A stretch of DNA of 64,000 nt, taken from assembly GCA_019670725.1 (NCBI GenBank), contig AP024629.1:3968001-4032000 (forward strand). The letters run 5' to 3'. This stretch comes from Alphaproteobacteria bacterium SO-S41 (GTDB taxonomy: Bacteria; Pseudomonadota; Alphaproteobacteria; Micropepsales; Micropepsaceae). This document shows positions 1-64,000 of the stretch, piece by piece; within the stretch, counting starts at the first letter, position 1, and each line of letters starts with the position of its first letter. The notes under the pieces were generated by a model. That model searched no databases. It saw only the letters and a program-made list of their open reading frames with translations, and was not told the origin of the DNA. A program made the translations under genes and the position numbers.

Positions 1-527
<527 letters not shown>

Positions 528-550
528 GGTCAATCCTCGTCTCGGGGAAG

Positions 551-1813
551 TCAGTTCGGGGTGCCGCCTTCGAACTCGATGCGGTCCATCTGCAGCCAGG
601 CTTGGTAGGATGAGGTCAGGATGCGGTCGCCGGCCTGAAGCCCACTCAGGACTTCGATGACCTGGGGATTGCGGCGGCCGAGCTTGATGTCGCGGCGGGT
701 GGCGGCGCCGGCGCCGTCGAGCACGAAAGCCCAGTTGCCGCCGGTATCCTGATAGAACGGGCCGTTGGCGACGAGCAGCGCCGGCGTTGCGCCGCCGAGT
801 TCGAGGCGCAGGTCGACGGCCTGGCCGCGACGGATGCCGGCGGGCGTCTTGCCTTCGAGCTTGAGATCGACCGTGAAGCGGCCGTCGCGGATCTGCGGGT
901 AGACCTTGGCCACGGTCGCCGTGACGGTCTGGCCGCCCAGCGTCAGCGTCGCGGACTGGCCGACATCGACGCGGGCGACATAGAACTCGTCCACCTCGGC
1001 GGTGATCTTGAAGGCGTCGATCGAGTCGATCTGGCCGAGCTTGGCGCCGCGGTCCTTGGACTGGCCGATCTCAGCGTCGAGCGCGGTCAACTGGCCGTCG
1101 ATGGGCGCCCGCACGGTGAGCGCGTCGAGATTGCGGCGGGCGATGCCGAGATTGGACTGCAGGCGCTCGACGGTATCGCTGAGCTGCTTGGTCTGCGCCA
1201 TGCGGAGCTTCTGTTCCGCATCGCGCGCGGCGATCGTGACCTTCCGGCGTTCGACGGTGAAATTGTACTCGTCCGACACCGCATCGAAGGTGGCGCGCGA
1301 GATGGCGCCGCGGGCGACCAGCGCCTTCTTGCGGTCGAGATCGCGCTTCAGGCGGGTGACATCGTAGTCGATCTGGACAAGGTCGCGGTCGTATTGGAGG
1401 CGGTTCTGTTCGAAGAGCAGTTCGGTCGTCTGGAGGTTGTTCAGCTGCTCGGCGATCTGCGCTTCGCGCGAGATGACATCGAGCTGGAGCGTCGTGTTGG
1501 AGAGTTCCAGGATCGGATCGCCCGCCTTCACGGTCGCGCCGTCCTCGACCAGCACCTTCTCGACCCGGCCGCCCTCGATGGTTTCGAGATAGACGGTGGA
1601 GAGCGGGGCGATGCGGCCGCGAACGGGGATGAAGTCCTCGAACGTGCCCTGGGCGACCGTGGAGATGGTGACGCGGTCGGGGGCGACGCGGACGACGCGG
1701 CCGCCCTGCCCGTCCAGCAGGAAATAGACGGAAGCGGCGGCACCGGCCACAACAGCGGCAATGATGCCCCAGCGCTTGAGCGGCGTCTTCGGCCGCTCGA
1801 TCTTGCGGTCCAT
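551..1813 (-). CDS. HlyD/MacA-family periplasmic adaptor of an ABC efflux system
   Basis: This is a membrane-fusion (adaptor) protein that links an inner-membrane ABC exporter to an outer-membrane channel. After a basic N-terminus (MDRKIERPKTP) there is one membrane segment (IIAAVVAGAAASVYFLL). A biotinyl-lipoyl-like half motif follows, then a long coiled-coil hairpin (about residues 90-220), the second lipoyl half (VRAPIDGQL) and beta-barrel domains. A longer frame opens at an ATG at 1876. However, the sigma-54 promoter predicts transcription starting at about 1877, which would make that start leaderless, and known relatives begin near MDRxIE. The start at 1813 (420 aa) is therefore preferred. 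It is first in the leftward operon with the ATPase and divergent from its likely regulator. Confidence 0.87.
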   Translation of the reverse strand: MDRKIERPKTPLKRWGIIAAVVAGAAASVYFLLDGQGGRVVRVAPDRVTISTVAQGTFEDFIPVRGRIAPLSTVYLETIEGGRVEKVLVEDGATVKAGDPILELSNTTLQLDVISREAQIAEQLNNLQTTELLFEQNRLQYDRDLVQIDYDVTRLKRDLDRKKALVARGAISRATFDAVSDEYNFTVERRKVTIAARDAEQKLRMAQTKQLSDTVERLQSNLGIARRNLDALTVRAPIDGQLTALDAEIGQSKDRGAKLGQIDSIDAFKITAEVDEFYVARVDVGQSATLTLGGQTVTATVAKVYPQIRDGRFTVDLKLEGKTPAGIRRGQAVDLRLELGGATPALLVANGPFYQDTGGNWAFVLDGAGAATRRDIKLGRRNPQVIEVLSGLQAGDRILTSSYQAWLQMDRIEFEGGTPN

Positions 1814-1887
1814 GGAAGCACCGCCCACGGTCGAGGTCGGCGGCGTCAAGGTCACGATGCGTTCAGGCTGGCCCATGCACCTCTAAT

Positions 1888-1903
1888 GGCAAGGCCCGTG
1901 CCA
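1888..1903 (-). promoter_or_regulatory. Sigma-54 (-24/-12) promoter of the ABC exporter operon
   Basis: Read on the minus strand, the sequence is TGGCACG-GGCC-TTGCC. It matches the sigma-54 consensus TGGCACG-N4-TTGC(A/T) at all positions except the last. The GG and GC dinucleotides are correctly spaced, and the predicted start of transcription is near 1877. It reads toward the HlyD-like adaptor and ABC ATPase genes, and the divergent neighbour encodes a sigma-54-dependent regulator. The promoter assignment is an inference from consensus match and context. Confidence 0.8.
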
Positions 1904-1964
1904 GCCCCTAGATCATTTCAATTCAACGCGTTAGCTCGTCACAGCCGTCTGCCTCACGGTTTGG

Positions 1965-2002
1965 TGTACGGTGGCGGACAGATAAGTGTCCGGTAGTGGA
2001 CA
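1965..2002. promoter_or_regulatory. Tandem inverted repeats, probable binding sites for the sigma-54 regulator
   Basis: Two 16-bp imperfect palindromes are seen: TGTACG-GTGG-CGGACA (1965-1980) and TGTCCG-GTAG-TGGACA (1987-2002). Each departs from TGTCCG-N4-CGGACA at one position. Their centres are 22 bp apart, about two helical turns, so both would lie on the same face of the DNA. They lie about 95 and 118 bp upstream of the predicted sigma-54 transcription start, a usual distance for an enhancer. They end 16 bp before the ATG of the regulator gene, which suggests autoregulation as well. Confidence 0.7.
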
Positions 2003-2018
2003 GGGGAACGATCGGCCG

Positions 2019-3378
<1,360 letters not shown>

Positions 3379-3389
<11 letters not shown>

Positions 3390-4734
3390 CCGCTTTGCCC
3401 TGATCGCCCTGGTTCGACTGATCGCGCTGGCGCTGACCATCGCGGCGGCGGCGTTCGTGGGCGCGAATACCGCCTGGTATGCGGTGCTGGTGATCCTCGC
3501 CACGGCCGTGGTGATCCAGTGGTTCGGCCTGCTGCGCTTCGTCAACACGTCGAACCGCGAGATCGGGCGGTTCCTTTCGGCCATCGAATATGAAGACCTG
3601 ACACAGACCTTCACCGATCGCGGCCTCGGCGGCACGTTCCGCGAGCTTGGGCAGGGTTTGAACCGCGTGATGGAGCGGCTGCGGACCTCGCGGAACGAAC
3701 GCGAGGAGCAGGCGCACTATCTGCGCGCGCTGGTGGAGCATATCCCGGTCGCGCTGATCGCGCTGGAACCCGCCGGGCGCCTGACGGTGCTGAACAGTGC
3801 GGCGCGGCGGCTGCTCGGCGTCGGACGGTTCGAGACGATCGGCGATCTCGCCAAGCGGGGCGAAGCCTTCGCAGACGGGCTGACGGCACTGGGGCCGGGC
3901 AAGACGGCGCTGGTGAAGCTGGCGCGGCCCGGCGGCGAAGTGCAGGTAAAGGCCGCCGCGACGCAGGTGACGGTCGGCGGCGTGACGCGGCGGCTGGTCT
4001 CGCTGCAGAGCATCGACAATGAACTCAACGAGCACGAGCTCGCGGCGTGGCAGGCGCTGATCCGCGTGCTGACGCACGAGATGATGAACTCGCTGACCCC
4101 CGTCTCGTCGCTGGCGGGCACGGCGCATGAGGTGGTGCGGGTGCTCTACGAGACCCTGCCGCCGGGAAGTAAGTTGGAGCCTGCGGCAGCGGACGCGCGC
4201 GAGGCGACGGAAGCCGTGGCGCGGCGGAGCGCCGGGCTGTTGCAATTCGTGCAGAGCTATCGCCGCCTCACCAAGGACCTGGTGCCGCAGCTTGCGCCGG
4301 TGTCCCTGACGCGGGTGTTCGCGCGGCTCGAACGGCTGATGGCGCCCGAACTGGAGCGGCGCGGGATCGCCTTCTCGGCCGTGGTCGATCCCGTTTCCCT
4401 GGAGATCACGGCGGACGACGAGTTGCTGGACCAGGCGCTGATCAACCTCATCCGCAACGCGACGGATGCGCTGAACGGGCGCAAGGACGGGCGGATCGCG
4501 CTGACGGCGCGGCTGGACGAAGGCGGGTTCGCGGCACTGGCCGTCGCAGATAACGGGCCGGGTATCGATGCCGGCATTCGCGACAAGATCTACATCCCCT
4601 TCTACACGACCAAGCGGACGGGCAGCGGCGTGGGCCTCAGTCTCACGCGGCAGATCGCGCTGGTGCATGGCGGCTCGATCCAGGTGTCGGACACGCCGGG
4701 CGGCGGGGCGACGGTAACGCTGCGCCTGCGCTAG
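3379..4734 (+). CDS. Membrane sensor histidine kinase, NtrY-like
   Basis: This protein is a sensor kinase for the preceding response regulator. Two closely spaced hydrophobic segments lie in the first 55 residues (ALIALVRLIALALTIAAAAF and WYAVLVILATAVVIQWFGLL) with almost no periplasmic loop, so sensing is probably in the membrane or cytoplasm. A PAS-like segment follows (VALIALEPAGRLTVLNSAAR). The H-box is LTHEMMNSLTPVSSL and the ATPase domain has the N-box LINLIRNATDAL, G1 ADNGPGID and G2 GSGVGLSLTRQI. The start lies inside the end of the regulator gene, so the two are translationally coupled. The stop codon shares the four bases CTAG with the stop of the convergent antiporter gene. The signal sensed is unknown. 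Confidence 0.9.
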
Positions 4735-6266
4735 CCTTCCTCCATGCCGAGGCGGTCGGCAGGGGTAACGGCGAGTTCGTCCCAGTCGAGCTCCTCTTCG
4801 AGCGCATGGAAGACATCGTCCTCCATCTCGCCGGACCGGCGGAGGCCGGCCAGCGCGGTGCGCTTGGCAGCGATGGTGCGCCGGCGGAGCCGGTCGATCT
4901 CCAGAATGGCGCGTGGATCGCTGCCCGCTTCGGCCGCTGCGCGTTCGGCGGCGAAGTCGGCGCGGAGCCGTGCCGTCGCGTCGGCATCCTTGCTGTCGAG
5001 GCTGGCGAGGCCGGCATCGATGAGGGCGACCCGGCCCGCGGCGACCTCGCTGTCGAACGAGGTATCGCGGGTGAATCCGAGCACGCGGATGAGCGGGCCG
5101 AGGGTCAGGCCCTGGATGACGAGCGTGCCCAGCACGACCGCGAGGGCGCTGAGCACGATGAGATCGCGTTCCGGGAAGCCGGCAGGCAGCGCGAGTGCGG
5201 TCGCGAGGGTTACGAGGCCGCGCATGCCGCACCAGGAAACGACGAGGCCCTGCGCAATCGTCGGCGCCTTGCCTGTGCCGTAGGCACCGCTCCAGTTCAC
5301 GGCGCGATTGTAAAACATGACCCAAACGACGCGCACGGCGACGACGACACCAAGCACGATGGCGGCAAAGACGAGCGCGTCGTTCAACTCGCCGGCGTCG
5401 AGGCGGCCGACGATCTCGCGCGCCTGCAGGCCCATGAGCAGAAAGGCGATGACGTTAAGGAGGAAGACCGCGGCCTCCCAGACGGCGTAGGAATGGACGC
5501 GGTGGCGCGGCGCGGTGATCGCCGGCAGGAAATGGGCGATCGTCATCGCATAGGCGACGACGCTGAGGATCGGCGAAAGGTGCAGCCGTTCAGCCACGAT
5601 CCAGACGCCGAAGGTCGCGACGAATTCGAACAGCGTGCCGCCGAGCGTGCCTGCGAGACGCGGCGCGATCAGGACATAGGCGCGGCCGATGAGAATGCCG
5701 AAGATCAGGCCGCCGGGGACGGCGAGCGCCAGTTCAGGGGCGAGATCAGCGAGCGCATCGGGCGCAGAGGCAGCGGCGACGGCAGCGCCGAAGATGAGCA
5801 GAGATGTCGCGTCGTTGAGAAGGCTTTCGCCCTTCAGCACCGTGACCGTGCGGCGCGGGAGTGAGAGCCGCGCCAGCATGGCGCTGGCCGCCGCGGCATC
5901 CGGCGGGGCGACGATGGCGCCAAGCGCAATGGCCGCGGCCATCGGCAGACCCCATGCGACGCCGAGCCAGGCGACGGCGGCGGTCGTCAGCACGACCGCC
6001 ACGGCCGCGAGCGCGATCAGGGGCAGCCAGAAGCGGCGCACCGCGCGCGGCGGGAAGTCGAAGCCGGCATCGAGCAAGGCCGGGGCAATGAAGAGCGCCA
6101 AGGCCAAGTGCGGATCGATGGCGATATCGGGCGCCCATGGCAGCGCGGCGACGCCGACTCCGGCCATGGCGAGCATGGCGGGATAAGGGATCGCCAGCTT
6201 GCGCGAGACCTGCAGCAGCACGATCGCCACGAGAATGAGGGTCAGCGTGCTTTCGAAAAGGAGCAT
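4731..6266 (-). CDS. CPA1-family cation/proton antiporter
   Basis: This is a 511-residue inner-membrane Na+(K+)/H+ antiporter of the CPA1/NhaP type. It has about twelve hydrophobic segments, starting with TLTLILVAIVLLQVSRKLA. The family ND motif is seen in GESLLNDATSLLIFG, where the aspartate is expected to carry the ion. A hydrophilic C-terminal tail of about 120 residues, rich in charged residues, is probably a cytoplasmic regulatory domain. The frame is open 200 codons further upstream, but that part overlaps the divergent methyltransferase gene and lacks coding character. The ATG before LLFESTLTL is therefore used. Its ribosome site is weak. The ion preference cannot be told. Confidence 0.9.
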   Translation of the reverse strand: MLLFESTLTLILVAIVLLQVSRKLAIPYPAMLAMAGVGVAALPWAPDIAIDPHLALALFIAPALLDAGFDFPPRAVRRFWLPLIALAAVAVVLTTAAVAWLGVAWGLPMAAAIALGAIVAPPDAAAASAMLARLSLPRRTVTVLKGESLLNDATSLLIFGAAVAAASAPDALADLAPELALAVPGGLIFGILIGRAYVLIAPRLAGTLGGTLFEFVATFGVWIVAERLHLSPILSVVAYAMTIAHFLPAITAPRHRVHSYAVWEAAVFLLNVIAFLLMGLQAREIVGRLDAGELNDALVFAAIVLGVVVAVRVVWVMFYNRAVNWSGAYGTGKAPTIAQGLVVSWCGMRGLVTLATALALPAGFPERDLIVLSALAVVLGTLVIQGLTLGPLIRVLGFTRDTSFDSEVAAGRVALIDAGLASLDSKDADATARLRADFAAERAAAEAGSDPRAILEIDRLRRRTIAAKRTALAGLRRSGEMEDDVFHALEEELDWDELAVTPADRLGMEEG

Positions 6267-6372
6267 GCGGCATCCGGGCTGCGTCGGTTGCCATTGTGCA
6301 GGGAGCACGCGGAAATAGCAGCCCCGCCGCCGCGTTAACCTGGCGCTGAACGACGGTTGGTAAAATTCCGCC

Positions 6373-7263
6373 ATGAGCGGAAATCCTGATCTTTTCGAGA
6401 CGGCGCTGCGCGAGATCGGCGCATCATTCGCGCGGCAGCCGGACAAACCGGAGGAGACGCCCGAGGGCACGGTGAAGGCGCTGTGGCTGGCGGCAGCGGG
6501 GACGCCGCTATCCGTCGAGGCGGCGTCGGAAGTCGCGCTGCCGTTGCTCGATGAGACGCAGGCAATGATGCTGAACGAGCTCGTCATCCGGCGTATCGCC
6601 GGTCTGCCGCTGGCGCATCTGACGGGCCGGCAGCGTTTCATGGGGCTCGATTTCATCGCGGGGCCTGACGCGCTGGTGCCGCGCAAGGAGACGGAATTGC
6701 TGGGCGGGCTGGCGCTGGCGCGGCTGGCGGGGATCGCCGGGCCGCGGGCGATCGATGTCTGCACGGGATCGGGCAATCTGGCGGTGGCGCTGGCGGCGAC
6801 GACACCGGGCGCGGTCGTCGATGCGGCGGACCTGTCGGCTGAAGCGGTCGCCATGGCGCGGCGCAACGCGGCGCTGCATGGCGTCGAGGGGCGCGTGACC
6901 TTTCATGTCGGCGATCTGTTCGACGCCCTGCCGCGCGCGGCGCTGGCAGGGGCGGCAGATCTGGTCGTCTGCAATCCGCCCTATATCTCGTCCGCCAAGG
7001 TCGAGGGGATGCCGGAGGAGATTTCGAAATACGAACCGCGCATGGCATTCGACGGCGGCACATTCGGGCTCAGCATCGTGGGCCGCTTGATCAAGGAAGC
7101 GCCGCTGTTCCTGAAGCGCGGCGGCTGGCTCTGCTTCGAGATCGGCAAGGGCCAGGGGCCGTACTGGCTGAAAGCACTGGGCCGGATGACGATCTATGGC
7201 GCGGTCGAGACGGCGGCCGACGCGGACGGCGACGTGCGCGCGCTGGCGGCGCGGGTCAGCTAG
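6373..7263 (+). CDS. PrmC/HemK-like class I SAM-dependent methyltransferase
   Basis: This is a 296-residue methyltransferase related to the N5-glutamine methyltransferases that modify release factors. The SAM-binding motif I is IDVCTGSGNLAVALA. The substrate-glutamine motif NPPY is at residues 201-204 (VVCNPPYIS). The segment RKETELLGG corresponds to the conserved PRxETE of the family. The N-terminal part (about 100 residues) is a helical domain as in PrmC. True prmC normally sits next to prfA; here it does not, so this may be a paralogue acting on another protein or small molecule. Its stop shares CTAG with the convergent flippase gene. Confidence 0.8.
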   Translation: MSGNPDLFETALREIGASFARQPDKPEETPEGTVKALWLAAAGTPLSVEAASEVALPLLDETQAMMLNELVIRRIAGLPLAHLTGRQRFMGLDFIAGPDALVPRKETELLGGLALARLAGIAGPRAIDVCTGSGNLAVALAATTPGAVVDAADLSAEAVAMARRNAALHGVEGRVTFHVGDLFDALPRAALAGAADLVVCNPPYISSAKVEGMPEEISKYEPRMAFDGGTFGLSIVGRLIKEAPLFLKRGGWLCFEIGKGQGPYWLKALGRMTIYGAVETAADADGDVRALAARVS

Positions 7264-8693
7264 ACTGGGAGCGCGCTGCGCGCCCGCCAGCTCCGCAGAT
7301 GGCCGCGCCAGAGAATGAGCGAGGCGACGCCGTAGACGAGCGCACCGACGAGCACCGCCAGCAACAGGCCGGCGATATCGTCGCGGTACGGGAGCGCGTA
7401 GACGGCGGCCGCCATCAGCACGGTTGCGGCGGCGATGCGCGCGAGATCGGCGAGGCGCAGCGTGTAGCCGGTGAGGCGCATAGCGCTGATCTGGGCAAAG
7501 GCGGCACCGGCGAGCGAAGCGAGGGCTGCGCCGGCAACAGCGCCGAGCAGTCCGCCGAGCAGCAGGCCGCCGGTGCAGAGGACGGCGGTCGCGATGGCTT
7601 CCACGAAGGCGGTCATCGCGGCGGCGCGGGTGCGGCCGAAGACGAGCAGCGCCTGTTCGGGGCCGTGCTCGCGGAACGCCTTGCAGGCGCCGGCGGCAAG
7701 CGCGAAGGGGAGCAGCAGCGCGGTTGCGGCACGGAAGGGCTCGGCGACGGCGATGTTCGAGAAGGCCTGCGACAGCAGTGCGCCGCCCGCGACCGCAGGG
7801 GCGAGCAGCGCCAGCATGAGCGCGCCGTTATCGGCGAGCTGGCGGCGCGCGCCGTCGGGGCCTTTGGTGTCGAGTTCGCGGATCGCGGCGGCGAAGGTCG
7901 CGCCGGTGACGATGAGCGCGACGAAGGCGGCGATGCGCAGGCCGAGCCACCAGGCCGTCGTGACGAGGCCGACGCCCTCGGTGCCCTGCCCCACTTCAAC
8001 GATCAGGCGAACGCCGTGATTGGCGGCCCATTCGAAGAGATGGGCCATGACCAGCGGCGCGCCATAGGTCCAGGACGAGCGCAGCATGGCGCGATCGACC
8101 TTGGGCCGCGTCGGGGTGAAGCGCATGAAGGGCAGGCCGGCGCTGAGGCTGAGCCCCTGCGCGATGGCATAGGCGATGAGCAGCGCTTCGGCGGTCGGCG
8201 AAATCGACGAGAGCGCGACGATGCCGAGGGCGAGCCCGCCGAGCGGGCCGCCGGCCTGTAGGATCGTAAAGGCGAGGTCGCTGTCCTCGGCGCGGGCGCG
8301 GGCGGCGAAGTGAGTCGCGGCATTGCGCGTGACGGTGAAGGCGGCGAGTGCCGCGAGGAATCCGGCGGTGGGAACGGCGTCGAGCACCAGCGACAGGGCC
8401 GCGCAGGCGACGATCGCTTGCAGCAGTGCACTGATGAGTTGGATCGCGGTTTCGGCGGCGTTGAGGCGCGCGCGATCCACGGGCTCGGCGTGGGCGGCGG
8501 CGTAGCGCTGGACGAATGAGGTCCACCACGCGACGACGCCGTAATAGACCAGTTCCTGCGCCGCCCAGGCGAGGGCGTAGACGCCGAGCGCTTCCGGCGA
8601 GAGCCAGTGGGTGAAGGCAACCGCCGCCGCCATCTGCGCCAGCGGCCCGGCGACCTGGCCGGGCATGGTGCGCAACGTGCGGGCGATCAGCAT
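7260..8693 (-). CDS. Polysaccharide/lipid-linked flippase-like membrane protein (MOP superfamily)
   Basis: This 477-residue protein has about 12-14 hydrophobic segments spread over its full length and few large loops. That pattern fits the MOP/Wzx-type exporters that flip lipid-linked sugars or similar products across the inner membrane. The N-terminal segment resembles the start of oligosaccharide flippases (GPLAQMAAAVAFTHWLSPEALGVYAL is seen as two parts of helix 1). It is the last gene of the leftward operon. Its ATG lies 1 nt after the stop of the NadE-like gene, which argues that it exports the product of the amidotransferase, carrier-protein and NadE enzymes. The substrate is not known. 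Confidence 0.75.
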   Translation of the reverse strand: MLIARTLRTMPGQVAGPLAQMAAAVAFTHWLSPEALGVYALAWAAQELVYYGVVAWWTSFVQRYAAAHAEPVDRARLNAAETAIQLISALLQAIVACAALSLVLDAVPTAGFLAALAAFTVTRNAATHFAARARAEDSDLAFTILQAGGPLGGLALGIVALSSISPTAEALLIAYAIAQGLSLSAGLPFMRFTPTRPKVDRAMLRSSWTYGAPLVMAHLFEWAANHGVRLIVEVGQGTEGVGLVTTAWWLGLRIAAFVALIVTGATFAAAIRELDTKGPDGARRQLADNGALMLALLAPAVAGGALLSQAFSNIAVAEPFRAATALLLPFALAAGACKAFREHGPEQALLVFGRTRAAAMTAFVEAIATAVLCTGGLLLGGLLGAVAGAALASLAGAAFAQISAMRLTGYTLRLADLARIAAATVLMAAAVYALPYRDDIAGLLLAVLVGALVYGVASLILWRGHLRSWRARSALPV

Positions 8694-8694
8694 G

Positions 8695-9672
8695 TCAGAA
8701 GAGCAGCGGCGCTTCGTGCAGGTAGCGCGTCGCCTTGCGCTTGGCGGCGATGTCCCGCCAGACGGTTTCGACCTGTTCTTCCGTCAGACCGGCGCGTTCG
8801 GCCGCGATTGCGGCGGTGAGGCCGTTTTCCAGCGCGAAGAGGCAGACATCCATCACCTGATAGGGGGCGGAGAAATAGAACTCCTCCTGGCTCTGCGGCA
8901 GCGACCAGGTGTCGGTGGTCGGCGGTCGCGAGCGGATCTCAGCCGGCAGGTCGAAATGCTGCGCCAGCGCGTAGACCTGGGTCTTGTAGAGATGCGCGAT
9001 CGGCTTGAAGTCAGCCGCCCCGTCGCCGTTCTTCACGAAGAAACCCTGATCGTATTCCAGCCGGTTGGGCGTGCCCGCGACGGCATAGCCGAGCCGATCG
9101 GCGTGAAAATATTCGAGCTGTTTGCGGGTGCGCTGCTTCATGTTTGCAGCCGCGATGATGCCGCGATAGGCGTCGGCGGACATGCGGTGCTGGCTGCGCT
9201 CGCCCGTTGGCGATTCCACGACGAGATAGGAGATGGCGAACCCCCCCGCGCCGTCGCCCAACACGATCTTGCACTTCCAGTCGGGGCCGTAATCGGGAAC
9301 CGTCGCGCGGATGAAGGCGTCGCGGCGCTGATAGCAGCCGGCGGCGTCGAGCGCGGGGCCGATGTCTTCGAGCACGGTTTCGATGCCCAATGCTTCGGCA
9401 GCGGCGCGGCCGAGGCGGAGGCTGTCGGGATCGCTGTCGCATTCCGGCATAAGCACGCCGACGACGCGGTTGGCGCCCAAAGCGGCGACGCAGAGCGCCG
9501 CTGTCACGGTCGAGTCGATGCCGCCGGAGAGGCCAAGGACGGCGCCGCGGCGCTTCAGCGTCTGGGTGACGCCGGTGCGGATGGTCGCAGCGAGGCGCGC
9601 GATCTCAGCTGCCTCGTCGAGCGCGAGAAGCGAGAGGTCGGGGCTGCGGGCAGCCGGCGCCAGAGCGTTCAT
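8695..9672 (-). CDS. nadE: NadE-family ATP-dependent amidating enzyme (NAD+ synthase-like)
   Basis: The protein (325 aa) belongs to the NAD+ synthase family, which adenylates a carboxylate and transfers ammonia to it. Seen are the PP-loop LGLSGGIDSTV and the later family motifs KQRTRKQLEY, AGTPNRLEY, KNGDGAADF and LYKTQVYALA. There is no N-terminal nitrilase-like glutaminase domain, so it would need free ammonia or a partner that supplies it. A GGAG ribosome site precedes the ATG; the frame open further upstream overlaps the carrier-protein gene and is not used. It lies between the acyl carrier protein and the flippase. It may be the housekeeping enzyme, but the context suggests a dedicated amidation step in the same pathway as the AsnB-like enzyme. 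Confidence 0.82.
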   Translation of the reverse strand: MNALAPAARSPDLSLLALDEAAEIARLAATIRTGVTQTLKRRGAVLGLSGGIDSTVTAALCVAALGANRVVGVLMPECDSDPDSLRLGRAAAEALGIETVLEDIGPALDAAGCYQRRDAFIRATVPDYGPDWKCKIVLGDGAGGFAISYLVVESPTGERSQHRMSADAYRGIIAAANMKQRTRKQLEYFHADRLGYAVAGTPNRLEYDQGFFVKNGDGAADFKPIAHLYKTQVYALAQHFDLPAEIRSRPPTTDTWSLPQSQEEFYFSAPYQVMDVCLFALENGLTAAIAAERAGLTEEQVETVWRDIAAKRKATRYLHEAPLLF

Positions 9673-9694
9673 GGCCAGTCTCCGGAACTGATGC

Positions 9695-9955
9695 TTAGGC
9701 GGCCACGCGCGCGTGCTTGCCGTCGACGAAGGCGACGATGGCGGCGATGGAGTCGAGATTGGCGGGCACGATTTCCTCGTCGCCGATAACGAGGCCGAAC
9801 TTCTCCTCAAGGAAGGAGACGAGTTCCAGCACGCCGGTCGAGTCGATGAGGCCTTCGTCGATCAACGAGCGATCGGTGGGCAGCGCGGCGGCATCGCCGC
9901 CATACATGAAGTTCTCGGCGATGAAGGCGCGGAGATCGGATTCGACTGCGGACAT
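9695..9955 (-). CDS. Acyl carrier protein
   Basis: This is an 86-residue phosphopantetheine-binding carrier protein, acidic and mostly helical. The attachment serine is in LIDSTGVLEL; the usual DSL motif reads DST here, and the second half (FLEEKFGLVIGDEEI) is typical of acyl carrier proteins. It lies 11 nt after the AsnB-like gene and 22 nt before the NadE-like gene on the same strand. A stand-alone carrier in such a set is expected to hold an acyl or aminoacyl intermediate that its neighbours modify. It is not next to fabD/fabG/fabF, so it is not the main fatty-acid ACP. Confidence 0.88.
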   Translation of the reverse strand: MSAVESDLRAFIAENFMYGGDAAALPTDRSLIDEGLIDSTGVLELVSFLEEKFGLVIGDEEIVPANLDSIAAIVAFVDGKHARVAA

Positions 9956-9966
9956 GGAAGTCTCCG

Positions 9967-11919
9967 TTAGAACGAGCTGGCGAGTTGAAGAGCGGGCTGA
10001 GCCGGCGCGGCGAAGCGGCGGCGCAGCAATTCGGTGGTGGCGATGCCGACCAGCGCGGCGTTTTCGGCGAAGCCCAGCGACGGCGTGCGGGCGGCCTTGG
10101 CGGCGAGCTTCGACACAGCGCCGGGATCGAAAAGGCCAGCTTCCGCAATGGTGGCAGGGGCGAAAAGGTCTTGCAGTTCGGTCGCCGCACCTTGGCCGAA
10201 GAAGACACCGGATTCAGGCGCGCGGTAAGGCTGCTTGGGGCGCTCGGCGATCACCGGCGGCAACAGGTCCTTCATCGCCTCGCGCAAAATGTGCTTCTCA
10301 CGGAGGCCGCGCAGTTTCAGCTCGGGCGACAGACGCGCGGCGAACTCGACGACGCGGTGGTCGAGGAAGGGGAAACGGCCCTCGACACCGTGCGCCATCG
10401 CGACCCGGTCGCCTTGCGAGGAGAGGATGTAGCCCGGCAGGAGATGGGTGGTTTCCAGATACTGCGCCTGCGAGAGCGGGTGCCAGTGCGCGAACTCGGC
10501 CGGTAGCGTCGCGCGCAAATCGTCGAGCGCGTCGTAACCCGCGGTGGCGCGCTTGGTTTCGGCAGAGAAGAACGCCTTGGCGCGCGTCGTCGTGCGATAG
10601 CGCGGCAGATGCGAGAAGAGGGGATCGCTGAGATCGTCGCGATCGGTGCCGAAGAACGCTTTCAGGAAGGCGGGCGACTGACTCTGCAGGCGCGGCAGAT
10701 AGGGGTAGAGGCGCTGTAACAGGCGCGGGCGGCGCGCCGAGCCCGGCTGGCGCGCACAGAAGCGGCGGAGCTTCGCCTCCTTGAAGATGTCGTAGCCGCC
10801 GAAGACCTCGTCGGCGCCCTCGCCGGTCAGCACGACCTTGAGGCCGTCCTGCTGCACGGCTCTGGACAAGAGGAACAGCGGCACGGGCGAGGTGCGCAGG
10901 ATCGGGCGTTCCGCATGGGCGACGACGGCAGGCAGCGCGCGGCCGATGTCGCCGGCGCTGCAGGCGAGCGCGCTGTGGCGCGTGCCGAGCGCCTCGCTCA
11001 TGATGCGCTGGAAGCCGCTTTCATCGAACTCGGCATCCTCGAAGGTGACGGAAAAGGTGCGGATGTTCTCGCAACCCTCGGCGCGGGCGAGCGCCGTCGT
11101 CACGCAGGAATCGAGCCCGCCGCTGAGATAGGCGCCGACAGGGACATCGGCGCGGAGGCGGATGCGTGTGGCGTCCGCGAGGAGAGCGCGGACTTCCTCG
11201 ACGGCTTCGGCTTCGTCGGTAACGACGGCATCGCCCATGCGCGGGAAATCGAGCTGCCAGTAGCGGCTGACCGAGATGTTGCCCCTGGTCGCGAGCAGCA
11301 TATGCGCAGGCGGCAGTTCGGCGATGTCGCGGAAGCCGGTGCGCGGGGCGATCGGCGCCCAGGCTGTAAAGATCTGGTCGAGCGCGATGAGATCAAGGTC
11401 CGGCGCGATGCCGGGGACCGTGAAGAGCGCCTTCATCTCCGACGCGAAGGCGAGCATCGCGCCGCGCTGGGCATAGTAGAGCGGACGCACGCCCATGCGA
11501 TCGCGGGCGAGCATCAACCGGCCGAGCTTGGCATCCCACACCGCGAAGGCGAAATCGCCGTTCAGCCTGGTGACGCAATCCGGCCCCATGGCGCGGTAGA
11601 GATGGAGGATGACCTCGGTGTCCGACGTCGTGCGGAAGACGAAGCCCTGCGCGATCAGATCGGCGCGGAGTTCGCGGTAGTTGAAGATCTCGCCGTTGAA
11701 GCTGATCGTGATCGCGCCATCGTCGGTCGACATCGGCTGTGCGCCGGTGGCAAGGTCGATGATGCTGAGGCGGGTATGCGCGAGGCCGCAGGGACCGTCG
11801 AGATGGATGCCATGCGCATCCGGCCCGCGATGGGTCAGCGCCGCGGCCATGCGCGCGAGCGTCGCCGTCTTGTCGGCGGCCGCGCCGGGCAGATCGAGGA
11901 AGCCTGCGATCCCGCACAT
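9967..11919 (-). CDS. asnB: Asparagine synthase (glutamine-hydrolysing)-family amidotransferase
   Basis: This 650-residue protein has the two-domain AsnB build. The N-terminal class II glutaminase domain begins with the nucleophile Cys2 (MCGIAGF) and contains RLSIIDLATGAQPM and the SFNGEIFNYREL loop. The C-terminal ATP-pyrophosphatase domain carries SGGLDS near residue 266 and LTGEGADEVFGGYD. It releases ammonia from glutamine and amidates an adenylated carboxylate. Proteins of this length in operons with a carrier protein, an acyltransferase-like protein and a flippase often serve polymer or secondary-product synthesis rather than asparagine supply. The gene overlaps the preceding one by 1 nt (TGATG), so it is translationally coupled. 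Confidence 0.88.
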   Translation of the reverse strand: MCGIAGFLDLPGAAADKTATLARMAAALTHRGPDAHGIHLDGPCGLAHTRLSIIDLATGAQPMSTDDGAITISFNGEIFNYRELRADLIAQGFVFRTTSDTEVILHLYRAMGPDCVTRLNGDFAFAVWDAKLGRLMLARDRMGVRPLYYAQRGAMLAFASEMKALFTVPGIAPDLDLIALDQIFTAWAPIAPRTGFRDIAELPPAHMLLATRGNISVSRYWQLDFPRMGDAVVTDEAEAVEEVRALLADATRIRLRADVPVGAYLSGGLDSCVTTALARAEGCENIRTFSVTFEDAEFDESGFQRIMSEALGTRHSALACSAGDIGRALPAVVAHAERPILRTSPVPLFLLSRAVQQDGLKVVLTGEGADEVFGGYDIFKEAKLRRFCARQPGSARRPRLLQRLYPYLPRLQSQSPAFLKAFFGTDRDDLSDPLFSHLPRYRTTTRAKAFFSAETKRATAGYDALDDLRATLPAEFAHWHPLSQAQYLETTHLLPGYILSSQGDRVAMAHGVEGRFPFLDHRVVEFAARLSPELKLRGLREKHILREAMKDLLPPVIAERPKQPYRAPESGVFFGQGAATELQDLFAPATIAEAGLFDPGAVSKLAAKAARTPSLGFAENAALVGIATTELLRRRFAAPAQPALQLASSF

Positions 11920-13085
11920 CAGGCGAACTCGTCGCTGACAAGACGCGTCCAGGTCTCGCCGAAGAAACCACCAAGCGGCGCGGCGCCGCGCTCGAGCGCC
12001 GTCATGAGGCCGGTGTTCTTGGTATCGGCGACCGTGGCGCCGCGATGACGCATGATGCAGCCGGACTTGAAGAGCGCGTTCATCAGCGCGTTCTGGCTGC
12101 GGCCGCGCACGGCGATGCAGCCCTCGGCCGTCGCGAAATCGATGAGGCTGGCGAACACCGCATCGCCCTGACCGGGCATCGCGGTGATCTGAAGCGTCTC
12201 GGCCGTCGCGCCGCGCCGGGCGTAGACGAGATAGCAGCCGAGCAGCTTGCCGGAGCGCGCAGTGACGACACGGCGGAAAAGCTGGCCGTGGCGGGTCTTG
12301 CGCGCCGCCTGATCAAGCATCCAGCGGCCGGCGGCGTCATCGAGATCGAGCGCGATGTCGAGCTTCGCGGAGACCTCGTTATAGGCGGCGAGGAAGGCGG
12401 CATCGTCCACCGTCTCGCCCACCCAGGGCTGCATGGGGTCAGATGCGCGGCGGCGGCCAAACGCGGCGGCGACGCCGGACGCCGGGGCCAGCAAGGCGGC
12501 GAGCGGCTTCGGCAAGCGATTGCGGACGACCGAAACGCCGAACGCAGCGCTGCGGATGATCTTCAGCCATTCCATGCTGGCAAGCGGCAGCGTGCGGCCG
12601 CCGATCCGCTCCCACAGAGTCTTGGATGTCCAGTTGGCGGTGTCGCCGAGCGAGAGCGCCTGCGGGCCGGACATGAAGCTACGCAGCAGGCGAGCGCCGG
12701 CCATCGGACGGCTGGCGGGATCGCGCACCATCAGCGCGCCGGCGATGGAGGCGCGCACCGGCTCGCCCTTGAAGCGCAACCGAAGCGGCAAGGCGCCGAC
12801 AAAACCATCGATCGTGCCGTTGGCAGAGACGAAGACGTGCGAGGGCATCTGCGGATCGTGCCAGGGGTGGTCGAAATAGACGTCACGCAGATGGGCGATC
12901 AGGGATTGGGGCGGCAGGCCCGCGGCGCGGTAGAACACGCTTTGAAAGAGTGTCGCGATGGCCGGCAGATCATCGATCCGGCAGGGGCGGAGGCGGTCAT
13001 GGGCCGCAGACAGAGCCGCGCGGGCGGGCGGCGCAATATGCGCTTCCCCCGCTTCAGCGGCCAGAGCTGCAACCTGAACGGACAC
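11919..13085 (-). CDS. GNAT-fold (putative double-domain) acyltransferase-like protein
   Basis: This is a 388-residue cytoplasmic protein without membrane segments. The N-terminal half looks like a GNAT fold: LRPCRIDDLPAIATLFQSVF, then VFVSANGTIDGFVGALPLRL and a segment with VRASIAGALMVRDP, which is the usual place for acetyl-CoA binding. The C-terminal half (about 210-388) also resembles a GNAT or FemAB-like domain (GKLLGCYLVYARRG). It is the first gene of the leftward operon with asnB, the carrier protein, nadE and the flippase, so it may acylate or aminoacylate the intermediate held by the carrier. The family call rests on weak similarity recognised by eye. Confidence 0.55.
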   Translation of the reverse strand: MSVQVAALAAEAGEAHIAPPARAALSAAHDRLRPCRIDDLPAIATLFQSVFYRAAGLPPQSLIAHLRDVYFDHPWHDPQMPSHVFVSANGTIDGFVGALPLRLRFKGEPVRASIAGALMVRDPASRPMAGARLLRSFMSGPQALSLGDTANWTSKTLWERIGGRTLPLASMEWLKIIRSAAFGVSVVRNRLPKPLAALLAPASGVAAAFGRRRASDPMQPWVGETVDDAAFLAAYNEVSAKLDIALDLDDAAGRWMLDQAARKTRHGQLFRRVVTARSGKLLGCYLVYARRGATAETLQITAMPGQGDAVFASLIDFATAEGCIAVRGRSQNALMNALFKSGCIMRHRGATVADTKNTGLMTALERGAAPLGGFFGETWTRLVSDEFA

Positions 13086-13098
13086 GGCGTTGCCTCAC

Positions 13099-13202
13099 TT
13101 CGGCGCACGGAGGCGCCGAATGTGACAGTCACACAGGTCTGGTGACATTCACGTTAAAACGGTTAGCGAGAACCGTGCCAACGTGCCTAACGCGCGTTAA
13201 CC
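13099..13202 (-). promoter_or_regulatory. Upstream region of the amidation operon with paired GTGACA(G/T)TCAC repeats
   Basis: In the 155 bp before the operon there are two 11-bp inverted repeats, GTGACAGTCAC (13122-13132) and GTGACATTCAC (13142-13152), exactly 20 bp apart. A perfect 8-bp hairpin (TTCGGCGC/GCGCCGAA, 13099-13120) lies between them and the start codon. Further upstream is a 12-bp palindrome TAACGCGCGTTA (13188-13199) and a partial -24/-12 match (TGGCACG-N4-TCGCT, minus strand, 13165-13180). The paired repeats look like an operator for a dimeric regulator; which protein binds is unknown. Confidence 0.5.
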
Positions 13203-13240
13203 GTGCGGGCGGGAGCTGGGCCGGAAAATCGGCGAAAACG

Positions 13241-14542
13241 CTAGCAATCCAGCGTCGCCGCGCGCTCCCAATCGCTGATCGCGCCGCTATAGGCGTTCCA
13301 CTCGGCGGTCTTGAGTTTCACATAGGACGCGGCGAAGCCGGTGCCGAGCGCTGCCTTCAGCGCGTCGGCCTTGTCGAAGGCCCGGAGCGCATCGAGCAGG
13401 TTCAGGGGCAGTTTGCGCACATCCTTAAGCGTGTGGCCGTCCTCGTACATGTTGATGTCGAGGCGCTTGCCGGGATCGGTGCTGGACGCGATGCCGTCGA
13501 GGCCGGCGGCGAGATAGGCGGCCTGGAGCAGATAGGGGTTCACCGCGCCGTCGGCGAGACGGATCTCGAACCGGCCGGCATCGGGAATACGCACCATGTG
13601 GGTGCGGTTGTTGCCGGTATAGCTGATCGTGTTCGGCGACCAGGTTGCGCCGGACCGGGTCGCGGGCGCGTTGATGCGCTTGTAGGAATTGACGGTCGGA
13701 TTGGTCAGGGCCACAAACCCTTCCGCGTGATTGAGAATGCCGCCGAGGAAATTGTAGGCGAGTGCCGAAAGCCCGAGTTCGCCGGCCTCGTCATGAAAGA
13801 GGTTCTTCTCACCACGCCAGAGCGAGACATGCGCATGGCAGCCATTGCCCGTGAGATGCGCGAAGGGCTTGGGCATGAAGGTCGCGCGGAGGCCGTGCTT
13901 CTCCGCGATCGACTTCGCCATGAACTTGAAGAAGGCATGGCGGTCGGCGGTGATGAGCGCGCTGTCATATTCCCAGTTCATCTCGAACTGGCCGTTCGCA
14001 TCCTCGTGGTCGTTTTGATAGGGCTTCCAACCAAGCGCCAGCATCGCGTCGCAGATCTCGGCGATGACGTCATAGCGGCGCATGAGCGCCTGCTGGTCGT
14101 AGCAGGGCTTGGCCTGATGGTCGGCGGCATCCGAAATCGCCGTGCCGTCGGGCGTGATCAGGAAGTATTCGCATTCGACGCCCGACTTCATCTCGTAGCC
14201 CTGGGCGGCCGCGGTGGCGATGAGGCGCTTCAGGACATTGCGCGGCCCCTGCTCGACGGGCTTGCCGTCCATCCAGAGATCGGCGGCGACCCAGCCGACT
14301 TCGGGCTTCCACGGGAGTTGAATGAGGGTTGCGGGATCGGGCCGGGCGAACATGTCGCTGTCGGCCGGGGTCATGTCGAGCCATGTCGCGAAGCCCGCAA
14401 AGCCCGCGCCGGCGCGGACCATTTCGCCGATCGCCGCGGCGGGGACGAGCTTGGCGCGCTGGGCGCCGAAGAGGTCGGTGAAGGAGACGAGGAAGTATTT
14501 GATGCCGCGCTCTTGTGCGGCGAGTTCCAGATCGGTCGTCAT
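13241..14542 (-). CDS. glnT: Type III glutamine synthetase (GlnT) / gamma-glutamylmethylamide synthetase-like
   Basis: This 433-residue ATP-dependent ligase belongs to the glutamine synthetase superfamily. It joins ammonia or an amine to the gamma-carboxyl of glutamate. Seen are GVECEYFLITPDG (metal-binding glutamates), NDHEDANGQFEMN, the glycine-rich TGNGCHAHVSLW and NNRTHMVRIP. Length and motif pattern fit the GlnT/GmaS branch rather than the main GlnA. The start at 14542 follows GGTGGGGA; the frame extends 18 codons upstream but without a ribosome site. It lies 13 nt after glxD in the order glxB-glxC-glxD-glnT, the same order as mgsA-mgsB-mgsC-gmaS of the N-methylglutamate pathway. Whether it uses methylamine or ammonia cannot be told. 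Confidence 0.85.
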   Translation of the reverse strand: MTTDLELAAQERGIKYFLVSFTDLFGAQRAKLVPAAAIGEMVRAGAGFAGFATWLDMTPADSDMFARPDPATLIQLPWKPEVGWVAADLWMDGKPVEQGPRNVLKRLIATAAAQGYEMKSGVECEYFLITPDGTAISDAADHQAKPCYDQQALMRRYDVIAEICDAMLALGWKPYQNDHEDANGQFEMNWEYDSALITADRHAFFKFMAKSIAEKHGLRATFMPKPFAHLTGNGCHAHVSLWRGEKNLFHDEAGELGLSALAYNFLGGILNHAEGFVALTNPTVNSYKRINAPATRSGATWSPNTISYTGNNRTHMVRIPDAGRFEIRLADGAVNPYLLQAAYLAAGLDGIASSTDPGKRLDINMYEDGHTLKDVRKLPLNLLDALRAFDKADALKAALGTGFAASYVKLKTAEWNAYSGAISDWERAATLDC

Positions 14543-14555
14543 GCAGTCCCCACCT

Positions 14556-15881
14556 TCAATAGCGCGCTCCTCCCGGAATCCAGTCGGTGCCCGCAAGCGG
14601 GAGGCCGGCCATCGCGGCGGCCTCGACCGTCAGGGCCACGAGGTCTTCGGGTTCAAGATTATGGACGTGGCTCTTGCCGCAGGCGCGCGCGATGGTCTGG
14701 GCTTCCAGCGTCAGCACGGAAAGATAGTTGGCGAGGCGGCGACCAGCGGCGACCGGATCGAGCCGCGCGGCGAGCAGCGGGTCCTGGGTGGTGATGCCCG
14801 CGGGATCGCGGCCTTCATGCCAGTCGTCATAAGCGCCGGCGGTCGTGCCGAGCTTAGCGTAGTCGTCTTCCAGCGCGGGATCGTTGCCGCCGAGCGCGAC
14901 CAGCGCCGCCGTGCCGATCGCGACGGCATCAGCGCCGAGCGCGAGCGCCTTGGCGACATCGGCGCCCGAGCGGATACCGCCGGAGACGATGAGTTGCACC
15001 TTGCGATGGAGGCCGAGTTCCTGAAGCGCCTTCACGGCGGGGCGGATGGCGGAGAGGATGGGGAGGCCGACATGTTCGATGAAGACGTCCTGCGTCGCCG
15101 CCGTGCCGCCCTGCATGCCGTCGAGCACCACGACATCCGCGCCGGATTTCACGGCGAGCGCGGTGTCGTAATAGGGGCGTGAGGCGCCGACCTTCACATA
15201 GATCGGCTTTTCCCAATCGGTGATCTCGCGCAGTTCCTCGATCTTGATTTCCAGATCGTCGGGGCCGGTCCAGTCGGGATGGCGGCAGGCGGAGCGCTGG
15301 TCGATGCCTTCGGGCAGTGTGCGCATGGCGGCGACGCGCGGGCTGATCTTCTGGCCCAGCAGCATGCCGCCGCCGCCGGGCTTGGCGCCCTGGCCGATGA
15401 CGATCTCGATGGCGTCGGCCTTGCGGAGATCGTCGGGGTTCATGCCGTAGCGCGACGGGAGGACCTGGTAGACGAGAAGATTGGAGTGGCCGCGCTCTTC
15501 GGCGGTCATGCCGCCGTCGCCGGTCGTCGTGGAGGTGCCCATCGCCGTCGCGCCGCGGCCGAGTGCCTCCTTGGCGGGACCGGAGAGCGCACCGAAACTC
15601 ATGCCGGCGATGGTAACGGGGATCTTCAGCGCGATCGGCTTCTTCGCGAAGCGGGTGCCGAGCAGGACGTCGGTGCCGCATTTCTCGCGATAACCTTCCA
15701 GCGGATAACGCGAGATCGAGGCGCCGACGAAGAGCAGGTCGTCGAAATGGGGCAGCTTGCGCTTCGCGCCGCCGCCACGGATGTCGTAGATGCCGGTCGC
15801 GGCAGCGCGGCGGATTTCGGACAGCGTGCCGGGATCGAAGGTCGCGGAGAAGCGCGGCAAGGTGCGGGGCGTCTGGTCCAT
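14556..15881 (-). CDS. glxD: GlxD/MgsC: FMN-binding glutamate-synthase-like subunit
   Basis: This 441-residue protein corresponds to the central and FMN-binding part of glutamate synthase GltB. Seen are TTTGDGGMTAEERGHSN, the glycine-rich GQGAKPGGGGMLLG, VVLDGMQGGTAATQD and the FMN phosphate site SGGIRSGADVAKALALGADA. It takes ammonia made by the GlxB subunit and uses it, or an amine, to reductively form glutamate or N-methylglutamate. The gene starts 4 nt after glxC, so the ATG at 15881 is used although the frame is open further up. The GltD-like NADPH subunit is not nearby. It is equally well described as N-methylglutamate synthase subunit C. Confidence 0.85.
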   Translation of the reverse strand: MDQTPRTLPRFSATFDPGTLSEIRRAAATGIYDIRGGGAKRKLPHFDDLLFVGASISRYPLEGYREKCGTDVLLGTRFAKKPIALKIPVTIAGMSFGALSGPAKEALGRGATAMGTSTTTGDGGMTAEERGHSNLLVYQVLPSRYGMNPDDLRKADAIEIVIGQGAKPGGGGMLLGQKISPRVAAMRTLPEGIDQRSACRHPDWTGPDDLEIKIEELREITDWEKPIYVKVGASRPYYDTALAVKSGADVVVLDGMQGGTAATQDVFIEHVGLPILSAIRPAVKALQELGLHRKVQLIVSGGIRSGADVAKALALGADAVAIGTAALVALGGNDPALEDDYAKLGTTAGAYDDWHEGRDPAGITTQDPLLAARLDPVAAGRRLANYLSVLTLEAQTIARACGKSHVHNLEPEDLVALTVEAAAMAGLPLAGTDWIPGGARY

Positions 15882-15885
15882 GCGC

Positions 15886-16572
15886 TCAGTACCGGCCCGC
15901 ATTGTCGACATGGAAATGATAGAGCGTGCGGGCCGAGCCATAGAATTTGAACTCGTCGGGCGCGACATCTTCGAGACCGGCACGGGTGAGCACGGCGTTG
16001 AGCGCGGCGCGATCTTCTGCAGCCATCGGCTTTTCGATACAATCGGCGCCGAGGCTCGCGACTTTGCCACGCACGAAGAGGCGGGCTTCATAAAGGGAGT
16101 CGCCCAGCGCCTCACCGGCGTCGCCGAAGACGACGAGATTGCCGGCCTGCGCCATGAAGGCGCTCATCGGGCCAATATTGCCCTTCACGACGATGTCGAT
16201 GCCCTTCATCGAGATGCCGCAGCGGGCGGAGGCATTGCCTTCGATGACGAGCAGGCCGCCCTGCCCCGTCGCGCCCGCGGACTGGCTGGCGTCGCCTTTG
16301 ATGCGGACCGAGCCCGACATCATGTTTTCAGCGACGCCGACGCCCGCATTCCCGGCGACGGTGATCGTCGCGGACTTGTTCATCCCGCCGCAGTAGTAGC
16401 CGGCATGGCCGTCGATCTGGATTTCGATGGGCGCGTCGAGGCCGACCGCGATGGCATGCTTGCCTTGCGGATTGGCGACCCGCCAATGAGTCTCGTTGGT
16501 GTCGGGCGGCAGCGCGTGCAGCGCCGCGTTGAGCGCGCGCACCGGTTCGGCGGCGAGGTCGAATTCTCTCAT
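15886..16572 (-). CDS. glxC: GlxC/MgsB: GXGXG-repeat subunit of glutamate-synthase-like complex
   Basis: This 228-residue protein consists mainly of the right-handed beta-helix found as the last domain of glutamate synthase GltB and in FwdC. The repeating pattern of small and hydrophobic residues with glycines is seen from about residue 60 to 170 (GYYCGGMNKSATITVAGNAG, SGSVRIKGDAS, GLLVIEGNAS, NLVVFGDAGEALGDSLY). It has no catalytic residues of its own and is expected to hold the GlxB and GlxD subunits together. The ATG overlaps the glxB stop (ATGA), which points to coupled translation and equal amounts. Confidence 0.87.
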   Translation of the reverse strand: MREFDLAAEPVRALNAALHALPPDTNETHWRVANPQGKHAIAVGLDAPIEIQIDGHAGYYCGGMNKSATITVAGNAGVGVAENMMSGSVRIKGDASQSAGATGQGGLLVIEGNASARCGISMKGIDIVVKGNIGPMSAFMAQAGNLVVFGDAGEALGDSLYEARLFVRGKVASLGADCIEKPMAAEDRAALNAVLTRAGLEDVAPDEFKFYGSARTLYHFHVDNAGRY

Positions 16573-17462
16573 GCCGCGCGTTCCCAGGCATAGACGGTGG
16601 CAGGCTCGGGTTCGAAGACACGGGCATTAGCCGCGCCGGGCAGGACGGCGAGCGCACGATATTCCGAGCCGAAGGCGACATAGTCGTCGGTTTCCGCCAT
16701 GACCGCGGGCTTGCAGGCGATGGGATCGCGCAAGACCGCGAAGCCGGTCTCGGTGCCGACGACAAAGGTGTAGAAGCCGTCGAGATCGGCGAGGCTCGCC
16801 TCCAATGCCTGACCCAGCGTGCGGCCCTGACGCATCCGCCAGGTGAGATAGCCCGCGGCCACTTCGGAATCATTGTCGGTCGCGAAGGCGATGCCCTCGC
16901 GGCGGAGTTCGCGGCGCACGGCGTTGTGATTGGAGAGCGAGCCGTTATGGACGAGGCACTGGTCCGGCCCGGTCGAGAAGGGATGGGCGCCGCGCGTGGT
17001 GACGGCGGACTCCGTCGCCATGCGGGTATGGCCGATCGCGTGGGTGCCGGACATGGTGGAGAGCGCGAACTTGCGGGCGACGTCGGCGGGGAGGCCGACC
17101 TCTTTGTAAATTTCCATGCGCGTGCCGGCGCTAACGAGGGTGAGCGTGGGGTCGGCCGCGATGAGGGCGGAGAGGCGATCGCCCGTCGCGACGGGCACTG
17201 CGACGACGGCGTGGTTGGCGCGGAGCGACCAGCTGAGGCCGCCGACCGTGTCGTTCAGGCGCGTGAGCGCCGCTTCCAGCGTAGGCGCGTCGGCGGCGCT
17301 GAGCGTGAACTTCAGACGATCGCCCTTGCCGGCGCCGTAGACGGCGAAGCCGGCACTGTCCGGGCCGCGGTCGCTGAGCACGCCAAGCATGGCGGCCAGC
17401 ATCGTGCCGAGGCCGGGCTCAAGGGCGGGGTTCTTCAGGAAGAGGCCGGCAATGCCGCACAT
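16569..17462 (-). CDS. glxB: GlxB/MgsA: class II glutamine amidotransferase subunit
   Basis: This is a 297-residue glutaminase with the N-terminal nucleophile Cys2 (MCGIAGLF), to be exposed after loss of the initiator methionine. The typical LVHNGSLSNHNAVR and TDNDSEVAAGYL segments bind glutamine and shape the site. It provides ammonia to the GlxD subunit. It is the first of the four genes glxBCD-glnT. It follows an XRE-cupin regulator gene by 88 bp, and that gap holds an AT-rich palindrome and a hairpin, so it may have its own promoter. Confidence 0.88.
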   Translation of the reverse strand: MCGIAGLFLKNPALEPGLGTMLAAMLGVLSDRGPDSAGFAVYGAGKGDRLKFTLSAADAPTLEAALTRLNDTVGGLSWSLRANHAVVAVPVATGDRLSALIAADPTLTLVSAGTRMEIYKEVGLPADVARKFALSTMSGTHAIGHTRMATESAVTTRGAHPFSTGPDQCLVHNGSLSNHNAVRRELRREGIAFATDNDSEVAAGYLTWRMRQGRTLGQALEASLADLDGFYTFVVGTETGFAVLRDPIACKPAVMAETDDYVAFGSEYRALAVLPGAANARVFEPEPATVYAWERAA

Positions 17463-17483
17463 GATTCAGGTCCGTTGCGCTCA

Positions 17484-17536
17484 CCGCAGCTAAGCGAAGC
17501 TGCGGCGCGCGGTCAACGGGCAAGAATAAATATTTA
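17484..17536 (-). promoter_or_regulatory. Leader of glxB: hairpin and AT-rich palindrome
   Basis: An 8-bp perfect stem CCGCAGCT/AGCTGCGG with a 6-base loop (17484-17505) is followed upstream of the gene by the perfect palindrome TAAATATTTA (17527-17536). The palindrome stands out in this GC-rich sequence. It is the right size for the dimeric XRE-cupin protein encoded just upstream, but binding is an inference. Confidence 0.5.
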
Positions 17537-17550
17537 CTGTGAGGAAAATA

Positions 17551-18183
17551 TCAGGTTTGCGGCCGGGGATAGATGATGATCGAAAGATAGGTCGCGGGCA
17601 GCTTGCCGAACGACTCCGGGCCATGCAGCGCGCCGGAGTCGAAGAGGAAGGAGTCGCCCGGCTTCAGACGGTAGGTCGCATCGGCATGGCGATACGTCAC
17701 CTCGCCGGAGAGCATGTAGATGAACTCGACGCCGCTATGGCGGAAGGCGGTGTAGGGCGCCGCGCCCTTTTCCAGCGTGATGAGATAAGGCTCGACGGTC
17801 ACCTCGCCGCGCAGGGAGTGGCCGAGCAGGCGATAGACATGGCCTGCCTTGGTGCCGCGCCGTTCGATCACGACGCCCTGCCCCGCCTTCACATGGCTGG
17901 CGTCGCGGCGATCCTCGAAGGCCGAGAAGAGCGCGGTGATCGGCACGGCGAGCGCGCCGGCCAGCGCGTTCAACGTCGAGAGCGAGGGCGAGATCTGGCC
18001 GTTCTCGATCTTGGAGACCATGCCGGCCGAGAGGCCCGCGGCGGTCGCGAGGTCGTTGATGGAGAGATCGTTCTGGCGACGGAGCTGGCGCACCTGCTGG
18101 CCCAGCGCGAGTTCCAGCGTGCGCTCAGCGACGGCGGGGGCCCCGGAGGCGGTCGCGAGTTTTCCCGATTTCGAATCCGTCAT
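17551..18183 (-). CDS. XRE-family transcriptional regulator with C-terminal cupin domain
   Basis: This 210-residue regulator has an N-terminal helix-turn-helix (about residues 30-85: LRRQNDLSINDLATAAGLSAGMVSKIENGQ in two stretches) and a C-terminal cupin (about 120-205: HSGVEFIYMLSGEVTYRHAD, LKPGDSFLFDSGALHG) that probably senses a small ligand. Such proteins commonly control polyamine, amino-acid or amine catabolism. It lies directly upstream of glxBCD-glnT on the same strand, so control of that operon by an amine or amino acid is a reasonable inference. A palindrome in the glxB leader may be its site. Confidence 0.87.
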   Translation of the reverse strand: MTDSKSGKLATASGAPAVAERTLELALGQQVRQLRRQNDLSINDLATAAGLSAGMVSKIENGQISPSLSTLNALAGALAVPITALFSAFEDRRDASHVKAGQGVVIERRGTKAGHVYRLLGHSLRGEVTVEPYLITLEKGAAPYTAFRHSGVEFIYMLSGEVTYRHADATYRLKPGDSFLFDSGALHGPESFGKLPATYLSIIIYPRPQT

Positions 18184-18204
18184 GGGCTGAACCTAACCAC
18201 ATGC

Positions 18205-18317
18205 GTCATCCCGGGCGAGGCCGCCGCAGGCGTCCGAGACCCGGGACCCAGGGGCGACAAGCACTTGCGCCCAGTCACCTGGGTCCCGGCTCTCCGCTAC
18301 GCTGCGGCCGGGATGAC
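18205..18317. repeat. Dispersed intergenic inverted repeat, type A
   Basis: The element is bounded by GTCATCCCGG (18205-18214) and its exact complement CCGGGATGAC (18308-18317). Inside, a second inverted pair (GGGACCCAGG and CCTGGGTCCC) forms a nested stem. It fills the gap between two leftward genes. Elements of this look are scattered between genes in many alphaproteobacteria. A different element with similar GTCATC/GATGA-type ends is at 52524-52631. Confidence 0.7.
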
Positions 18318-18327
18318 AACCTTGATG

Positions 18328-19860
18328 TTATTCCGCCGCCTCGGCGATGCGCGCGGGCTCTGCTTTCTTCGCTGCGCCCTTGGGGTTGGAGAACTCCATC
18401 ACGCCGTCCTTCACCTTGCCCCAGCGCAGCGCCATGATGTCGCGGGCGTAGTTCTGGTAGAGCTTCCACGGCGTCTTCGAGCCCTGCTTGGGGAAGACGG
18501 CGATGCTGCGCTGGACGTAGCCCGACGAGAAATCGAGCCAGGGTTCTTCCTGGATGGTCGGGTCGGTGTTGCGCGGCGTCGCCTGGCGGAGGCCGGTCTT
18601 GTCCATATAGTTCAGCAGGCGGCAGACATAGGCGCAGGTCAGGTCGCATTTCAGCGTCCACGAGGCGTTCGTGTAGCCGAAGGACGAGGCGAAGTTCGGC
18701 ACGTCCGAATACATCATGCCCTTGTAGGAGAGCGTCTTCGCGGGGTCGATGCGGCGGCCGTCGACCGAGACTTCGAGACCGTTCCAGACTTCAAGACGAA
18801 GGCCCGTCGCAGTGACGATGAGGTCGGCGGCGAGCTCCTTGCCCGACTTCAGCTTCAGGCCCGTTTCCGTGAAGGTCTCGATCTCGTCGGTGACGATGTC
18901 GGCGCTCTTGTTGCGCAGCGCCTGGAACATGTCCGCGTCCGGCACGAGGCAGACGCGCTGGTCCCAGGGATTGTATTTGGGTGTCAGATGCGTCGCGACG
19001 TCGAAGTCGGCGGGGAGCTGATCGGCGGCCATCTTGATGAGGCGCTGCTTTACCGCCTCAGGCTTCTTGCGCGCCATGCGGTAGAAGAACATGCCGAACA
19101 GCACGTTCTTCCAGCGCGTGATGCCGTAGGCCATCTTCGCCGGCAGGAAACGGCGCAGGCGATTGGCGCCGCGGTCTTCGGCGGGGCGCGAGACGATATA
19201 GGTCGGCGAGCGCTGGAGCATGGTGACGTGTTCGGCGGTCTTGGCCATTTCCGGCACCAGCGTCACGGCGGTCGCGCCGCTGCCGATCACCACGACGCGC
19301 TTGCCGGCATGGTCGATGTCGGGCGTCCACTTCTGGGGATGCGCGATGCGGCCCTTGAAGCGCTCCATGCCCGGGAAGTCGGGCGTGTAGCCGCTTTCGT
19401 AGGAGTAGTAGCCGCCGCAAAGGAACAAGAACGAACAGGTGAAACGGACGGTCTCGCCTGTGTCGCCGCGCTCGGCCTCGACGGTCCAGAGCGCGTCGGG
19501 CGTCGACCACGAGGCGCGTTTCACCATGTGGCGATAACGGATGTGCTTGTCGATGCCGCCTTCGCTGGCGGTGTCGCGGACATATTTCAGGATCGAGGGG
19601 CCGTCGGCGATGGCCTTGGCTTCCGTCCAAGGGCGGAAGTTGTAGCCGAGCGTGTACATGTCGCTGTCGGAGCGGATGCCGGGATAGCGGAAGAGATCCC
19701 AGGTGCCGCCGATGGCGTCGCGGCCTTCGAGAATGGCGTAGGTCTTCTTCGGGCTGTCGGTCTGCAGATGGTGGGCGGCGCCGATGCCCGAGAGGCCCGC
19801 GCCGATGATGAGCACGTCGACATGCTGGGGGGCGGTGGAAATCGATTGAACCTGCGCCAT
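18328..19860 (-). CDS. Baeyer-Villiger-like flavin-containing monooxygenase
   Basis: This 510-residue FAD/NADPH enzyme inserts one oxygen atom next to a ketone (or oxygenates a similar substrate). Seen are the FAD-binding VLIIGAGLSGIGAAHHL at the N-terminus, the Baeyer-Villiger fingerprint-like FKGRIAHPQKW and the NADPH-binding VVVIGSGATAVTLVPEMA. The FAD segment FRYPGIRSDSDMYTLGYNF is typical of this family. The gene ends a leftward series of carboxymuconolactone-decarboxylase-like protein, SDR and GPH transporter, which suggests breakdown of an alicyclic or terpenoid-like ketone. A palindrome TGACATATTGTCA lies 42 bp upstream. The substrate is unknown. Confidence 0.88.
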   Translation of the reverse strand: MAQVQSISTAPQHVDVLIIGAGLSGIGAAHHLQTDSPKKTYAILEGRDAIGGTWDLFRYPGIRSDSDMYTLGYNFRPWTEAKAIADGPSILKYVRDTASEGGIDKHIRYRHMVKRASWSTPDALWTVEAERGDTGETVRFTCSFLFLCGGYYSYESGYTPDFPGMERFKGRIAHPQKWTPDIDHAGKRVVVIGSGATAVTLVPEMAKTAEHVTMLQRSPTYIVSRPAEDRGANRLRRFLPAKMAYGITRWKNVLFGMFFYRMARKKPEAVKQRLIKMAADQLPADFDVATHLTPKYNPWDQRVCLVPDADMFQALRNKSADIVTDEIETFTETGLKLKSGKELAADLIVTATGLRLEVWNGLEVSVDGRRIDPAKTLSYKGMMYSDVPNFASSFGYTNASWTLKCDLTCAYVCRLLNYMDKTGLRQATPRNTDPTIQEEPWLDFSSGYVQRSIAVFPKQGSKTPWKLYQNYARDIMALRWGKVKDGVMEFSNPKGAAKKAEPARIAEAAE

Positions 19861-19901
19861 GGGTGTCCTCCACCGGCCGTCCGCGCTTGCAGTGCGCGGA
19901 C

Positions 19902-19914
19902 TGACATATTGTCA
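19902..19914. promoter_or_regulatory. Palindrome TGACA-N3-TGTCA upstream of the monooxygenase gene
   Basis: The 13-bp inverted repeat TGACA-TAT-TGTCA lies in the 104-bp gap before the monooxygenase gene. The same arms and spacing occur in front of the class III aminotransferase gene (57447-57459). Operators of TetR-type dimers have this size. A TetR gene is encoded at 55174-55926; the link is an inference. Confidence 0.5.
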
Positions 19915-19964
19915 TTAAATAGAGAATGCCTCAGGCAAAGGCTGAAATCCAGCCCTTTGTGTCC

Positions 19965-21446
19965 CTAGGGATAGCGTGGGCTGCCCGCCTGTTCGGCGAC
20001 CTGGGCCTGGAGTTTCAGCAGGCGGAGGTTCTCGGTATGGCGCTCGCGGGTGATGCCATAGGCCTGAAGGATACCGACGGCGACACCGTAGAGGATCATC
20101 AGGCAGGGCATGTAGACGATCGCGAGATCGCGCACGACTTCGGGATCGACATCGGCGGGCTTCACGCCGACCGGGAAGGAAACGATGGTCAGCAGCGCGC
20201 CCGCCACCATCACGCCGACGCCGCTGACCGCCTTTTGAATGAGGCTGGTGAAGGCGAAGAAGAGGCCTTCGGAGCGGCGGCCGGTCTTCACCGCAGCGTC
20301 TTCCACCACGTCCGTCAGCATCGCGGTGATGAGGATCGCCGCCGTGATCGCGAAGGCGCCGCGGATGACGCCGTCAGCGAAGAGGATCGGGATGAGATAG
20401 GGCGAGCCATTGTCGGGGAAATAGCCGACGACGCGCAGGATCAGCGGCAGGAAGCCGATGAAGACCGAGGCCATCAGGAGGATCGACCCCGCCGCCTTCT
20501 TGCCGGCCTTGCGCGAGAGATAGGGCGCGGCGGCGAGCGCGATGGCGGAGGAGATATAGGCATCGGCGGTGAGGATCGCCGTGCCCGCCGGCGAGAGCTG
20601 CCAGAAATAGGTCGAGAAATAGAAGGCGAGCGAGAAGCTGATCCCCTGCGCGATCGCCGCGAAGAGGCCGACCACGGTGATGATGACGAAGGAGCGGTTG
20701 GAGAGCGTCTGCCCCATCTCCTTCAGGTGGCGGAAGATGCCAATGCTGCCGCGCGCGGCGGGGGCACGCAGCCAGGGGATGAACTTATGCGTGCCCATCG
20801 CCGAGAGGATGATCGAGACAAACATCACCACCGCGGCGAGATAGCCCCAGTTCGCGTAGCTGGCGGGGTTGAGCTGGCCGACGGGATAGCCGGGCGCCGG
20901 TTTCTGGAAGACCAGGAACATCAGGATGATGAGCGTGAGCCCGCCCCACCACGCGAAGAAATAGCGATAGCCGAGGAGCGACGTGCGCTCGTCATAGTCG
21001 AGCGTCAATTCGGCGCCGAGCGAGGAGGAGGGAATCTCGTAGAGGGTGATGAAGCTGCGCACCAGCACGGCGACCGCCACAAGATACCAGAACAGCGCCT
21101 CATGCGACCATTCCATTGGCGGGTTCCACAGCAGCAGGAACGAGGCTGCGGCAGGCAGCGCCGACGCATACATGAAGGGATGGCGGCGGCCCCATTTGGA
21201 GCGCCAGGTATCGGACACCTGGCCGATGATCGGATCGATGGCGCAGTCGATCAGCATGGCCAGCATGATCGCGACGGCAACCTTGTCGGCGGGCAGGCCG
21301 ACGACCTGATTGTAGAAGAGCAGCAGGAAGACGCGGAAGCCGTTGTCCTTCACGCCATAGGCGATGGAGCCGAAACCGTAGGCGAGCTTGGTCATCAGCG
21401 TGATGGGCGGGCGGGGGCCGGGATCGGCCGTCGTCACGTCGGTCAT
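19965..21446 (-). CDS. GPH-family MFS transporter (glycoside-pentoside-hexuronide:cation symporter type)
   Basis: This 493-residue inner-membrane symporter has twelve hydrophobic segments. The GPH signature after helix 2 is clear (DCAIDPIIGQVSDTWRSKWG, then RRHPFMYASALPAAASF), and the helix-4 region has TLYEIPSSSLGAELT. It imports a small organic solute with protons or sodium. It lies between the SDR and the monooxygenase genes on the same strand, so it probably brings in the substrate of that pathway. GPH relatives in alphaproteobacteria are often found with TonB receptors and act on non-sugar compounds. A second member is at 51071-52489. Confidence 0.88.
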   Translation of the reverse strand: MTDVTTADPGPRPPITLMTKLAYGFGSIAYGVKDNGFRVFLLLFYNQVVGLPADKVAVAIMLAMLIDCAIDPIIGQVSDTWRSKWGRRHPFMYASALPAAASFLLLWNPPMEWSHEALFWYLVAVAVLVRSFITLYEIPSSSLGAELTLDYDERTSLLGYRYFFAWWGGLTLIILMFLVFQKPAPGYPVGQLNPASYANWGYLAAVVMFVSIILSAMGTHKFIPWLRAPAARGSIGIFRHLKEMGQTLSNRSFVIITVVGLFAAIAQGISFSLAFYFSTYFWQLSPAGTAILTADAYISSAIALAAAPYLSRKAGKKAAGSILLMASVFIGFLPLILRVVGYFPDNGSPYLIPILFADGVIRGAFAITAAILITAMLTDVVEDAAVKTGRRSEGLFFAFTSLIQKAVSGVGVMVAGALLTIVSFPVGVKPADVDPEVVRDLAIVYMPCLMILYGVAVGILQAYGITRERHTENLRLLKLQAQVAEQAGSPRYP

Positions 21447-21514
21447 GCAGTGCGTCTTCCCTGTTACGGCGGAACTCTGGCGGCCCCGCTCGCGGTTACG
21501 AATTCAGCTTGATC

Positions 21515-22318
21515 TCAGGCGATGCGAGACGAGAGGCCTCCATCCACGGGAAGGACGATACCGGTGATGAAGCGGGATTCGTCGGAGGCAAGAAAGAGCG
21601 CGGCGTTGGCGGTGTCCCAGGCGCTGCCCATCTTGCCGCCGAGCGGGACGCGCTTGTCGCGCGCGGCGCGCACCTCGGCGACGGATTGTCCGGTCGCGGC
21701 GGCGATGCCTTCGACCGCCATCGGCGTGTTCATCAGGCCGGGCGCGACGGCATTGCAGCGCACGCCTTTGCTGGCATTGGCCTGCGCGACACTTGCCGTC
21801 ATGCGGTTCACGCCGGCCTTGGAAATCTCGTAGGCCATCTGGTGGCCGCCCGCGATGCCGGCGAGCGATGAGATGTTGACGATCGCGCCACCGCCTTGCT
21901 TGCGCATGACGGGCAGCGCGGCCTTGATGGTGAGCCACATGCCCTTGAGGTTGACGGCGAGGATGCGGTCGAACGCCGCTTCCTCAAGCGCATGCGCCGG
22001 CCCGTCGCCACCGCCGCCGATGCCGACATTGTTGACGAGGATGTCGAGGCGCTCCCAGCGCTGGAGCGCGGCTGCGGTCAGCGCCGCAGCGCCGGCGGGC
22101 TTGCTGATGTCGGCCTGGAGCGCGACGGCCGAGCCGCCCTCGCCCACGATCAGCGCGGCGGTTTCGGCGGCGCGGGCTTCGTCGCGATCGGCGCAGAGAA
22201 CCGCGGCGCCTTCACGGGCGAAAAGAAGCGCGATCGAACGGCCGTTGCCCACGGTCTCCCCGGGGGTCTGGCCCGCCCCGGCGACAACCGCGATCTTGCC
22301 GGCCAGCCGCCCGGCCAT
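21515..22318 (-). CDS. Short-chain dehydrogenase/reductase
   Basis: This 267-residue NAD(P)-dependent oxidoreductase has the Rossmann fold of classical SDRs. Seen are the N-terminal VVAGAGQTPGETVGNGRSIA (an extended form of the glycine motif), NNVGIGG, the catalytic serine in NISSLAG, YEISK for Tyr-xxx-Lys, and PVDGGL near the end. The gene begins 2 nt before the stop region of the CMD-like gene, and the ATG at 22318 fits SDR length. It probably oxidises an alcohol to the ketone that the monooxygenase attacks, but the direction is an inference. Confidence 0.88.
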   Translation of the reverse strand: MAGRLAGKIAVVAGAGQTPGETVGNGRSIALLFAREGAAVLCADRDEARAAETAALIVGEGGSAVALQADISKPAGAAALTAAALQRWERLDILVNNVGIGGGGDGPAHALEEAAFDRILAVNLKGMWLTIKAALPVMRKQGGGAIVNISSLAGIAGGHQMAYEISKAGVNRMTASVAQANASKGVRCNAVAPGLMNTPMAVEGIAAATGQSVAEVRAARDKRVPLGGKMGSAWDTANAALFLASDESRFITGIVLPVDGGLSSRIA

Positions 22319-22320
22319 GC

Positions 22321-22902
22321 TCAGAAACCCTTCAGATCGGGGTCGAGCGTCTGGCCCTCGTCGAGCTGGATGCCGAAGCTGTTGAGGATCATCGAGACCT
22401 GCGTGTACTGGCCGGCGGTGAAGACGACGTCCATGCACTGCTTGTCGGTGAAGTGCTGCTTGAGCGCGCCCCACGTCGCGTTTGAAATGAAGTGATCCTT
22501 GTTGAGCTCATCGCTGGCGCGGATGAGCGCGGCATCGGCATCTGACCAGCTGGCGTCAGCGCCGGTCTTGATGCGCTCGATCTCGTCTTCGGTAAGGCCG
22601 CAGCGAAGGCCGATCGCCTTGTGCTGCGTCCACTCGTAACCGGAGCGGCAGAGGAAACCGATGCGCAGGATGACGATCTCGCGCTCGCGTTCCGGCAGGC
22701 CGTTCTTCTTCGAGAGGATGTAGTTGCCCCAGGCGAGGAAACCCTTCATCGCCTTCGGCTCGCGCGCCAGGGTGCGGAAAATGTTGAGGATGCGCCCGCC
22801 CACCGGCCCGCGGCCGCTGCGCATCGGCGCCAGGATCTCGTTCTGCTCTTCACCCATTTCGGCGTCGGCGAGCGGCGCGATGCGCGGCGATGTCAGTCTC
22901 AT
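22321..22902 (-). CDS. Carboxymuconolactone decarboxylase (AhpD-like fold) family protein
   Basis: This 193-residue helical protein shows the CMD/AhpD core at residues 75-115 (LPEREREIVILRIGFLCRSG, then YEWTQHKAIG). The AhpD-type CxxC redox pair is not present, so it is closer to carboxymuconolactone-decarboxylase-like proteins whose reaction is usually unknown. It is the first gene of the leftward catabolic series, 2 nt from the SDR. A role in opening or decarboxylating a lactone would fit with a Baeyer-Villiger enzyme but is not shown by the sequence. Confidence 0.8.
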   Translation of the reverse strand: MRLTSPRIAPLADAEMGEEQNEILAPMRSGRGPVGGRILNIFRTLAREPKAMKGFLAWGNYILSKKNGLPEREREIVILRIGFLCRSGYEWTQHKAIGLRCGLTEDEIERIKTGADASWSDADAALIRASDELNKDHFISNATWGALKQHFTDKQCMDVVFTAGQYTQVSMILNSFGIQLDEGQTLDPDLKGF

Positions 22903-23108
22903 GGTCCGTCCCGGCGTCTGTTTTTGTTTTCACGGTCATCCTGACCGGGCAGGACGCGAGCCGCAACCACTCTCACAACCGGAAGGCGCGACCTCAACCC
23001 CACGCTGCACCGAGGCGTTGTAACAAATCGAACGATTTCCTTGGCCGGCCCTTAAGAGAGGTCGGCGACAATTCAGTATAAGAAAAGCAGACACGCCCGG
23101 GGGCACCC

Positions 23109-25307
23109 ATGCGTCATCCGCCGCTCATTGCCGATGAGGAATTGCGCCTTCGGGCGCTCGCTGAATACGGCTTCCTCGACGAGCCGGCCGAGCCCGGTCT
23201 CAGCGACGTCACCCAGCTGGCCGCGCGCATGTTCGGCGTGCCGACCGCGGTGGTCAACCTGATCGACCGGAATCATGTCTTCTTCGCCGCCAGCGTCGGC
23301 ACCGACCACATCGATCCCAGTCTCGCGGGGCGCGATATTTCCTTCTGCGCCCATGCGATCACCGAAGACAGCGTGATGGTCGTGCCCGACGCGACGCTGG
23401 ATCCGCGTTTCCACGACAACCCGCTGGTGACCGGACCCGCCAGTTTCCGCTTCTATGCCGGCGTGCCGCTGCGGGTCGCCTCGGGCCAGGCGCTCGGCGC
23501 CTTCTGCATCATCGACACGCGGGCGCGTTCGAGCTTTTCGGAGTTCGACCGCCAGCAGCTCGAAAGCCTCGCCAAGCTGGTGATCGACAAGCTGGAACTC
23601 AGGCGGCTCGACATCGCCGGCCGCGTCAGCCAGGAGCGCTTCCGCAATATCGCCGCGACCTCGCCGGACAGCATCATCTGCACCGATGCCGAGGGCAGCA
23701 TCACGATGTGGAATGCCGCCGCCGAGCGAATGTTCGGCTATGCCGCCGGTGAGGCGGTCGGACAGAAGATCGACCTGATCATTCCCGATCATCTCCGCGA
23801 TGAGATCTATGAGGATCGCCTGCGCGTCACCGCCGGTGGCTCGTCGAGACTGGTCGGCCGCACCAACGACATGCTGGGCCTGCGCAAGGACGGCTCGCTC
23901 TTCCCCGGCGAGTTGTCGCTTTCGATGTGGCGCGAGGACGGGGATCTGAGCTTCGGCGCGATCATCCGCGACGTCACCGAGCGGCGGCGCAATGAAGACC
24001 GGCTCTATCACCTCGCCCATCACGACCAGCTGACGGACCTGCCCAATCGCGGCGTGCTGAAGCAGCGCGTCGGCGAAGAGATCGCGGGCGGCCAGCCCGT
24101 GACGCTGATCATCGCCGATCTCGACGGCTTCAAGGACATCAACGATACGCTGGGCCATGACTGCGGCGACGCGGTGCTGAAAGAAGCGGCGCGCCGTCTC
24201 AGCGGCTGCGTCAGGCCGACCGATACGGTCGCGCGGGTCGGTAGCGACGAGTTCGCCCTGCTGCTGCCCGGTCTCGCGGACCCCATGCAGGCGGCCGCTA
24301 TCGCGGAGACGGCGATCAAGGCGCTGACCCGGCCCTTCGTGCTCGACAGCCACGAAATCCATATGTCGGCCGGGGCCGGCATCGCCATCCATCCCGCCCA
24401 TGGCGAGAGCGCCGACGAGCTGATCGGCAATGCCGATCTCGCGCTCTTCCAGGCGAAGCTCGACGGCCGCGGCACGCGGACGCTCTTCACCCGCGCCATG
24501 CGCAGCGCGGCGGTCGCGCGGCGGACCTATGACGTCGAAATCCGGCGCGCCGTGGAGAACGGCGAATTGCGGCTCTACTACCAACCGCAGGTAAGGCTGA
24601 GCGACGGCGTGCTGGTTGGCGCCGAGGCGCTGATCCGCTGGCTGCATCCCGAACGCGGGCTGGTGTCGCCGGCCGCCTTCCTGCCGGCCCTCGAGGGCGG
24701 CCTGCTCGCCGCGACCGTGGGCGACTGGGTGTTGGAAACCGCCTGCACCCAGGCGGCGGCCTGGCGCAGCCGCGGCGCGCCTGCCTTCCGCATGGGTGTG
24801 AATCTGTTCGGGGCTCAGTTCCGCGCCGACGATCTGGTGGCGAAAGTGGCTGCGGTGCTGAGAGACCGGCATCTTTCGCCCGATGCGCTGGAGTTGGAGA
24901 TCACCGAGAATATCGTGCTGGACCAGAACGATACGGTGCTTGGGCCGCTGCGCGCGCTCCGCGACATGGGCGTCGGGATTGCCTTCGACGATTACGGCAC
25001 CGGTTATGCGTCACTGAGCCTGCTGAAGCGCTTCCCCATCACGCGGCTGAAGATCGACCAGACCTTCGTGCGGACGATGTGCGAATCCCCCGCGGACGAT
25101 GCGATCATCCGCGCCGTGCTCTATCTCGGCGAGAGCTTCGGGCTCGACGTCATCGCCGAGGGGATCGAGACCGAGGCGCAGCGCGCCCAGCTGATCAAGA
25201 ACGGCTGCACGGAGGGCCAGGGCTATCTGTTCGGACGGCCCATGGCGCCCGAGGATTTCGCCGCGGCGTTCGACCTCTTCAAGCGCCAGACGCGGACCGC
25301 GGCCTAG
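23109..25307 (+). CDS. GAF-PAS-GGDEF-EAL cyclic-di-GMP signalling protein
   Basis: This 732-residue cytoplasmic protein has a GAF domain (about 25-160), a PAS domain (about 175-290), a GGDEF domain (about 300-455) and an EAL domain (about 470-720). The GGDEF site reads GSDEF (residues 378-382), which may lower or abolish cyclase activity. The EAL site is intact: EAL at 506-508, ITENIVL, DDYGTGYASLSLL, IAEGIET and the GYLFGRPM end. It is therefore likely a c-di-GMP phosphodiesterase controlled by its sensory domains. No membrane segment is seen. It is divergent from the catabolic operon to its left and is followed by the Rieske gene after 33 bp. Confidence 0.92.
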   Translation: MRHPPLIADEELRLRALAEYGFLDEPAEPGLSDVTQLAARMFGVPTAVVNLIDRNHVFFAASVGTDHIDPSLAGRDISFCAHAITEDSVMVVPDATLDPRFHDNPLVTGPASFRFYAGVPLRVASGQALGAFCIIDTRARSSFSEFDRQQLESLAKLVIDKLELRRLDIAGRVSQERFRNIAATSPDSIICTDAEGSITMWNAAAERMFGYAAGEAVGQKIDLIIPDHLRDEIYEDRLRVTAGGSSRLVGRTNDMLGLRKDGSLFPGELSLSMWREDGDLSFGAIIRDVTERRRNEDRLYHLAHHDQLTDLPNRGVLKQRVGEEIAGGQPVTLIIADLDGFKDINDTLGHDCGDAVLKEAARRLSGCVRPTDTVARVGSDEFALLLPGLADPMQAAAIAETAIKALTRPFVLDSHEIHMSAGAGIAIHPAHGESADELIGNADLALFQAKLDGRGTRTLFTRAMRSAAVARRTYDVEIRRAVENGELRLYYQPQVRLSDGVLVGAEALIRWLHPERGLVSPAAFLPALEGGLLAATVGDWVLETACTQAAAWRSRGAPAFRMGVNLFGAQFRADDLVAKVAAVLRDRHLSPDALELEITENIVLDQNDTVLGPLRALRDMGVGIAFDDYGTGYASLSLLKRFPITRLKIDQTFVRTMCESPADDAIIRAVLYLGESFGLDVIAEGIETEAQRAQLIKNGCTEGQGYLFGRPMAPEDFAAAFDLFKRQTRTAA

Positions 25308-25340
25308 ACCCTCGACCGGTGGCGGGCGATAACCCGCGGG

Positions 25341-26507
25341 ATGAGGGATCGGACGGCAGAGGGCGGAGACGGGGAAGACCCCGATGCGGGGTTCGGCCTG
25401 CCCGGCTGGATCTATCGCGATGCCGAGTTCTTCGCGGCCGAGACGCGCCGCGTGATGCGGCCGTCCTGGCAGGTCGTCTGCCATGTCAGCGACATCCCCG
25501 GGACCGGCGACTATCACACGCTGAATTTCGCGGGCGAGAGCATCGTGGTGCTGCGCGGCGAAGGCGGCGTCATCCGCGCGCTCTCCAATGTCTGCCGCCA
25601 TCGCGGCGCGCGTATTCTGGACGAGGCTTCCGGCCATGTGGAGCGGCTGACCTGTCCCTATCACGCATGGTCGTATGGCCTCGACGGACGGCTGGGCGGT
25701 GTGCCGTTGCGCGAGACCTACGACGCCAAGGCGCTCGACGGCGTCGCGCTGCCGGCGATCGAGTCGGAGGTCTGGCGCGGCTTTATCTTCGTGCGGCTGG
25801 AAAGCGGAGGGCCTTCGGTCGCCGAAATGATGGCGCCCTATGAGGCCGAGGTGGCGCCATATCGCTTCGAGGAGATGCGCGCGCTCGGCCGCGTGACGCT
25901 GCGCCCGCGCACCGTGAACTGGAAGAATATCGCGGACAACTACTCCGACGGGCTGCATATCCGCGTCGCGCATCCCGGGCTGACGCGCCTGTTCGGCCGC
26001 GGCTATGGCGTGGCGGCGGACGGCCAGGTCGATCGGATGTGGGGGACGCTGCTGGAGCGGCGCTCGGACAATCCGTCTGAGCGGATGTACCAGCACATTC
26101 TGCCCGAGGTGACGCACCTGCCGGAGAGCCATCGGCGGCTGTGGCTCTATTTCAAACTCTGGCCCAATGTCGCCTTCGACATCTATCCCGATCAGGTCGA
26201 CTTCATGCAGTTTTTGCCGGTCTCGCCGACCGAGACGCTGATCCGCGAGATTGCCTATGTCCTGCCCGACAACCGGCGTGAGATGAAAGCCGCGCGCTAT
26301 CTCAACTGGCGCATCAACCGGCGGGTGAATGCTGAAGACACGGTGCTCGTGCAGCGCGTCCAAGACGGGATGGCATCGCCCAATTTCACCGCGGGGCCGC
26401 TCAGTCGTGACGAGGTGTGCCTGCGCGCGTTCGGCAAGCGGGTGCGCGAGCTTATCCCCGAGGCGCGGCTCCTCGCGCCGCCCGCCCCAGGCTGGAGCCG
26501 GCGATGA
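25341..26507 (+). CDS. Rieske non-heme iron oxygenase, alpha-subunit type
   Basis: This 388-residue oxygenase has an N-terminal Rieske [2Fe-2S] domain with C85-x-H87 and C105-xx-H108. Its C-terminal catalytic domain has the mononuclear-iron motif in NIADNYSDGLHIRVAHP. It hydroxylates or demethylates an organic substrate with electrons from a reductase that is not encoded nearby. The general build fits ring-hydroxylating and quaternary-amine (GbcA/CntA-type) oxygenases, and the sequence alone does not decide. The stop overlaps the start of the next flavoprotein gene by 4 nt (ATGA), so the two are translated together and probably act in one pathway. Confidence 0.87.
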   Translation: MRDRTAEGGDGEDPDAGFGLPGWIYRDAEFFAAETRRVMRPSWQVVCHVSDIPGTGDYHTLNFAGESIVVLRGEGGVIRALSNVCRHRGARILDEASGHVERLTCPYHAWSYGLDGRLGGVPLRETYDAKALDGVALPAIESEVWRGFIFVRLESGGPSVAEMMAPYEAEVAPYRFEEMRALGRVTLRPRTVNWKNIADNYSDGLHIRVAHPGLTRLFGRGYGVAADGQVDRMWGTLLERRSDNPSERMYQHILPEVTHLPESHRRLWLYFKLWPNVAFDIYPDQVDFMQFLPVSPTETLIREIAYVLPDNRREMKAARYLNWRINRRVNAEDTVLVQRVQDGMASPNFTAGPLSRDEVCLRAFGKRVRELIPEARLLAPPAPGWSRR

Positions 26508-28114
26508 GTGCGACGCTGGATGCCGTCATCATCGGCGGTGGGCATAACGGGCTCGTCTGCGCGTTTTATCTCGCGAAGGCGGGCCTCAAGGTGCGCGTAC
26601 TGGAGCGGCGCGCTGTTGTGGGCGGGGCGGCGGTTACGGAGGAATTTCATCCGGGCTTCCGCAACTCCGTCGCGAGCTACACGGTCAGCCTGCTGCAGCC
26701 CAAGGTGATCGCCGATATGGGGCTGGCGGCGCGGGGCTTGCGCATCGTCGAGCGGCCGATCTCGAATTTCCTGCCACAGGAAGATGGCGGCTACCTGAAA
26801 CTCGGTGGCGGGTTGGAGCGGACGCAGACGGCATTCCGCGCCTTCTCCGCGCGCGATGCGGAGGCCCTGCCTGCCTATTACGACGCGCTTGAGGGCGTCG
26901 CCGATGTGCTGCGCGCGCTGGCGCTGAAGGCGCCGCCCAATGCCGGTGGAGGCGTGCGCGCGCTGCTCGCCGTGGCGGCACAGGGGCGGCCGATCGCCAG
27001 GCTGCCGGTGGCGCGGCAGCGGGACATTCTGGACATCTTCACCAAGAGCGCGCGGGCGTTTCTCGACGGCTGGTTCGAGAGCGAGGCGGTGAAGGCCGCC
27101 TTCGGCTTCGATGCCATCGTGGGGAACTATGCGAGCCCCGACACGCCGGGCTCGGCCTATGTGCTGCTGCATCACGTCTTCGGCGAAGTGAACGGCAAGA
27201 AGGGTGCCTGGGGCCACGCCATCGGGGGGATGGGCGCGATCACGCAAGGCATGGCGGCGGCGTGCCGCGAGGCTGGTGTCGAGATTTCGCTGGACGCGCC
27301 GGTGGCGCGGGTGATCGTCGAGAAGGGCGTTGCCATCGGCGCGCGGCTGGAGAGCGGCGAAGAGGTGCGCGGCAAGGCGGTGATCGCCAATGTCGGGCCG
27401 CGGCTGCTTTACGAAAAGCTGATCGACGCCTCGGACCTCGCGCCGGAGTTCCGGCGGCGGGTGGCCGGCTTCCGCATGGGGTCGGGCACGTTCCGGATGA
27501 ACGTCGCACTGTCGGAGCTGCCCGACTTCACCTGCCTGCCGGGCGCGGGCGAGCATCACCAGAGCGGCATCATCATCGCGCCGACGCTGGACTATATGGA
27601 CCGCGCCTTCAGCGACGCGCGCCGGTTTGGCTGGTCGCAGCGGCCGATCGTCGAGATGCTGATCCCCAGCACGGTGGACGACAGCCTCGCCCCGCCCGGC
27701 CAACATGTCGCCAGCCTGTTCTGCCAGCAATTCGCACCCGTCCTGCTCGACGGGCGGCGGTGGGAGGACGAGCGCGAGGCGGCGGCCGATCTGATCATCG
27801 ACACCGTCAACGCCTATGCGCCGAACTTCAAGGCGTCGGTGCTGGGGCGGCAGGTCCTGTCGCCCGCCGATCTGGAGCGGGTGTTCGGGCTGACCAATGG
27901 CGACATCATGCATGGCGCGATGTCGCTGGATCAGCTGTGGGCGGCGCGGCCGTTCCTGGGGCACGGGCACTATCGCGGGCCGATCAAGGGACTCTATATG
28001 TGCGGCGCGGGTACGCATCCCGGCGGCGGGGTCACGGGCGCGCCGGGGCACAATGCCGCTCACGAAGTCTTGGCCGACCGGTCGTTCCTGGGGCGCTTCC
28101 GGCGCTGGCGCTGA
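26504..28114 (+). CDS. Phytoene-dehydrogenase/PYROXD2-like FAD-dependent oxidoreductase
   Basis: This 536-residue flavoprotein begins with the dinucleotide-binding motif AVIIGGGHNGLVCAFYLAKAG. It has the phytoene-desaturase-type C-terminus (YMCGAGTHPGGGVTGAPGHNAA). Members of this branch include the PYROXD2-like proteins, whose reactions are mostly not known. No carotenoid gene is nearby. The ATG overlaps the stop of the Rieske gene; an open frame reaches further upstream into that gene but is not expected to be used. The coupling suggests that the Rieske enzyme and this oxidase act one after another on the same substrate. Confidence 0.87.
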   Translation: MSATLDAVIIGGGHNGLVCAFYLAKAGLKVRVLERRAVVGGAAVTEEFHPGFRNSVASYTVSLLQPKVIADMGLAARGLRIVERPISNFLPQEDGGYLKLGGGLERTQTAFRAFSARDAEALPAYYDALEGVADVLRALALKAPPNAGGGVRALLAVAAQGRPIARLPVARQRDILDIFTKSARAFLDGWFESEAVKAAFGFDAIVGNYASPDTPGSAYVLLHHVFGEVNGKKGAWGHAIGGMGAITQGMAAACREAGVEISLDAPVARVIVEKGVAIGARLESGEEVRGKAVIANVGPRLLYEKLIDASDLAPEFRRRVAGFRMGSGTFRMNVALSELPDFTCLPGAGEHHQSGIIIAPTLDYMDRAFSDARRFGWSQRPIVEMLIPSTVDDSLAPPGQHVASLFCQQFAPVLLDGRRWEDEREAAADLIIDTVNAYAPNFKASVLGRQVLSPADLERVFGLTNGDIMHGAMSLDQLWAARPFLGHGHYRGPIKGLYMCGAGTHPGGGVTGAPGHNAAHEVLADRSFLGRFRRWR

Positions 28115-28140
28115 GCCGCCCATCGGCCTAGCCTTTGGCC

Positions 28141-30747
28141 ATGATCGGCACATTGAAGTCCCTCGCCCGCTGCGCCGCGTTCGGCGCGGCCGCCGCCCTC
28201 TCTCCGCTGGAAGCCGCCGAGCGCGAGCTTCTGCCCACGACCACGGCGCCGCTGCATTACCGGGTCGAAGTGACGCCCGATGTCGCCGCGCTGACCTTCG
28301 CGGGCAAGGCGGAGATCGACCTGGAGGTGCGCGAAGCGACCGACCGGATCGTGCTGAACAGCAAGGACATCGCGATCGACAGTGCCGCTTTGGCGGATCA
28401 TGCCGAGGCGCCGAAGGTCGAATACGACGAAGCCCATGACCGCGTGAGCTTCGTCTTCCCCGCTGCACTGGCGCCGGGGAAGTACCATCTCGCGATCGCC
28501 TATCGCGGCAAGATTTACGAGACCTCGTCGGGCCTCTTCATCACGCCCTATACCGATAACGGCGTGAAGAAGGTGATCCTCGCCACGCAGTTCGAGCCGG
28601 GCGATGCCCGGCGCCTCGCGCCGATGTGGGACGAACCGGCGATCAAGACGGTGTTCGAGGTCGCGATGGTCGTGCCCGCCGATCAGACGGCGGTGTCGAA
28701 TACGCAAGCCGTCTCCAGCGAAACCCTCGTCGGCAAGACACGCGTCAGCTTCGCGCCCACGCCGAAGATGTCGTCCTATCTGCTGTTCCTGGGGATGGGC
28801 GAGCTGGAGCGGATCACCGACACGAGCGGCCCGACCGAGATCGGCGTCATCACGCGGCGCGGCGACGGCGTGCGCGGCAAATACGCGCTCGATATCTCGC
28901 GGCCGATCCTCGACTATTACAACGACTATTTCGGCCAGACCTATCCGCTGGCGAAGCTCGACCATTTCGCCGTGCCGGGCGCGGGCGGGTTCGGGGCGAT
29001 GGAGAACTGGGGCGCGATCTTCTATTTCGAGACCGCGCTGCTGGTCGATCCGGCGCTCACCACCGAGGCCGACCGCCAGCGCATCTACGGCACGATCGCG
29101 CACGAGATGGCGCATCAATGGTTCGGCGATCTCGTCACCATGGCGTGGTGGGACGACCTCTGGCTGAACGAGGGTTTCGCCTCGTGGATGCAGAAGAAGG
29201 CGGCGGACAAGTTCAATCCCGACTGGGGCGTCTGGCTGCAGGCGGTGAAGACCCAGCAATCCGCGATGAAGCTGGACGCCCGCGCCTCGACCCATCCGGT
29301 CGTGCAGCCGGTCGCCAATGTCGAGGAGGCCGAAACGGCGTTCGACGACATCACCTATGACAAGGGCCAGTCGGTCATCACCATGCTTGAGGCCTATCTC
29401 GGCGAGGACGCGTTCCGCGCGGGCGTGCGCCGCTACATGGCGAAGCACGCCTATGGGAACACGGTGACCGAGGATCTGTGGACCGAGCTGCAGGCGGCGT
29501 CGGACGCGCCGGTCGTCGCCATCGCCCGCGACTTCACGCGCCAGCCGGGCGTGCCGCTGATCGTGGTGGATTCCGTCGCCTGCCGCGACGGGCAGACTTT
29601 CGTCGCTGTCCATCAGGACCGGTTTGGTGTGGACGAGTCCGCCGCCGAGAAGCTGAGCTGGCATGTGCCGGTCGTCGTCCAGACGCTGGGCGCCAGCGAA
29701 GCGGGTCGCGCGGTGGTCGAGGGCAAGGCCGAGATCGCGGCGCCAGGCTGCGGCACGGTGAAGGTGAATGCGGGCAGCGCCGGTTATTTCCGCACACTCT
29801 ATCCCGCCGAGGCTTTTGCCGCGCTGAAGGCGGATTTCACGAAGCTGGCGACGCTGGACCAGCTCGGCCTCCTCTTCGACACCTGGGCGCTGGCCGCGGC
29901 GGGGATGCAGCCGGTGGCGGATTATCTCAGCCTCTCCGGCGATGTCGCAGATAATGCCGACCCGGTCGTCTGGCTGCAGGTGACCAACACCTATTCCGAT
30001 ATCGCCGACCTCTATCGCGGCGAGACCGGCGCGGAGACCTTCGCGGCCTATGCCCGCGGGCGGCTGAAGCCGCAATTGACGCGGATCGGCTGGGATGCCG
30101 GCAAGGACGAGCCGCCCAATGTCGGCATTCTCCGCGACGCGCTGATCGAGACGCTGGCGAAACTGGGCGACCCCGATGTGCGGGCCGAGGCGTCGCGGCG
30201 CTTCGCCGCCTTCGAGGCGGACCCCAAGTCCCTGCCCGGCGGCATCCGTCGCGGCGTGACGCGGGCCGTGGCGATGCAGGCGGACGCGGCGATGTGGGAC
30301 AAGCTCCATGCCTTCGCTAATGCGGCGCCGAGCCCGCTGGAGCAGCGCTTCTATCTGGACGCCCTCACCTTCGTTCTGGACCCCGCGCTCGCGGCGAAGA
30401 CGCTGGCGCTGACCATCGGCGACGAGGTGCCGAAGCAGTATGCCCCGCGCATGATCCAGTCGGTGGCGCAGCGCCATCCCGACCTCGCCTGGGCCTTCGT
30501 GCGCGACAATATGGACGCGATCGACGGCCGCATGGACGAGATGGCGCGCTACAGCTTCATCCCGCGGATCGCCGCCTATTCCGCCAACCCCGGGCGCGCG
30601 GATGAACTGGAAGAGCTCTTCAAGCAGCGCCTGCCCGACGGGCCGCAGGCTGAAATGAACCGGGCGATGGGCAAGATCCGCACTGAAAGCGATGTCCGGG
30701 TGAAGCGCCTGCCCGAGATCAACGACTGGCTGAGCCGGATCCAGTAG
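28141..30747 (+). CDS. M1-family zinc aminopeptidase, exported
   Basis: This 868-residue metallopeptidase removes N-terminal residues from peptides. The GAMEN motif (GFGAMENWGAI) binds the peptide N-terminus. The zinc site is H321-E322-xx-H325 and E344 (HEMAHQWFGD with E 18 residues later in LNEGF). A signal peptide with a hydrophobic core (CAAFGAAAALSPLEA) suggests export to the periplasm. A C-terminal ERAP1-like helical domain fills the last 330 residues. A TTG two codons upstream is in frame, but the ATG at 28141 gives a better signal peptide. It follows the flavoprotein by 26 nt and could be in the same transcript, although the function seems unrelated. Confidence 0.92.
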   Translation: MIGTLKSLARCAAFGAAAALSPLEAAERELLPTTTAPLHYRVEVTPDVAALTFAGKAEIDLEVREATDRIVLNSKDIAIDSAALADHAEAPKVEYDEAHDRVSFVFPAALAPGKYHLAIAYRGKIYETSSGLFITPYTDNGVKKVILATQFEPGDARRLAPMWDEPAIKTVFEVAMVVPADQTAVSNTQAVSSETLVGKTRVSFAPTPKMSSYLLFLGMGELERITDTSGPTEIGVITRRGDGVRGKYALDISRPILDYYNDYFGQTYPLAKLDHFAVPGAGGFGAMENWGAIFYFETALLVDPALTTEADRQRIYGTIAHEMAHQWFGDLVTMAWWDDLWLNEGFASWMQKKAADKFNPDWGVWLQAVKTQQSAMKLDARASTHPVVQPVANVEEAETAFDDITYDKGQSVITMLEAYLGEDAFRAGVRRYMAKHAYGNTVTEDLWTELQAASDAPVVAIARDFTRQPGVPLIVVDSVACRDGQTFVAVHQDRFGVDESAAEKLSWHVPVVVQTLGASEAGRAVVEGKAEIAAPGCGTVKVNAGSAGYFRTLYPAEAFAALKADFTKLATLDQLGLLFDTWALAAAGMQPVADYLSLSGDVADNADPVVWLQVTNTYSDIADLYRGETGAETFAAYARGRLKPQLTRIGWDAGKDEPPNVGILRDALIETLAKLGDPDVRAEASRRFAAFEADPKSLPGGIRRGVTRAVAMQADAAMWDKLHAFANAAPSPLEQRFYLDALTFVLDPALAAKTLALTIGDEVPKQYAPRMIQSVAQRHPDLAWAFVRDNMDAIDGRMDEMARYSFIPRIAAYSANPGRADELEELFKQRLPDGPQAEMNRAMGKIRTESDVRVKRLPEINDWLSRIQ

Positions 30748-30762
30748 GCGCGTTAGGACTTC

Positions 30763-30779
30763 TTAGCGCCGCGTTAACC
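30763..30779 (+). promoter_or_regulatory. CtrA-like site upstream of the sugar operon
   Basis: The sequence TTAG-N7-TTAACC differs at one base from the CtrA consensus TTAA-N7-TTAACC of alphaproteobacteria. It lies 50 bp before rfbF, the first gene of the nucleotide-sugar operon. The decamer CGCGTTAACC that ends it also occurs at 6331-6340 and 13193-13202, both intergenic. Binding by CtrA is an inference. Confidence 0.4.
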
Positions 30780-30828
30780 ATGACCGCCCGAGAGTGCCGA
30801 CTCATCGAGCGGCACGGCGGCTACACCC

Positions 30829-31614
30829 ATGAAAGCGGTCATTCTCGCGGGCGGTAAGGGCACGCGGATTTCGGAAGAAACGCATCTGCGGCCGAAGCCC
30901 ATGATCGAGATCGGCGGGCAGCCGATCCTGTGGCACATCATGAAGCTCTATTCGAGCTATGGCGTGAACGACTTCGTGGTCTGCCTCGGCTATCGCGGCT
31001 ACGTCATCAAGGAATACTTCGCCAACTACCTGCTGCACCGTTCCGACGTCACGTTCGATCTGCAGAACAACCGGATCGAGGTGCACAACTGCACCAGCGA
31101 GCCGTGGAAGGTGACGCTGGTCGATACCGGCGAGGAGACGATGACCGGCGGGCGGCTGCGCCGCGCACGCGCCTATGTGAAGGACGAGGACGCGTTCTGC
31201 TTCACCTATGGCGATGCGGTCGCCGACATCGATATCGGCGCGCTGATCGATTTCCACCGCACCTCGAACAAGAAGGCGACCGTCACGGCCGTCGCGCCCC
31301 CTGCCCGTTTCGGGCGGATGGAGCTTGAGGGCGACGCGGTCACGCGCTTCGCCGAGAAGCCGCGCAGCGATGGCGGCCTCATCAATGGCGGCTTCTTCGT
31401 GCTGGCGCCCTCTGCGATCGACTATGTCGACCACGACATGCAGCCCTGGGAGGCTGAGCCCATGGAGCGGCTCGCCGCGGACGGGCAGTTGGCGGCCTGG
31501 CAACATGCCGGTTTTTGGCAGTGCATGGACACGCTGCGCGACAAGACGCTGCTGGAGGAGCTGTGGCGCGAAGGGGCGCCGTGGGCGCGCTGGGAACAGC
31601 GGGCGGCGGCCTGA
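30829..31614 (+). CDS. rfbF: Glucose-1-phosphate cytidylyltransferase
   Basis: This 261-residue nucleotidyltransferase makes CDP-glucose from CTP and glucose 1-phosphate, the entry step to CDP-3,6-dideoxyhexoses. The N-terminal AVILAGGKGTRISEETHLRP binds the nucleotide, and PKPMIEIGGQPILWHIM is typical of RfbF/DdhA. Further family segments are FCFTYGDAVADIDIGAL and LINGGFFVL. Length equals the usual 255-260 residues. It starts the six-gene rightward operon, 3 nt before the glycosyltransferase gene. Confidence 0.92.
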   Translation: MKAVILAGGKGTRISEETHLRPKPMIEIGGQPILWHIMKLYSSYGVNDFVVCLGYRGYVIKEYFANYLLHRSDVTFDLQNNRIEVHNCTSEPWKVTLVDTGEETMTGGRLRRARAYVKDEDAFCFTYGDAVADIDIGALIDFHRTSNKKATVTAVAPPARFGRMELEGDAVTRFAEKPRSDGGLINGGFFVLAPSAIDYVDHDMQPWEAEPMERLAADGQLAAWQHAGFWQCMDTLRDKTLLEELWREGAPWARWEQRAAA

Positions 31615-31617
31615 GCC

Positions 31618-32838
31618 ATGGCGATCCGGCATCTCATCATCGTCGTCTATGACGATCTGATCGTGCGCTACGCCCATGCGCTGCGCGAATATCTCGACCA
31701 GCGCGGCATCGGCCATACGCTGGTGAAGATGTCGGACCCCGCCTGGCCCCAGGCCCTGCAGCGCGGCATGGAGCAGGATGCTTCGGCGGTGATCTCGATC
31801 AGCTATCACGCGATGGCGATGATCACGCTGCACGGCAAGTCGCTGCTGGATTTCATGCAGCCGCATGGTGTGCCGGTCGTGTTCTGGAACATCGACCATC
31901 CCGTGATGATGCGGCCGCTGATCGATTACCGGCACCCCAACCTCGTCATCGTCCATGCCTGCCGGCCCGACTGGGTCTATTGGCGCAAGCACGTGAGCGG
32001 CACGCAGGTTTCGACCTGGACCGAAGGCGTCGGGCGTTCGCAGGATTTCCCCGCGCCCGACTTCGACAAGTTCGACGAGCGCTCCATCCTGGTGCTGGCG
32101 CCGATGAATGTCGCCTGGCAGTCGCGAACACCGGACGATGTGCAAAGCGTGCTGTTCTCGCTGGACGGGCGACTGAAGAACGCCGCCGAGGCAGCGATCG
32201 AGGCGGCGCGGACCGATCCCATGATGCTGATCGGCGATGCCGTCACCGCGGCGCTGGAGGCGGAAGACATCCAGCTCAGCGAGCCGCGCTTCAACGGGCT
32301 GACGCGGCTGGTGCTCTATGCCGTGCAGCATTGGCGGCGGCGCGAGCTGCTGCGGCAGCTTTCCGCCGTGCCGGCGATCGTGGACGGTGCGATCCCCGAG
32401 GACATGAAGAGCCTGTTCGCCAACGGACCGGCGCGGCTGCTCTCCGACAACAATATCGGCAAGACGCTGGACCGCATGAAACGAACCAAGATCGTGCTCT
32501 CGATCTCGTACGATTCGGGTTTCTGGCACGACCGCGTGACCAATGCGCTGCATGCGGGCGTGATCCCGCTGGTCGAGCGCAACCAGGTGCATATGAAGCA
32601 TCTCCGCGACGGCGAGACGGCGCTGATGTTTGACTATCGCGCGCGGCCCATCGCCACGGTGCTCGCCGAGGCCATGGCTGACCCGGCGCGGCTGCGCGGG
32701 ATTGCCGAAACCGGCCACGCCTTCATCAAGGCGGGCGGCGTCGATCACCGGCTGGACCAGGTGCTGGAGGCCATCAACGCCGCGCGCGCCGTGGCGCTGG
32801 ACATGACGCGCGTGCCCGTCATGGCGGCGGCCGAATGA
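31618..32838 (+). CDS. CgeB-like glycosyltransferase
   Basis: This 406-residue cytoplasmic protein has the two-domain build of GT-B glycosyltransferases. The C-terminal part (ISYDSGFWHDRVTNALHAGV, then IPLVERNQVHMKHLRDGETA) resembles the CgeB/Glyco_trans_1_2 group, where these residues shape the donor site. The N-terminal half has alternating strands and helices (LIIVVYDDLIVRYAHALREY). It is the only glycosyltransferase in the operon and may add the dideoxy sugar or xylose made by its neighbours. The donor and acceptor cannot be told. Its stop overlaps the next start (ATGA). Confidence 0.65.
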   Translation: MAIRHLIIVVYDDLIVRYAHALREYLDQRGIGHTLVKMSDPAWPQALQRGMEQDASAVISISYHAMAMITLHGKSLLDFMQPHGVPVVFWNIDHPVMMRPLIDYRHPNLVIVHACRPDWVYWRKHVSGTQVSTWTEGVGRSQDFPAPDFDKFDERSILVLAPMNVAWQSRTPDDVQSVLFSLDGRLKNAAEAAIEAARTDPMMLIGDAVTAALEAEDIQLSEPRFNGLTRLVLYAVQHWRRRELLRQLSAVPAIVDGAIPEDMKSLFANGPARLLSDNNIGKTLDRMKRTKIVLSISYDSGFWHDRVTNALHAGVIPLVERNQVHMKHLRDGETALMFDYRARPIATVLAEAMADPARLRGIAETGHAFIKAGGVDHRLDQVLEAINAARAVALDMTRVPVMAAAE

Positions 32839-34208
32839 AGATCGCGGTCGCGGGCGCGGGCTATGTCGGGCTGGTGACGGCGGCGGGTCTGGCGCGCGCC
32901 GGGCATCATGTCGTTGTTGCCGAGATCGATGCCGCCCGCCGCGCGATCATTGCCAGTGGGCGCGCGCCGTTCTTCGAGCCGGGCCTCGATGAGCTGTTGC
33001 GTACTGAAATCGCGCATGGACGGCTGGCGCTGGCGGCTTCGACCGCGGAAGCGGCTGCGACTGCCGAGGTGACTTTCATCGCGGTGGGCACGCCCGACCG
33101 CGATGGGGCGATCGATCTGTCGCAGGTGCGCCATGCCGCAACGGAGATCGGCGCGAGCCTTCGCTTGCATAGCCGGCCGCATACGGTGGTCGTGAAGAGC
33201 ACGGTCGTGCCGGGGACGACGGCCGATGTCGTCGGTCCCGCACTGGCGGCGGCGAGCAGCCGCCCGCGTGGCGGGTTCGGCCTCGCGATGAACCCGGAAT
33301 TCCTGCGCGAGGGGACCAGCCTCGAGGATTTCGTCAATCCCGACCGGATCGTCATCGGCGCCGACGACGCACTGGCCGAAGCCGCGCTGCAGGCGATCTA
33401 TGCGGGCTTCGACTGCCGCAAGATCGTGACGTCGTCGCGGACGGCCGAGTTCACGAAGTACATGAACAATGCGCTGCTCGGCACGCTGGTCTCGTTCAGC
33501 AACGAGATGGCGGGGATCGCCGAGCAAACGCCGGGCGTCGATTTCGATGCGGTGATATCCGGCGTTCATGCCGACCGCCGACTGACGCCGATGGAGCCGG
33601 GCGCCGTTACGCCAGGCATCCTCAGCTATCTGAAACCGAGCGCCGGTTATGGCGGCAGTTGCCTGCCCAAGGATATCGCAGCGATCCGTGCCGCGGCGCG
33701 GACGGCCAATGCGCCGACGCCGCTGCTGGATGCCGTGCATGCCGTAAACGAGGCGCGGGCCGATGCCGTGGTCGCCTTGCTCGCCGAGCGCATCGACCTG
33801 CGCGCCGCGCGCATCGCCATTCTCGGCGCGGCCTTCAAGGCCGGAACCGACGATCTGCGCAGCGCCGCCTCCGTGCGCGTCGCGACGGCCCTGATCAAGG
33901 CGCGCGCCAAGGTCATCGTTCACGATCCGCTCTGCGATGCGGCGGCGCTGACGCGGGCGTTTCCGGCGGGTGTGCAGATCGCCCCGACGACGGAAGACGG
34001 ACTGGCGGGCGCACACGCGGCGATCGTGATGACCGCCGCCCCCGACTATCGTGATGCGCCGTGGGCGAGGCTTGCCCGCGTCATGCGCACGCCGATCCTG
34101 CTCGATGTCTGGAATATCTGCCGCGGCGCGGAGGGCCTCTGCGAGCGCCTGCGCCTCGGCTTTGCGCCGCCGCCGGCGGTTGAGGAATTGATCCATGTCG
34201 CTGGCTGA
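32835..34208 (+). CDS. UDP-glucose/GDP-mannose dehydrogenase family protein
   Basis: This 457-residue NAD-dependent four-electron dehydrogenase turns a nucleotide-hexose into the uronic acid. Seen are the NAD site VAGAGYVGLVTAAGLARAG, the central TVVPGTTADV and EFLREGTSLEDF, the catalytic cysteine in GYGGSCLPKDI and the C-terminal LGAAFKAGTDDLRSAAS. The sequence fits UDP-glucose 6-dehydrogenase better than GDP-mannose dehydrogenase, and the UDP-xylose-synthase-like SDR downstream supports UDP-glucuronate as product. It overlaps the next gene by 14 nt. Confidence 0.85.
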   Translation: MKIAVAGAGYVGLVTAAGLARAGHHVVVAEIDAARRAIIASGRAPFFEPGLDELLRTEIAHGRLALAASTAEAAATAEVTFIAVGTPDRDGAIDLSQVRHAATEIGASLRLHSRPHTVVVKSTVVPGTTADVVGPALAAASSRPRGGFGLAMNPEFLREGTSLEDFVNPDRIVIGADDALAEAALQAIYAGFDCRKIVTSSRTAEFTKYMNNALLGTLVSFSNEMAGIAEQTPGVDFDAVISGVHADRRLTPMEPGAVTPGILSYLKPSAGYGGSCLPKDIAAIRAAARTANAPTPLLDAVHAVNEARADAVVALLAERIDLRAARIAILGAAFKAGTDDLRSAASVRVATALIKARAKVIVHDPLCDAAALTRAFPAGVQIAPTTEDGLAGAHAAIVMTAAPDYRDAPWARLARVMRTPILLDVWNICRGAEGLCERLRLGFAPPPAVEELIHVAG

Positions 34209-35565
34209 GATTTTCCCCGAGACGCAAGTCCACGAAGAGAGCGAGCCCGAGCTGCGCGCGCGCATCCTGGAACTGGTCGGCGAGCATTGGCGACGCTTCC
34301 ACCAGCCCAAGGCCTTCGTGCCCGGCCATTCGCGCGTTCCCTATGCGGGCCGCGTCTACGGCAAGGAGGAGATGCAGAATCTCGCGGGCGCGACGCTCGA
34401 TTTCTGGCTGACCTCCGGCCCCTATGCGCTGAAATTCGAAGAGACGATGAAGGAATTCTTCGGCGCGCGGCGCTTCCTCGCCGTGAATTCCGGCAGCTCC
34501 GCGAACCTCACCATGGTTTCGACGCTGTGCCAGGAAGAACTGGTGAAACGCCTGCCCAAGACCGGGCCGAAGCGCATGATCGCCGGCGACGAGGTCATCA
34601 CCCCCGCCGTCACCTTCCCGACGACGCTGAACCCGATCCTGCAGAACGGGCTGATCCCGGTCTTCGTCGATTGTGAACTCGGCACCTACAATATTGACCC
34701 GCACCAGATCGAAGCGGCCATCGGGCCGCGCACGCGGGCGATTTTCGCGCCGCATACGGTCGGCAATCCGCTCGATATGGAAATGCTCTGCGATATCGCG
34801 AAGCGCCATGACCTCTGGCTGCTGGAAGACGGCTGCGACGCGCTGGGCGCGACCTTCGACGGCCAGCTCTGCGGCACGTTCGGGCATATGTCGTCGCTGA
34901 GTTTCTATCCCGCGCACCACATCACCATGGGCGAAGGCGGCGGCGTCGTGGTCAACGACCTGACGCTGATGAAGACCGCGACCTCGATGCGCGACTGGGG
35001 CCGCGACTGCTATTGCGAGCCGGGCATGAGCGACACCTGCGGCAAGCGTTTCGGCTGGACGCTGGGCGACCTGCCCAAGGGCTACGACCACAAATACACC
35101 TACTCGTCGATCGGCTATAACCTGAAGGTCAGCGACATGCAGGCCTCCGTGGGCCTCGCGCAGACCCATCGCATCGGCGATTTCGTCGCCAGGCGGCGCG
35201 CGAACTTCGCGCAGTTCATGACGCGGCTGAAGGTACTGGAGGGCGACATCATCCTGCCCGTCGTGCATCCCAAGGCCGAGGCCTCGCCCTTCGGCTTCCC
35301 GATCACGGTGGCGGAGGGTGTCGATCGCAATGCGCTGGTGCGCTGGCTGGAGGACGCCAATATCGAAACGCGCCTCGTCTTCGGCGGCAACATTTTGCGC
35401 CAGCCCGGCTATCGCAACATCCCCAAGCGCGTGCATGGCGAATTGGTGAACTCCGACGCGATCATGAACCGCTCGATCTTCATCGGCGTTTATCCGGGCC
35501 TGACGCCGGACATGATCGACTATGCCGCCGACCGGGTGATCGCCTTCTTCCGCGGGCGCGGGTGA
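34195..35565 (+). CDS. rfbH: CDP-4-dehydro-6-deoxyglucose-3-dehydratase (E1)
   Basis: This 456-residue PMP-dependent dehydratase removes the 3-hydroxyl group in 3,6-dideoxyhexose synthesis. It has the aspartate-aminotransferase fold, but the usual PLP lysine is replaced by histidine (H241/H242 in FYPAHHITMGEGGG), the hallmark of the E1 enzyme. A cysteine-rich stretch (CYCEPGMSDTCGKRF) supplies the [2Fe-2S] cluster ligands found in the family. Its reductase partner (E3, AscD/DdhD) is not encoded in this operon. Length matches RfbH (about 437-460). It is translationally coupled to its neighbours on both sides. Confidence 0.93.
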   Translation: MSLAEIFPETQVHEESEPELRARILELVGEHWRRFHQPKAFVPGHSRVPYAGRVYGKEEMQNLAGATLDFWLTSGPYALKFEETMKEFFGARRFLAVNSGSSANLTMVSTLCQEELVKRLPKTGPKRMIAGDEVITPAVTFPTTLNPILQNGLIPVFVDCELGTYNIDPHQIEAAIGPRTRAIFAPHTVGNPLDMEMLCDIAKRHDLWLLEDGCDALGATFDGQLCGTFGHMSSLSFYPAHHITMGEGGGVVVNDLTLMKTATSMRDWGRDCYCEPGMSDTCGKRFGWTLGDLPKGYDHKYTYSSIGYNLKVSDMQASVGLAQTHRIGDFVARRRANFAQFMTRLKVLEGDIILPVVHPKAEASPFGFPITVAEGVDRNALVRWLEDANIETRLVFGGNILRQPGYRNIPKRVHGELVNSDAIMNRSIFIGVYPGLTPDMIDYAADRVIAFFRGRG

Positions 35566-36449
35566 CCACATCCTATAAAGACGTCCGCGTCGCCATCACC
35601 GGCGCGTCGGGCTTCATCGGCAAACGGCTGGTGCGCGCCTTGCGGGCGGCGGACGCGGTGGTCATTCCCCTGAACCGAAACGCCGCCGACATCCGCGACG
35701 CGCGGGCGGTGAGCGAGGCGATCGCCGGCGCCGCGCCGCAGATCGTCTTTCATCTTGCGGCGCTGGGGGTCGGCGATCTCTTTGCCGATCAGGTGGGACA
35801 ACTGGAGGCGAACGTCCTGGGCACGATGAACGTGCTGGAGGCGGCGCGGCAGAACAGCGTCGCCCGTGTCGTCGCCTTCGGGACCTGCTTCGAATACGGG
35901 CTTTCCGATGGACCGCTGACCGAGGACGCCAATCTGTCGCCGCGCAATCCCTATGCGGCGTCGAAGATGGCGGCGTTCTCCTATGCCCGTCATGCCGTCG
36001 ATGCGCTGGGGCAGGATGTCGTGTGGCTGCGGCCCTTCGCGGTCTACGGACCCGGCCAGCCCGCAGCGAAGCTCATTCCCGCGCTGATCCGCGCGTGCCG
36101 GTCGGGCGCGGCGACGCCGCTGGGCGACGGGCATGCCGCCTGGGACTATGTCCACGCCGACGACGTCGCCGCCGCCGCACTGGTCGCGGGCGCGCATCCC
36201 GATGCAACACGCGGCGTGTTCAATGTCGGCAGCGGCGAGACACGCAGCGCGCGCGCCATCGCCGGCGAGATCGTCGCCATGACGGGCGGCATGCCGGCGC
36301 TCGCCTGGGGCGCACGGAACGCCCGCCCGGGCGATCCGCTCTTCATGTGCGCAGATACGGCGCGCCTGCGGGCGCTCGGCTGGGCGCCGGCCATTCCCTT
36401 TCGCAACGGTCTCGCGGCCCTGGTCGCGGCGGAGACGATTCCCGCATGA
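35562..36449 (+). CDS. NAD-dependent epimerase/dehydratase, possibly CDP-paratose/abequose-synthase-like
   Basis: This 295-residue extended SDR has the nucleotide site VAITGASGFIGKRLVRAL and the catalytic YAASK. The overall pattern (FHLAALGVGD, GTMNVLEAARQ, RPFAVYGPGQPAAKLIPALI) resembles RfbJ/RfbS-type reductases, which finish CDP-abequose or CDP-paratose, directly after RfbH in known clusters. The start is a GTG overlapping the rfbH stop (GTGA). A role in reducing the 4-keto group is an inference from order and likeness. It could also be an epimerase for another sugar. Confidence 0.75.
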   Translation: MTTSYKDVRVAITGASGFIGKRLVRALRAADAVVIPLNRNAADIRDARAVSEAIAGAAPQIVFHLAALGVGDLFADQVGQLEANVLGTMNVLEAARQNSVARVVAFGTCFEYGLSDGPLTEDANLSPRNPYAASKMAAFSYARHAVDALGQDVVWLRPFAVYGPGQPAAKLIPALIRACRSGAATPLGDGHAAWDYVHADDVAAAALVAGAHPDATRGVFNVGSGETRSARAIAGEIVAMTGGMPALAWGARNARPGDPLFMCADTARLRALGWAPAIPFRNGLAALVAAETIPA

Positions 36450-37498
36450 GCACGCATCCCAATCGCGTCATCGGCGAAGATCTCGCCGCCATCTCGGCAC
36501 GCCTCGGACCGATGCTGGATGCGCTGGAAGGCCAGGCCGTGCTCATCACGGGCGGGGCGGGCTTCCTGCTCTCCTATGTCGTCGACCTCATCGCGCATCT
36601 GAACGACACGCGTTTCGCGGCGAAGGCGTCGGTGACGGTGCTCGACAATATGACGACCGGCCTGCCGGCGCGGCTCGCGCATCTGAACGGCCGCCCCGAT
36701 GTGCGGCTGGTGAAGCACGACGTGCTCGACCCCTATGTGGACGACACACGCTTCGCCTATGTGCTGCATGGCGCGTCGATCGCCTCGCCGATGGTCTATC
36801 GCCAGTTTCCGCTGGAGACGATCGACGCCAATGTCACCGGCGCGCGGCTGATGCTGGAGCGCGCGCGGACCGACGGCGCGCGCTTCCTGCTGATGAGCAC
36901 CAGCGAGATCTATGGCGATCCTGACCCGGCGGCGATCCCCACGCCGGAGACCTATCGCGGGCTCGTCTCATGCACGGGACCGCGGGCCTGCTACGACGAA
37001 TCCAAGCGGCTCGCCGAGACGCTGCTCGCGATCTACGCGCAGAAATACGGCGTGCACGGCAATGCGCTCAGGCCGTTCAATTTCTACGGCCCCGGCCAGC
37101 GGTTGGACGATCAGCGCCTGGTGCCCGACCTCATGCAGGCGGTGATTGCGCGCCAGCCGATCACGCTGTTCAGCGACGGGCGGGCGACGCGTTCCTTCTG
37201 CTACATCACCGACGCGATCGCGGGGCTGATGGCGGTGTGGCTGACCGGTGCGCCGGGCGAGGCCTATAATATCGGCAACGATGCGGAGATCAGCGTCGGC
37301 GATGTGGCGCGCAAGGCGGCGGCGCTTATCACGCCCGCGCTGCCGGTCGAGTTGCGGGCATCCGAGGATAGCGCCTATCTCACCGACAATCCGAACCGGC
37401 GCTGCCCGGACCTCACCAAGGCGCGAACCGAGCTTGGCTATGCGCCGCTGGTCGGGCTGGACGAAGGCCTCGCGCGGACATTGCGGTCTTACGCCTGA
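36446..37498 (+). CDS. UDP-glucuronate decarboxylase (UDP-xylose synthase)-like SDR
   Basis: This 350-residue extended SDR has VLITGGAGFLLSYVVDLI at its N-terminus and the catalytic CYDESKRLAETL. The segments ARFLLMSTSEIYGDP, GPRACYDESKR and FNFYGPGQ closely follow UDP-xylose synthases, which decarboxylate UDP-glucuronate. With the UDP-sugar dehydrogenase two genes upstream this would make UDP-xylose. It might instead serve as the missing CDP-glucose 4,6-dehydratase step, but the RfbG motifs are not seen. The ATG overlaps the previous stop (ATGA). Confidence 0.75.
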   Translation: MSTHPNRVIGEDLAAISARLGPMLDALEGQAVLITGGAGFLLSYVVDLIAHLNDTRFAAKASVTVLDNMTTGLPARLAHLNGRPDVRLVKHDVLDPYVDDTRFAYVLHGASIASPMVYRQFPLETIDANVTGARLMLERARTDGARFLLMSTSEIYGDPDPAAIPTPETYRGLVSCTGPRACYDESKRLAETLLAIYAQKYGVHGNALRPFNFYGPGQRLDDQRLVPDLMQAVIARQPITLFSDGRATRSFCYITDAIAGLMAVWLTGAPGEAYNIGNDAEISVGDVARKAAALITPALPVELRASEDSAYLTDNPNRRCPDLTKARTELGYAPLVGLDEGLARTLRSYA

Positions 37499-37541
37499 AC
37501 TCCTGCGACAATTGGGGCGCGGTTTCGACAAGCGCGCGTCA

Positions 37542-37581
37542 CCTCGCCGTGCCAGACTTCGCGCCTGACATCACGGCGAGG
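37542..37581 (+). promoter_or_regulatory. Hairpin that would cover the thiolase ribosome site
   Basis: The perfect 10-bp inverted repeat CCTCGCCGTG (37542-37551) and CACGGCGAGG (37572-37581) with a 20-bp gap lies directly before the thiolase ATG at 37587. The second arm contains the GGCGAGG ribosome site, so pairing would hide it. This could limit translation or respond to a ligand or temperature; alternatively it is a protein operator. Confidence 0.45.
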
Positions 37582-37586
37582 CGCGC

Positions 37587-40165
<2,579 letters not shown>

Positions 40166-40194
40166 GTGATGACCTTTGCGCGTGCTCAGCTCTC

Positions 40195-40378
40195 TTGCTC
40201 CCCCCGCTTGCGGGGGGAGACAGCCGTCCTCGGCTCGGCCGAGGGCGGCAGCGGGGGGCGTGTCATTCGCCGCCTGCGACACGCGGATTTTCAATCCGTT
40301 GCTCACTCACACGGCTATTCGAGCCCCCCTCTGGCGCCCTGCGGGCGCCTGTCTCCCCCCGCAAGCGGGCGGGAGCAA
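40195..40378. repeat. Dispersed intergenic inverted repeat, type B, inside the bkd operon
   Basis: The outer arms are TTGCTCCCCCCGCTTGCGG (start 40195) and the near-exact complement ending at 40378 (CCGCAAGCGGGCGGGAGCAA), with AGACAG/CTGTCT continuing the pairing inside. Between them are shorter palindromes (CCTCGGCTCGGCCGAGG and GGCGCCCTGCGGGCGCC). It occupies most of the 236-bp gap between the E1 alpha and E1 beta genes, while the other gaps of this operon are a few bases. It holds no gene. Confidence 0.75.
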
Positions 40379-40401
40379 CTGCTGGCGACGGAGCACTAAG
40401 C

Positions 40402-41415
40402 ATGGCCCGCATGACTATGATCGAGGCGATCCGGAGCGCCATGGATGTCGCCATGGGGCGCGACGACGATGTCGTCGTGTTCGGCGAGGATGTCGGCTAT
40501 TTCGGTGGCGTGTTCCGCTGCACTCAAGGTCTGCAGCAGAAATACGGCAAGGCGCGCTGCTTCGATGCGCCGATCAACGAACTGGGCATTGTCGGCGTCG
40601 CGGTGGGCATGGCGGCCTATGGCCTGAAGCCCTGCATCGAGATCCAGTTCGCCGACTATATGTATCCCGGCTACGACCAGATCGTCTCGGAAGCGGCGCG
40701 CGTGCGCTATCGCTCCAATGGCGAGTTCACCTGCCCGATCGTCATCCGCATGCCGACCGGCGGCGGCATTTTCGGCGGCCAGACGCACAGCCAATCGCCC
40801 GAGGCGCTGTTCACTCACGTCTCCGGCCTGAAGACGGTGGTGCCGTCCAATCCCTATGACGCCAAGGGCCTGCTCGCCGCCGCGATCGAGGATCCCGACC
40901 CCGTCATCATCCTGGAGCCCAAGCGGCTCTATAACGGCCCGTTCGACGGGCATCACGACCGCCCCGTCACGCCGTGGTCGAAGCACGAGCTCGGCGAGGT
41001 GCCGGACGGGCATTACACCGTGCCGCTGGGCAAGGCGGCGATCCGCCGCGAGGGGAAGGCCGTCACGATCCTCGCCTATGGCACGATGGTCTATGTCGCG
41101 CTCGCCGCGGCGGAGGAGACGGGAATCGATGCCGAGGTGATCGACCTGCGCACGCTGGTGCCGCTCGATCTGGAAACCATCGTGGCGTCGGTGAAGAAGA
41201 CCGGGCGCTGCGTCATCGTGCACGAGGCGACGCTGACCGGCGGCTATGGCGGCGAGCTCGCAGCGCTGGTGCAGGAAGCCTGCTTCTTCCATCTGGAAGC
41301 GCCGATCGCGCGGGTTACGGGATGGGACACGCCCTATCCACATGCGCAGGAGTGGGACTACTTCCCCGGCCCGGCGCGCCTGGGCCGGGCGCTGCTTGAA
41401 ACGATGGGGGCCTGA
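40402..41415 (+). CDS. bkdA2: Branched-chain 2-oxoacid dehydrogenase E1 beta subunit
   Basis: This 337-residue subunit completes the thiamine-dependent E1 heterotetramer. Seen are VVVFGEDVGYFGGVFRCTQG, FDAPINELGIVGVAVGMAAYG (read in two parts), the potassium-loop region PTGGGIFGG and HSQSPEA, and the C-terminal transketolase part VTILAYGTMVYVAL and VIDLRTLVPLD. The ATG at 40402 lies just after the repeat; the longer open frame upstream passes through E1 alpha in another frame. It is 2 nt from the E2 gene. Confidence 0.93.
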   Translation: MARMTMIEAIRSAMDVAMGRDDDVVVFGEDVGYFGGVFRCTQGLQQKYGKARCFDAPINELGIVGVAVGMAAYGLKPCIEIQFADYMYPGYDQIVSEAARVRYRSNGEFTCPIVIRMPTGGGIFGGQTHSQSPEALFTHVSGLKTVVPSNPYDAKGLLAAAIEDPDPVIILEPKRLYNGPFDGHHDRPVTPWSKHELGEVPDGHYTVPLGKAAIRREGKAVTILAYGTMVYVALAAAEETGIDAEVIDLRTLVPLDLETIVASVKKTGRCVIVHEATLTGGYGGELAALVQEACFFHLEAPIARVTGWDTPYPHAQEWDYFPGPARLGRALLETMGA

Positions 41416-41417
41416 TC

Positions 41418-42719
41418 ATGGGCGAACACACCATCAAGCTGCCCGATGTCGGCGAAGGCGTCGCGGAGGCCGAACTCGTCGAGTGGCATGTGAAGATCGG
41501 CGACATCGTGCGCGAGGATTCGATCCTCGGCGCGGTCATGACCGACAAGGCGACAGTCGAAATTCCCTCGCCCGTGCAGGGCGAGGTGATCTGGCTGGGC
41601 GCCGAGATCGGCGACACGCTGGCGGTCGGCTCGCCGCTGATCCGCCTGAAGGTGGAAGGCGAAGGCACGCCGACGCAGGCGATCGAGGACCAACCCGGCG
41701 AACTGGAACCGGCCGAGCCGAAGCCGTTGCCCGAGACCACCAAAGTTGCCGAAGCCAAGCCGAAGGCTGAGGCGAAACCGGAACCTGCGCCGCTGAAGGC
41801 CGCGCCGGTGGCGCGCGCCACGACGATCGGTGCGCCGCGGGCGGAAGGCGATCGTCCCCTCGCCTCGCCCGCCGTGCGGCTGCGCGCCCAGGAAGCGGGC
41901 ATCGATCTGCGCCAGGTCGCGGGCAGCGGTCCCGCGGGGCGGATCGGGCATGAGGATCTCGACGCCTTCATCGCGCGCGGGACCCACGCGGCCGGCGCGG
42001 TCGCGGCCGGACTGCAGCCGAGCAACGAGATCACCGACATCAAGGTCGTGGGCCTGCGCCGCAAGATCGCCGAGAAGATGGCGAAGGCGAAGCAGCGCAT
42101 TCCCCACATCACCTATGTCGAGGAAGTCGACGTCACCGCGCTGGAGGAATTGCGCGCGCAGCTCAACAAGGGCAAGCGCGCCGACCAGCCGAAGCTGACC
42201 ATCCTGCCCTTCCTGATGCGGGCGCTGGTGAAGGCGATCGCCGACCATCCCCAGATGAACGCGATCTTCGAGGACGATGCGGGCGTCATCCACCAATACG
42301 GCGCCGTTAATATCGGCATGGCTGCGCAGACGCGGAACGGCGTCGTCGTCGCGACCGTGCATCACGCCGAAGCGCGCGACATCTGGGACTGCGGCGCGGA
42401 AGTGAACCGCCTCGCCGATGCCGCCAAGGCCGGCACGGCGACCCGCGAGGAACTGTCGGGCTCGACCATCACCATCACCTCGCTGGGTGCGATCGGCGGC
42501 GTGGTGACGACGCCGGTCATCAACTATCCGGAAGTCGCGATCATCGGGGTCAACAAGATCATGATGCGGCCCGTCTGGGACGGCGCGAGCTTCGTGCCGC
42601 GCAAGATGATGAACCTCTCCTCCGGTTTCGACCACCGCGTGATCGACGGCTGGGACGCCGCCGTCTTCATCCAGCGCGTTAAGGCGCTGCTGGAGACGCC
42701 CGCCATGATCTTCGTCTAG
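41418..42719 (+). CDS. bkdB: Branched-chain 2-oxoacid dehydrogenase E2 (lipoamide acyltransferase)
   Basis: This 433-residue core protein of the complex has one lipoyl domain (residues 1-80, lipoyl lysine K44 in MTDKATVEIPS). An Ala/Pro/Lys-rich linker follows (95-140), then an E3-binding domain (ASPAVRLRAQEAGIDLRQVA) and the catalytic acyltransferase domain. The active site is SGFDHRVIDGWDAA, with the HxxxDG motif. It passes the branched acyl group to CoA. It is followed after 9 nt by the first TIMP-like gene. Confidence 0.93.
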   Translation: MGEHTIKLPDVGEGVAEAELVEWHVKIGDIVREDSILGAVMTDKATVEIPSPVQGEVIWLGAEIGDTLAVGSPLIRLKVEGEGTPTQAIEDQPGELEPAEPKPLPETTKVAEAKPKAEAKPEPAPLKAAPVARATTIGAPRAEGDRPLASPAVRLRAQEAGIDLRQVAGSGPAGRIGHEDLDAFIARGTHAAGAVAAGLQPSNEITDIKVVGLRRKIAEKMAKAKQRIPHITYVEEVDVTALEELRAQLNKGKRADQPKLTILPFLMRALVKAIADHPQMNAIFEDDAGVIHQYGAVNIGMAAQTRNGVVVATVHHAEARDIWDCGAEVNRLADAAKAGTATREELSGSTITITSLGAIGGVVTTPVINYPEVAIIGVNKIMMRPVWDGASFVPRKMMNLSSGFDHRVIDGWDAAVFIQRVKALLETPAMIFV

Positions 42720-42728
42720 AGGCGCGCC

Positions 42729-43145
42729 ATGAACCTGCTTCGCTTTGCGTTTCTTGCCGTCACCGCCATCGCGGTGGCTCCCTCCGCTCTCGCCTGTTCC
42801 TGCGTCATGCGCAGCGCCGAAGAGCGCGTGGCCGAGAGCGCAGTGATCTTCATCGGCACGGCGCTGGGCACCGTGCATTCCGATGAGGAGGGCTCGGACA
42901 CCGTCTACACCACCTTCAAGGTGAAGGAGACGCTGAAAGGCCCGGCGGCCGACGAGCAGTTTGTCGGCCATCCCGTCGATCTCGGCGGCAATTGCGGCGT
43001 CAATTTCGACGAGGGCAAGGAGGTCTTCATCCTCGCCTCGGCGGAAAGCCCCGAAGCGCCGCTCCGGACCAGCCTCTGCATGCTGGCCGGCGCCGATGAA
43101 GCCGAAATCCGCGCCGCGCTGAAAACCAAGAAGAGTGCGCCGTGA
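42729..43145 (+). CDS. Secreted TIMP/NTR-like small cysteine protein
   Basis: This 138-residue protein has a signal peptide (LLRFAFLAVTAIAVAPSALA) and a mature N-terminus beginning CSC (C23, C25). This is the start seen in tissue-inhibitor-of-metalloproteinase (TIMP) proteins, where the first cysteine binds the protease zinc. Two more cysteines, C89 and C117, could pair with them. The middle part (AVIFIGTALGTV, TVYTTFKVKETLKGPAADEQ) fits the strands of a netrin/TIMP-like barrel. It could also be anchored as a lipoprotein, but the lipobox is poor. It is encoded inside the branched-chain dehydrogenase operon, between E2 and E3, where its role is not clear. Confidence 0.65.
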   Translation: MNLLRFAFLAVTAIAVAPSALACSCVMRSAEERVAESAVIFIGTALGTVHSDEEGSDTVYTTFKVKETLKGPAADEQFVGHPVDLGGNCGVNFDEGKEVFILASAESPEAPLRTSLCMLAGADEAEIRAALKTKKSAP

Positions 43146-43543
43146 GCGCGGCGTCCTATCTACGCATCGCCGCTGTCGTTTGCGCGGCGCTTTTGCCGGT
43201 TCCCGAGGCGGCCGCCGTCTCGTGTCCAGTGAAGACTGCGGACCAGGAAATCGAAGGCCTGGACCTCATCTTCATCGGCGGCGCGTTGAAAGACGAGGAT
43301 GTCGGCGGCGGCAAAACGCGGACCGTGTTCCGCGTCGATGAGGTTCTCCTGGGCGCGCCGATGGCCACCGTCGATATCTATCAGGACGCGGAAGACGGCA
43401 TTGCGTTCGAAAGCGGCAGTGCACCCCAACTCGTCGGCGCGAAGAAACAAAACGACCATTACTGGACGAGCCTCTGCATCAACCCGCTCAGCGGGGAGGC
43501 CGAGGTCCGTGAGGCATTGAAGAAGGCGCAGTCGGCCCCATGA
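43142..43543 (+). CDS. Secreted paralogue of the preceding TIMP-like protein
   Basis: This 133-residue protein has a signal peptide (YLRIAAVVCAALLPVPEAAA) and follows the previous gene with a GTGA overlap. It shares with it the order LIFIGGAL, RTVFRVDEVLLGAP, the cysteine in TSLC, and the ending EAEVREALKKAQSAP, so the two arose by tandem duplication. It has lost the CSC start (only C28 remains) and the middle cysteine, which would remove the metal-binding N-terminus known from TIMP. It is coupled to the E3 gene by an ATGA overlap. The function is unknown. Confidence 0.65.
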   Translation: MSAASYLRIAAVVCAALLPVPEAAAVSCPVKTADQEIEGLDLIFIGGALKDEDVGGGKTRTVFRVDEVLLGAPMATVDIYQDAEDGIAFESGSAPQLVGAKKQNDHYWTSLCINPLSGEAEVREALKKAQSAP

Positions 43544-44940
43544 AGAAAGACATGATCTGCAAGCTGCTGATCATCGGCACCGGGCCGGGCGGCTATATCG
43601 CTGCGATCCGCGCCGGACAGCTCGGCATCGACACGGTGATCGTGGAGGCGAAGAAGGCCGGCGGCACCTGCCTGAATGTCGGCTGCATCCCCTCCAAGGC
43701 GCTGATCCACGCTGCGGAAGAGTACGAGAAGGTGCTGCACTACGCGGAAGGCAAGAGCCCGCTCGGCATCGGCCTCGCCGCGCCGACGCTCGATCTCGGC
43801 CGCACCATTGCGTGGAAGGACGATATCGTCCGCCGCCTCAATAACGGCGTCGCGGGCCTGCTGAAGAAGGCCAAGGTGCCGGTCGTCCATGGCTGGGCGC
43901 GGTTCAAGGACGGCAAGACCGTCGAGGTGGAAACCGAGACCGGGCCGCAGATCGTGCGCGCGGAAACCGTGATCATCGCGACTGGATCGGCGCCGATCGA
44001 ACTGCCCTTCCTGCCGTTCGGGGGGAATGTCATCTCGTCCACCGAGGCGCTGGCGCTGAAGACGCTGCCGGCGACCATGGCGGTGGTGGGCGGCGGCTAT
44101 ATCGGGCTGGAACTCGGGATCGCCTTCGCGAAGCTGGGGACCAAGGTGACCGTGGTGGAAGCGGAGAGCCGCGTCCTGCCGCTCTATGACGCCGAACTGA
44201 CGCGGCCCGTGATGAAACGCCTCGCCGATCTCGGCGTCGCCGTGCTGACCGGCGCGAAGGCGAAGGGCGTTTCGGCCAAGGGCGATGCGCTGCTGATTTC
44301 GACGGCCGATGGTGCCGACGAGAAGATCGCGGCGGAGAAGATCCTGGTGACCGTGGGCCGCAAGCCCGTGACCGAAGGCTGGGGCCTCGAAGAGATCGAC
44401 CTCGATATGGCCGGCCGGTTCATCAAGATCGACGACCAGTGCCGCACCTCGATGCGCGGCATCTACGCGATCGGCGATGTCACCGGCGAGCCGATGCTGG
44501 CCCATCGCGCGATGGCGCAGGGCGAGATGGTGGCGGAGATCGTCGCCGGCCATAAGCGGAGCTGGGACAAACGCTGCATCCCCGCGATCTGCTTCACCGA
44601 TCCGGAGATCGTCAGCGCGGGCCTGTCGCCCGACGAAGCGCGCAAGGTGTCGCCCGAGATCAAGATCGGCCAGTTTCCGTTCAGCGCGAACGGGCGGGCG
44701 ATGACGAAGCTGGCGGAAGACGGCTGGGTGCGCGTCGTGGCGCGGGCTGACAATCACCTGGTGCTCGGCATCCAGGCGGTGGGCGTGGGCGTTTCAGAGC
44801 TGTCGACGTCGTTCGGCCTCGCGATCGAGATGGGCGCGCGGCTGGAGGACATTGCCGGCACCATTCACGCGCATCCCACGCAAGGCGAAGGCTTCCAGGA
44901 AGCCGCGCTGAAGGCGTTGGGCCACGCGCTGCATATCTAG
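43540..44940 (+). CDS. lpdA: Dihydrolipoyl dehydrogenase (E3)
   Basis: This 466-residue FAD enzyme reoxidises the lipoyl group of E2 and makes NADH. Seen are the FAD site LLIIGTGPGGYIAAIRAGQ, the redox-active disulfide in GGTCLNVGCIPSKALIH, the NAD site AVVGGGYIGLELGIAFAKLG, the second FAD segment IYAIGDVTGEPMLAHRA and the catalytic HAHPTQGE near the C-terminus. It closes the bkd operon. Its stop shares CTAG with the stop of the convergent soxG gene, so there is no room for a terminator between them. Confidence 0.93.
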   Translation: MKKDMICKLLIIGTGPGGYIAAIRAGQLGIDTVIVEAKKAGGTCLNVGCIPSKALIHAAEEYEKVLHYAEGKSPLGIGLAAPTLDLGRTIAWKDDIVRRLNNGVAGLLKKAKVPVVHGWARFKDGKTVEVETETGPQIVRAETVIIATGSAPIELPFLPFGGNVISSTEALALKTLPATMAVVGGGYIGLELGIAFAKLGTKVTVVEAESRVLPLYDAELTRPVMKRLADLGVAVLTGAKAKGVSAKGDALLISTADGADEKIAAEKILVTVGRKPVTEGWGLEEIDLDMAGRFIKIDDQCRTSMRGIYAIGDVTGEPMLAHRAMAQGEMVAEIVAGHKRSWDKRCIPAICFTDPEIVSAGLSPDEARKVSPEIKIGQFPFSANGRAMTKLAEDGWVRVVARADNHLVLGIQAVGVGVSELSTSFGLAIEMGARLEDIAGTIHAHPTQGEGFQEAALKALGHALHI

Positions 44941-45506
44941 GCGACGCCCAGCTCGTACTCGGCGGCGGAGGCGCTGAGCCAGTGCCAGAAGCTGGCCGCC
45001 GAACTGCGCGGCGTCGCGAGACGAAAACCGCCCGGGATGCGCCAGACGATGACGCCGATATGCTCGATATGGCTGACCGCGACGGCGTCTTCCGCGAAGG
45101 CCGAGGAGTCGAGATCGATCGGCAGGCCCTTCGCCAACACCGCCATGGCATTGGGGCCGGTGAGATCGAGAATGCCATAGGCACCGGACTGGTCGGCAAC
45201 CTCACCGACGCCCGCAAGCGATCGGGCGAGATCGGCGGCGAACGTCGAACCGCCCGCGCCCACCGCCAGCCAGACATTGCGGGACGTTCCCAGAAAGCTG
45301 ATCGCGGGCGTCGCGATGTGCATTGACCCGCTGGAGAGCGTCGCCGCAAACATGTCGCGCACGCGCGCTGCGAAGGCCGCGCGATCTGGACCGGCAAGGA
45401 TCGTGGCGACGCCAAGCCCGGCCGGTTCGTGAACGGTCACGCCCTGTCCCGTGCCGATGGGCAGCAGCAGGCCGTCGAAGGCGGACCGGGCGGCGAGGTC
45501 AACCAT
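44937..45506 (-). CDS. soxG: Sarcosine oxidase gamma subunit / MgdD-like
   Basis: This 189-residue protein is the smallest folded subunit of the heterotetrameric sarcosine oxidase family and resembles a GcvT-like fragment (VWLAVGAGGSTFAADLARSL, GAYGILDLTGPNAMAVLAKG, FAEDAVAVSHIEHIGVIVWR). It has no known catalytic residues. The start at 45506 overlaps the end of soxA by 8 nt; the longer frame upstream lies in another frame of soxA. It is the last gene of soxBDAG. Confidence 0.85.
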   Translation of the reverse strand: MVDLAARSAFDGLLLPIGTGQGVTVHEPAGLGVATILAGPDRAAFAARVRDMFAATLSSGSMHIATPAISFLGTSRNVWLAVGAGGSTFAADLARSLAGVGEVADQSGAYGILDLTGPNAMAVLAKGLPIDLDSSAFAEDAVAVSHIEHIGVIVWRIPGGFRLATPRSSAASFWHWLSASAAEYELGVA

Positions 45507-48462
45507 GGACGCGCGTGCCTTCCGGATCGACGAAGACTGGCGCGCAGATCTCGAGCTCAAGATCGCCGCCCTGCATGCGGTCATAGGCGCGGATGCGTTC
45601 GCCGACGCGTTCGGGGCCGCGCTTGATGAAACCGAGGCCGATCCAGCGATTGAGGGCGGGTGAGAAGGCGACAGAGGTGAGGTAGCCTTCGTCGTTCTCG
45701 GGCGTTTCCGGCGCACCGATCTTGAGGAAGTGCGCGCCGGCGCGCGGGCGTTTCGTCGGATCGACGGCGCGAAAGCCGGCCAGCATGGGGCGGTCCGGGT
45801 CGATCAGCGCCGGACGTGCCGCCATGACGCGGCCGATATAGTCCTTCTTCGCCGACATCATCTTGCCGAGACCGAGATCGCGCGCGGTGGTCTGGCCGTT
45901 CAGCTCGTTGCCAGCGACATGGCCCTTCTCGATGCGGAGAACGCCAAGCGCTTCGGTGCCGTAGGGCGTGACGCCCAACCCCTCACCCGCCCACATCAGT
46001 TCATGCGCGAGCGCGTCGCCGTATTGCGCAGGCACGGCGATCTCGTAGGCGCGCTCGCCGGAGAAGGAGACGCGGAAGAGGCGCGCGGGAATCCCGCCGA
46101 GATCGAAGATTCGCGCGGCGAGATAGGGTACGACTTCATCGGAGACATCGCCGAGCAGGCGCTCAAGCAATGCGCGCGCGTTCGGGCCGGCGATGGCGAA
46201 CTGCGCCCATTGCTCGGTGACCGAGGCGAGGCGGACGTCGAGCTGCGGCCACAGGACCTGACGCGCCAACTCCAGATGGTGCATCACCTTCGCGGCATTG
46301 GCCGTCGTGGTGGACATGACCCATTCGTTTTCGCTCAGCCGCGCGGTGGTGCCGTCGTCCATGACGAAGCCGTCCTCGCGCAGCATCAGTCCGTAGCGCA
46401 GCTTGCCGACGGGGAGTGTCGAGAAGGTGTTGCAATAGACGCGGTCGAGGAAGGCGCCGACATCGCGGCCGAAGAGCGCGATCTTGCCGAGCGTGGAGAC
46501 GTCGCAGATACCGACCGCGCTACGCACCGCGGCGGCCTCGCGGCTGACGCTGTCGAGCCAGGTCTTTTCGCCGGGGCGCGGATACCACTGCGCGCGCAGC
46601 CACGGGCCTGCTTCGATGAAGACCGCACCTTCCGACGCCGCCCAGCGATGCGAGGGCGTGAGGCGTGTCGGCTTTAGATGCTTGCCGCGATGCAGCCCGG
46701 CGAGCGCGCCGAACGCCACCGGCCGTTCAGGCGGCCGGGCGCGCGTCGCACCGGTCTCGGCGATGCCGCGTCCGGTGAGCGCCGCCAGCATGGCGAGGCC
46801 GTTGACGTTCGACGTGCGCCCCTGATCGGTCGCCATGCCGAGCGTGGTGTAGCGCTTGAGGTGTTCGACGGAGGTGAAGCCTTCGCGCACCGAGAGCGCG
46901 AGATCACTGGCGGTCACGTCGTTCTGGAAGTCGACGAAGGCCTTGGTGCGGGACGCCGCAACCTGCCAGAGCGGTGCGACGGCGAAGCTTTCGTCGCTGG
47001 CGCGGGGCAGCGGTGCCGGTGCGGCGGTGAAGCCTGCCGCATCGGCCGCCGTCGCACCCTTCGCGGCGCCGTCGGCGAGCGCTTCGGCGGTCGTCATCAT
47101 GCCGTTCGCGGCGCCGGCGACGGTAAGACCAGCCGGGAGGTCAGCGGGCAGGAGGAAGGCGGCATGGCGTTCCGACCATTGCGGCTTGCCGCCAAGATGT
47201 GTCGCGAGGCCGAGCTGCGGATTCCAGCCGCCGGAGACGGCGAGCGCATCGGCGTCGAGGGCGATGCGGCCCTTGGGCGTCGCGATCTGCAACGAGGTGA
47301 GACCGTAGCCGCCTTTGGCGTCCGCGACCGCAGCGCTGAGTTCGACACGGGCATTGCCGGCCTTGGCGCGGATGTGGTCGGCGACCTCAGCGCGGGAATC
47401 GATGACGGCTACGAGATCGACGCCGGCGGCGCGCAGGTCAGCGGCGGTGGTCCAGGCGTCGTCATTGTTGGCGAAGAACGCGACGCGTCGGCCTGGCGCG
47501 ACGCTGAAGCGGTTGAGATAGGTACGGACCGCCCCTGCCATCATGACACCTGGCTTGTCGTTGCCACCGAAGACAATGGGGCGCTCGACCGCGCCGGTTG
47601 CCAGCACCGCTGTTTTCGCGACGATGCGCCAGAAGCGCTGGCGGGGCTGGCCGAAGGGCGGTTCGAGCAGATGGTCGGCCACGCGCTCCAGCGCCGCATA
47701 GGTGCCGCCGTCATAGACGCCGACAACGGCCGTGCGCCGCATGACGCGGACGTTCGGCAGCGCTTCCAGTTCGGTGGCGATGGCGGCGGCCCATATCGCG
47801 GCGGGTTGGCCGTCGATCTCGGTGCGTTCAGCATTGAGGCGGCCGCCGAGGACGAAATCCTCGTCGCAGAGGATGACCCGCGCGCCGCTGCGACCAGCGG
47901 TCAGAGCGGCTATCAGGCCCGCCGGGCCGCCGCCGATGACAAGCACGTCGCAGAAGGCGAAAGCCTTCTCATAGGTGTCGGGGTCCTCGACGCCGCTGGC
48001 GCGGCCGAGGCCGGCGGCGCGGCGGATGGCGGGCTCGTAGACCTTCTCCCAGAAGGCCGCCGGCCACATGAAGGTCTTGTAGTAGAAGCCCGCCGACGCC
48101 GCCGATCCCGCGAGACGCGCCGCGGCGCCGATGTCGAAGCGGAGCGAGGGCCAGCGATTCTGGCTGGCGGCTTCCAGGCCATCGAAGAGTTCCGCCGTGG
48201 TCGCCTTGGTGTTCGGCTCGCGCCGCGCGCCGCTGCGCAGTTCGACGAGGGCGTTCGGTTCTTCAGGCCCGGCGGTCAGCACGCCGCGCGGCCGGTGATA
48301 TTTGAACGAACGGCCGACGACGCGATGTCCATTGGCGAGCAGCGCGGAAGCGAGCGTGTCGCCTGCGAAACCCGTGAGCGACGTGCCGTCGAAACGAAAG
48401 GACAGCGCTTGCGCGCGGTCGATCGCGCCGCCGGTGGGGAGGCGGTACGGGCCGACGCTCAT
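45499..48462 (-). CDS. soxA: Sarcosine oxidase alpha subunit / N-methylglutamate dehydrogenase MgdC-like
   Basis: This is a 987-residue subunit. The N-terminal 100 residues have the ferredoxin-like fold of the family (LSFRFDGTSLTGFAGDTLAS). A dinucleotide-binding domain follows (CDVLVIGGGPAGLIAALTAG), and the C-terminal third is a GcvT-like tetrahydrofolate-binding domain (VGICDVSTLGKIALFGRDVG, AYEIAVPAQYGDALAHELMW). It takes the methyl group released from the N-methyl amino acid to folate. Length equals known SoxA (about 965-1005). The start overlaps the soxD stop by 4 nt. Confidence 0.9.
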   Translation of the reverse strand: MSVGPYRLPTGGAIDRAQALSFRFDGTSLTGFAGDTLASALLANGHRVVGRSFKYHRPRGVLTAGPEEPNALVELRSGARREPNTKATTAELFDGLEAASQNRWPSLRFDIGAAARLAGSAASAGFYYKTFMWPAAFWEKVYEPAIRRAAGLGRASGVEDPDTYEKAFAFCDVLVIGGGPAGLIAALTAGRSGARVILCDEDFVLGGRLNAERTEIDGQPAAIWAAAIATELEALPNVRVMRRTAVVGVYDGGTYAALERVADHLLEPPFGQPRQRFWRIVAKTAVLATGAVERPIVFGGNDKPGVMMAGAVRTYLNRFSVAPGRRVAFFANNDDAWTTAADLRAAGVDLVAVIDSRAEVADHIRAKAGNARVELSAAVADAKGGYGLTSLQIATPKGRIALDADALAVSGGWNPQLGLATHLGGKPQWSERHAAFLLPADLPAGLTVAGAANGMMTTAEALADGAAKGATAADAAGFTAAPAPLPRASDESFAVAPLWQVAASRTKAFVDFQNDVTASDLALSVREGFTSVEHLKRYTTLGMATDQGRTSNVNGLAMLAALTGRGIAETGATRARPPERPVAFGALAGLHRGKHLKPTRLTPSHRWAASEGAVFIEAGPWLRAQWYPRPGEKTWLDSVSREAAAVRSAVGICDVSTLGKIALFGRDVGAFLDRVYCNTFSTLPVGKLRYGLMLREDGFVMDDGTTARLSENEWVMSTTTANAAKVMHHLELARQVLWPQLDVRLASVTEQWAQFAIAGPNARALLERLLGDVSDEVVPYLAARIFDLGGIPARLFRVSFSGERAYEIAVPAQYGDALAHELMWAGEGLGVTPYGTEALGVLRIEKGHVAGNELNGQTTARDLGLGKMMSAKKDYIGRVMAARPALIDPDRPMLAGFRAVDPTKRPRAGAHFLKIGAPETPENDEGYLTSVAFSPALNRWIGLGFIKRGPERVGERIRAYDRMQGGDLELEICAPVFVDPEGTRVHG

Positions 48463-48710
48463 GGCGCGGCCTCCTCCGCAAACAGAACCTCATGCGTCCG
48501 CGTATCGCGCGTCACGGTGAGCCAGAGGCGGCAACCGCTCGCGTGATACCAGCGCTCGCGGTGCGGTCCCGCGGGGTTGGCGCGGAGATAGACGTAGTCG
48601 AACACCGCCGTTGCATCGCTCGTCTCGGCCGGGCGCACCGGTGCGGCATCGCCGAGATAGGCGAACTCGGAGAGGTCGCGCGGGCCGCAGAAGGGACAGG
48701 GAATGCGCAT
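48459..48710 (-). CDS. soxD: Sarcosine oxidase delta subunit / MgdB-like
   Basis: This 83-residue subunit has the zinc-binding CPFCGPRD near the N-terminus and a later cysteine and histidine in YHASGCRLWLTVTRDT, as in SoxD. It is structural. The start at 48710 overlaps the soxB stop by 1 nt (TGATG). A longer frame upstream lies in the soxB region and is not used. The order soxB-soxD-soxA-soxG is the usual one. Confidence 0.88.
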   Translation of the reverse strand: MRIPCPFCGPRDLSEFAYLGDAAPVRPAETSDATAVFDYVYLRANPAGPHRERWYHASGCRLWLTVTRDTRTHEVLFAEEAAP

Positions 48711-49960
48711 CAGTGCAGGTTCGCCTGGGCGCCCTGGCCCTTCTCGTCGATGAGATGGCCGGTGCGGAAACGATCGAGCCGCAGCGCCGTCGCGGCCGGG
48801 TGCGGCTCGCCCTTCGCGATCAAATGGGCATAGGCGAGGCCGGACCCTGGGATCGCCTTGAAGCCGCCATAACACCAGCCGGCATTGAGGAAGAGGCCGT
48901 CGATGGGCGTCCGGTCGATGATGGGCGAGCCGTCCATCGACATATCCATGATGCCGCCCCAGCTGCGCAGCATGCGCAGCCGCCCGGTCATCGGCATCAG
49001 GCCCATCGCTTCCTCGGCGACGTCCTCGACGACGTGGAGATTGCCGCGCTGGGCATAGGAGTTGTAGCCGTCGATGTCGCCGCCGAAGACGAGGCCGCCT
49101 TTGTCGGACTGGCTGATATAGAAATGCCCCGCGCCGAAGGTGATGACGCCGGGGATCAGCGGCTTCAGCCCCTCCGATACGAAAGCCTGCAACACGTGGC
49201 TTTCGATGGGCAGGCGCAGTCCCGCCATGGAAGCGACCTGGGACGTTGAACCCGCCACCGCCATCGCGACCTTCTTCGCGGCGATAAAGCCGCGCGTAGT
49301 TTCGACGCCCTCAACGACGCCGTTCGCGATGCGGATGCCCGTCACCGCGCAGTTCTGGACGATATCGACGCCGCGATCGCTGGCACCGCGGGCATAGCCC
49401 CAGGCGACGGCGTCGTGCCGCACCGTGCCGCCGCGGCGCTGCAGCAGCCCGCCCTGGATGGGGAAGCGCGCGTTATCGAAGTCGAGAAAAGGACACATAC
49501 GCTGCACCGCCTTGCGGTCCAGCAATTCGGCTTCGACGCCATGCAGCCGCATCGCATTGCCGCGCCGAGCGAAGGCGTCGCGCTGCGCATCGGTGTGGCA
49601 GAGGTTGAGCACGCCGCGCTGGCTGACCATGGCGTTATAGTTGAGGTCGCGCTCCAACCCCTCCCACAGCTTCATCGAGAGTTCGTAGAGCGGGATGTTG
49701 CCGGGCAGGAGATAGTTGGAGCGCACGATGGTCGTGTTGCGTCCGACATTGCCGGAGCCGATCCAGCTCTTCTCCAGCACCGCGATATTGGTGAGGCCGT
49801 GGTTCTTGGCGAGGTAGTAGGCCGTCGCGAGGCCATGCCCGCCGCCGCCGATGATCACGGCGTCGTAAGCGGCTTTCGGTTCCGCGTCGCGCCAATGGGG
49901 CGTCCAGCCGCGATTGCCGCGCAGCGCCTCGCGGGCGATGGAGAGGAAGGAGAAGCGCAT
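48710..49960 (-). CDS. soxB: Sarcosine oxidase beta subunit / N-methylglutamate dehydrogenase MgdA-like
   Basis: This 416-residue flavoprotein oxidises the N-methyl amino acid. The FAD site is YDAVIIGGGGHGLATAYYLA, and SGNVGRNTTIVRSNY is conserved in SoxB. Further family segments are GYARGASDRGVDI and AGWCYGGFKAIPGSG. The frame continues far upstream over the divergent regulator gene, but the ATG at 49960 gives the usual length (405-420 residues). It starts the leftward soxBDAG operon and faces a GlxA/GbdR-type regulator. Substrate choice between sarcosine and N-methylglutamate cannot be read off by eye. Confidence 0.9.
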   Translation of the reverse strand: MRFSFLSIAREALRGNRGWTPHWRDAEPKAAYDAVIIGGGGHGLATAYYLAKNHGLTNIAVLEKSWIGSGNVGRNTTIVRSNYLLPGNIPLYELSMKLWEGLERDLNYNAMVSQRGVLNLCHTDAQRDAFARRGNAMRLHGVEAELLDRKAVQRMCPFLDFDNARFPIQGGLLQRRGGTVRHDAVAWGYARGASDRGVDIVQNCAVTGIRIANGVVEGVETTRGFIAAKKVAMAVAGSTSQVASMAGLRLPIESHVLQAFVSEGLKPLIPGVITFGAGHFYISQSDKGGLVFGGDIDGYNSYAQRGNLHVVEDVAEEAMGLMPMTGRLRMLRSWGGIMDMSMDGSPIIDRTPIDGLFLNAGWCYGGFKAIPGSGLAYAHLIAKGEPHPAATALRLDRFRTGHLIDEKGQGAQANLH

Positions 49961-50011
49961 CCGAACCCTGCGTTGAGCGCTTCGACTATCCGCTGGCGGC
50001 CCGCACAGCGC

Positions 50012-50986
50012 GTGTCTATAAACGACACTGTCTTGACCAAAAACGACATCACGCCGCGCATCGTCGGGTTGCTGCTGATCCCGGGGTTTGCGCTCTTTTC
50101 CTACGCTGCGGCGGTGGAGCCGTTGCGGGCGGCCAATATCCTGTCGGGGCGGACGCTCTACCGCTGGCTGCATCTCACACCGGACGGCGACGCCTCGGCA
50201 TCGTCGAACGGCGTCGCCATCGCGGCCGACCGGGCAGTGTTGGAAGCGGCGGGACTGGACGTGCTGTTGGTCTGCGCGGGCGGCAATCCCGCCGCCTATC
50301 GCGATCGCGCGACGCTGCGCTGGCTGCGCAGCCTCGGCCGCCAGGGGCTGGCGATCGGCGGGGTTTCGGGCGGCCCCTATCTGCTGGCTCGCGCGGGGCT
50401 GCTGGACGGGCGGTGCTGCACGATTCACTGGGAGCACGAGGCCTCGTTCGCCGAGGCGTTTCCGCAGCTCGACCTCAGACGGACGCTCTACGAGATCGAC
50501 GGCAACCGGATGACCTGCGCGGGGGGCGTGGCGGCGCTCGACATGATGTCGGCGATGATCGAGCGCGACCACGGCGCGGCGCTGGGGCGGCGGGTCAGTG
50601 AATGGTTCTTGCAGACGAAGCGGCGGCAGGGCGGCGATGCGCAGCGCATGTCCCTGCGGGAACGCACCGGCGTCGTCAGCCCAGCCGTCCTCGCGGCGCT
50701 TTCCGCGATGGAGGCGCATGTCGAAGAGCCCCTTGGTGCGGCCGGCCTCACCACGGCGGCCGGGGTGGGATACCGGCAGTTGGAGCGCCTCTTCCACACC
50801 CATCTCGGCGAGACCGTCTCGCGGCGCTACCGGAAGATCAGGCTGGAACGGGCGCGGACGCTGCTGGCCGAGACCGCGATGCCGGTGATGGAGGTCGCGG
50901 CGGCCTGCGGCTTCACGAGCGCCAGCCATTTCTCGCGGGTCTTCACCGCGCAGTTCGGCAAGGCGCCGGGCCGTTTCCGGCTGTAA
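50012..50986 (+). CDS. GlxA/GbdR-family AraC-type regulator
   Basis: This is a 324-residue regulator with an N-terminal DJ-1/PfpI-like domain (VGLLLIPGFALFSYAAAVEP, LDVLLVCAGG, AIGGVSGGPYLLARAGLLDG) and a C-terminal AraC helix-turn-helix pair (AGVGYRQLERLFHTHLGETV, MEVAAACGFTSASHFSRVFT). This group includes GbdR and SouR, which control betaine and sarcosine breakdown, and rhizobial GlxA. It is divergent from soxB, so control of soxBDAG is likely. The start is uncertain: GTG 50012 or TTG 50033; neither has a good ribosome site. Confidence 0.87.
   Translation: MSINDTVLTKNDITPRIVGLLLIPGFALFSYAAAVEPLRAANILSGRTLYRWLHLTPDGDASASSNGVAIAADRAVLEAAGLDVLLVCAGGNPAAYRDRATLRWLRSLGRQGLAIGGVSGGPYLLARAGLLDGRCCTIHWEHEASFAEAFPQLDLRRTLYEIDGNRMTCAGGVAALDMMSAMIERDHGAALGRRVSEWFLQTKRRQGGDAQRMSLRERTGVVSPAVLAALSAMEAHVEEPLGAAGLTTAAGVGYRQLERLFHTHLGETVSRRYRKIRLERARTLLAETAMPVMEVAAACGFTSASHFSRVFTAQFGKAPGRFRL
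50020..50048 (+). promoter_or_regulatory. Direct repeats AAACGACA next to the soxB promoter
   Basis: AAACGACA occurs at 50020-50027 and 50041-50048, 21 bp apart, about two helical turns. This spacing is usual for AraC-type half-sites. The repeats lie between soxB and its likely regulator and overlap the first codons of the latter, which may mean that its true start is further downstream. Confidence 0.4.
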
Positions 50987-51023
50987 CCGCCGGCGCGAAG
51001 GTTGTTGTCAAACCCCCCTCGTC

Positions 51024-51044
51024 ATGTGAACGTCAGTCACATTG
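51024..51044 (+). promoter_or_regulatory. Inverted repeat ATGTGA-N7-TCACAT before the second GPH transporter
   Basis: The arms ATGTGA (51024-51029) and TCACAT (51037-51042) lie 29 bp before the transporter ATG. The part GTCAGTCACATTG (51032-51044) matches 12 of 13 bases with GTCATTCACATTG (55055-55067) in front of the TonB-dependent receptor gene. A common regulator is an inference. Confidence 0.45.
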
Positions 51045-51070
51045 AACGCCGATCCATCGGGGGACCAGGC

Positions 51071-52489
51071 ATGACGAAGACGACAGAACCCGTCGACAAG
51101 CCGCTTTCTCTGGCGCGGCTGACGATCTTCGGCTTTCCGGCCCTGCCCCATGCCTTCGTCGCGGGCGCGCTCTATTCGATCCTGCCGGCCTACTACGCCG
51201 CCAACACGACGGTCTCGCTGGCGGCCATCGGCGCCATCGCGGGCGCCAGCCGGATCTTCGACGCGCTCAACGATCCGATCGTCGGCTATCTCTCCGACCG
51301 CACCAAAACGCGGCTGGGCGCGCGCAAGCCTTGGCTGCTGGGCGCGATCTTCTTCTGCGTCCTGTCGATCACGCAGCTCTTCCAGCCGCCGGCCGACGCC
51401 ACGATCATCTATTTCGCGTGGTGGTCGACGGTGCTCTACACGGGCTTCACGATGTTCGAAATTCCGCGCTCCGCCTGGAGCGCCGAGCTCAGCCGTGACT
51501 ATCACGAGCGAACGCGCATCATGACCTATGTCGCGCTGTTCAACATCGCCGGCAGCCTCAGCTTCTATGCCGTGCCGATCGTAACTTCGATCCTCACCGG
51601 CAGCACCACGCAGATAACGGGTGAGACGCTCGGCCTGATTTCCTGGATCTACATGGTGGTGATGCCGATCGGCCTCATCGCGGCGATCATCTTCGTCCCC
51701 TCGGGCCGCCAGGTGACGAGCCAGCCGGCGACCATGAAGGGCGTCTTTGCCTCGCTGTGGCGGTCAAAGCCGCTGCTGCGCTACTGCACCATCGTGACGG
51801 CCTGGGGCCTTGGCCAAGGCGCGCTGATCGGCACGGTCTTCATCTTCCAGACCGACTATATGGGCCTCGGCGATTATTTCGTCTTCATCATGATCACCCT
51901 GTTCGCATCGTCGATCCTCGCACTGCCGGTGTGGAACCGGGTGCTGAAGACGATGGATCGCCACCGGCTGTGGGCGCTCTGCGTCGCCCTGCCCGCGCTG
52001 GCGGCGCCGCTGATCCTCTTTTTCGAACCCGGCCCCTCCGCGTTCATCCCGGCGCTCATCTTCGCGGCGTTCAAGGGGTTCATGAGCTCCCCGGCCAATT
52101 TCGTGCCGACCGCCGTGCTCAGCGACGTCATCGACTACGACACGATGAAGACCGGCACGAACAAGGCCGCGAATTTCTTCGCCTTCAAGAACATCCTGGA
52201 AAAGATCGCCATGGCCATCGGCGGCGCGATCGCCTTCGGCATCATGGACGCGATGGGCTACCAGATCGGCAAGACGAACGACGACACGGCCAATATGGGC
52301 CTGCTGATCGCCTATATGGCCATGCCCATCGCGTTCCATCTGCTGACGGCGGCGCTCGCCTGGCACTTCCCGATCAGCGCGGCGAAACACAAGATCATCC
52401 AGCGCCGGCTGGAAAGCCGCCGCGCCCCGGTCGAACCGGAGCCCGAGCTGGACGTCACCATCGACGCCCAACCGATTCCCGCGGCCTGA
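51071..52489 (+). CDS. GPH-family MFS transporter
   Basis: This 472-residue symporter has twelve hydrophobic segments and the GPH signature FDALNDPIVGYLSDRTKTRL followed by RKPWLLGAIFFCVLSITQLF. It has the same family features as the transporter at 19965-21446 but is clearly different in sequence. A GGGGGA ribosome site precedes the ATG. It lies beside and convergent with a TonB-dependent receptor gene, and both promoters share a 13-bp motif. The receptor may bring the compound across the outer membrane and this protein across the inner one. The solute is unknown. Confidence 0.88.
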   Translation: MTKTTEPVDKPLSLARLTIFGFPALPHAFVAGALYSILPAYYAANTTVSLAAIGAIAGASRIFDALNDPIVGYLSDRTKTRLGARKPWLLGAIFFCVLSITQLFQPPADATIIYFAWWSTVLYTGFTMFEIPRSAWSAELSRDYHERTRIMTYVALFNIAGSLSFYAVPIVTSILTGSTTQITGETLGLISWIYMVVMPIGLIAAIIFVPSGRQVTSQPATMKGVFASLWRSKPLLRYCTIVTAWGLGQGALIGTVFIFQTDYMGLGDYFVFIMITLFASSILALPVWNRVLKTMDRHRLWALCVALPALAAPLILFFEPGPSAFIPALIFAAFKGFMSSPANFVPTAVLSDVIDYDTMKTGTNKAANFFAFKNILEKIAMAIGGAIAFGIMDAMGYQIGKTNDDTANMGLLIAYMAMPIAFHLLTAALAWHFPISAAKHKIIQRRLESRRAPVEPEPELDVTIDAQPIPAA

Positions 52490-52523
52490 GCAGGCGACGG
52501 AAGCACCCGCTTCCGTTCTACGC

Positions 52524-52631
52524 CGTCATCCTGAGGAGCGGCCGTCAGGCCGCGTCTCGAAGGACGCACGCTGCGTCAGCGTGCGTGGTTCGAGGCTCCG
52601 CGCCTGCGGCGCTGCGCACCTCACCATGACG
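52524..52631. repeat. Dispersed intergenic inverted repeat, type C
   Basis: It begins CGTCATCCTGAGGAGCGG and ends CACCATGACG, so the ends are complementary (CGTCATC against a degenerate CATGACG). Inside are palindromes GCGGCCGTCAGGCCGC and CGCACGCTGCGTCAGCGTGCG. Such elements with a CTCGAAGGACG part are known between genes of many alphaproteobacteria. It fills the gap between the transporter and the TonB-receptor terminator and holds no gene. Confidence 0.75.
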
Positions 52632-52650
52632 GGGAGAAGTGCGAGCCCTC

Positions 52651-52685
52651 AAAGAAAACGCCCGCCGCGGGTGACGCGGCGGGCG
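52651..52685 (-). terminator. Intrinsic terminator of the TonB-dependent receptor gene
   Basis: A perfect 11-bp stem CGCCCGCCGCG/CGCGGCGGGCG (52659-52685) with a 5-base loop is followed, on the minus strand, by TTTTCTTT (52658-52651). It begins 27 nt after the receptor stop codon. Confidence 0.85.
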
Positions 52686-52711
52686 AGAGAAGCGGCGGGG
52701 AGCCGCCAGGA

Positions 52712-54982
52712 TCAGAAGTTGTGCGTGATCTCGATGCCGGCCGTGCGGCCGACGCTCGTGTTGGTGCCGCCGTTGTAATAGAAGAACTGGTGGATGTGCT
52801 CGTCGAGCGCGTTGTCGACATAGGCCGTGACGCGCGTCTGGTCGTTGATGACGACACCGGCGGTGAGGTCGATCTTGGTCATCGTGTCGTACGGGTCGAC
52901 GCGATAGTAGTCGCCGAGGATGCCGCCGCTCTCATACCGCAGCATCGCGCTGCCCACGAAACGGAGCGTGTCCGAGATCGGAACATCCGCATCGAGCCGG
53001 AGATTGACCGTCCATTCGCGCGTGTAGGGAATGGCGAGACCGCTCAGCACCTTCTGCGTTGGCAGGCCGGGATTGGCGACGGCGTTGTCGAACTTCGCAT
53101 CGAGCCAGCCGACATTCAGTCCGCCGGTGAGCCATGAAGCGAGCTTCGCATTGACCTCGAGTTCGACGCCGTAGGTGTTGCCGGTGCCGATATTGTCGAG
53201 ATAGGTGCGATCGACGCCCGCGAGCTGCGTGGTGAGCGCCAGCAGCATGTCCTTCTGGCGCATGTAGAACAGCGCGAGATTCACGTCGAGGCGGTTGTCG
53301 AGCCAGCGCGACTTGAAGCCGATTTCATAGTTGTCCGCGCTTTCCTGGTCGTAGGGGATCGTCGCGAGCGTCGTCGGCGAGAGGTTGAAGGCGCCCGGGC
53401 GGAAGCCGGTCGTGTAGGACGCATAGAAGTTGAAGTCGTCGCTGAAGGCGTATTTCAAAACGAACGACGGCGCCGTGAAGTAGAAATCGCTCGTCATGGC
53501 GATGTCGTAGTTGGGATAGATGCCGCTCAGGATAGGCGTCAGGAATCCGACCGCCGCAGGGGGCGCGATCGAGATAATTCCCTGCTTGAAGGTCAGGTCC
53601 TTCTGGTCATGCGACCAGCGCAGACCGGCCGTCAGCTGCAGCGCGTCGTTCACCTGATAGGAAACCGAGGCGAAGGCTGAGATCGACTGCGTGTGGACGT
53701 TCGTGCCGGGCTTGGGGAAGCCAATGTAGTATTCGCCCGTGCCCATGCCCAGGAAGGTGAGATCCCGCTTGGTGTGAATGGTGCGCACGAAGTCGAAGGT
53801 TTCGTCGAAATACGAGACGCCGGCGATCCAGGTCAGGGGCTGGTCGCTCGGCGAGGTCCAAACACCTTCGACGAAGTAGCTGGACGTGCCTTCATCGCGA
53901 ATGATTTCGGTGTTGCGAACCGAGGTCGCCGTCGTGATCGGAACCGCGGTCTGGTCGGAGTCGAAGACCGCATCCAGCTTGTAGTCACGATAGGAGGCGT
54001 TCAGGTCGAACGTGCCGACCTCGGTCTCATACGAAAGCTTCTGCATGATCGTCGCCTGGTTCCAGGCGGAGATCGAGGGCGTGTCGCGGCGAATACGCTT
54101 CACGGTTTCGGGCGGCGACGTGATCGTGCCGGTCAGGATGCCCACCGGACCATAGGTGATCAGCGAGGGACCGTTGAATTTCTGATACTCGAACATCCAC
54201 TCGGCGGTGAGCTTGCTCGACAGCTCGGCCTTGATGCTCGCGCGAACGCCCTTGTCGGTGAACGCCGAAACGGGCTCGTTGAGTGTTTCGTTGTAGAGTT
54301 CGCTGTCTTCCTGGTTGAAGTACCAGGCGGCCAGGCGCACGGCGACCTTGTCGTTGACGGGCGCATTGATCGCGCCTTCGAACTGGGCGCGGTCATAGGT
54401 CCCGTAGGACGCCTTGATATAGCCGCCGAACTCGCTGGTCGGCATCGCCGAGACGACGTTCACGGCGCCGCCGACCGCGCTTCGGCCATAGAGGCCGCCC
54501 TGCGGGCCGCGCAGGACTTCGACGCGTTCGATATCGACCTGCGCGCCAAGGTTGGAGCGGTGACCGCCGGCATAGAGGCCGTTGCGGTAGAGGCCGAAAT
54601 TGGGTTCCGCCTGCACGTCCACCACGCGCATGCCGCGGATGTTGATGTAGGTATTGTTGCTCTCGGAATCTTCCTGGATGACGGCGTTCGGGACGTTGGC
54701 GATGATGTCCTGCATCTTGATGATGCCGTCATTGCGCAACTGTTCGCCGGAAAGCGCCGTCACGGTCGCGGGCACTTCGAAAAGCCGCTGCGAACGCCGG
54801 GTCGCCGTAACGACGATGGACTCGTCCGAGGCCGCCTCCGTCGTATCTTCGTCCGTCGTCGCGGTTGCGGCGGCTTGCTGAGCCGCGGCAACGGTCTGCG
54901 CCGCCATGGCGCCGCCGCTGCACATCATCGATGTCGCTGCCGAAACCAGCAGCAAACGCCTCAGCCGTACCAGATCACGCAT
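52712..54982 (-). CDS. TonB-dependent receptor
   Basis: This is a 756-residue outer-membrane gated channel for large or scarce nutrients. It has a signal peptide (LVRLRRLLLVSAATSMMCSG), a TonB-box-like SIVVTATRR, the plug domain (NIRGMRVVDVQAEP, IERVEVLRGPQGGLYGRSAV) and a long beta-barrel that ends in phenylalanine (GIEITHNF). The start at 54982 gives the signal peptide; the longer frame upstream overlaps the TetR gene. The neighbours are a GPH transporter, a TetR regulator and a class III aminotransferase. The ligand is unknown; it is of the type without a CarboxypepD_reg extension and not clearly a siderophore receptor. Confidence 0.92.
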   Translation of the reverse strand: MRDLVRLRRLLLVSAATSMMCSGGAMAAQTVAAAQQAAATATTDEDTTEAASDESIVVTATRRSQRLFEVPATVTALSGEQLRNDGIIKMQDIIANVPNAVIQEDSESNNTYINIRGMRVVDVQAEPNFGLYRNGLYAGGHRSNLGAQVDIERVEVLRGPQGGLYGRSAVGGAVNVVSAMPTSEFGGYIKASYGTYDRAQFEGAINAPVNDKVAVRLAAWYFNQEDSELYNETLNEPVSAFTDKGVRASIKAELSSKLTAEWMFEYQKFNGPSLITYGPVGILTGTITSPPETVKRIRRDTPSISAWNQATIMQKLSYETEVGTFDLNASYRDYKLDAVFDSDQTAVPITTATSVRNTEIIRDEGTSSYFVEGVWTSPSDQPLTWIAGVSYFDETFDFVRTIHTKRDLTFLGMGTGEYYIGFPKPGTNVHTQSISAFASVSYQVNDALQLTAGLRWSHDQKDLTFKQGIISIAPPAAVGFLTPILSGIYPNYDIAMTSDFYFTAPSFVLKYAFSDDFNFYASYTTGFRPGAFNLSPTTLATIPYDQESADNYEIGFKSRWLDNRLDVNLALFYMRQKDMLLALTTQLAGVDRTYLDNIGTGNTYGVELEVNAKLASWLTGGLNVGWLDAKFDNAVANPGLPTQKVLSGLAIPYTREWTVNLRLDADVPISDTLRFVGSAMLRYESGGILGDYYRVDPYDTMTKIDLTAGVVINDQTRVTAYVDNALDEHIHQFFYYNGGTNTSVGRTAGIEITHNF

Positions 54983-55054
54983 GAAAACCCCCGTCTTCAA
55001 AACTCGGCCTCTCGGTCGTACGCGGCTGCGGACGCTCCGAATTGTAATGTTACT

Positions 55055-55106
55055 GTCATTCACATTGGGAGGTATCGCAAACCCAATGTCAACAGTGCTT
55101 ACTTTC
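55055..55106 (-). promoter_or_regulatory. Promoter region of the TonB-dependent receptor gene
   Basis: Seen are the motif GTCATTCACATTG (55055-55067), an 8-bp inverted repeat ACATTGGG/CCCAATGT (55062-55089), a minus-strand TTGACA (55087-55092) that could be a -35 box, and GTAAGCACTGTT (minus strand, about 55091-55102). The last resembles half of the palindrome in front of the aminotransferase gene. A clear -10 box is not seen. Confidence 0.45.
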
Positions 55107-55173
55107 AAAAGCGGCCCGCGAATGCCTGCATTGCGTGTGACAAATGCAACAAGGCCGGGAAAATGCGATCGCC

Positions 55174-55926
55174 CTAGCGGGCGCGGCTGGGGGGGCGCGC
55201 AGCGTCGATCGAGATGACCACGCCGGGTCCGGACGATTTGCGGGCGCGCTTCGGATCCGCGTCGGCGGCTTCGCCCTGCAAAGCCGGCAGGCCGCGAATG
55301 AACCCGCGGGTCGCATCCTCGACGAACTTGCGCCGCTCCGCCTTCGTGCCCGACGGGAACTCGAACTGCCCCATGGAGACGAGCCGCGCGAGGCCGTAGG
55401 TGAACGAGAAGAAGCTGTAGGCGTGCAGGCAGTGTTCGTGCGACCAGGCGACGTCGTCGGGGCGGAAGATATCCGCGCCATAGACGGCGCGGACGAGGAT
55501 CGCGAACGATCCATTCGCCTTGTCGGAACGCTCGGTCTGCTCCGTCACGTCCTGGATCTGGCCGAACATGATGCGGAAGAGCTGGCTGTGCTCGATCGCA
55601 AACTCGACCATGTTGTGGGCGAGCTGGATAAGGGTTTCTTCCCGCGTCAGGCCCAGGCTGAGCACCCGCAGGTTCTGCGCCGTGCGCTTCTCGAACCCCT
55701 TGGCGGCGAGCGCGTTCATGAGGTGGTTGAAGCTGGGGAAGTGGTTGTAGAAATTTGCCGACGTGACGCCGATTTCGCGGCACAGCCGGCGCGCTGAAAT
55801 GTCTTCGAACTGCTCGGTCTCGAGCAATTTGGAGGCCGCTTTCAGCAGATCCTCCGCGACATTGCCGCGGTGGTAAGGGGCGGGCGTCGCCGCCTTTCCC
55901 GGACTCTGCTTCTTGCCTTCAGCCAT
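55174..55926 (-). CDS. TetR-family transcriptional regulator
   Basis: This 250-residue regulator has an N-terminal helix-turn-helix (about residues 24-70: VAEDLLKAASKLLETEQFED, REIGVTSANFYNHFPSFNHL) and a helical ligand domain. The C-terminal 30 residues are basic and probably disordered. It is located 41 bp after the aminotransferase gene on the same strand and 191 bp before the TonB receptor gene, so it is well placed to control both. Palindromes in the two promoters may be its operators. Confidence 0.9.
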   Translation of the reverse strand: MAEGKKQSPGKAATPAPYHRGNVAEDLLKAASKLLETEQFEDISARRLCREIGVTSANFYNHFPSFNHLMNALAAKGFEKRTAQNLRVLSLGLTREETLIQLAHNMVEFAIEHSQLFRIMFGQIQDVTEQTERSDKANGSFAILVRAVYGADIFRPDDVAWSHEHCLHAYSFFSFTYGLARLVSMGQFEFPSGTKAERRKFVEDATRGFIRGLPALQGEAADADPKRARKSSGPGVVISIDAARPPSRAR

Positions 55927-55967
55927 GTCAGCCCTAGTTCCGATTCGCTCAGCCCATCGCCGGGACC

Positions 55968-57350
55968 TTATATCAGGCGCAGGCCCTCCAGCGCCTTCTC
56001 AATTGTCGCATCGATATCGGCCTCGGTCATCGCCGTCGACAGGATGAAGAGCCCCGGCGCGCCGATCAGCACGCCGCGGTTCAGCATGTGACGGAAGAAG
56101 TTCTCCGTCCGCGCCGGCGTCTTGCCGTCCTGCCTGATCTGGTAGAGATCGCGGTAGCTGGCGAGCGGCGCGTCGGAGTGGCCGAGACGGCAGAGCGAGG
56201 CGGTGCCGGTCACGCGGCCGGGCTTGCCTGAAATCTTCAGCGCTTCGGTGAAGCCCGCGCGCAGCCGGTCGCCCAGCGCCGACACCCGGTCGAACGCCGC
56301 TCTGTCGAACAGTTCCATCGCCGCGGCACCGGCCGCCATGGTCATGGGATTCGCGTTGAACGTGCCGCCATGGGCGAGCCTGGCGCCCCCCGCCTCGCGC
56401 GGATCGAACAGCGCGGACATGATGTGCGCGGGGCCGCCGACCGCGCCGATCGGCAGGCCGCCGCCGATGATCTTGCCGAGCGCGGTGATGTCGACCCTCA
56501 CGCCGAGCGCGCCCTGCGCGCCGTTGAAGCCCAGGCGCAGGCTGTAGACCTCGTCGAAGACCAGCAGACCGCCGCAGGCGTCCAGTTCCTCGCGGATCAT
56601 CGTCAGGAAATCGGCGGCGACGGGCAGGAAGCCGATGGCGCTGGGCATCGCGTCGATCACGACGCCGGCGAGATCGGCGGCATGGGCGCGGATGATGCGA
56701 CGGGCGTTCTCGACATCATTCAGCGGCAGGACGACGACGTCCCGGGTCACGCTGTCGCCGTTGCCCGGACCGTTCACCGCATTGGGGTTCGCCGCATCGC
56801 CCCAGGCATCGGGGCCGGGGCCGGTGCTGACCACCGCCGTTTCGGACGAGCCGTGATAGGCGCCTTCGATCATCGCGATCTTGGAGCGGCCGGTATAGGC
56901 GCGCGCCGCCTTGATCGCGAACAGCACGCCTTCCGAGCCGGAATTGCAGAACCGCACCTGCTCGACACAGGGCAGCCGCTCGGTCACAAGCTCCGCGAGG
57001 CGAATCTCGGCCTCGGTCGGCAGCGACACCGACAACAGCGTCTTCGCCTGGCGCACGACCGCCCCGACGATGGCGGGATGGTTGTGGCCGTGAATCAGCG
57101 AGGAATAGTTGTTGATGAAGTCGGTGCGTTCGACGCCGTCGGCGTCCCACACGCGGCTGCCCGCCCCGCGCACCGCGTAAACGGGATAAGGCGGGAAAAA
57201 CACGGTGTGCCGGGAATTGCCGCCGGGCAGGACCTTCACCGCGCGGTCGTAGAGCCGCGCCGAGTTCGACTGCATATCCGGATAGGCCGGGACATTACGG
57301 CGATCAGCGGCCAGACCTGCTCCGGCCTGACCGGCCTGGATGGTATCCAC
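55968..57350 (-). CDS. Class III aminotransferase, glutamate-1-semialdehyde-aminomutase-like
   Basis: This 460-residue PLP enzyme has the class III pattern: FCNSGSEGVLFAIKAARAYTG, MIEGAYHGSSE, LLVFDEVYSLRLGFNGAQG and the PLP lysine in ALGKIIGGGLPIGAVGG. The overall likeness is to HemL, but HemL is usually about 430 residues, and this gene lies with TetR, a TonB receptor and a transporter. A catabolic or biosynthetic transaminase or aminomutase is therefore more likely than haem synthesis. The N-terminal 25 residues before PAYPDMQSNSARLYDRA may not be part of the mature start. Confidence 0.85.
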   Translation of the reverse strand: MDTIQAGQAGAGLAADRRNVPAYPDMQSNSARLYDRAVKVLPGGNSRHTVFFPPYPVYAVRGAGSRVWDADGVERTDFINNYSSLIHGHNHPAIVGAVVRQAKTLLSVSLPTEAEIRLAELVTERLPCVEQVRFCNSGSEGVLFAIKAARAYTGRSKIAMIEGAYHGSSETAVVSTGPGPDAWGDAANPNAVNGPGNGDSVTRDVVVLPLNDVENARRIIRAHAADLAGVVIDAMPSAIGFLPVAADFLTMIREELDACGGLLVFDEVYSLRLGFNGAQGALGVRVDITALGKIIGGGLPIGAVGGPAHIMSALFDPREAGGARLAHGGTFNANPMTMAAGAAAMELFDRAAFDRVSALGDRLRAGFTEALKISGKPGRVTGTASLCRLGHSDAPLASYRDLYQIRQDGKTPARTENFFRHMLNRGVLIGAPGLFILSTAMTEADIDATIEKALEGLRLI

Positions 57351-57420
57351 AACACTCTCCTCAGGCGGCCATACCCGCCTTATCCGCCTGGCCCGCGAGA
57401 CGCGGCCAGGCCCGATTATG

Positions 57421-57460
57421 TAAGCAATGCTTATTCAGGCGACAGCTGACAAGATGTCAA
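57421..57460 (-). promoter_or_regulatory. Promoter/operator region of the aminotransferase gene
   Basis: Two perfect palindromes stand 13 bp apart: TAAGCAATGCTTA (57421-57433) and TGACA-AGA-TGTCA (57447-57459). The second overlaps a minus-strand TTGACA (57455-57460) that fits a -35 box; the first lies about where a -10 box would be. The TGACA-N3-TGTCA form recurs before the monooxygenase gene at 19902. The TetR protein encoded downstream is a candidate binder. Confidence 0.55.
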
Positions 57461-57582
57461 GAACTTTGGCCGCCGCGCAGTAATATAATCAGTGTCTACA
57501 TTCGCAACCGGGCCGCGCCGGGCGAAGATGATGATTAATCGGCAGTCGCGGCTACCATGGCGCGCATGTCGCCCTTCCGGCC

Positions 57583-60114
57583 TTAAACGCCTTTGGCGTT
57601 GAAAGTCTGCTTCAGCCTGAAAAAGCCGGCCCAGGGATCGCGCTTCAGGTGATCGAGCCGCGCCCCCAGATTTTCCACGGTAAAGCGCGCAGGCGTGAGG
57701 TCAGGCCCAAGTTCGCTCCAGGCGATGGGCGTCGCGACCGCCGCGCCGGGACGGGCACGCGTGGAGAACGTCGCGACCGAGGTCTGCGCGCGGCCATTGC
57801 GGAGATAGTCGATGAAGATGCGCCCCTTGCGCAGCTTCTTGGACATGTTCGAGACGTAGCGGTCCGGCTCGTCCTTTGCCATGGCGTCGGCGACGGCGCG
57901 GGTGAAGTCCTTGACCTTGTCCCACCCCTTGCGCGGGGTTAGCGGCGCGACGACATGCAGCCCCTTGCCGCCGCTGGTCTTCACAAAGCTTGTCAGTCCC
58001 GTCTTCTTTAACCGCTTGCGCACCTCGAGCGCGCCCTCGATCACGCGTTCCCAAGTGACATCTTCGGCAGGATCGAGATCGAAGACGATACGGTCGGGCG
58101 TTTCGAGCTTCGCCAGCGTCGCGCCCCAGACATGAATTTCCAGCGCCCCGGACTGGACCAAGGCCAACAGCCCCGCGCGATCCTCGATCCAGACATGCTC
58201 GTCGCCGCCCTTGGTGACGCGGTGGATCGCGGCGGGCATGCCGTCCCAGCCATGTTTCTGGAAGAAGCACTGCTCCGTAATCCCGCCGGGACAGCGCACC
58301 AGCGACAGCGGCCGGCCCGCGATATGCGGCAGGATACGGTCGGCGATGGCGTCGTAATATTCGGCGAGCCCCTGCTTGGTGAGGCCGGTGTCCGGCCAGT
58401 AGACGCGGTCGGGGTGGGTGAGCTTGTAGATCTTGCCGGCAACGGGCGCCTTCGCCGCCGCCTTGGCTTTGACGATCGACGTCGCCTTGGGCCGTTCGCG
58501 CACCACGTCCGCCGCGTCCTTGTCCTCGCGCAGGCCCTTGAAGGCCGCCTGCCGCACCATGCCATCGCCAGTGAAGCCGCGGAACTCGACCTCCGCCACA
58601 AGGTCGGGCCGCACCCAGCGCGCGCCCTTGGCGGCCGCGCGGGGGAGCTTCGCGGCGAAGGGTGGATCGTTCACCTCCAGCGGCTTCAGTTTCTTCGCGA
58701 GCGCGCGGGCGACGGTGGCGGTATAGCCGGTGCCGACCCGCCCGACATGGACGAGGCCGCCTTTCTCCTGCACGCCCATGATAAGCGAGCCGACCGCGCC
58801 TTTGGCGACGCTCGAGGGCATATAGCCCGCGATCACCAGTTCCTGCCGGTCGGAGCATTTGGTCTTCACCCAGCTCCGCTCGCGGCCTGAGCGATACGGC
58901 GCGTCGGCCCGCTTGGAAATGACGCCCTCAAGCCCGAGGCGGCAGACGTGGCGAACCATCGCGTCGCCGTCGGCTTCGATATGCTCGCTGAAGCGCACGG
59001 CACCGTCTCCTGGCGCGGCGGACAGGAGTTTTTCAAGCAGCGTCTTGCGCTCCGTCAGCGGCAGCGCGCGCAGATCGCGGCCATCGGCATAGAGAAGATC
59101 GAAGACGCGATAGACGAAGGTGCCGGCCTTGTCGGACTTCAGCGCCGCCTGCAGCGCGGAGAAGTCTGAGCGGCCGCTCTCGTCCTCCACGACGATCTCG
59201 CCGTCCAGCAGCGCCGAGGGCAACTTCAGCGCCGCGAGCGCGCGTGCGACGGGCTGAAAGGTCTTCGTCCAGTCGAGCCCCTTGCGGGTCAGCAGTTTGA
59301 TGTCCGCACCATCGATGCGGGCCTGGATGCGATAGCCGTCATATTTGATCTCGTGCAGCCAGGCATCGCCCTGCGGCGCCTCAGCGACCAGAGTCGCGAG
59401 TTGCGGTTCGACGAACGGCGGCAGGATCGCCTTGCGGCCGCCCGTGACTTTCGGCGTCGGCGCTTGGCGCGCCTTGGCGACCTTGCGGCGCGCGGCATGA
59501 TCGGCGCGCATCACGCCGGCCTTTTCAAGATCGGCATTGGTGCGATCGGAGAGGATCGAGCCGGTCTCACGCTCGACCAGCGCCTTGCCTTTCGGCGCCA
59601 TGGCGAATTCGTCGTCGCTTTTGATCAGCAGCCAGTTGTCGCGCTTCTCCTTCGCCTTGCGGCGCATGCGCACCAGATGGAAGCTGCCCTTCAACCGCTT
59701 GCCAGCCAGCACGAAATCGAGGTGGCCCTTCTTGAAGCCCTTGGCGGCGTCATGCTGGGCGGCCCAGCGGCCCTGGTCCCACACGATCATCGTGCCGGCG
59801 CCGTACTCGCCCTTGGGGATGACGCCTTCGAAGTCGAGATATTTGAGCGGGTGGTCCTCGGTCTGCACCGCGAGGCGCTTTTCGCCCGGCACCATGCTGG
59901 GGCCGCGCGTCACGGCCCAGCTCTTCAGCACACCGTCATGTTCGAGGCGGAGGTCGAAATGGAGCCGCGTCGCGTCGTGTTTCTGCACGACGAAGCGGTC
60001 GCCCTTTACCTTCGCCTTGACGCCGCGCGGCTCGGCGGTCGCCTTGAAGTCGCGGCGCGCATTATATTCGGCGAGCGTGCCGTCGCGGCGTCCGCTCGAC
60101 TTGCGCGCCGCCAT
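57583..60114 (-). CDS. ligD: DNA ligase D
   Basis: This 843-residue enzyme seals DNA double-strand breaks in bacterial non-homologous end joining. Its domains in order are a 3'-phosphoesterase (about 20-190; HFDLRLEHDGVLKSWAVTRG), an ATP-dependent ligase (about 220-530; catalytic lysine in EIKYDGYRIQ, then DGEIVVEDESG and the KTKCSDRQE end) and a polymerase/primase (about 555-835; VFDLDPAEDVTWERV and TSGGKGLHVVAPL). The order equals that of Pseudomonas LigD. The gene starts 3 nt after the ku stop. Confidence 0.95.
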   Translation of the reverse strand: MAARKSSGRRDGTLAEYNARRDFKATAEPRGVKAKVKGDRFVVQKHDATRLHFDLRLEHDGVLKSWAVTRGPSMVPGEKRLAVQTEDHPLKYLDFEGVIPKGEYGAGTMIVWDQGRWAAQHDAAKGFKKGHLDFVLAGKRLKGSFHLVRMRRKAKEKRDNWLLIKSDDEFAMAPKGKALVERETGSILSDRTNADLEKAGVMRADHAARRKVAKARQAPTPKVTGGRKAILPPFVEPQLATLVAEAPQGDAWLHEIKYDGYRIQARIDGADIKLLTRKGLDWTKTFQPVARALAALKLPSALLDGEIVVEDESGRSDFSALQAALKSDKAGTFVYRVFDLLYADGRDLRALPLTERKTLLEKLLSAAPGDGAVRFSEHIEADGDAMVRHVCRLGLEGVISKRADAPYRSGRERSWVKTKCSDRQELVIAGYMPSSVAKGAVGSLIMGVQEKGGLVHVGRVGTGYTATVARALAKKLKPLEVNDPPFAAKLPRAAAKGARWVRPDLVAEVEFRGFTGDGMVRQAAFKGLREDKDAADVVRERPKATSIVKAKAAAKAPVAGKIYKLTHPDRVYWPDTGLTKQGLAEYYDAIADRILPHIAGRPLSLVRCPGGITEQCFFQKHGWDGMPAAIHRVTKGGDEHVWIEDRAGLLALVQSGALEIHVWGATLAKLETPDRIVFDLDPAEDVTWERVIEGALEVRKRLKKTGLTSFVKTSGGKGLHVVAPLTPRKGWDKVKDFTRAVADAMAKDEPDRYVSNMSKKLRKGRIFIDYLRNGRAQTSVATFSTRARPGAAVATPIAWSELGPDLTPARFTVENLGARLDHLKRDPWAGFFRLKQTFNAKGV

Positions 60115-60117
60115 GGC

Positions 60118-61008
60118 CTAACCCGCCGCCCGCTTCTTCGCCGCCGGCCGGCGCGCCGCCGTGCGCTTCTTCGGTTTGGCGGCCGGCTTGGCGCGGCTCG
60201 CGTGCGCCGCCGTCTTTGTTGCCCCACCTTTCTCCGCCTTGATGCTCTTGCGCAGCGCATCCATGAGATTGATGACGTTGGAAGGCTTGGGCGCCGGCGC
60301 TGTGGTCTTGGGCGGCTTGCCGGTCTGTTTCGACTTCACCAGCGCTTCCAGCGCGATCTCGTAGCGGTCCTCGAACTTGCCCGGCTCGAACGGCCCTTCC
60401 TTCTTGGCGATGATGTGCTGGGCGAGGTCGAGCATTTCGCTGTCGACCTTTACCTTGGCGATACCGTCGAAATAGGCGTCCTCGTCGCGCATCTCATAGG
60501 GATAGCGCAGCGTCGTTGCGAGGAGGCCCTTGCCCAGCGGCTCCAGCAAAACCATGCGCTCGCGCCGCGCCATGACGATGCGGCCGATCCCGGCCTTGCC
60601 CTCCTTTTCCATCGCGGTGCGGATGACCGCGAAGGCCTCCTGCGCCACCTTGTCTTCCGGCGCGACGTAATAGGGATTGTCGAGGAAGCGCGAGTTCACC
60701 TCCGCGCGCGGCACGAAGCGTTCGATGTCGATGGTGTGCGAGCTTTCGATGCGGATATCGTCGATCTCGTCGTCTTCGATATAGACGTATTCGCCCTTGC
60801 CGACCTCGAAACCCTTCACCTGCTCGTCGCTCTCGACGACCTCGTCGGTATCGGAATCGACGAACTGGCGCTTCACCCGGTTGCCGGTGTCGCGATTGAC
60901 GATGTGGAAGCGGATGCGCTCCGCCGCAGTTGTCGCGGGAAACAGCGAAATCGCGCATGAGACCAGCGACAGTTTCAGATAGCCGCTCCAACTCGCCCGT
61001 TCGGCCAT
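60118..61008 (-). CDS. ku: Ku protein
   Basis: This 296-residue protein forms a ring around DNA ends and recruits LigD. The sequence begins with the Ku start SWSGYLKLSLVSCAISLFPA and has IRFHIVNRDTGNRVKRQFVD, VGKGEYVYIEDDEI and SSHTIDIERFV, then a lysine/alanine-rich C-terminal tail that extends DNA contacts. The start at 61008 is at the family position; the frame is open upstream but overlaps the MFS gene. It forms an operon with ligD. Confidence 0.95.
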   Translation of the reverse strand: MAERASWSGYLKLSLVSCAISLFPATTAAERIRFHIVNRDTGNRVKRQFVDSDTDEVVESDEQVKGFEVGKGEYVYIEDDEIDDIRIESSHTIDIERFVPRAEVNSRFLDNPYYVAPEDKVAQEAFAVIRTAMEKEGKAGIGRIVMARRERMVLLEPLGKGLLATTLRYPYEMRDEDAYFDGIAKVKVDSEMLDLAQHIIAKKEGPFEPGKFEDRYEIALEALVKSKQTGKPPKTTAPAPKPSNVINLMDALRKSIKAEKGGATKTAAHASRAKPAAKPKKRTAARRPAAKKRAAG

Positions 61009-61067
61009 GCCTGTCGCTCCCGAGTGAAATACGAGAGTCGGCAAACGCAGAGAACGCCGCAGAGTTC

Positions 61068-62384
61068 CTAGAGGCCCGACTTGGCCTTCCGCCAGCGGGG
61101 CTCCTCCACCACGGTCAGCAGCAGGATCAGCGCGATGGCCTCGAAGGCGATGGAGACGCCGAAGAGGGTCAAATACCCCGCCGCGGCCGCGATCACGCCG
61201 CCGGCGAGCGGGCCGATGGTCGACATGAGGCCTTGGGCGGTGCCGGAGAGCGCGAGGCGCATTGCGACATCCTCGCGGGCGCCGAATTCCAGCACCATGG
61301 TCTGGGTCGCCATCTGGAAGCCTGAGGCGGCGGCGCCAAGGCCGAAAAACGCGGGGATGATGAGGGTCAGCGTATCGGCGCCCATCAGCAGGCCGGTCGC
61401 GCCGATCCACAGCGCCATCGCGCCGATAAAGACCGAGCGGAAGCCGAACCGGTCGCCGAGCCAGCCCCAAGCGAGATTGGTTGCGACGTCCGCACCGAGA
61501 TAGGCGAGCGAGAGATAGCCGAGATTGACGCCGGTGAGCTCGATCGTCTCCTGGGTGTAGAGAATATAGAACGGCGCCGCGATCCGGCCGGTGACGGCGC
61601 AGGTCTGGGCGATCATGAAATAGAGGAAGCCGCGATCCTCGCGCAGCAAGGCGGGGAAATCCTTGATCCGCGTGAAGAACGGCGTCTTCGGCCGGACGCG
61701 GGGCGGTTCGGGCTCCGTCATCAACATGCGCAATGCGGTCAGGCCGAGGCTGGTGAGGCCGAAGGCGAGCAGGAAGGTGACGCCGTAGCCGTTGCCGAGC
61801 ACATCGTTCTCAATGAGGTAGTGCCCGGCGATCCAGGAAAGGCCGGCCGCGATCGCTCCGCCGGTGACATTGCGGATCGCCTGAAGCCGGCCGCGCCGCG
61901 CGGTCGGGATGACCTTGGCGAGCAGCAGCTGGAAGGCGACGGCCTGGGCGCCCGAGAAGATGCCGAAGAGGAAGAGGAAGAGCAGCACCGTTGCCAGCAG
62001 GGGCACGCCGGTGAGGACGAAGCCGGCGAGCGCGATGCCCAGGATCTGCACCCGCATCGAGACGCCCATCACGACCGCGACGGGCAGCACGCGCTTGCGG
62101 TGCTCGATATGGGCGGCGCCGATGATCGGGGAGAAGACACCGCCGAGCTGCGCCAGCGCTTGTCCCAAGCCCACAATTGCGTTCGAGCCGCCGGAGATCA
62201 TGTGGAGATAGGCGGGCATGAAGGTCGGCGCGTTGAACAGGCGGAAGCCCGTCATGCCCAGCATGCCGTGGACATAATGCGCCGCGTAGTTGCGGGGCAG
62301 GTGTTTCAGGACGAAGGCGTCATACGCCGCCTCGGCCTCTTCCTCGGCGACGCCGGGTTCGCTCAGATTGATCGCATCGGACAC
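61068..62384 (-). CDS. MFS transporter
   Basis: This 438-residue transporter has about twelve hydrophobic segments in two halves. The loop between helices 2 and 3 reads GAAHIEHRKRVLPVAVVMG, and the matching one in the second half is WGWLGDRFGFRSVFIGAMAL. The likely start is the GTG at 62384 preceded by AGGACACC; a longer frame runs upstream into the divergent DUF72 gene. It lies 59 bp before ku, with no sign of a shared function. The substrate is unknown. Confidence 0.85.
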   Translation of the reverse strand: MSDAINLSEPGVAEEEAEAAYDAFVLKHLPRNYAAHYVHGMLGMTGFRLFNAPTFMPAYLHMISGGSNAIVGLGQALAQLGGVFSPIIGAAHIEHRKRVLPVAVVMGVSMRVQILGIALAGFVLTGVPLLATVLLFLFLFGIFSGAQAVAFQLLLAKVIPTARRGRLQAIRNVTGGAIAAGLSWIAGHYLIENDVLGNGYGVTFLLAFGLTSLGLTALRMLMTEPEPPRVRPKTPFFTRIKDFPALLREDRGFLYFMIAQTCAVTGRIAAPFYILYTQETIELTGVNLGYLSLAYLGADVATNLAWGWLGDRFGFRSVFIGAMALWIGATGLLMGADTLTLIIPAFFGLGAAASGFQMATQTMVLEFGAREDVAMRLALSGTAQGLMSTIGPLAGGVIAAAAGYLTLFGVSIAFEAIALILLLTVVEEPRWRKAKSGL

Positions 62385-62445
62385 GGGCGGTGTCCTACGA
62401 CGCCATCGGCCCGCAGCGCAAATCGCAGCTGCGCGTTGACGGCGT

Positions 62446-63192
62446 ATGAGTAAACCTCGCCCCTTGCTGGCCGGCACGGCGGGCTGGAGCCTGCCCAAGG
62501 ACGTCCGCGACCACTTCGGTCCAGGCACCTCCTTGCTCCAGCGCTATGCGACCCTGCTGCCCGCCGTGGAGATCAACACCTCCTTCTATCGCCCGCATCG
62601 TCCTGCGACCTACGAGCGCTGGGCCGCGGCTGTCCCCAACGATTTCCGGTTTTCCGTGAAGCTGCCCAAGCTCATCACGCATGAGCGACGGCTGCAGGAT
62701 TGCCGAACCGAGCTTGAGCGCTTCGCCGGCGAGGTGGCAGGGCTCGGGCCGAAGCTCGGCGCGGTCCTCGTTCAGTTGCCGCCCAGCCTTATCTTCGACC
62801 CGACCTTGGTCCACGCTTTCTTCAAGGCAGTGCGCAAGCAGGTCGCCGTATCGCTGGTCTGCGAGCCTCGCCACGCCAGCTGGTTCGACGGGAAGGCGGA
62901 TGCCGCGCTGCACAAGCTGGGCGTCGCCCGCGTCGCCGCCGACCCCGCCATTGCACCCGGCGCAGATCAACCGGGCGGCGCCGCGGATCTGGTCTACGTC
63001 CGGATGCACGGCTCGCCGGAGATCTATCGGTCGGACTATGAAGCAAGCCGGCTTGTGAAGCTGCGGAACCAGCTGCGCGCCCACCTGGCGCGCGGCAGAT
63101 CGGTGTGGTGCATCTTCGACAACACAACCTTCGGCCATGCGACGGGCAATGCGCTTGCGATGCTGCCAATACGGAAAACCCCGAAGCCTTAG
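62446..63192 (+). CDS. DUF72 family protein
   Basis: This 248-residue cytoplasmic protein has the TIM-barrel pattern of DUF72/YecE: GTAGWSLPKDVRDHFGPG, the conserved EINTSFYRPHRPATYERWA, FRFSVKLPKLITHERRL, LGAVLVQLPPSL and VYVRMHGSPE. The reaction is not known for this family. Its stop codon lies in the loop of a hairpin that acts as terminator for the convergent phyR gene. Confidence 0.88.
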   Translation: MSKPRPLLAGTAGWSLPKDVRDHFGPGTSLLQRYATLLPAVEINTSFYRPHRPATYERWAAAVPNDFRFSVKLPKLITHERRLQDCRTELERFAGEVAGLGPKLGAVLVQLPPSLIFDPTLVHAFFKAVRKQVAVSLVCEPRHASWFDGKADAALHKLGVARVAADPAIAPGADQPGGAADLVYVRMHGSPEIYRSDYEASRLVKLRNQLRAHLARGRSVWCIFDNTTFGHATGNALAMLPIRKTPKP

Positions 63193-63203
63193 GCTCCGGG
63201 GTT
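63173..63203 (-). terminator. Intrinsic terminator of phyR
   Basis: The stem AACCCCGAAGCC/GGCTCCGGGGTT (63177-63203, one G-U type mismatch, 3-base loop) is followed on the minus strand by TTTTCC. It lies 30 nt after the phyR stop. On the plus strand it overlaps the end of the DUF72 gene and lacks a T-tract. Confidence 0.75.
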
Positions 63204-63232
63204 CATCACGCGTAACGGTTTGACGTCTGTGC

Positions 63233-64000
63233 CTAAGCCGCGGTCTTGGTCGCCCGCTCGCGGTGGAACAGCAGCGCCTGGCCGATCGTCGCGGTGACGG
63301 TCTCGGGCAGGAAGGGCTTGGTCACCAGATAGGTCGGCTCGGGGCGCTCGCCGGTGAGGAGACGCTCGGGATAGGCCGTGATGAAGATGACGGGAACGTC
63401 GAAGTCGACCAGCAGGTCCTTCACGGCGTCGATGCCCGACGACCCATCGGCGAGGCGAATGTCGGCGAGGACGAGGTCCGGCGCGGTGCGGCGGGCCAGC
63501 CCCGCAGCCTCCGTGCGCGTCGTCGCGATACCGGTAACGCGGTGGCCAAGGTCCTCGACGATCGACTGCAGATGCATGGCGATGATCGACTCATCCTCGA
63601 TGATCATCACCGCGCAGCGCAGCTCTTCCATGATCGACTTGCGGGCCGCATCGATCTCGCGCTGTACGTCGGCTTCGGGGCGGCCGAGGATCGTCGCGGT
63701 TTCCTCCAGCGAGAAACCTTCCACGGCGGTCAGCAGGAGGGCCTCGCGGGCGCCGGCGGTCAGGAGCTGCAGCACGCCGCCCTCCCCGTCGCCGCCGGTC
63801 TGCGAGACGTCGACATGGGCGGCCGTCGGGCTCCAGACGGCGTGGAAGATGCGATAGAGCTCGACCCGCGGGGGATGTTCGGCGGAAATCTGGTCCGGGG
63901 CGGCCAGCACGGCTTCCAGCGCGGCCCGGACGAAGGAGTCGCCGCTTTTCTGTGAGCCGGTCAATGCCCGGGCGTAACGCCGCAGATAAGGCAGGAAAGG
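63233..64000 (-). CDS. phyR: PhyR-type general stress response regulator (partial)
   Basis: This is the alphaproteobacterial regulator that, when phosphorylated, binds the anti-sigma factor NepR and frees the sigma factor EcfG. An N-terminal sigma-like domain (FLPYLRRYARALTGSQKSGD, REALLLTAVEGFSLEETATI) precedes a C-terminal receiver (VMIIEDESIIA, phospho-acceptor in LVLADIRLADGSSG, lysine in YLVTKPF). The reading frame stays open to the window edge and the coding likeness begins before the TTG at 63964, so the true start is outside. The genes for NepR and EcfG are usually next to it and are expected beyond the right edge. Confidence 0.92.
   Translation of the reverse strand, partial: PFLPYLRRYARALTGSQKSGDSFVRAALEAVLAAPDQISAEHPPRVELYRIFHAVWSPTAAHVDVSQTGGDGEGGVLQLLTAGAREALLLTAVEGFSLEETATILGRPEADVQREIDAARKSIMEELRCAVMIIEDESIIAMHLQSIVEDLGHRVTGIATTRTEAAGLARRTAPDLVLADIRLADGSSGIDAVKDLLVDFDVPVIFITAYPERLLTGERPEPTYLVTKPFLPETVTATIGQALLFHRERATKTAA

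What the first reader, a model, noticed from the sequence alone, without database searches (positions are those of the whole stretch)
7260..13085. Five-gene module GNAT-AsnB-carrier protein-NadE-flippase: a possible undescribed amidated, carrier-bound product and its export
Two different ammonia-adding enzymes (AsnB-type with its own glutaminase and a NadE-family protein without one) flank a stand-alone carrier protein, with a GNAT-like protein first and a flippase last. Gaps are 22 bp or less with TGATG coupling, so this is one functional unit. The set matches no pathway I can name. The NadE-like enzyme may have been recruited from NAD synthesis to amidate an acid held on the carrier, perhaps as a surface-polymer or lipid substituent.
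Basis: partly seen in the sequence, partly recalled or inferred. Interest (0 to 1): 0.7.

Follow-up and report, generated by a model that had tools for sequence, protein, structure and literature searches.

The report
Polysaccharide-decorating cassette with borrowed NAD enzyme
A widely shared gene set, for which I found no published description, pairs a carrier protein with two amide-forming enzymes, one of them a relative of NAD synthetase that has probably been reused to modify surface sugars; such genes are now labelled as NAD-making enzymes.

Summary
The five genes are there as described. The genome has a separate glutamine-dependent NadE, so this one is not needed for NAD. It belongs to a rare NadE subfamily (NF002048; 15 of 398 phylum genomes, own included) with a conserved insert of about 50 residues. 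In 80 loci found through this NadE, a carrier protein lies within 9 kb in 79, an AMP ligase in 79, AsnB in 64 and the tandem-GNAT protein in 63. The conserved unit is therefore carrier-AMP ligase-NadE, usually with AsnB and GNAT. The window lacks the ligase; the genome has one stray ligase of the nearest type at 845 kb and no exosortase. A HemK-like methyltransferase (6373-7263, +), not mentioned in the finding, groups with methyltransferases found beside this module elsewhere. The commonest families among sampled neighbours are polysaccharide genes, and the window flippase is 46% identical to one in this genome's polysaccharide cluster. Best reading: a carrier-dependent cassette that puts an amidated, perhaps N-methylated, acyl group on a surface polysaccharide. 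Substrate and product are unknown.

The parts
11919..13085 (-). tandem-GNAT acyltransferase (388 aa)
   Evidence: no Pfam/NCBIfam match; model pLDDT 89.6; Foldseek best NMT 5npq 1.2e-13; Eis 3r1k Z 19.8, rmsd 3.7, 283 aligned; homologue within 9 kb of NadE in 63 of 80 loci
9967..11919 (-). AsnB-type glutamine-dependent amidotransferase (650 aa)
   Evidence: PF00733 1.7e-92, GATase_7 5.3e-47; TIGR01536 511.8 over cut-off 267.1; TIGR03108 434.5 under 816.9; Cys2 kept; only full match of its kind in the genome
9695..9955 (-). stand-alone carrier protein (86 aa), attachment Ser39 in a DST motif
   Evidence: PF00550 21 bits; best NCBIfam match NF052616, 53.6 under 130; Ser39 invariant in 47 rows
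8695..9672 (-). NadE-family synthetase without glutaminase domain, with insert at residues about 111-165
   Evidence: NF002048 479.9 over 313; model pLDDT 87.0; Foldseek best 2e18 9.7e-19; residue comparison
7260..8693 (-). HfsF-like flippase (477 aa); local addition, not part of the conserved unit
   Evidence: NF050818 73.9 under 700; 46% identical over 457 aa to a flippase in the genome's polysaccharide cluster
6373..7263 (+). HemK-family methyltransferase (296 aa), likely associated gene
   Evidence: TIGR00536 169.6 over 115.5, PrmC model 196.6 under 199.1; tree places it with 20 module-linked methyltransferases against 31 others, 100/97; NPPY motif
9673..9694 (-). 22-nt gap where most other loci carry a ~515-aa AMP-forming ligase
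   Evidence: sequence; ligase within 9 kb of NadE in 79 of 80 loci, and between carrier and NadE in most maps; present in the same-genus genome, L120

Best explanation
A carrier-protein-dependent decoration cassette for a surface polysaccharide. Proposed steps: (1) an AMP-forming ligase activates a carboxylic acid and loads it on the carrier; in most loci the ligase is encoded in the cassette, here it would act in trans, the candidate being the lone XrtA-type ligase at 845 kb. (2) AsnB, using glutamine, and the NadE-family synthetase, using free ammonia, each adenylate a carboxylate and turn it into a carboxamide, on the carrier-bound acyl group or on a uronic acid of the sugar unit. (3) The HemK-like enzyme may N-methylate an amide. 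(4) The tandem-GNAT protein moves the acyl group from the carrier to an amino sugar. (5) The lipid-linked unit is flipped by an HfsF-like flippase and polymerised by enzymes encoded elsewhere. Shown: gene set and linkage, folds, kept motifs, a separate true NadE, polysaccharide genes as the commonest families near sampled modules, a related flippase in the genome's polysaccharide cluster. Inferred: every substrate, the order of steps, the in-trans ligase, the methylation.
For: Linkage: carrier 79, ligase 79, AsnB 64, GNAT 63 of 80 loci, and carrier, ligase and AsnB in 9 of 9 further loci, in varying order. Separate glutamine-dependent NadE. NadE-family insert and invariant substitutions. Purifying selection against the same-genus copy: dN/dS about 0.27 AsnB, 0.29 NadE, 0.40 carrier, 0.62 GNAT. 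Commonest families among 136 neighbour genes of 35 loci: polysaccharide deacetylase 6, GNVR 6, Polysacc_synt 5, Glycos_transf_2 5, Wzy_C 5, Wzz 5; none of these is among the 25 commonest around 18 unrelated anchors. Window flippase 46% identical to one beside the Wzz gene of the own genome. Precedent: WbpS, VimE and VimA on the Wbp/Vim sugar (PMC7468200, passages).
Against: The window's own flanks hold no polysaccharide gene apart from the flippase (glutamine synthetase III and a Na+/H+ antiporter); the checked neighbours in the same genus (L120) are a thiolase-like protein, an ion-channel-like protein and an MFS transporter. The ligase is missing here. The 35 loci were picked by me for variety and leave out the 13 AsnB-less loci. 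In one search families with up to 5 members may be hidden. The carrier's best NCBIfam match is an ornithine-lipid carrier, though far under its cut-off. No substrate is known.
Confidence: 0.55

Rival explanations
1. Aminolipid or N-acyl-amino-acid cassette: ligase and carrier supply a fatty acyl group, the NMT/Eis-like GNAT makes an amide with an amino acid, AsnB/NadE amidate the head group, and the flippase moves the lipid.
For: Best NCBIfam match of the carrier is the OlsHI ornithine-lipid carrier, 53.6 bits; GNAT fold resembles N-myristoyltransferase; no polysaccharide cluster beside the window copy.
Against: That carrier match is far under its cut-off of 130. Wzy, Wzz, glycosyltransferase and polysaccharide-deacetylase families are the commonest near sampled modules. 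The NMT-like fold is shared with Eis, which acetylates small amines (recalled), so it does not name the acyl group.
Confidence: 0.2
2. A small soluble amide (osmolyte or secondary metabolite) is made on the carrier and kept or secreted.
For: AsnB also matches the N-acetylglutaminylglutamine amidotransferase model (389.9 bits) and the carrier the cispentacin carrier AmcB (37.6 bits).
Against: Both are under their cut-offs (570.1 and 80); polysaccharide families near sampled modules.
Confidence: 0.1
3. The NadE-family protein is a spare, ammonia-dependent NAD synthetase that merely sits beside the other genes.
For: NCBIfam calls the subfamily NAD(+) synthase; catalytic motifs and NadE fold kept.
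Against: A complete glutamine-dependent NadE exists; the subfamily is rare (15 of 398); carrier and ligase are nearby in 79 of 80 loci; conserved insert and substitutions.
Confidence: 0.08
4. In this genome the cassette is a decaying relic after loss of its ligase.
For: Ligase absent between carrier and NadE where the same-genus genome has it.
Against: Open frames intact, catalytic residues kept, dN/dS under 1 (this covers the time since the split, not since the loss); a candidate ligase lies elsewhere in the genome; L056 also lacks the ligase within 9 kb.
Confidence: 0.05

Closest known systems
Wbp/Vim linking-sugar pathway (Porphyromonas gingivalis, Tannerella forsythia; PMC7468200, passages)
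   Same: An AsnB-like amidotransferase (WbpS, eps_aminotran_1 family) makes a uronamide; a putative N-acetyltransferase (VimA) is proposed to put an amino acid on a sugar amine after deacetylation by VimE. Polysaccharide deacetylases also occur near some modules here.
   Different: No carrier protein is mentioned in that text (0 occurrences of 'acyl carrier' or 'carrier protein'), and no NadE-family enzyme in the passages I saw. The window AsnB is under the eps_aminotran_1 cut-off.
Exosortase A (XrtA/PEP-CTERM) polysaccharide cassette
   Same: The module ligases resemble its AMP ligase TIGR03098 (L023: 488.1 bits); AsnB resembles its amidotransferase TIGR03108 (434.5 bits).
   Different: Both are under the cut-offs (592.35 and 816.9); no exosortase in the own genome. 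Only the stray 845-kb ligase passes TIGR03098, by 3.5 bits.
D-alanylation (dlt) system (recalled)
   Same: AMP ligase, small carrier protein, transfer to a surface polymer; DltC is a weak carrier match (19.1 bits).
   Different: Two amide-forming enzymes and a GNAT; DltB/DltD were not searched for.
Caulobacter holdfast pathway (PMC6372794, passages)
   Same: HfsF is the flippase and HfsK a putative N-acyltransferase that modifies the polysaccharide; the own genome's cluster has a sugar transferase, Poly_export, Wzz, a WecG-type transferase and an Acetyltransf_6 protein.
   Different: The AsnB-carrier-NadE unit does not appear in the passages I saw; the HfsF match is far under its cut-off.
NAD synthetase (NadE)
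   Same: Fold and most catalytic motifs.
   Different: Insert, substitutions, gene context, redundancy with the true NadE.

Membership tests
NAD synthetase (NadE) | NadE fold and ATP-pyrophosphatase motif | tested here: met
   2e18 9.7e-19; SGGxDS invariant except the x position
NAD synthetase (NadE) | sole or housekeeping NAD synthetase of the genome | tested here: not met
   PF02540+PF00795 protein at 2,970 kb
NAD synthetase (NadE) | NaAD-binding pocket kept | tested here: inconclusive
   NxxxR, GTxNxxE, GDGxAD and the YK lysine kept; Q209, T253, T255, Q262 and about 50 extra residues differ from 2e18, 3fiu and 3p52; which residues touch NaAD is recalled, no ligand model made
NAD synthetase (NadE) | NaAD to NAD activity | not testable with these tools
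   needs an assay
Exosortase A (XrtA) cassette | exosortase in the genome | tested here: not met
   PF09721: 0 matches
Exosortase A (XrtA) cassette | amidotransferase over the TIGR03108 cut-off | tested here: not met
   434.5 against 816.9; none over cut-off in the genome
Exosortase A (XrtA) cassette | ligase over the TIGR03098 cut-off | tested here: met
   595.9 against 592.35, but 3.1 Mb away from the module and alone; module ligases scored under it (L023 488.1; G398 466 and 416.8)
Asparagine synthetase | sequence family AsnB | tested here: met
   TIGR01536 511.8 against 267.1
Asparagine synthetase | needed to make asparagine for protein synthesis | tested here: inconclusive
   no AsnRS over cut-off (best 94.3 against 342.6), so tRNA-dependent Asn formation is expected; GatCAB not searched
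PrmC (release-factor methyltransferase), for window 6373-7263 | over the PrmC cut-off and beside prfA | tested here: not met
   196.6 against 199.1; another HemK gene (221 bits) lies beside a release-factor gene recognised by its GGQ sequence
HfsF flippase | over the NF050818 cut-off | tested here: not met
   73.9 against 700
Tandem-GNAT acyltransferase | two GNAT domains in the Eis/NMT arrangement | tested here: met
   model and structural matches; activity untested

The most novel reading that the evidence does not exclude
A NadE-family enzyme has left NAD metabolism and become a dedicated amide synthetase of a carrier-protein polysaccharide-decoration system shared by several bacterial phyla. 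A bold version: its natural substrate is a nucleotide-sugar uronic acid, which like NaAD is a nucleoside diphosphate joined to a carboxylated ring, with the conserved insert reshaping the acceptor site; the HemK-like enzyme then makes an N-methylcarboxamide, a substituent whose biosynthesis I do not know of.
Probability: 0.3. Interest if true: 0.8.

Novelty: new variant of a known kind. Interest (0 to 1): 0.58.

Why it matters
If right, a subfamily now annotated NAD(+) synthase works on surface polymers, and a core metabolic enzyme family gains a second job. The cassette predicts concrete substituents (carboxamide, possibly N-methylcarboxamide, carrier-derived N-acyl groups) on polysaccharides of rhizobia, Devosia, planctomycetes and others. 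The module is complete in culturable environmental species, so single-gene deletions plus polysaccharide NMR can decide it.

Tried and rejected
Rejected or weakened: NAD synthesis as the role of this NadE. Exosortase-system membership. N-acetylglutaminylglutamine amide synthesis, under its cut-off. The methyltransferase as PrmC. Window flippase as a relative of the flippase type near 11 of 80 modules: hhalign probability 0.3% with only four sequences in that profile. Fusions among core genes: none found in the loci examined. A relocated module ligase: the best own-genome match to the same-genus module ligase is the 845-kb one, 41% identity.

Literature: ten searches. Searches listed papers whose titles and abstract openings do not describe this gene set; one search found none; one search was uninformative (2,682 papers met two of its terms, 12 listed, none of the 12 with a NadE term). 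Passages were read in PMC3376133, PMC7646526, PMC2922099, PMC7468200, PMC3684757 and PMC6372794; PMC7646526 mentions a third, glutaminase-less NadE in Azospirillum brasilense without giving it a role in those passages. The library holds open-licence papers only, so 'no description found' is limited to it.

Alignment A1 holds 41 of 55 listed NadE references, A2 43 of 55 GNAT references plus L120. The neighbour scan took 136 genes from 35 of 80 loci that I picked for variety; the 13 AsnB-less loci and loci where my gene caller missed NadE (11) were left out. Its first gene list was not scanned. The control took 130 of 139 called genes; orthologous neighbourhoods repeat in it, and families with up to 5 members may be hidden below the 25 shown. 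Gene calls in loci came from my own composition- or conservation-based scripts. Of the 47 HemK matches the tree used the 30 with loci plus three read from L122, L124 and L125; some non-module rows may be PrmB-type; the window protein is sister to the module group on a long branch. dN/dS is a simple pairwise estimate. A 350-aa gene after NadE in planctomycetes (L082:11084-12136) has no Pfam match and was not pursued after one search failed.
Full report
What is there. On the minus strand, 13085 to 7260, lie a 388-aa tandem-GNAT protein, an AsnB-type amidotransferase, an 86-aa carrier protein, a NadE-family protein (start at 9672) and a flippase, with one TGATG overlap and gaps of 11, 22 and 1 nt. 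The first protein matches no Pfam or NCBIfam family, but its model (pLDDT 89.6) matches N-myristoyltransferase and Eis-type chains in Foldseek and Eis 3r1k at Z 19.8, rmsd 3.7, 283 residues. On the other strand, 6373-7263, a HemK-family methyltransferase with an NPPY motif converges on the flippase.

The NadE protein is not the genome's only NAD synthetase. A protein with NAD_synthase (1.8e-67) and CN_hydrolase (2.7e-27) domains lies at 2,970 kb. The window protein belongs to the NF002048 subfamily (479.9 bits against 313), found in 15 of 398 phylum genomes and 2 of 41 relatives, own genome counted in both. Its fold is NadE (2e18, 9.7e-19). SGGxDS, NxxxR, GTxNxxE, GDGxAD and the lysine of YK are kept. 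Between residues 110 and 176 it has 65 residues where 2e18 has 14; the stretch is modelled as a helix and three strands and contains invariant residues such as C113, Y114, R116, R117, D118, P126, K135, V152 and R163 (42 rows). Gln209, Thr253, Thr255 and Gln262 are invariant in those 42 rows and differ from the three solved sequences shown (2e18, 3fiu, 3p52). Which positions touch NaAD is recalled, not tested.

The conserved unit. A scan with the NadE protein gave 80 loci, most labelled as Hyphomicrobiales genera, with others labelled Betaproteobacteria, Candidatus Manganitrophus, Planctomyces, Planctomycetota, Kuenenia, Armatimonadetes and Sandaracinaceae. Within 9 kb of NadE: carrier 79 of 80 (the exception, L062, is cut about 820 bp before NadE), AMP ligase 79 of 80 (exception L056), AsnB 64, GNAT 63, methyltransferase 19, one flippase type 11; carrier, ligase and AsnB together 63; those plus GNAT 48. 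Of the 16 loci without AsnB, 13 have full flanks and mostly carry Rhizobium or Neorhizobium labels; 3 lie near contig ends. Eight more loci, from 8 of the 14 other genomes that matched, and one from the same genus have carrier, ligase and AsnB in 9 of 9 cases, in varying order (L117-L125). Constant content with varying order speaks for joint function.

The missing ligase. In the window 22 nt separate carrier and NadE, where most other maps show a ligase of about 515 aa, AMP-binding by Pfam and closest to the XrtA-type ligase model TIGR03098. The same-genus genome G398 has GNAT-AsnB-carrier-ligase-NadE (L120). The best such ligase in the own genome is at 845 kb (595.9 bits, just over the TIGR03098 cut-off of 592.35), among RND-efflux, guanine-deaminase and enoyl-CoA-hydratase genes. 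Of 21 genomes searched, own, G398 and G422 match at E 1e-110 or better, and the own genome has no exosortase. I take the 845-kb ligase as the likely partner in trans; at 41% identity to the G398 module ligase it would be a replacement, not the same gene moved. The shared genes evolve under constraint against G398 (dN/dS about 0.27 AsnB, 0.29 NadE, 0.40 carrier, 0.62 GNAT).

The methyltransferase. Another HemK gene of the genome, at 1,130 kb, follows a release-factor gene (recognised by reading its GGQ sequence) and is taken as PrmC. In a tree of 52 HemK-family proteins the window protein falls with 20 module-linked ones against 31 others (100/97); it is sister to them on a long branch and has a longer N terminus. 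Six of 15 module-bearing genomes have a short-form HemK gene within 4.4 kb of NadE and a seventh at 24 kb; the other eight do not; none of the 17 matches in 15 genomes without the subfamily is of the short form. HemK enzymes methylate a glutamine amide (established knowledge), which would fit a product with a carboxamide; this is inference.

Polysaccharide link. Among 136 neighbour genes from 35 loci of my choice the commonest Pfam families are polysaccharide deacetylase (6), GNVR (6), Polysacc_synt (5), Glycos_transf_2 (5), Wzy_C (5) and Wzz (5); around 18 unrelated HemK anchors the 25 commonest are others (with the limit stated under Tried and rejected). The window's own flanks are not polysaccharide genes. 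The genome has a cluster at about 3,041-3,061 kb with a bacterial sugar transferase, Poly_export, a beta-barrel protein, a GT4, Wzz/GNVR, a WecG-type transferase and an Acetyltransf_6 protein, plus a membrane protein without Pfam match that may be the polymerase. Its flippase is 46% identical over 457 aa to the window's, so the window flippase may handle a related lipid-linked unit. The layout recalls the Caulobacter holdfast pathway, where HfsF flips, HfsC polymerises and HfsK is a putative N-acyltransferase (PMC6372794, passages).

Mechanism and rivals. AsnB (glutaminase Cys2 kept) and NadE enzymes make amides through acyl-adenylates (established for both families). With a ligase, a carrier and a GNAT beside them, the simplest scheme is loading, amidation, optional methylation, transfer to a sugar amine, and flipping. 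The nearest worked-out precedent is the Wbp/Vim linking sugar, where WbpS makes the uronamide and VimA is proposed to add an amino acid after VimE deacetylation (PMC7468200, passages); a ligase plus carrier would be one way to activate such an acid. A lipid product is the main rival. AsnB is unlikely to serve translation: no AsnRS passes its cut-off, though GatCAB was not searched.

Verdict. Substrate and product remain unknown.

Noticed in passing
window 13241-17462 (-): Type III glutamine synthetase (TIGR03105, 673.8 bits over 469.6) followed by three open frames, the last starting MCGIAG like a class-II glutaminase; looks like a glutamate/N-methylglutamate operon unrelated to the module.
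   Followed up: no
L066 (record labelled Bacillus subtilis SK6B4): Carries a module with the same flanking gene clusters as L062, labelled Brucellaceae; the label or assembly is probably wrong.
   Followed up: no
L025-L030, L032, L034-L037, L039, L073: Subtype with carrier-ligase-NadE-GNAT, no AsnB within 9 kb, and a second ligase-like gene downstream.
   Followed up: partly
G398 (L120; L071 lies on a contig of the same length as G398:C48): The same-genus genome has two NadE genes of this subfamily and two in-module ligases.
   Followed up: partly
L082:11084-12136, and relatives in L085, L088, L093: A ~350-aa gene directly after NadE in planctomycete-type loci; the one scanned has no Pfam match.
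   Followed up: no
Methanosarcina acetivorans (control genome): The NF002048 NadE subfamily also rings in this archaeon, over its cut-off; context not looked at.
   Followed up: no
own genome, 3,041-3,061 kb (L195, L196): Compact polysaccharide cluster with a flippase 46% identical to the window's.
   Followed up: partly
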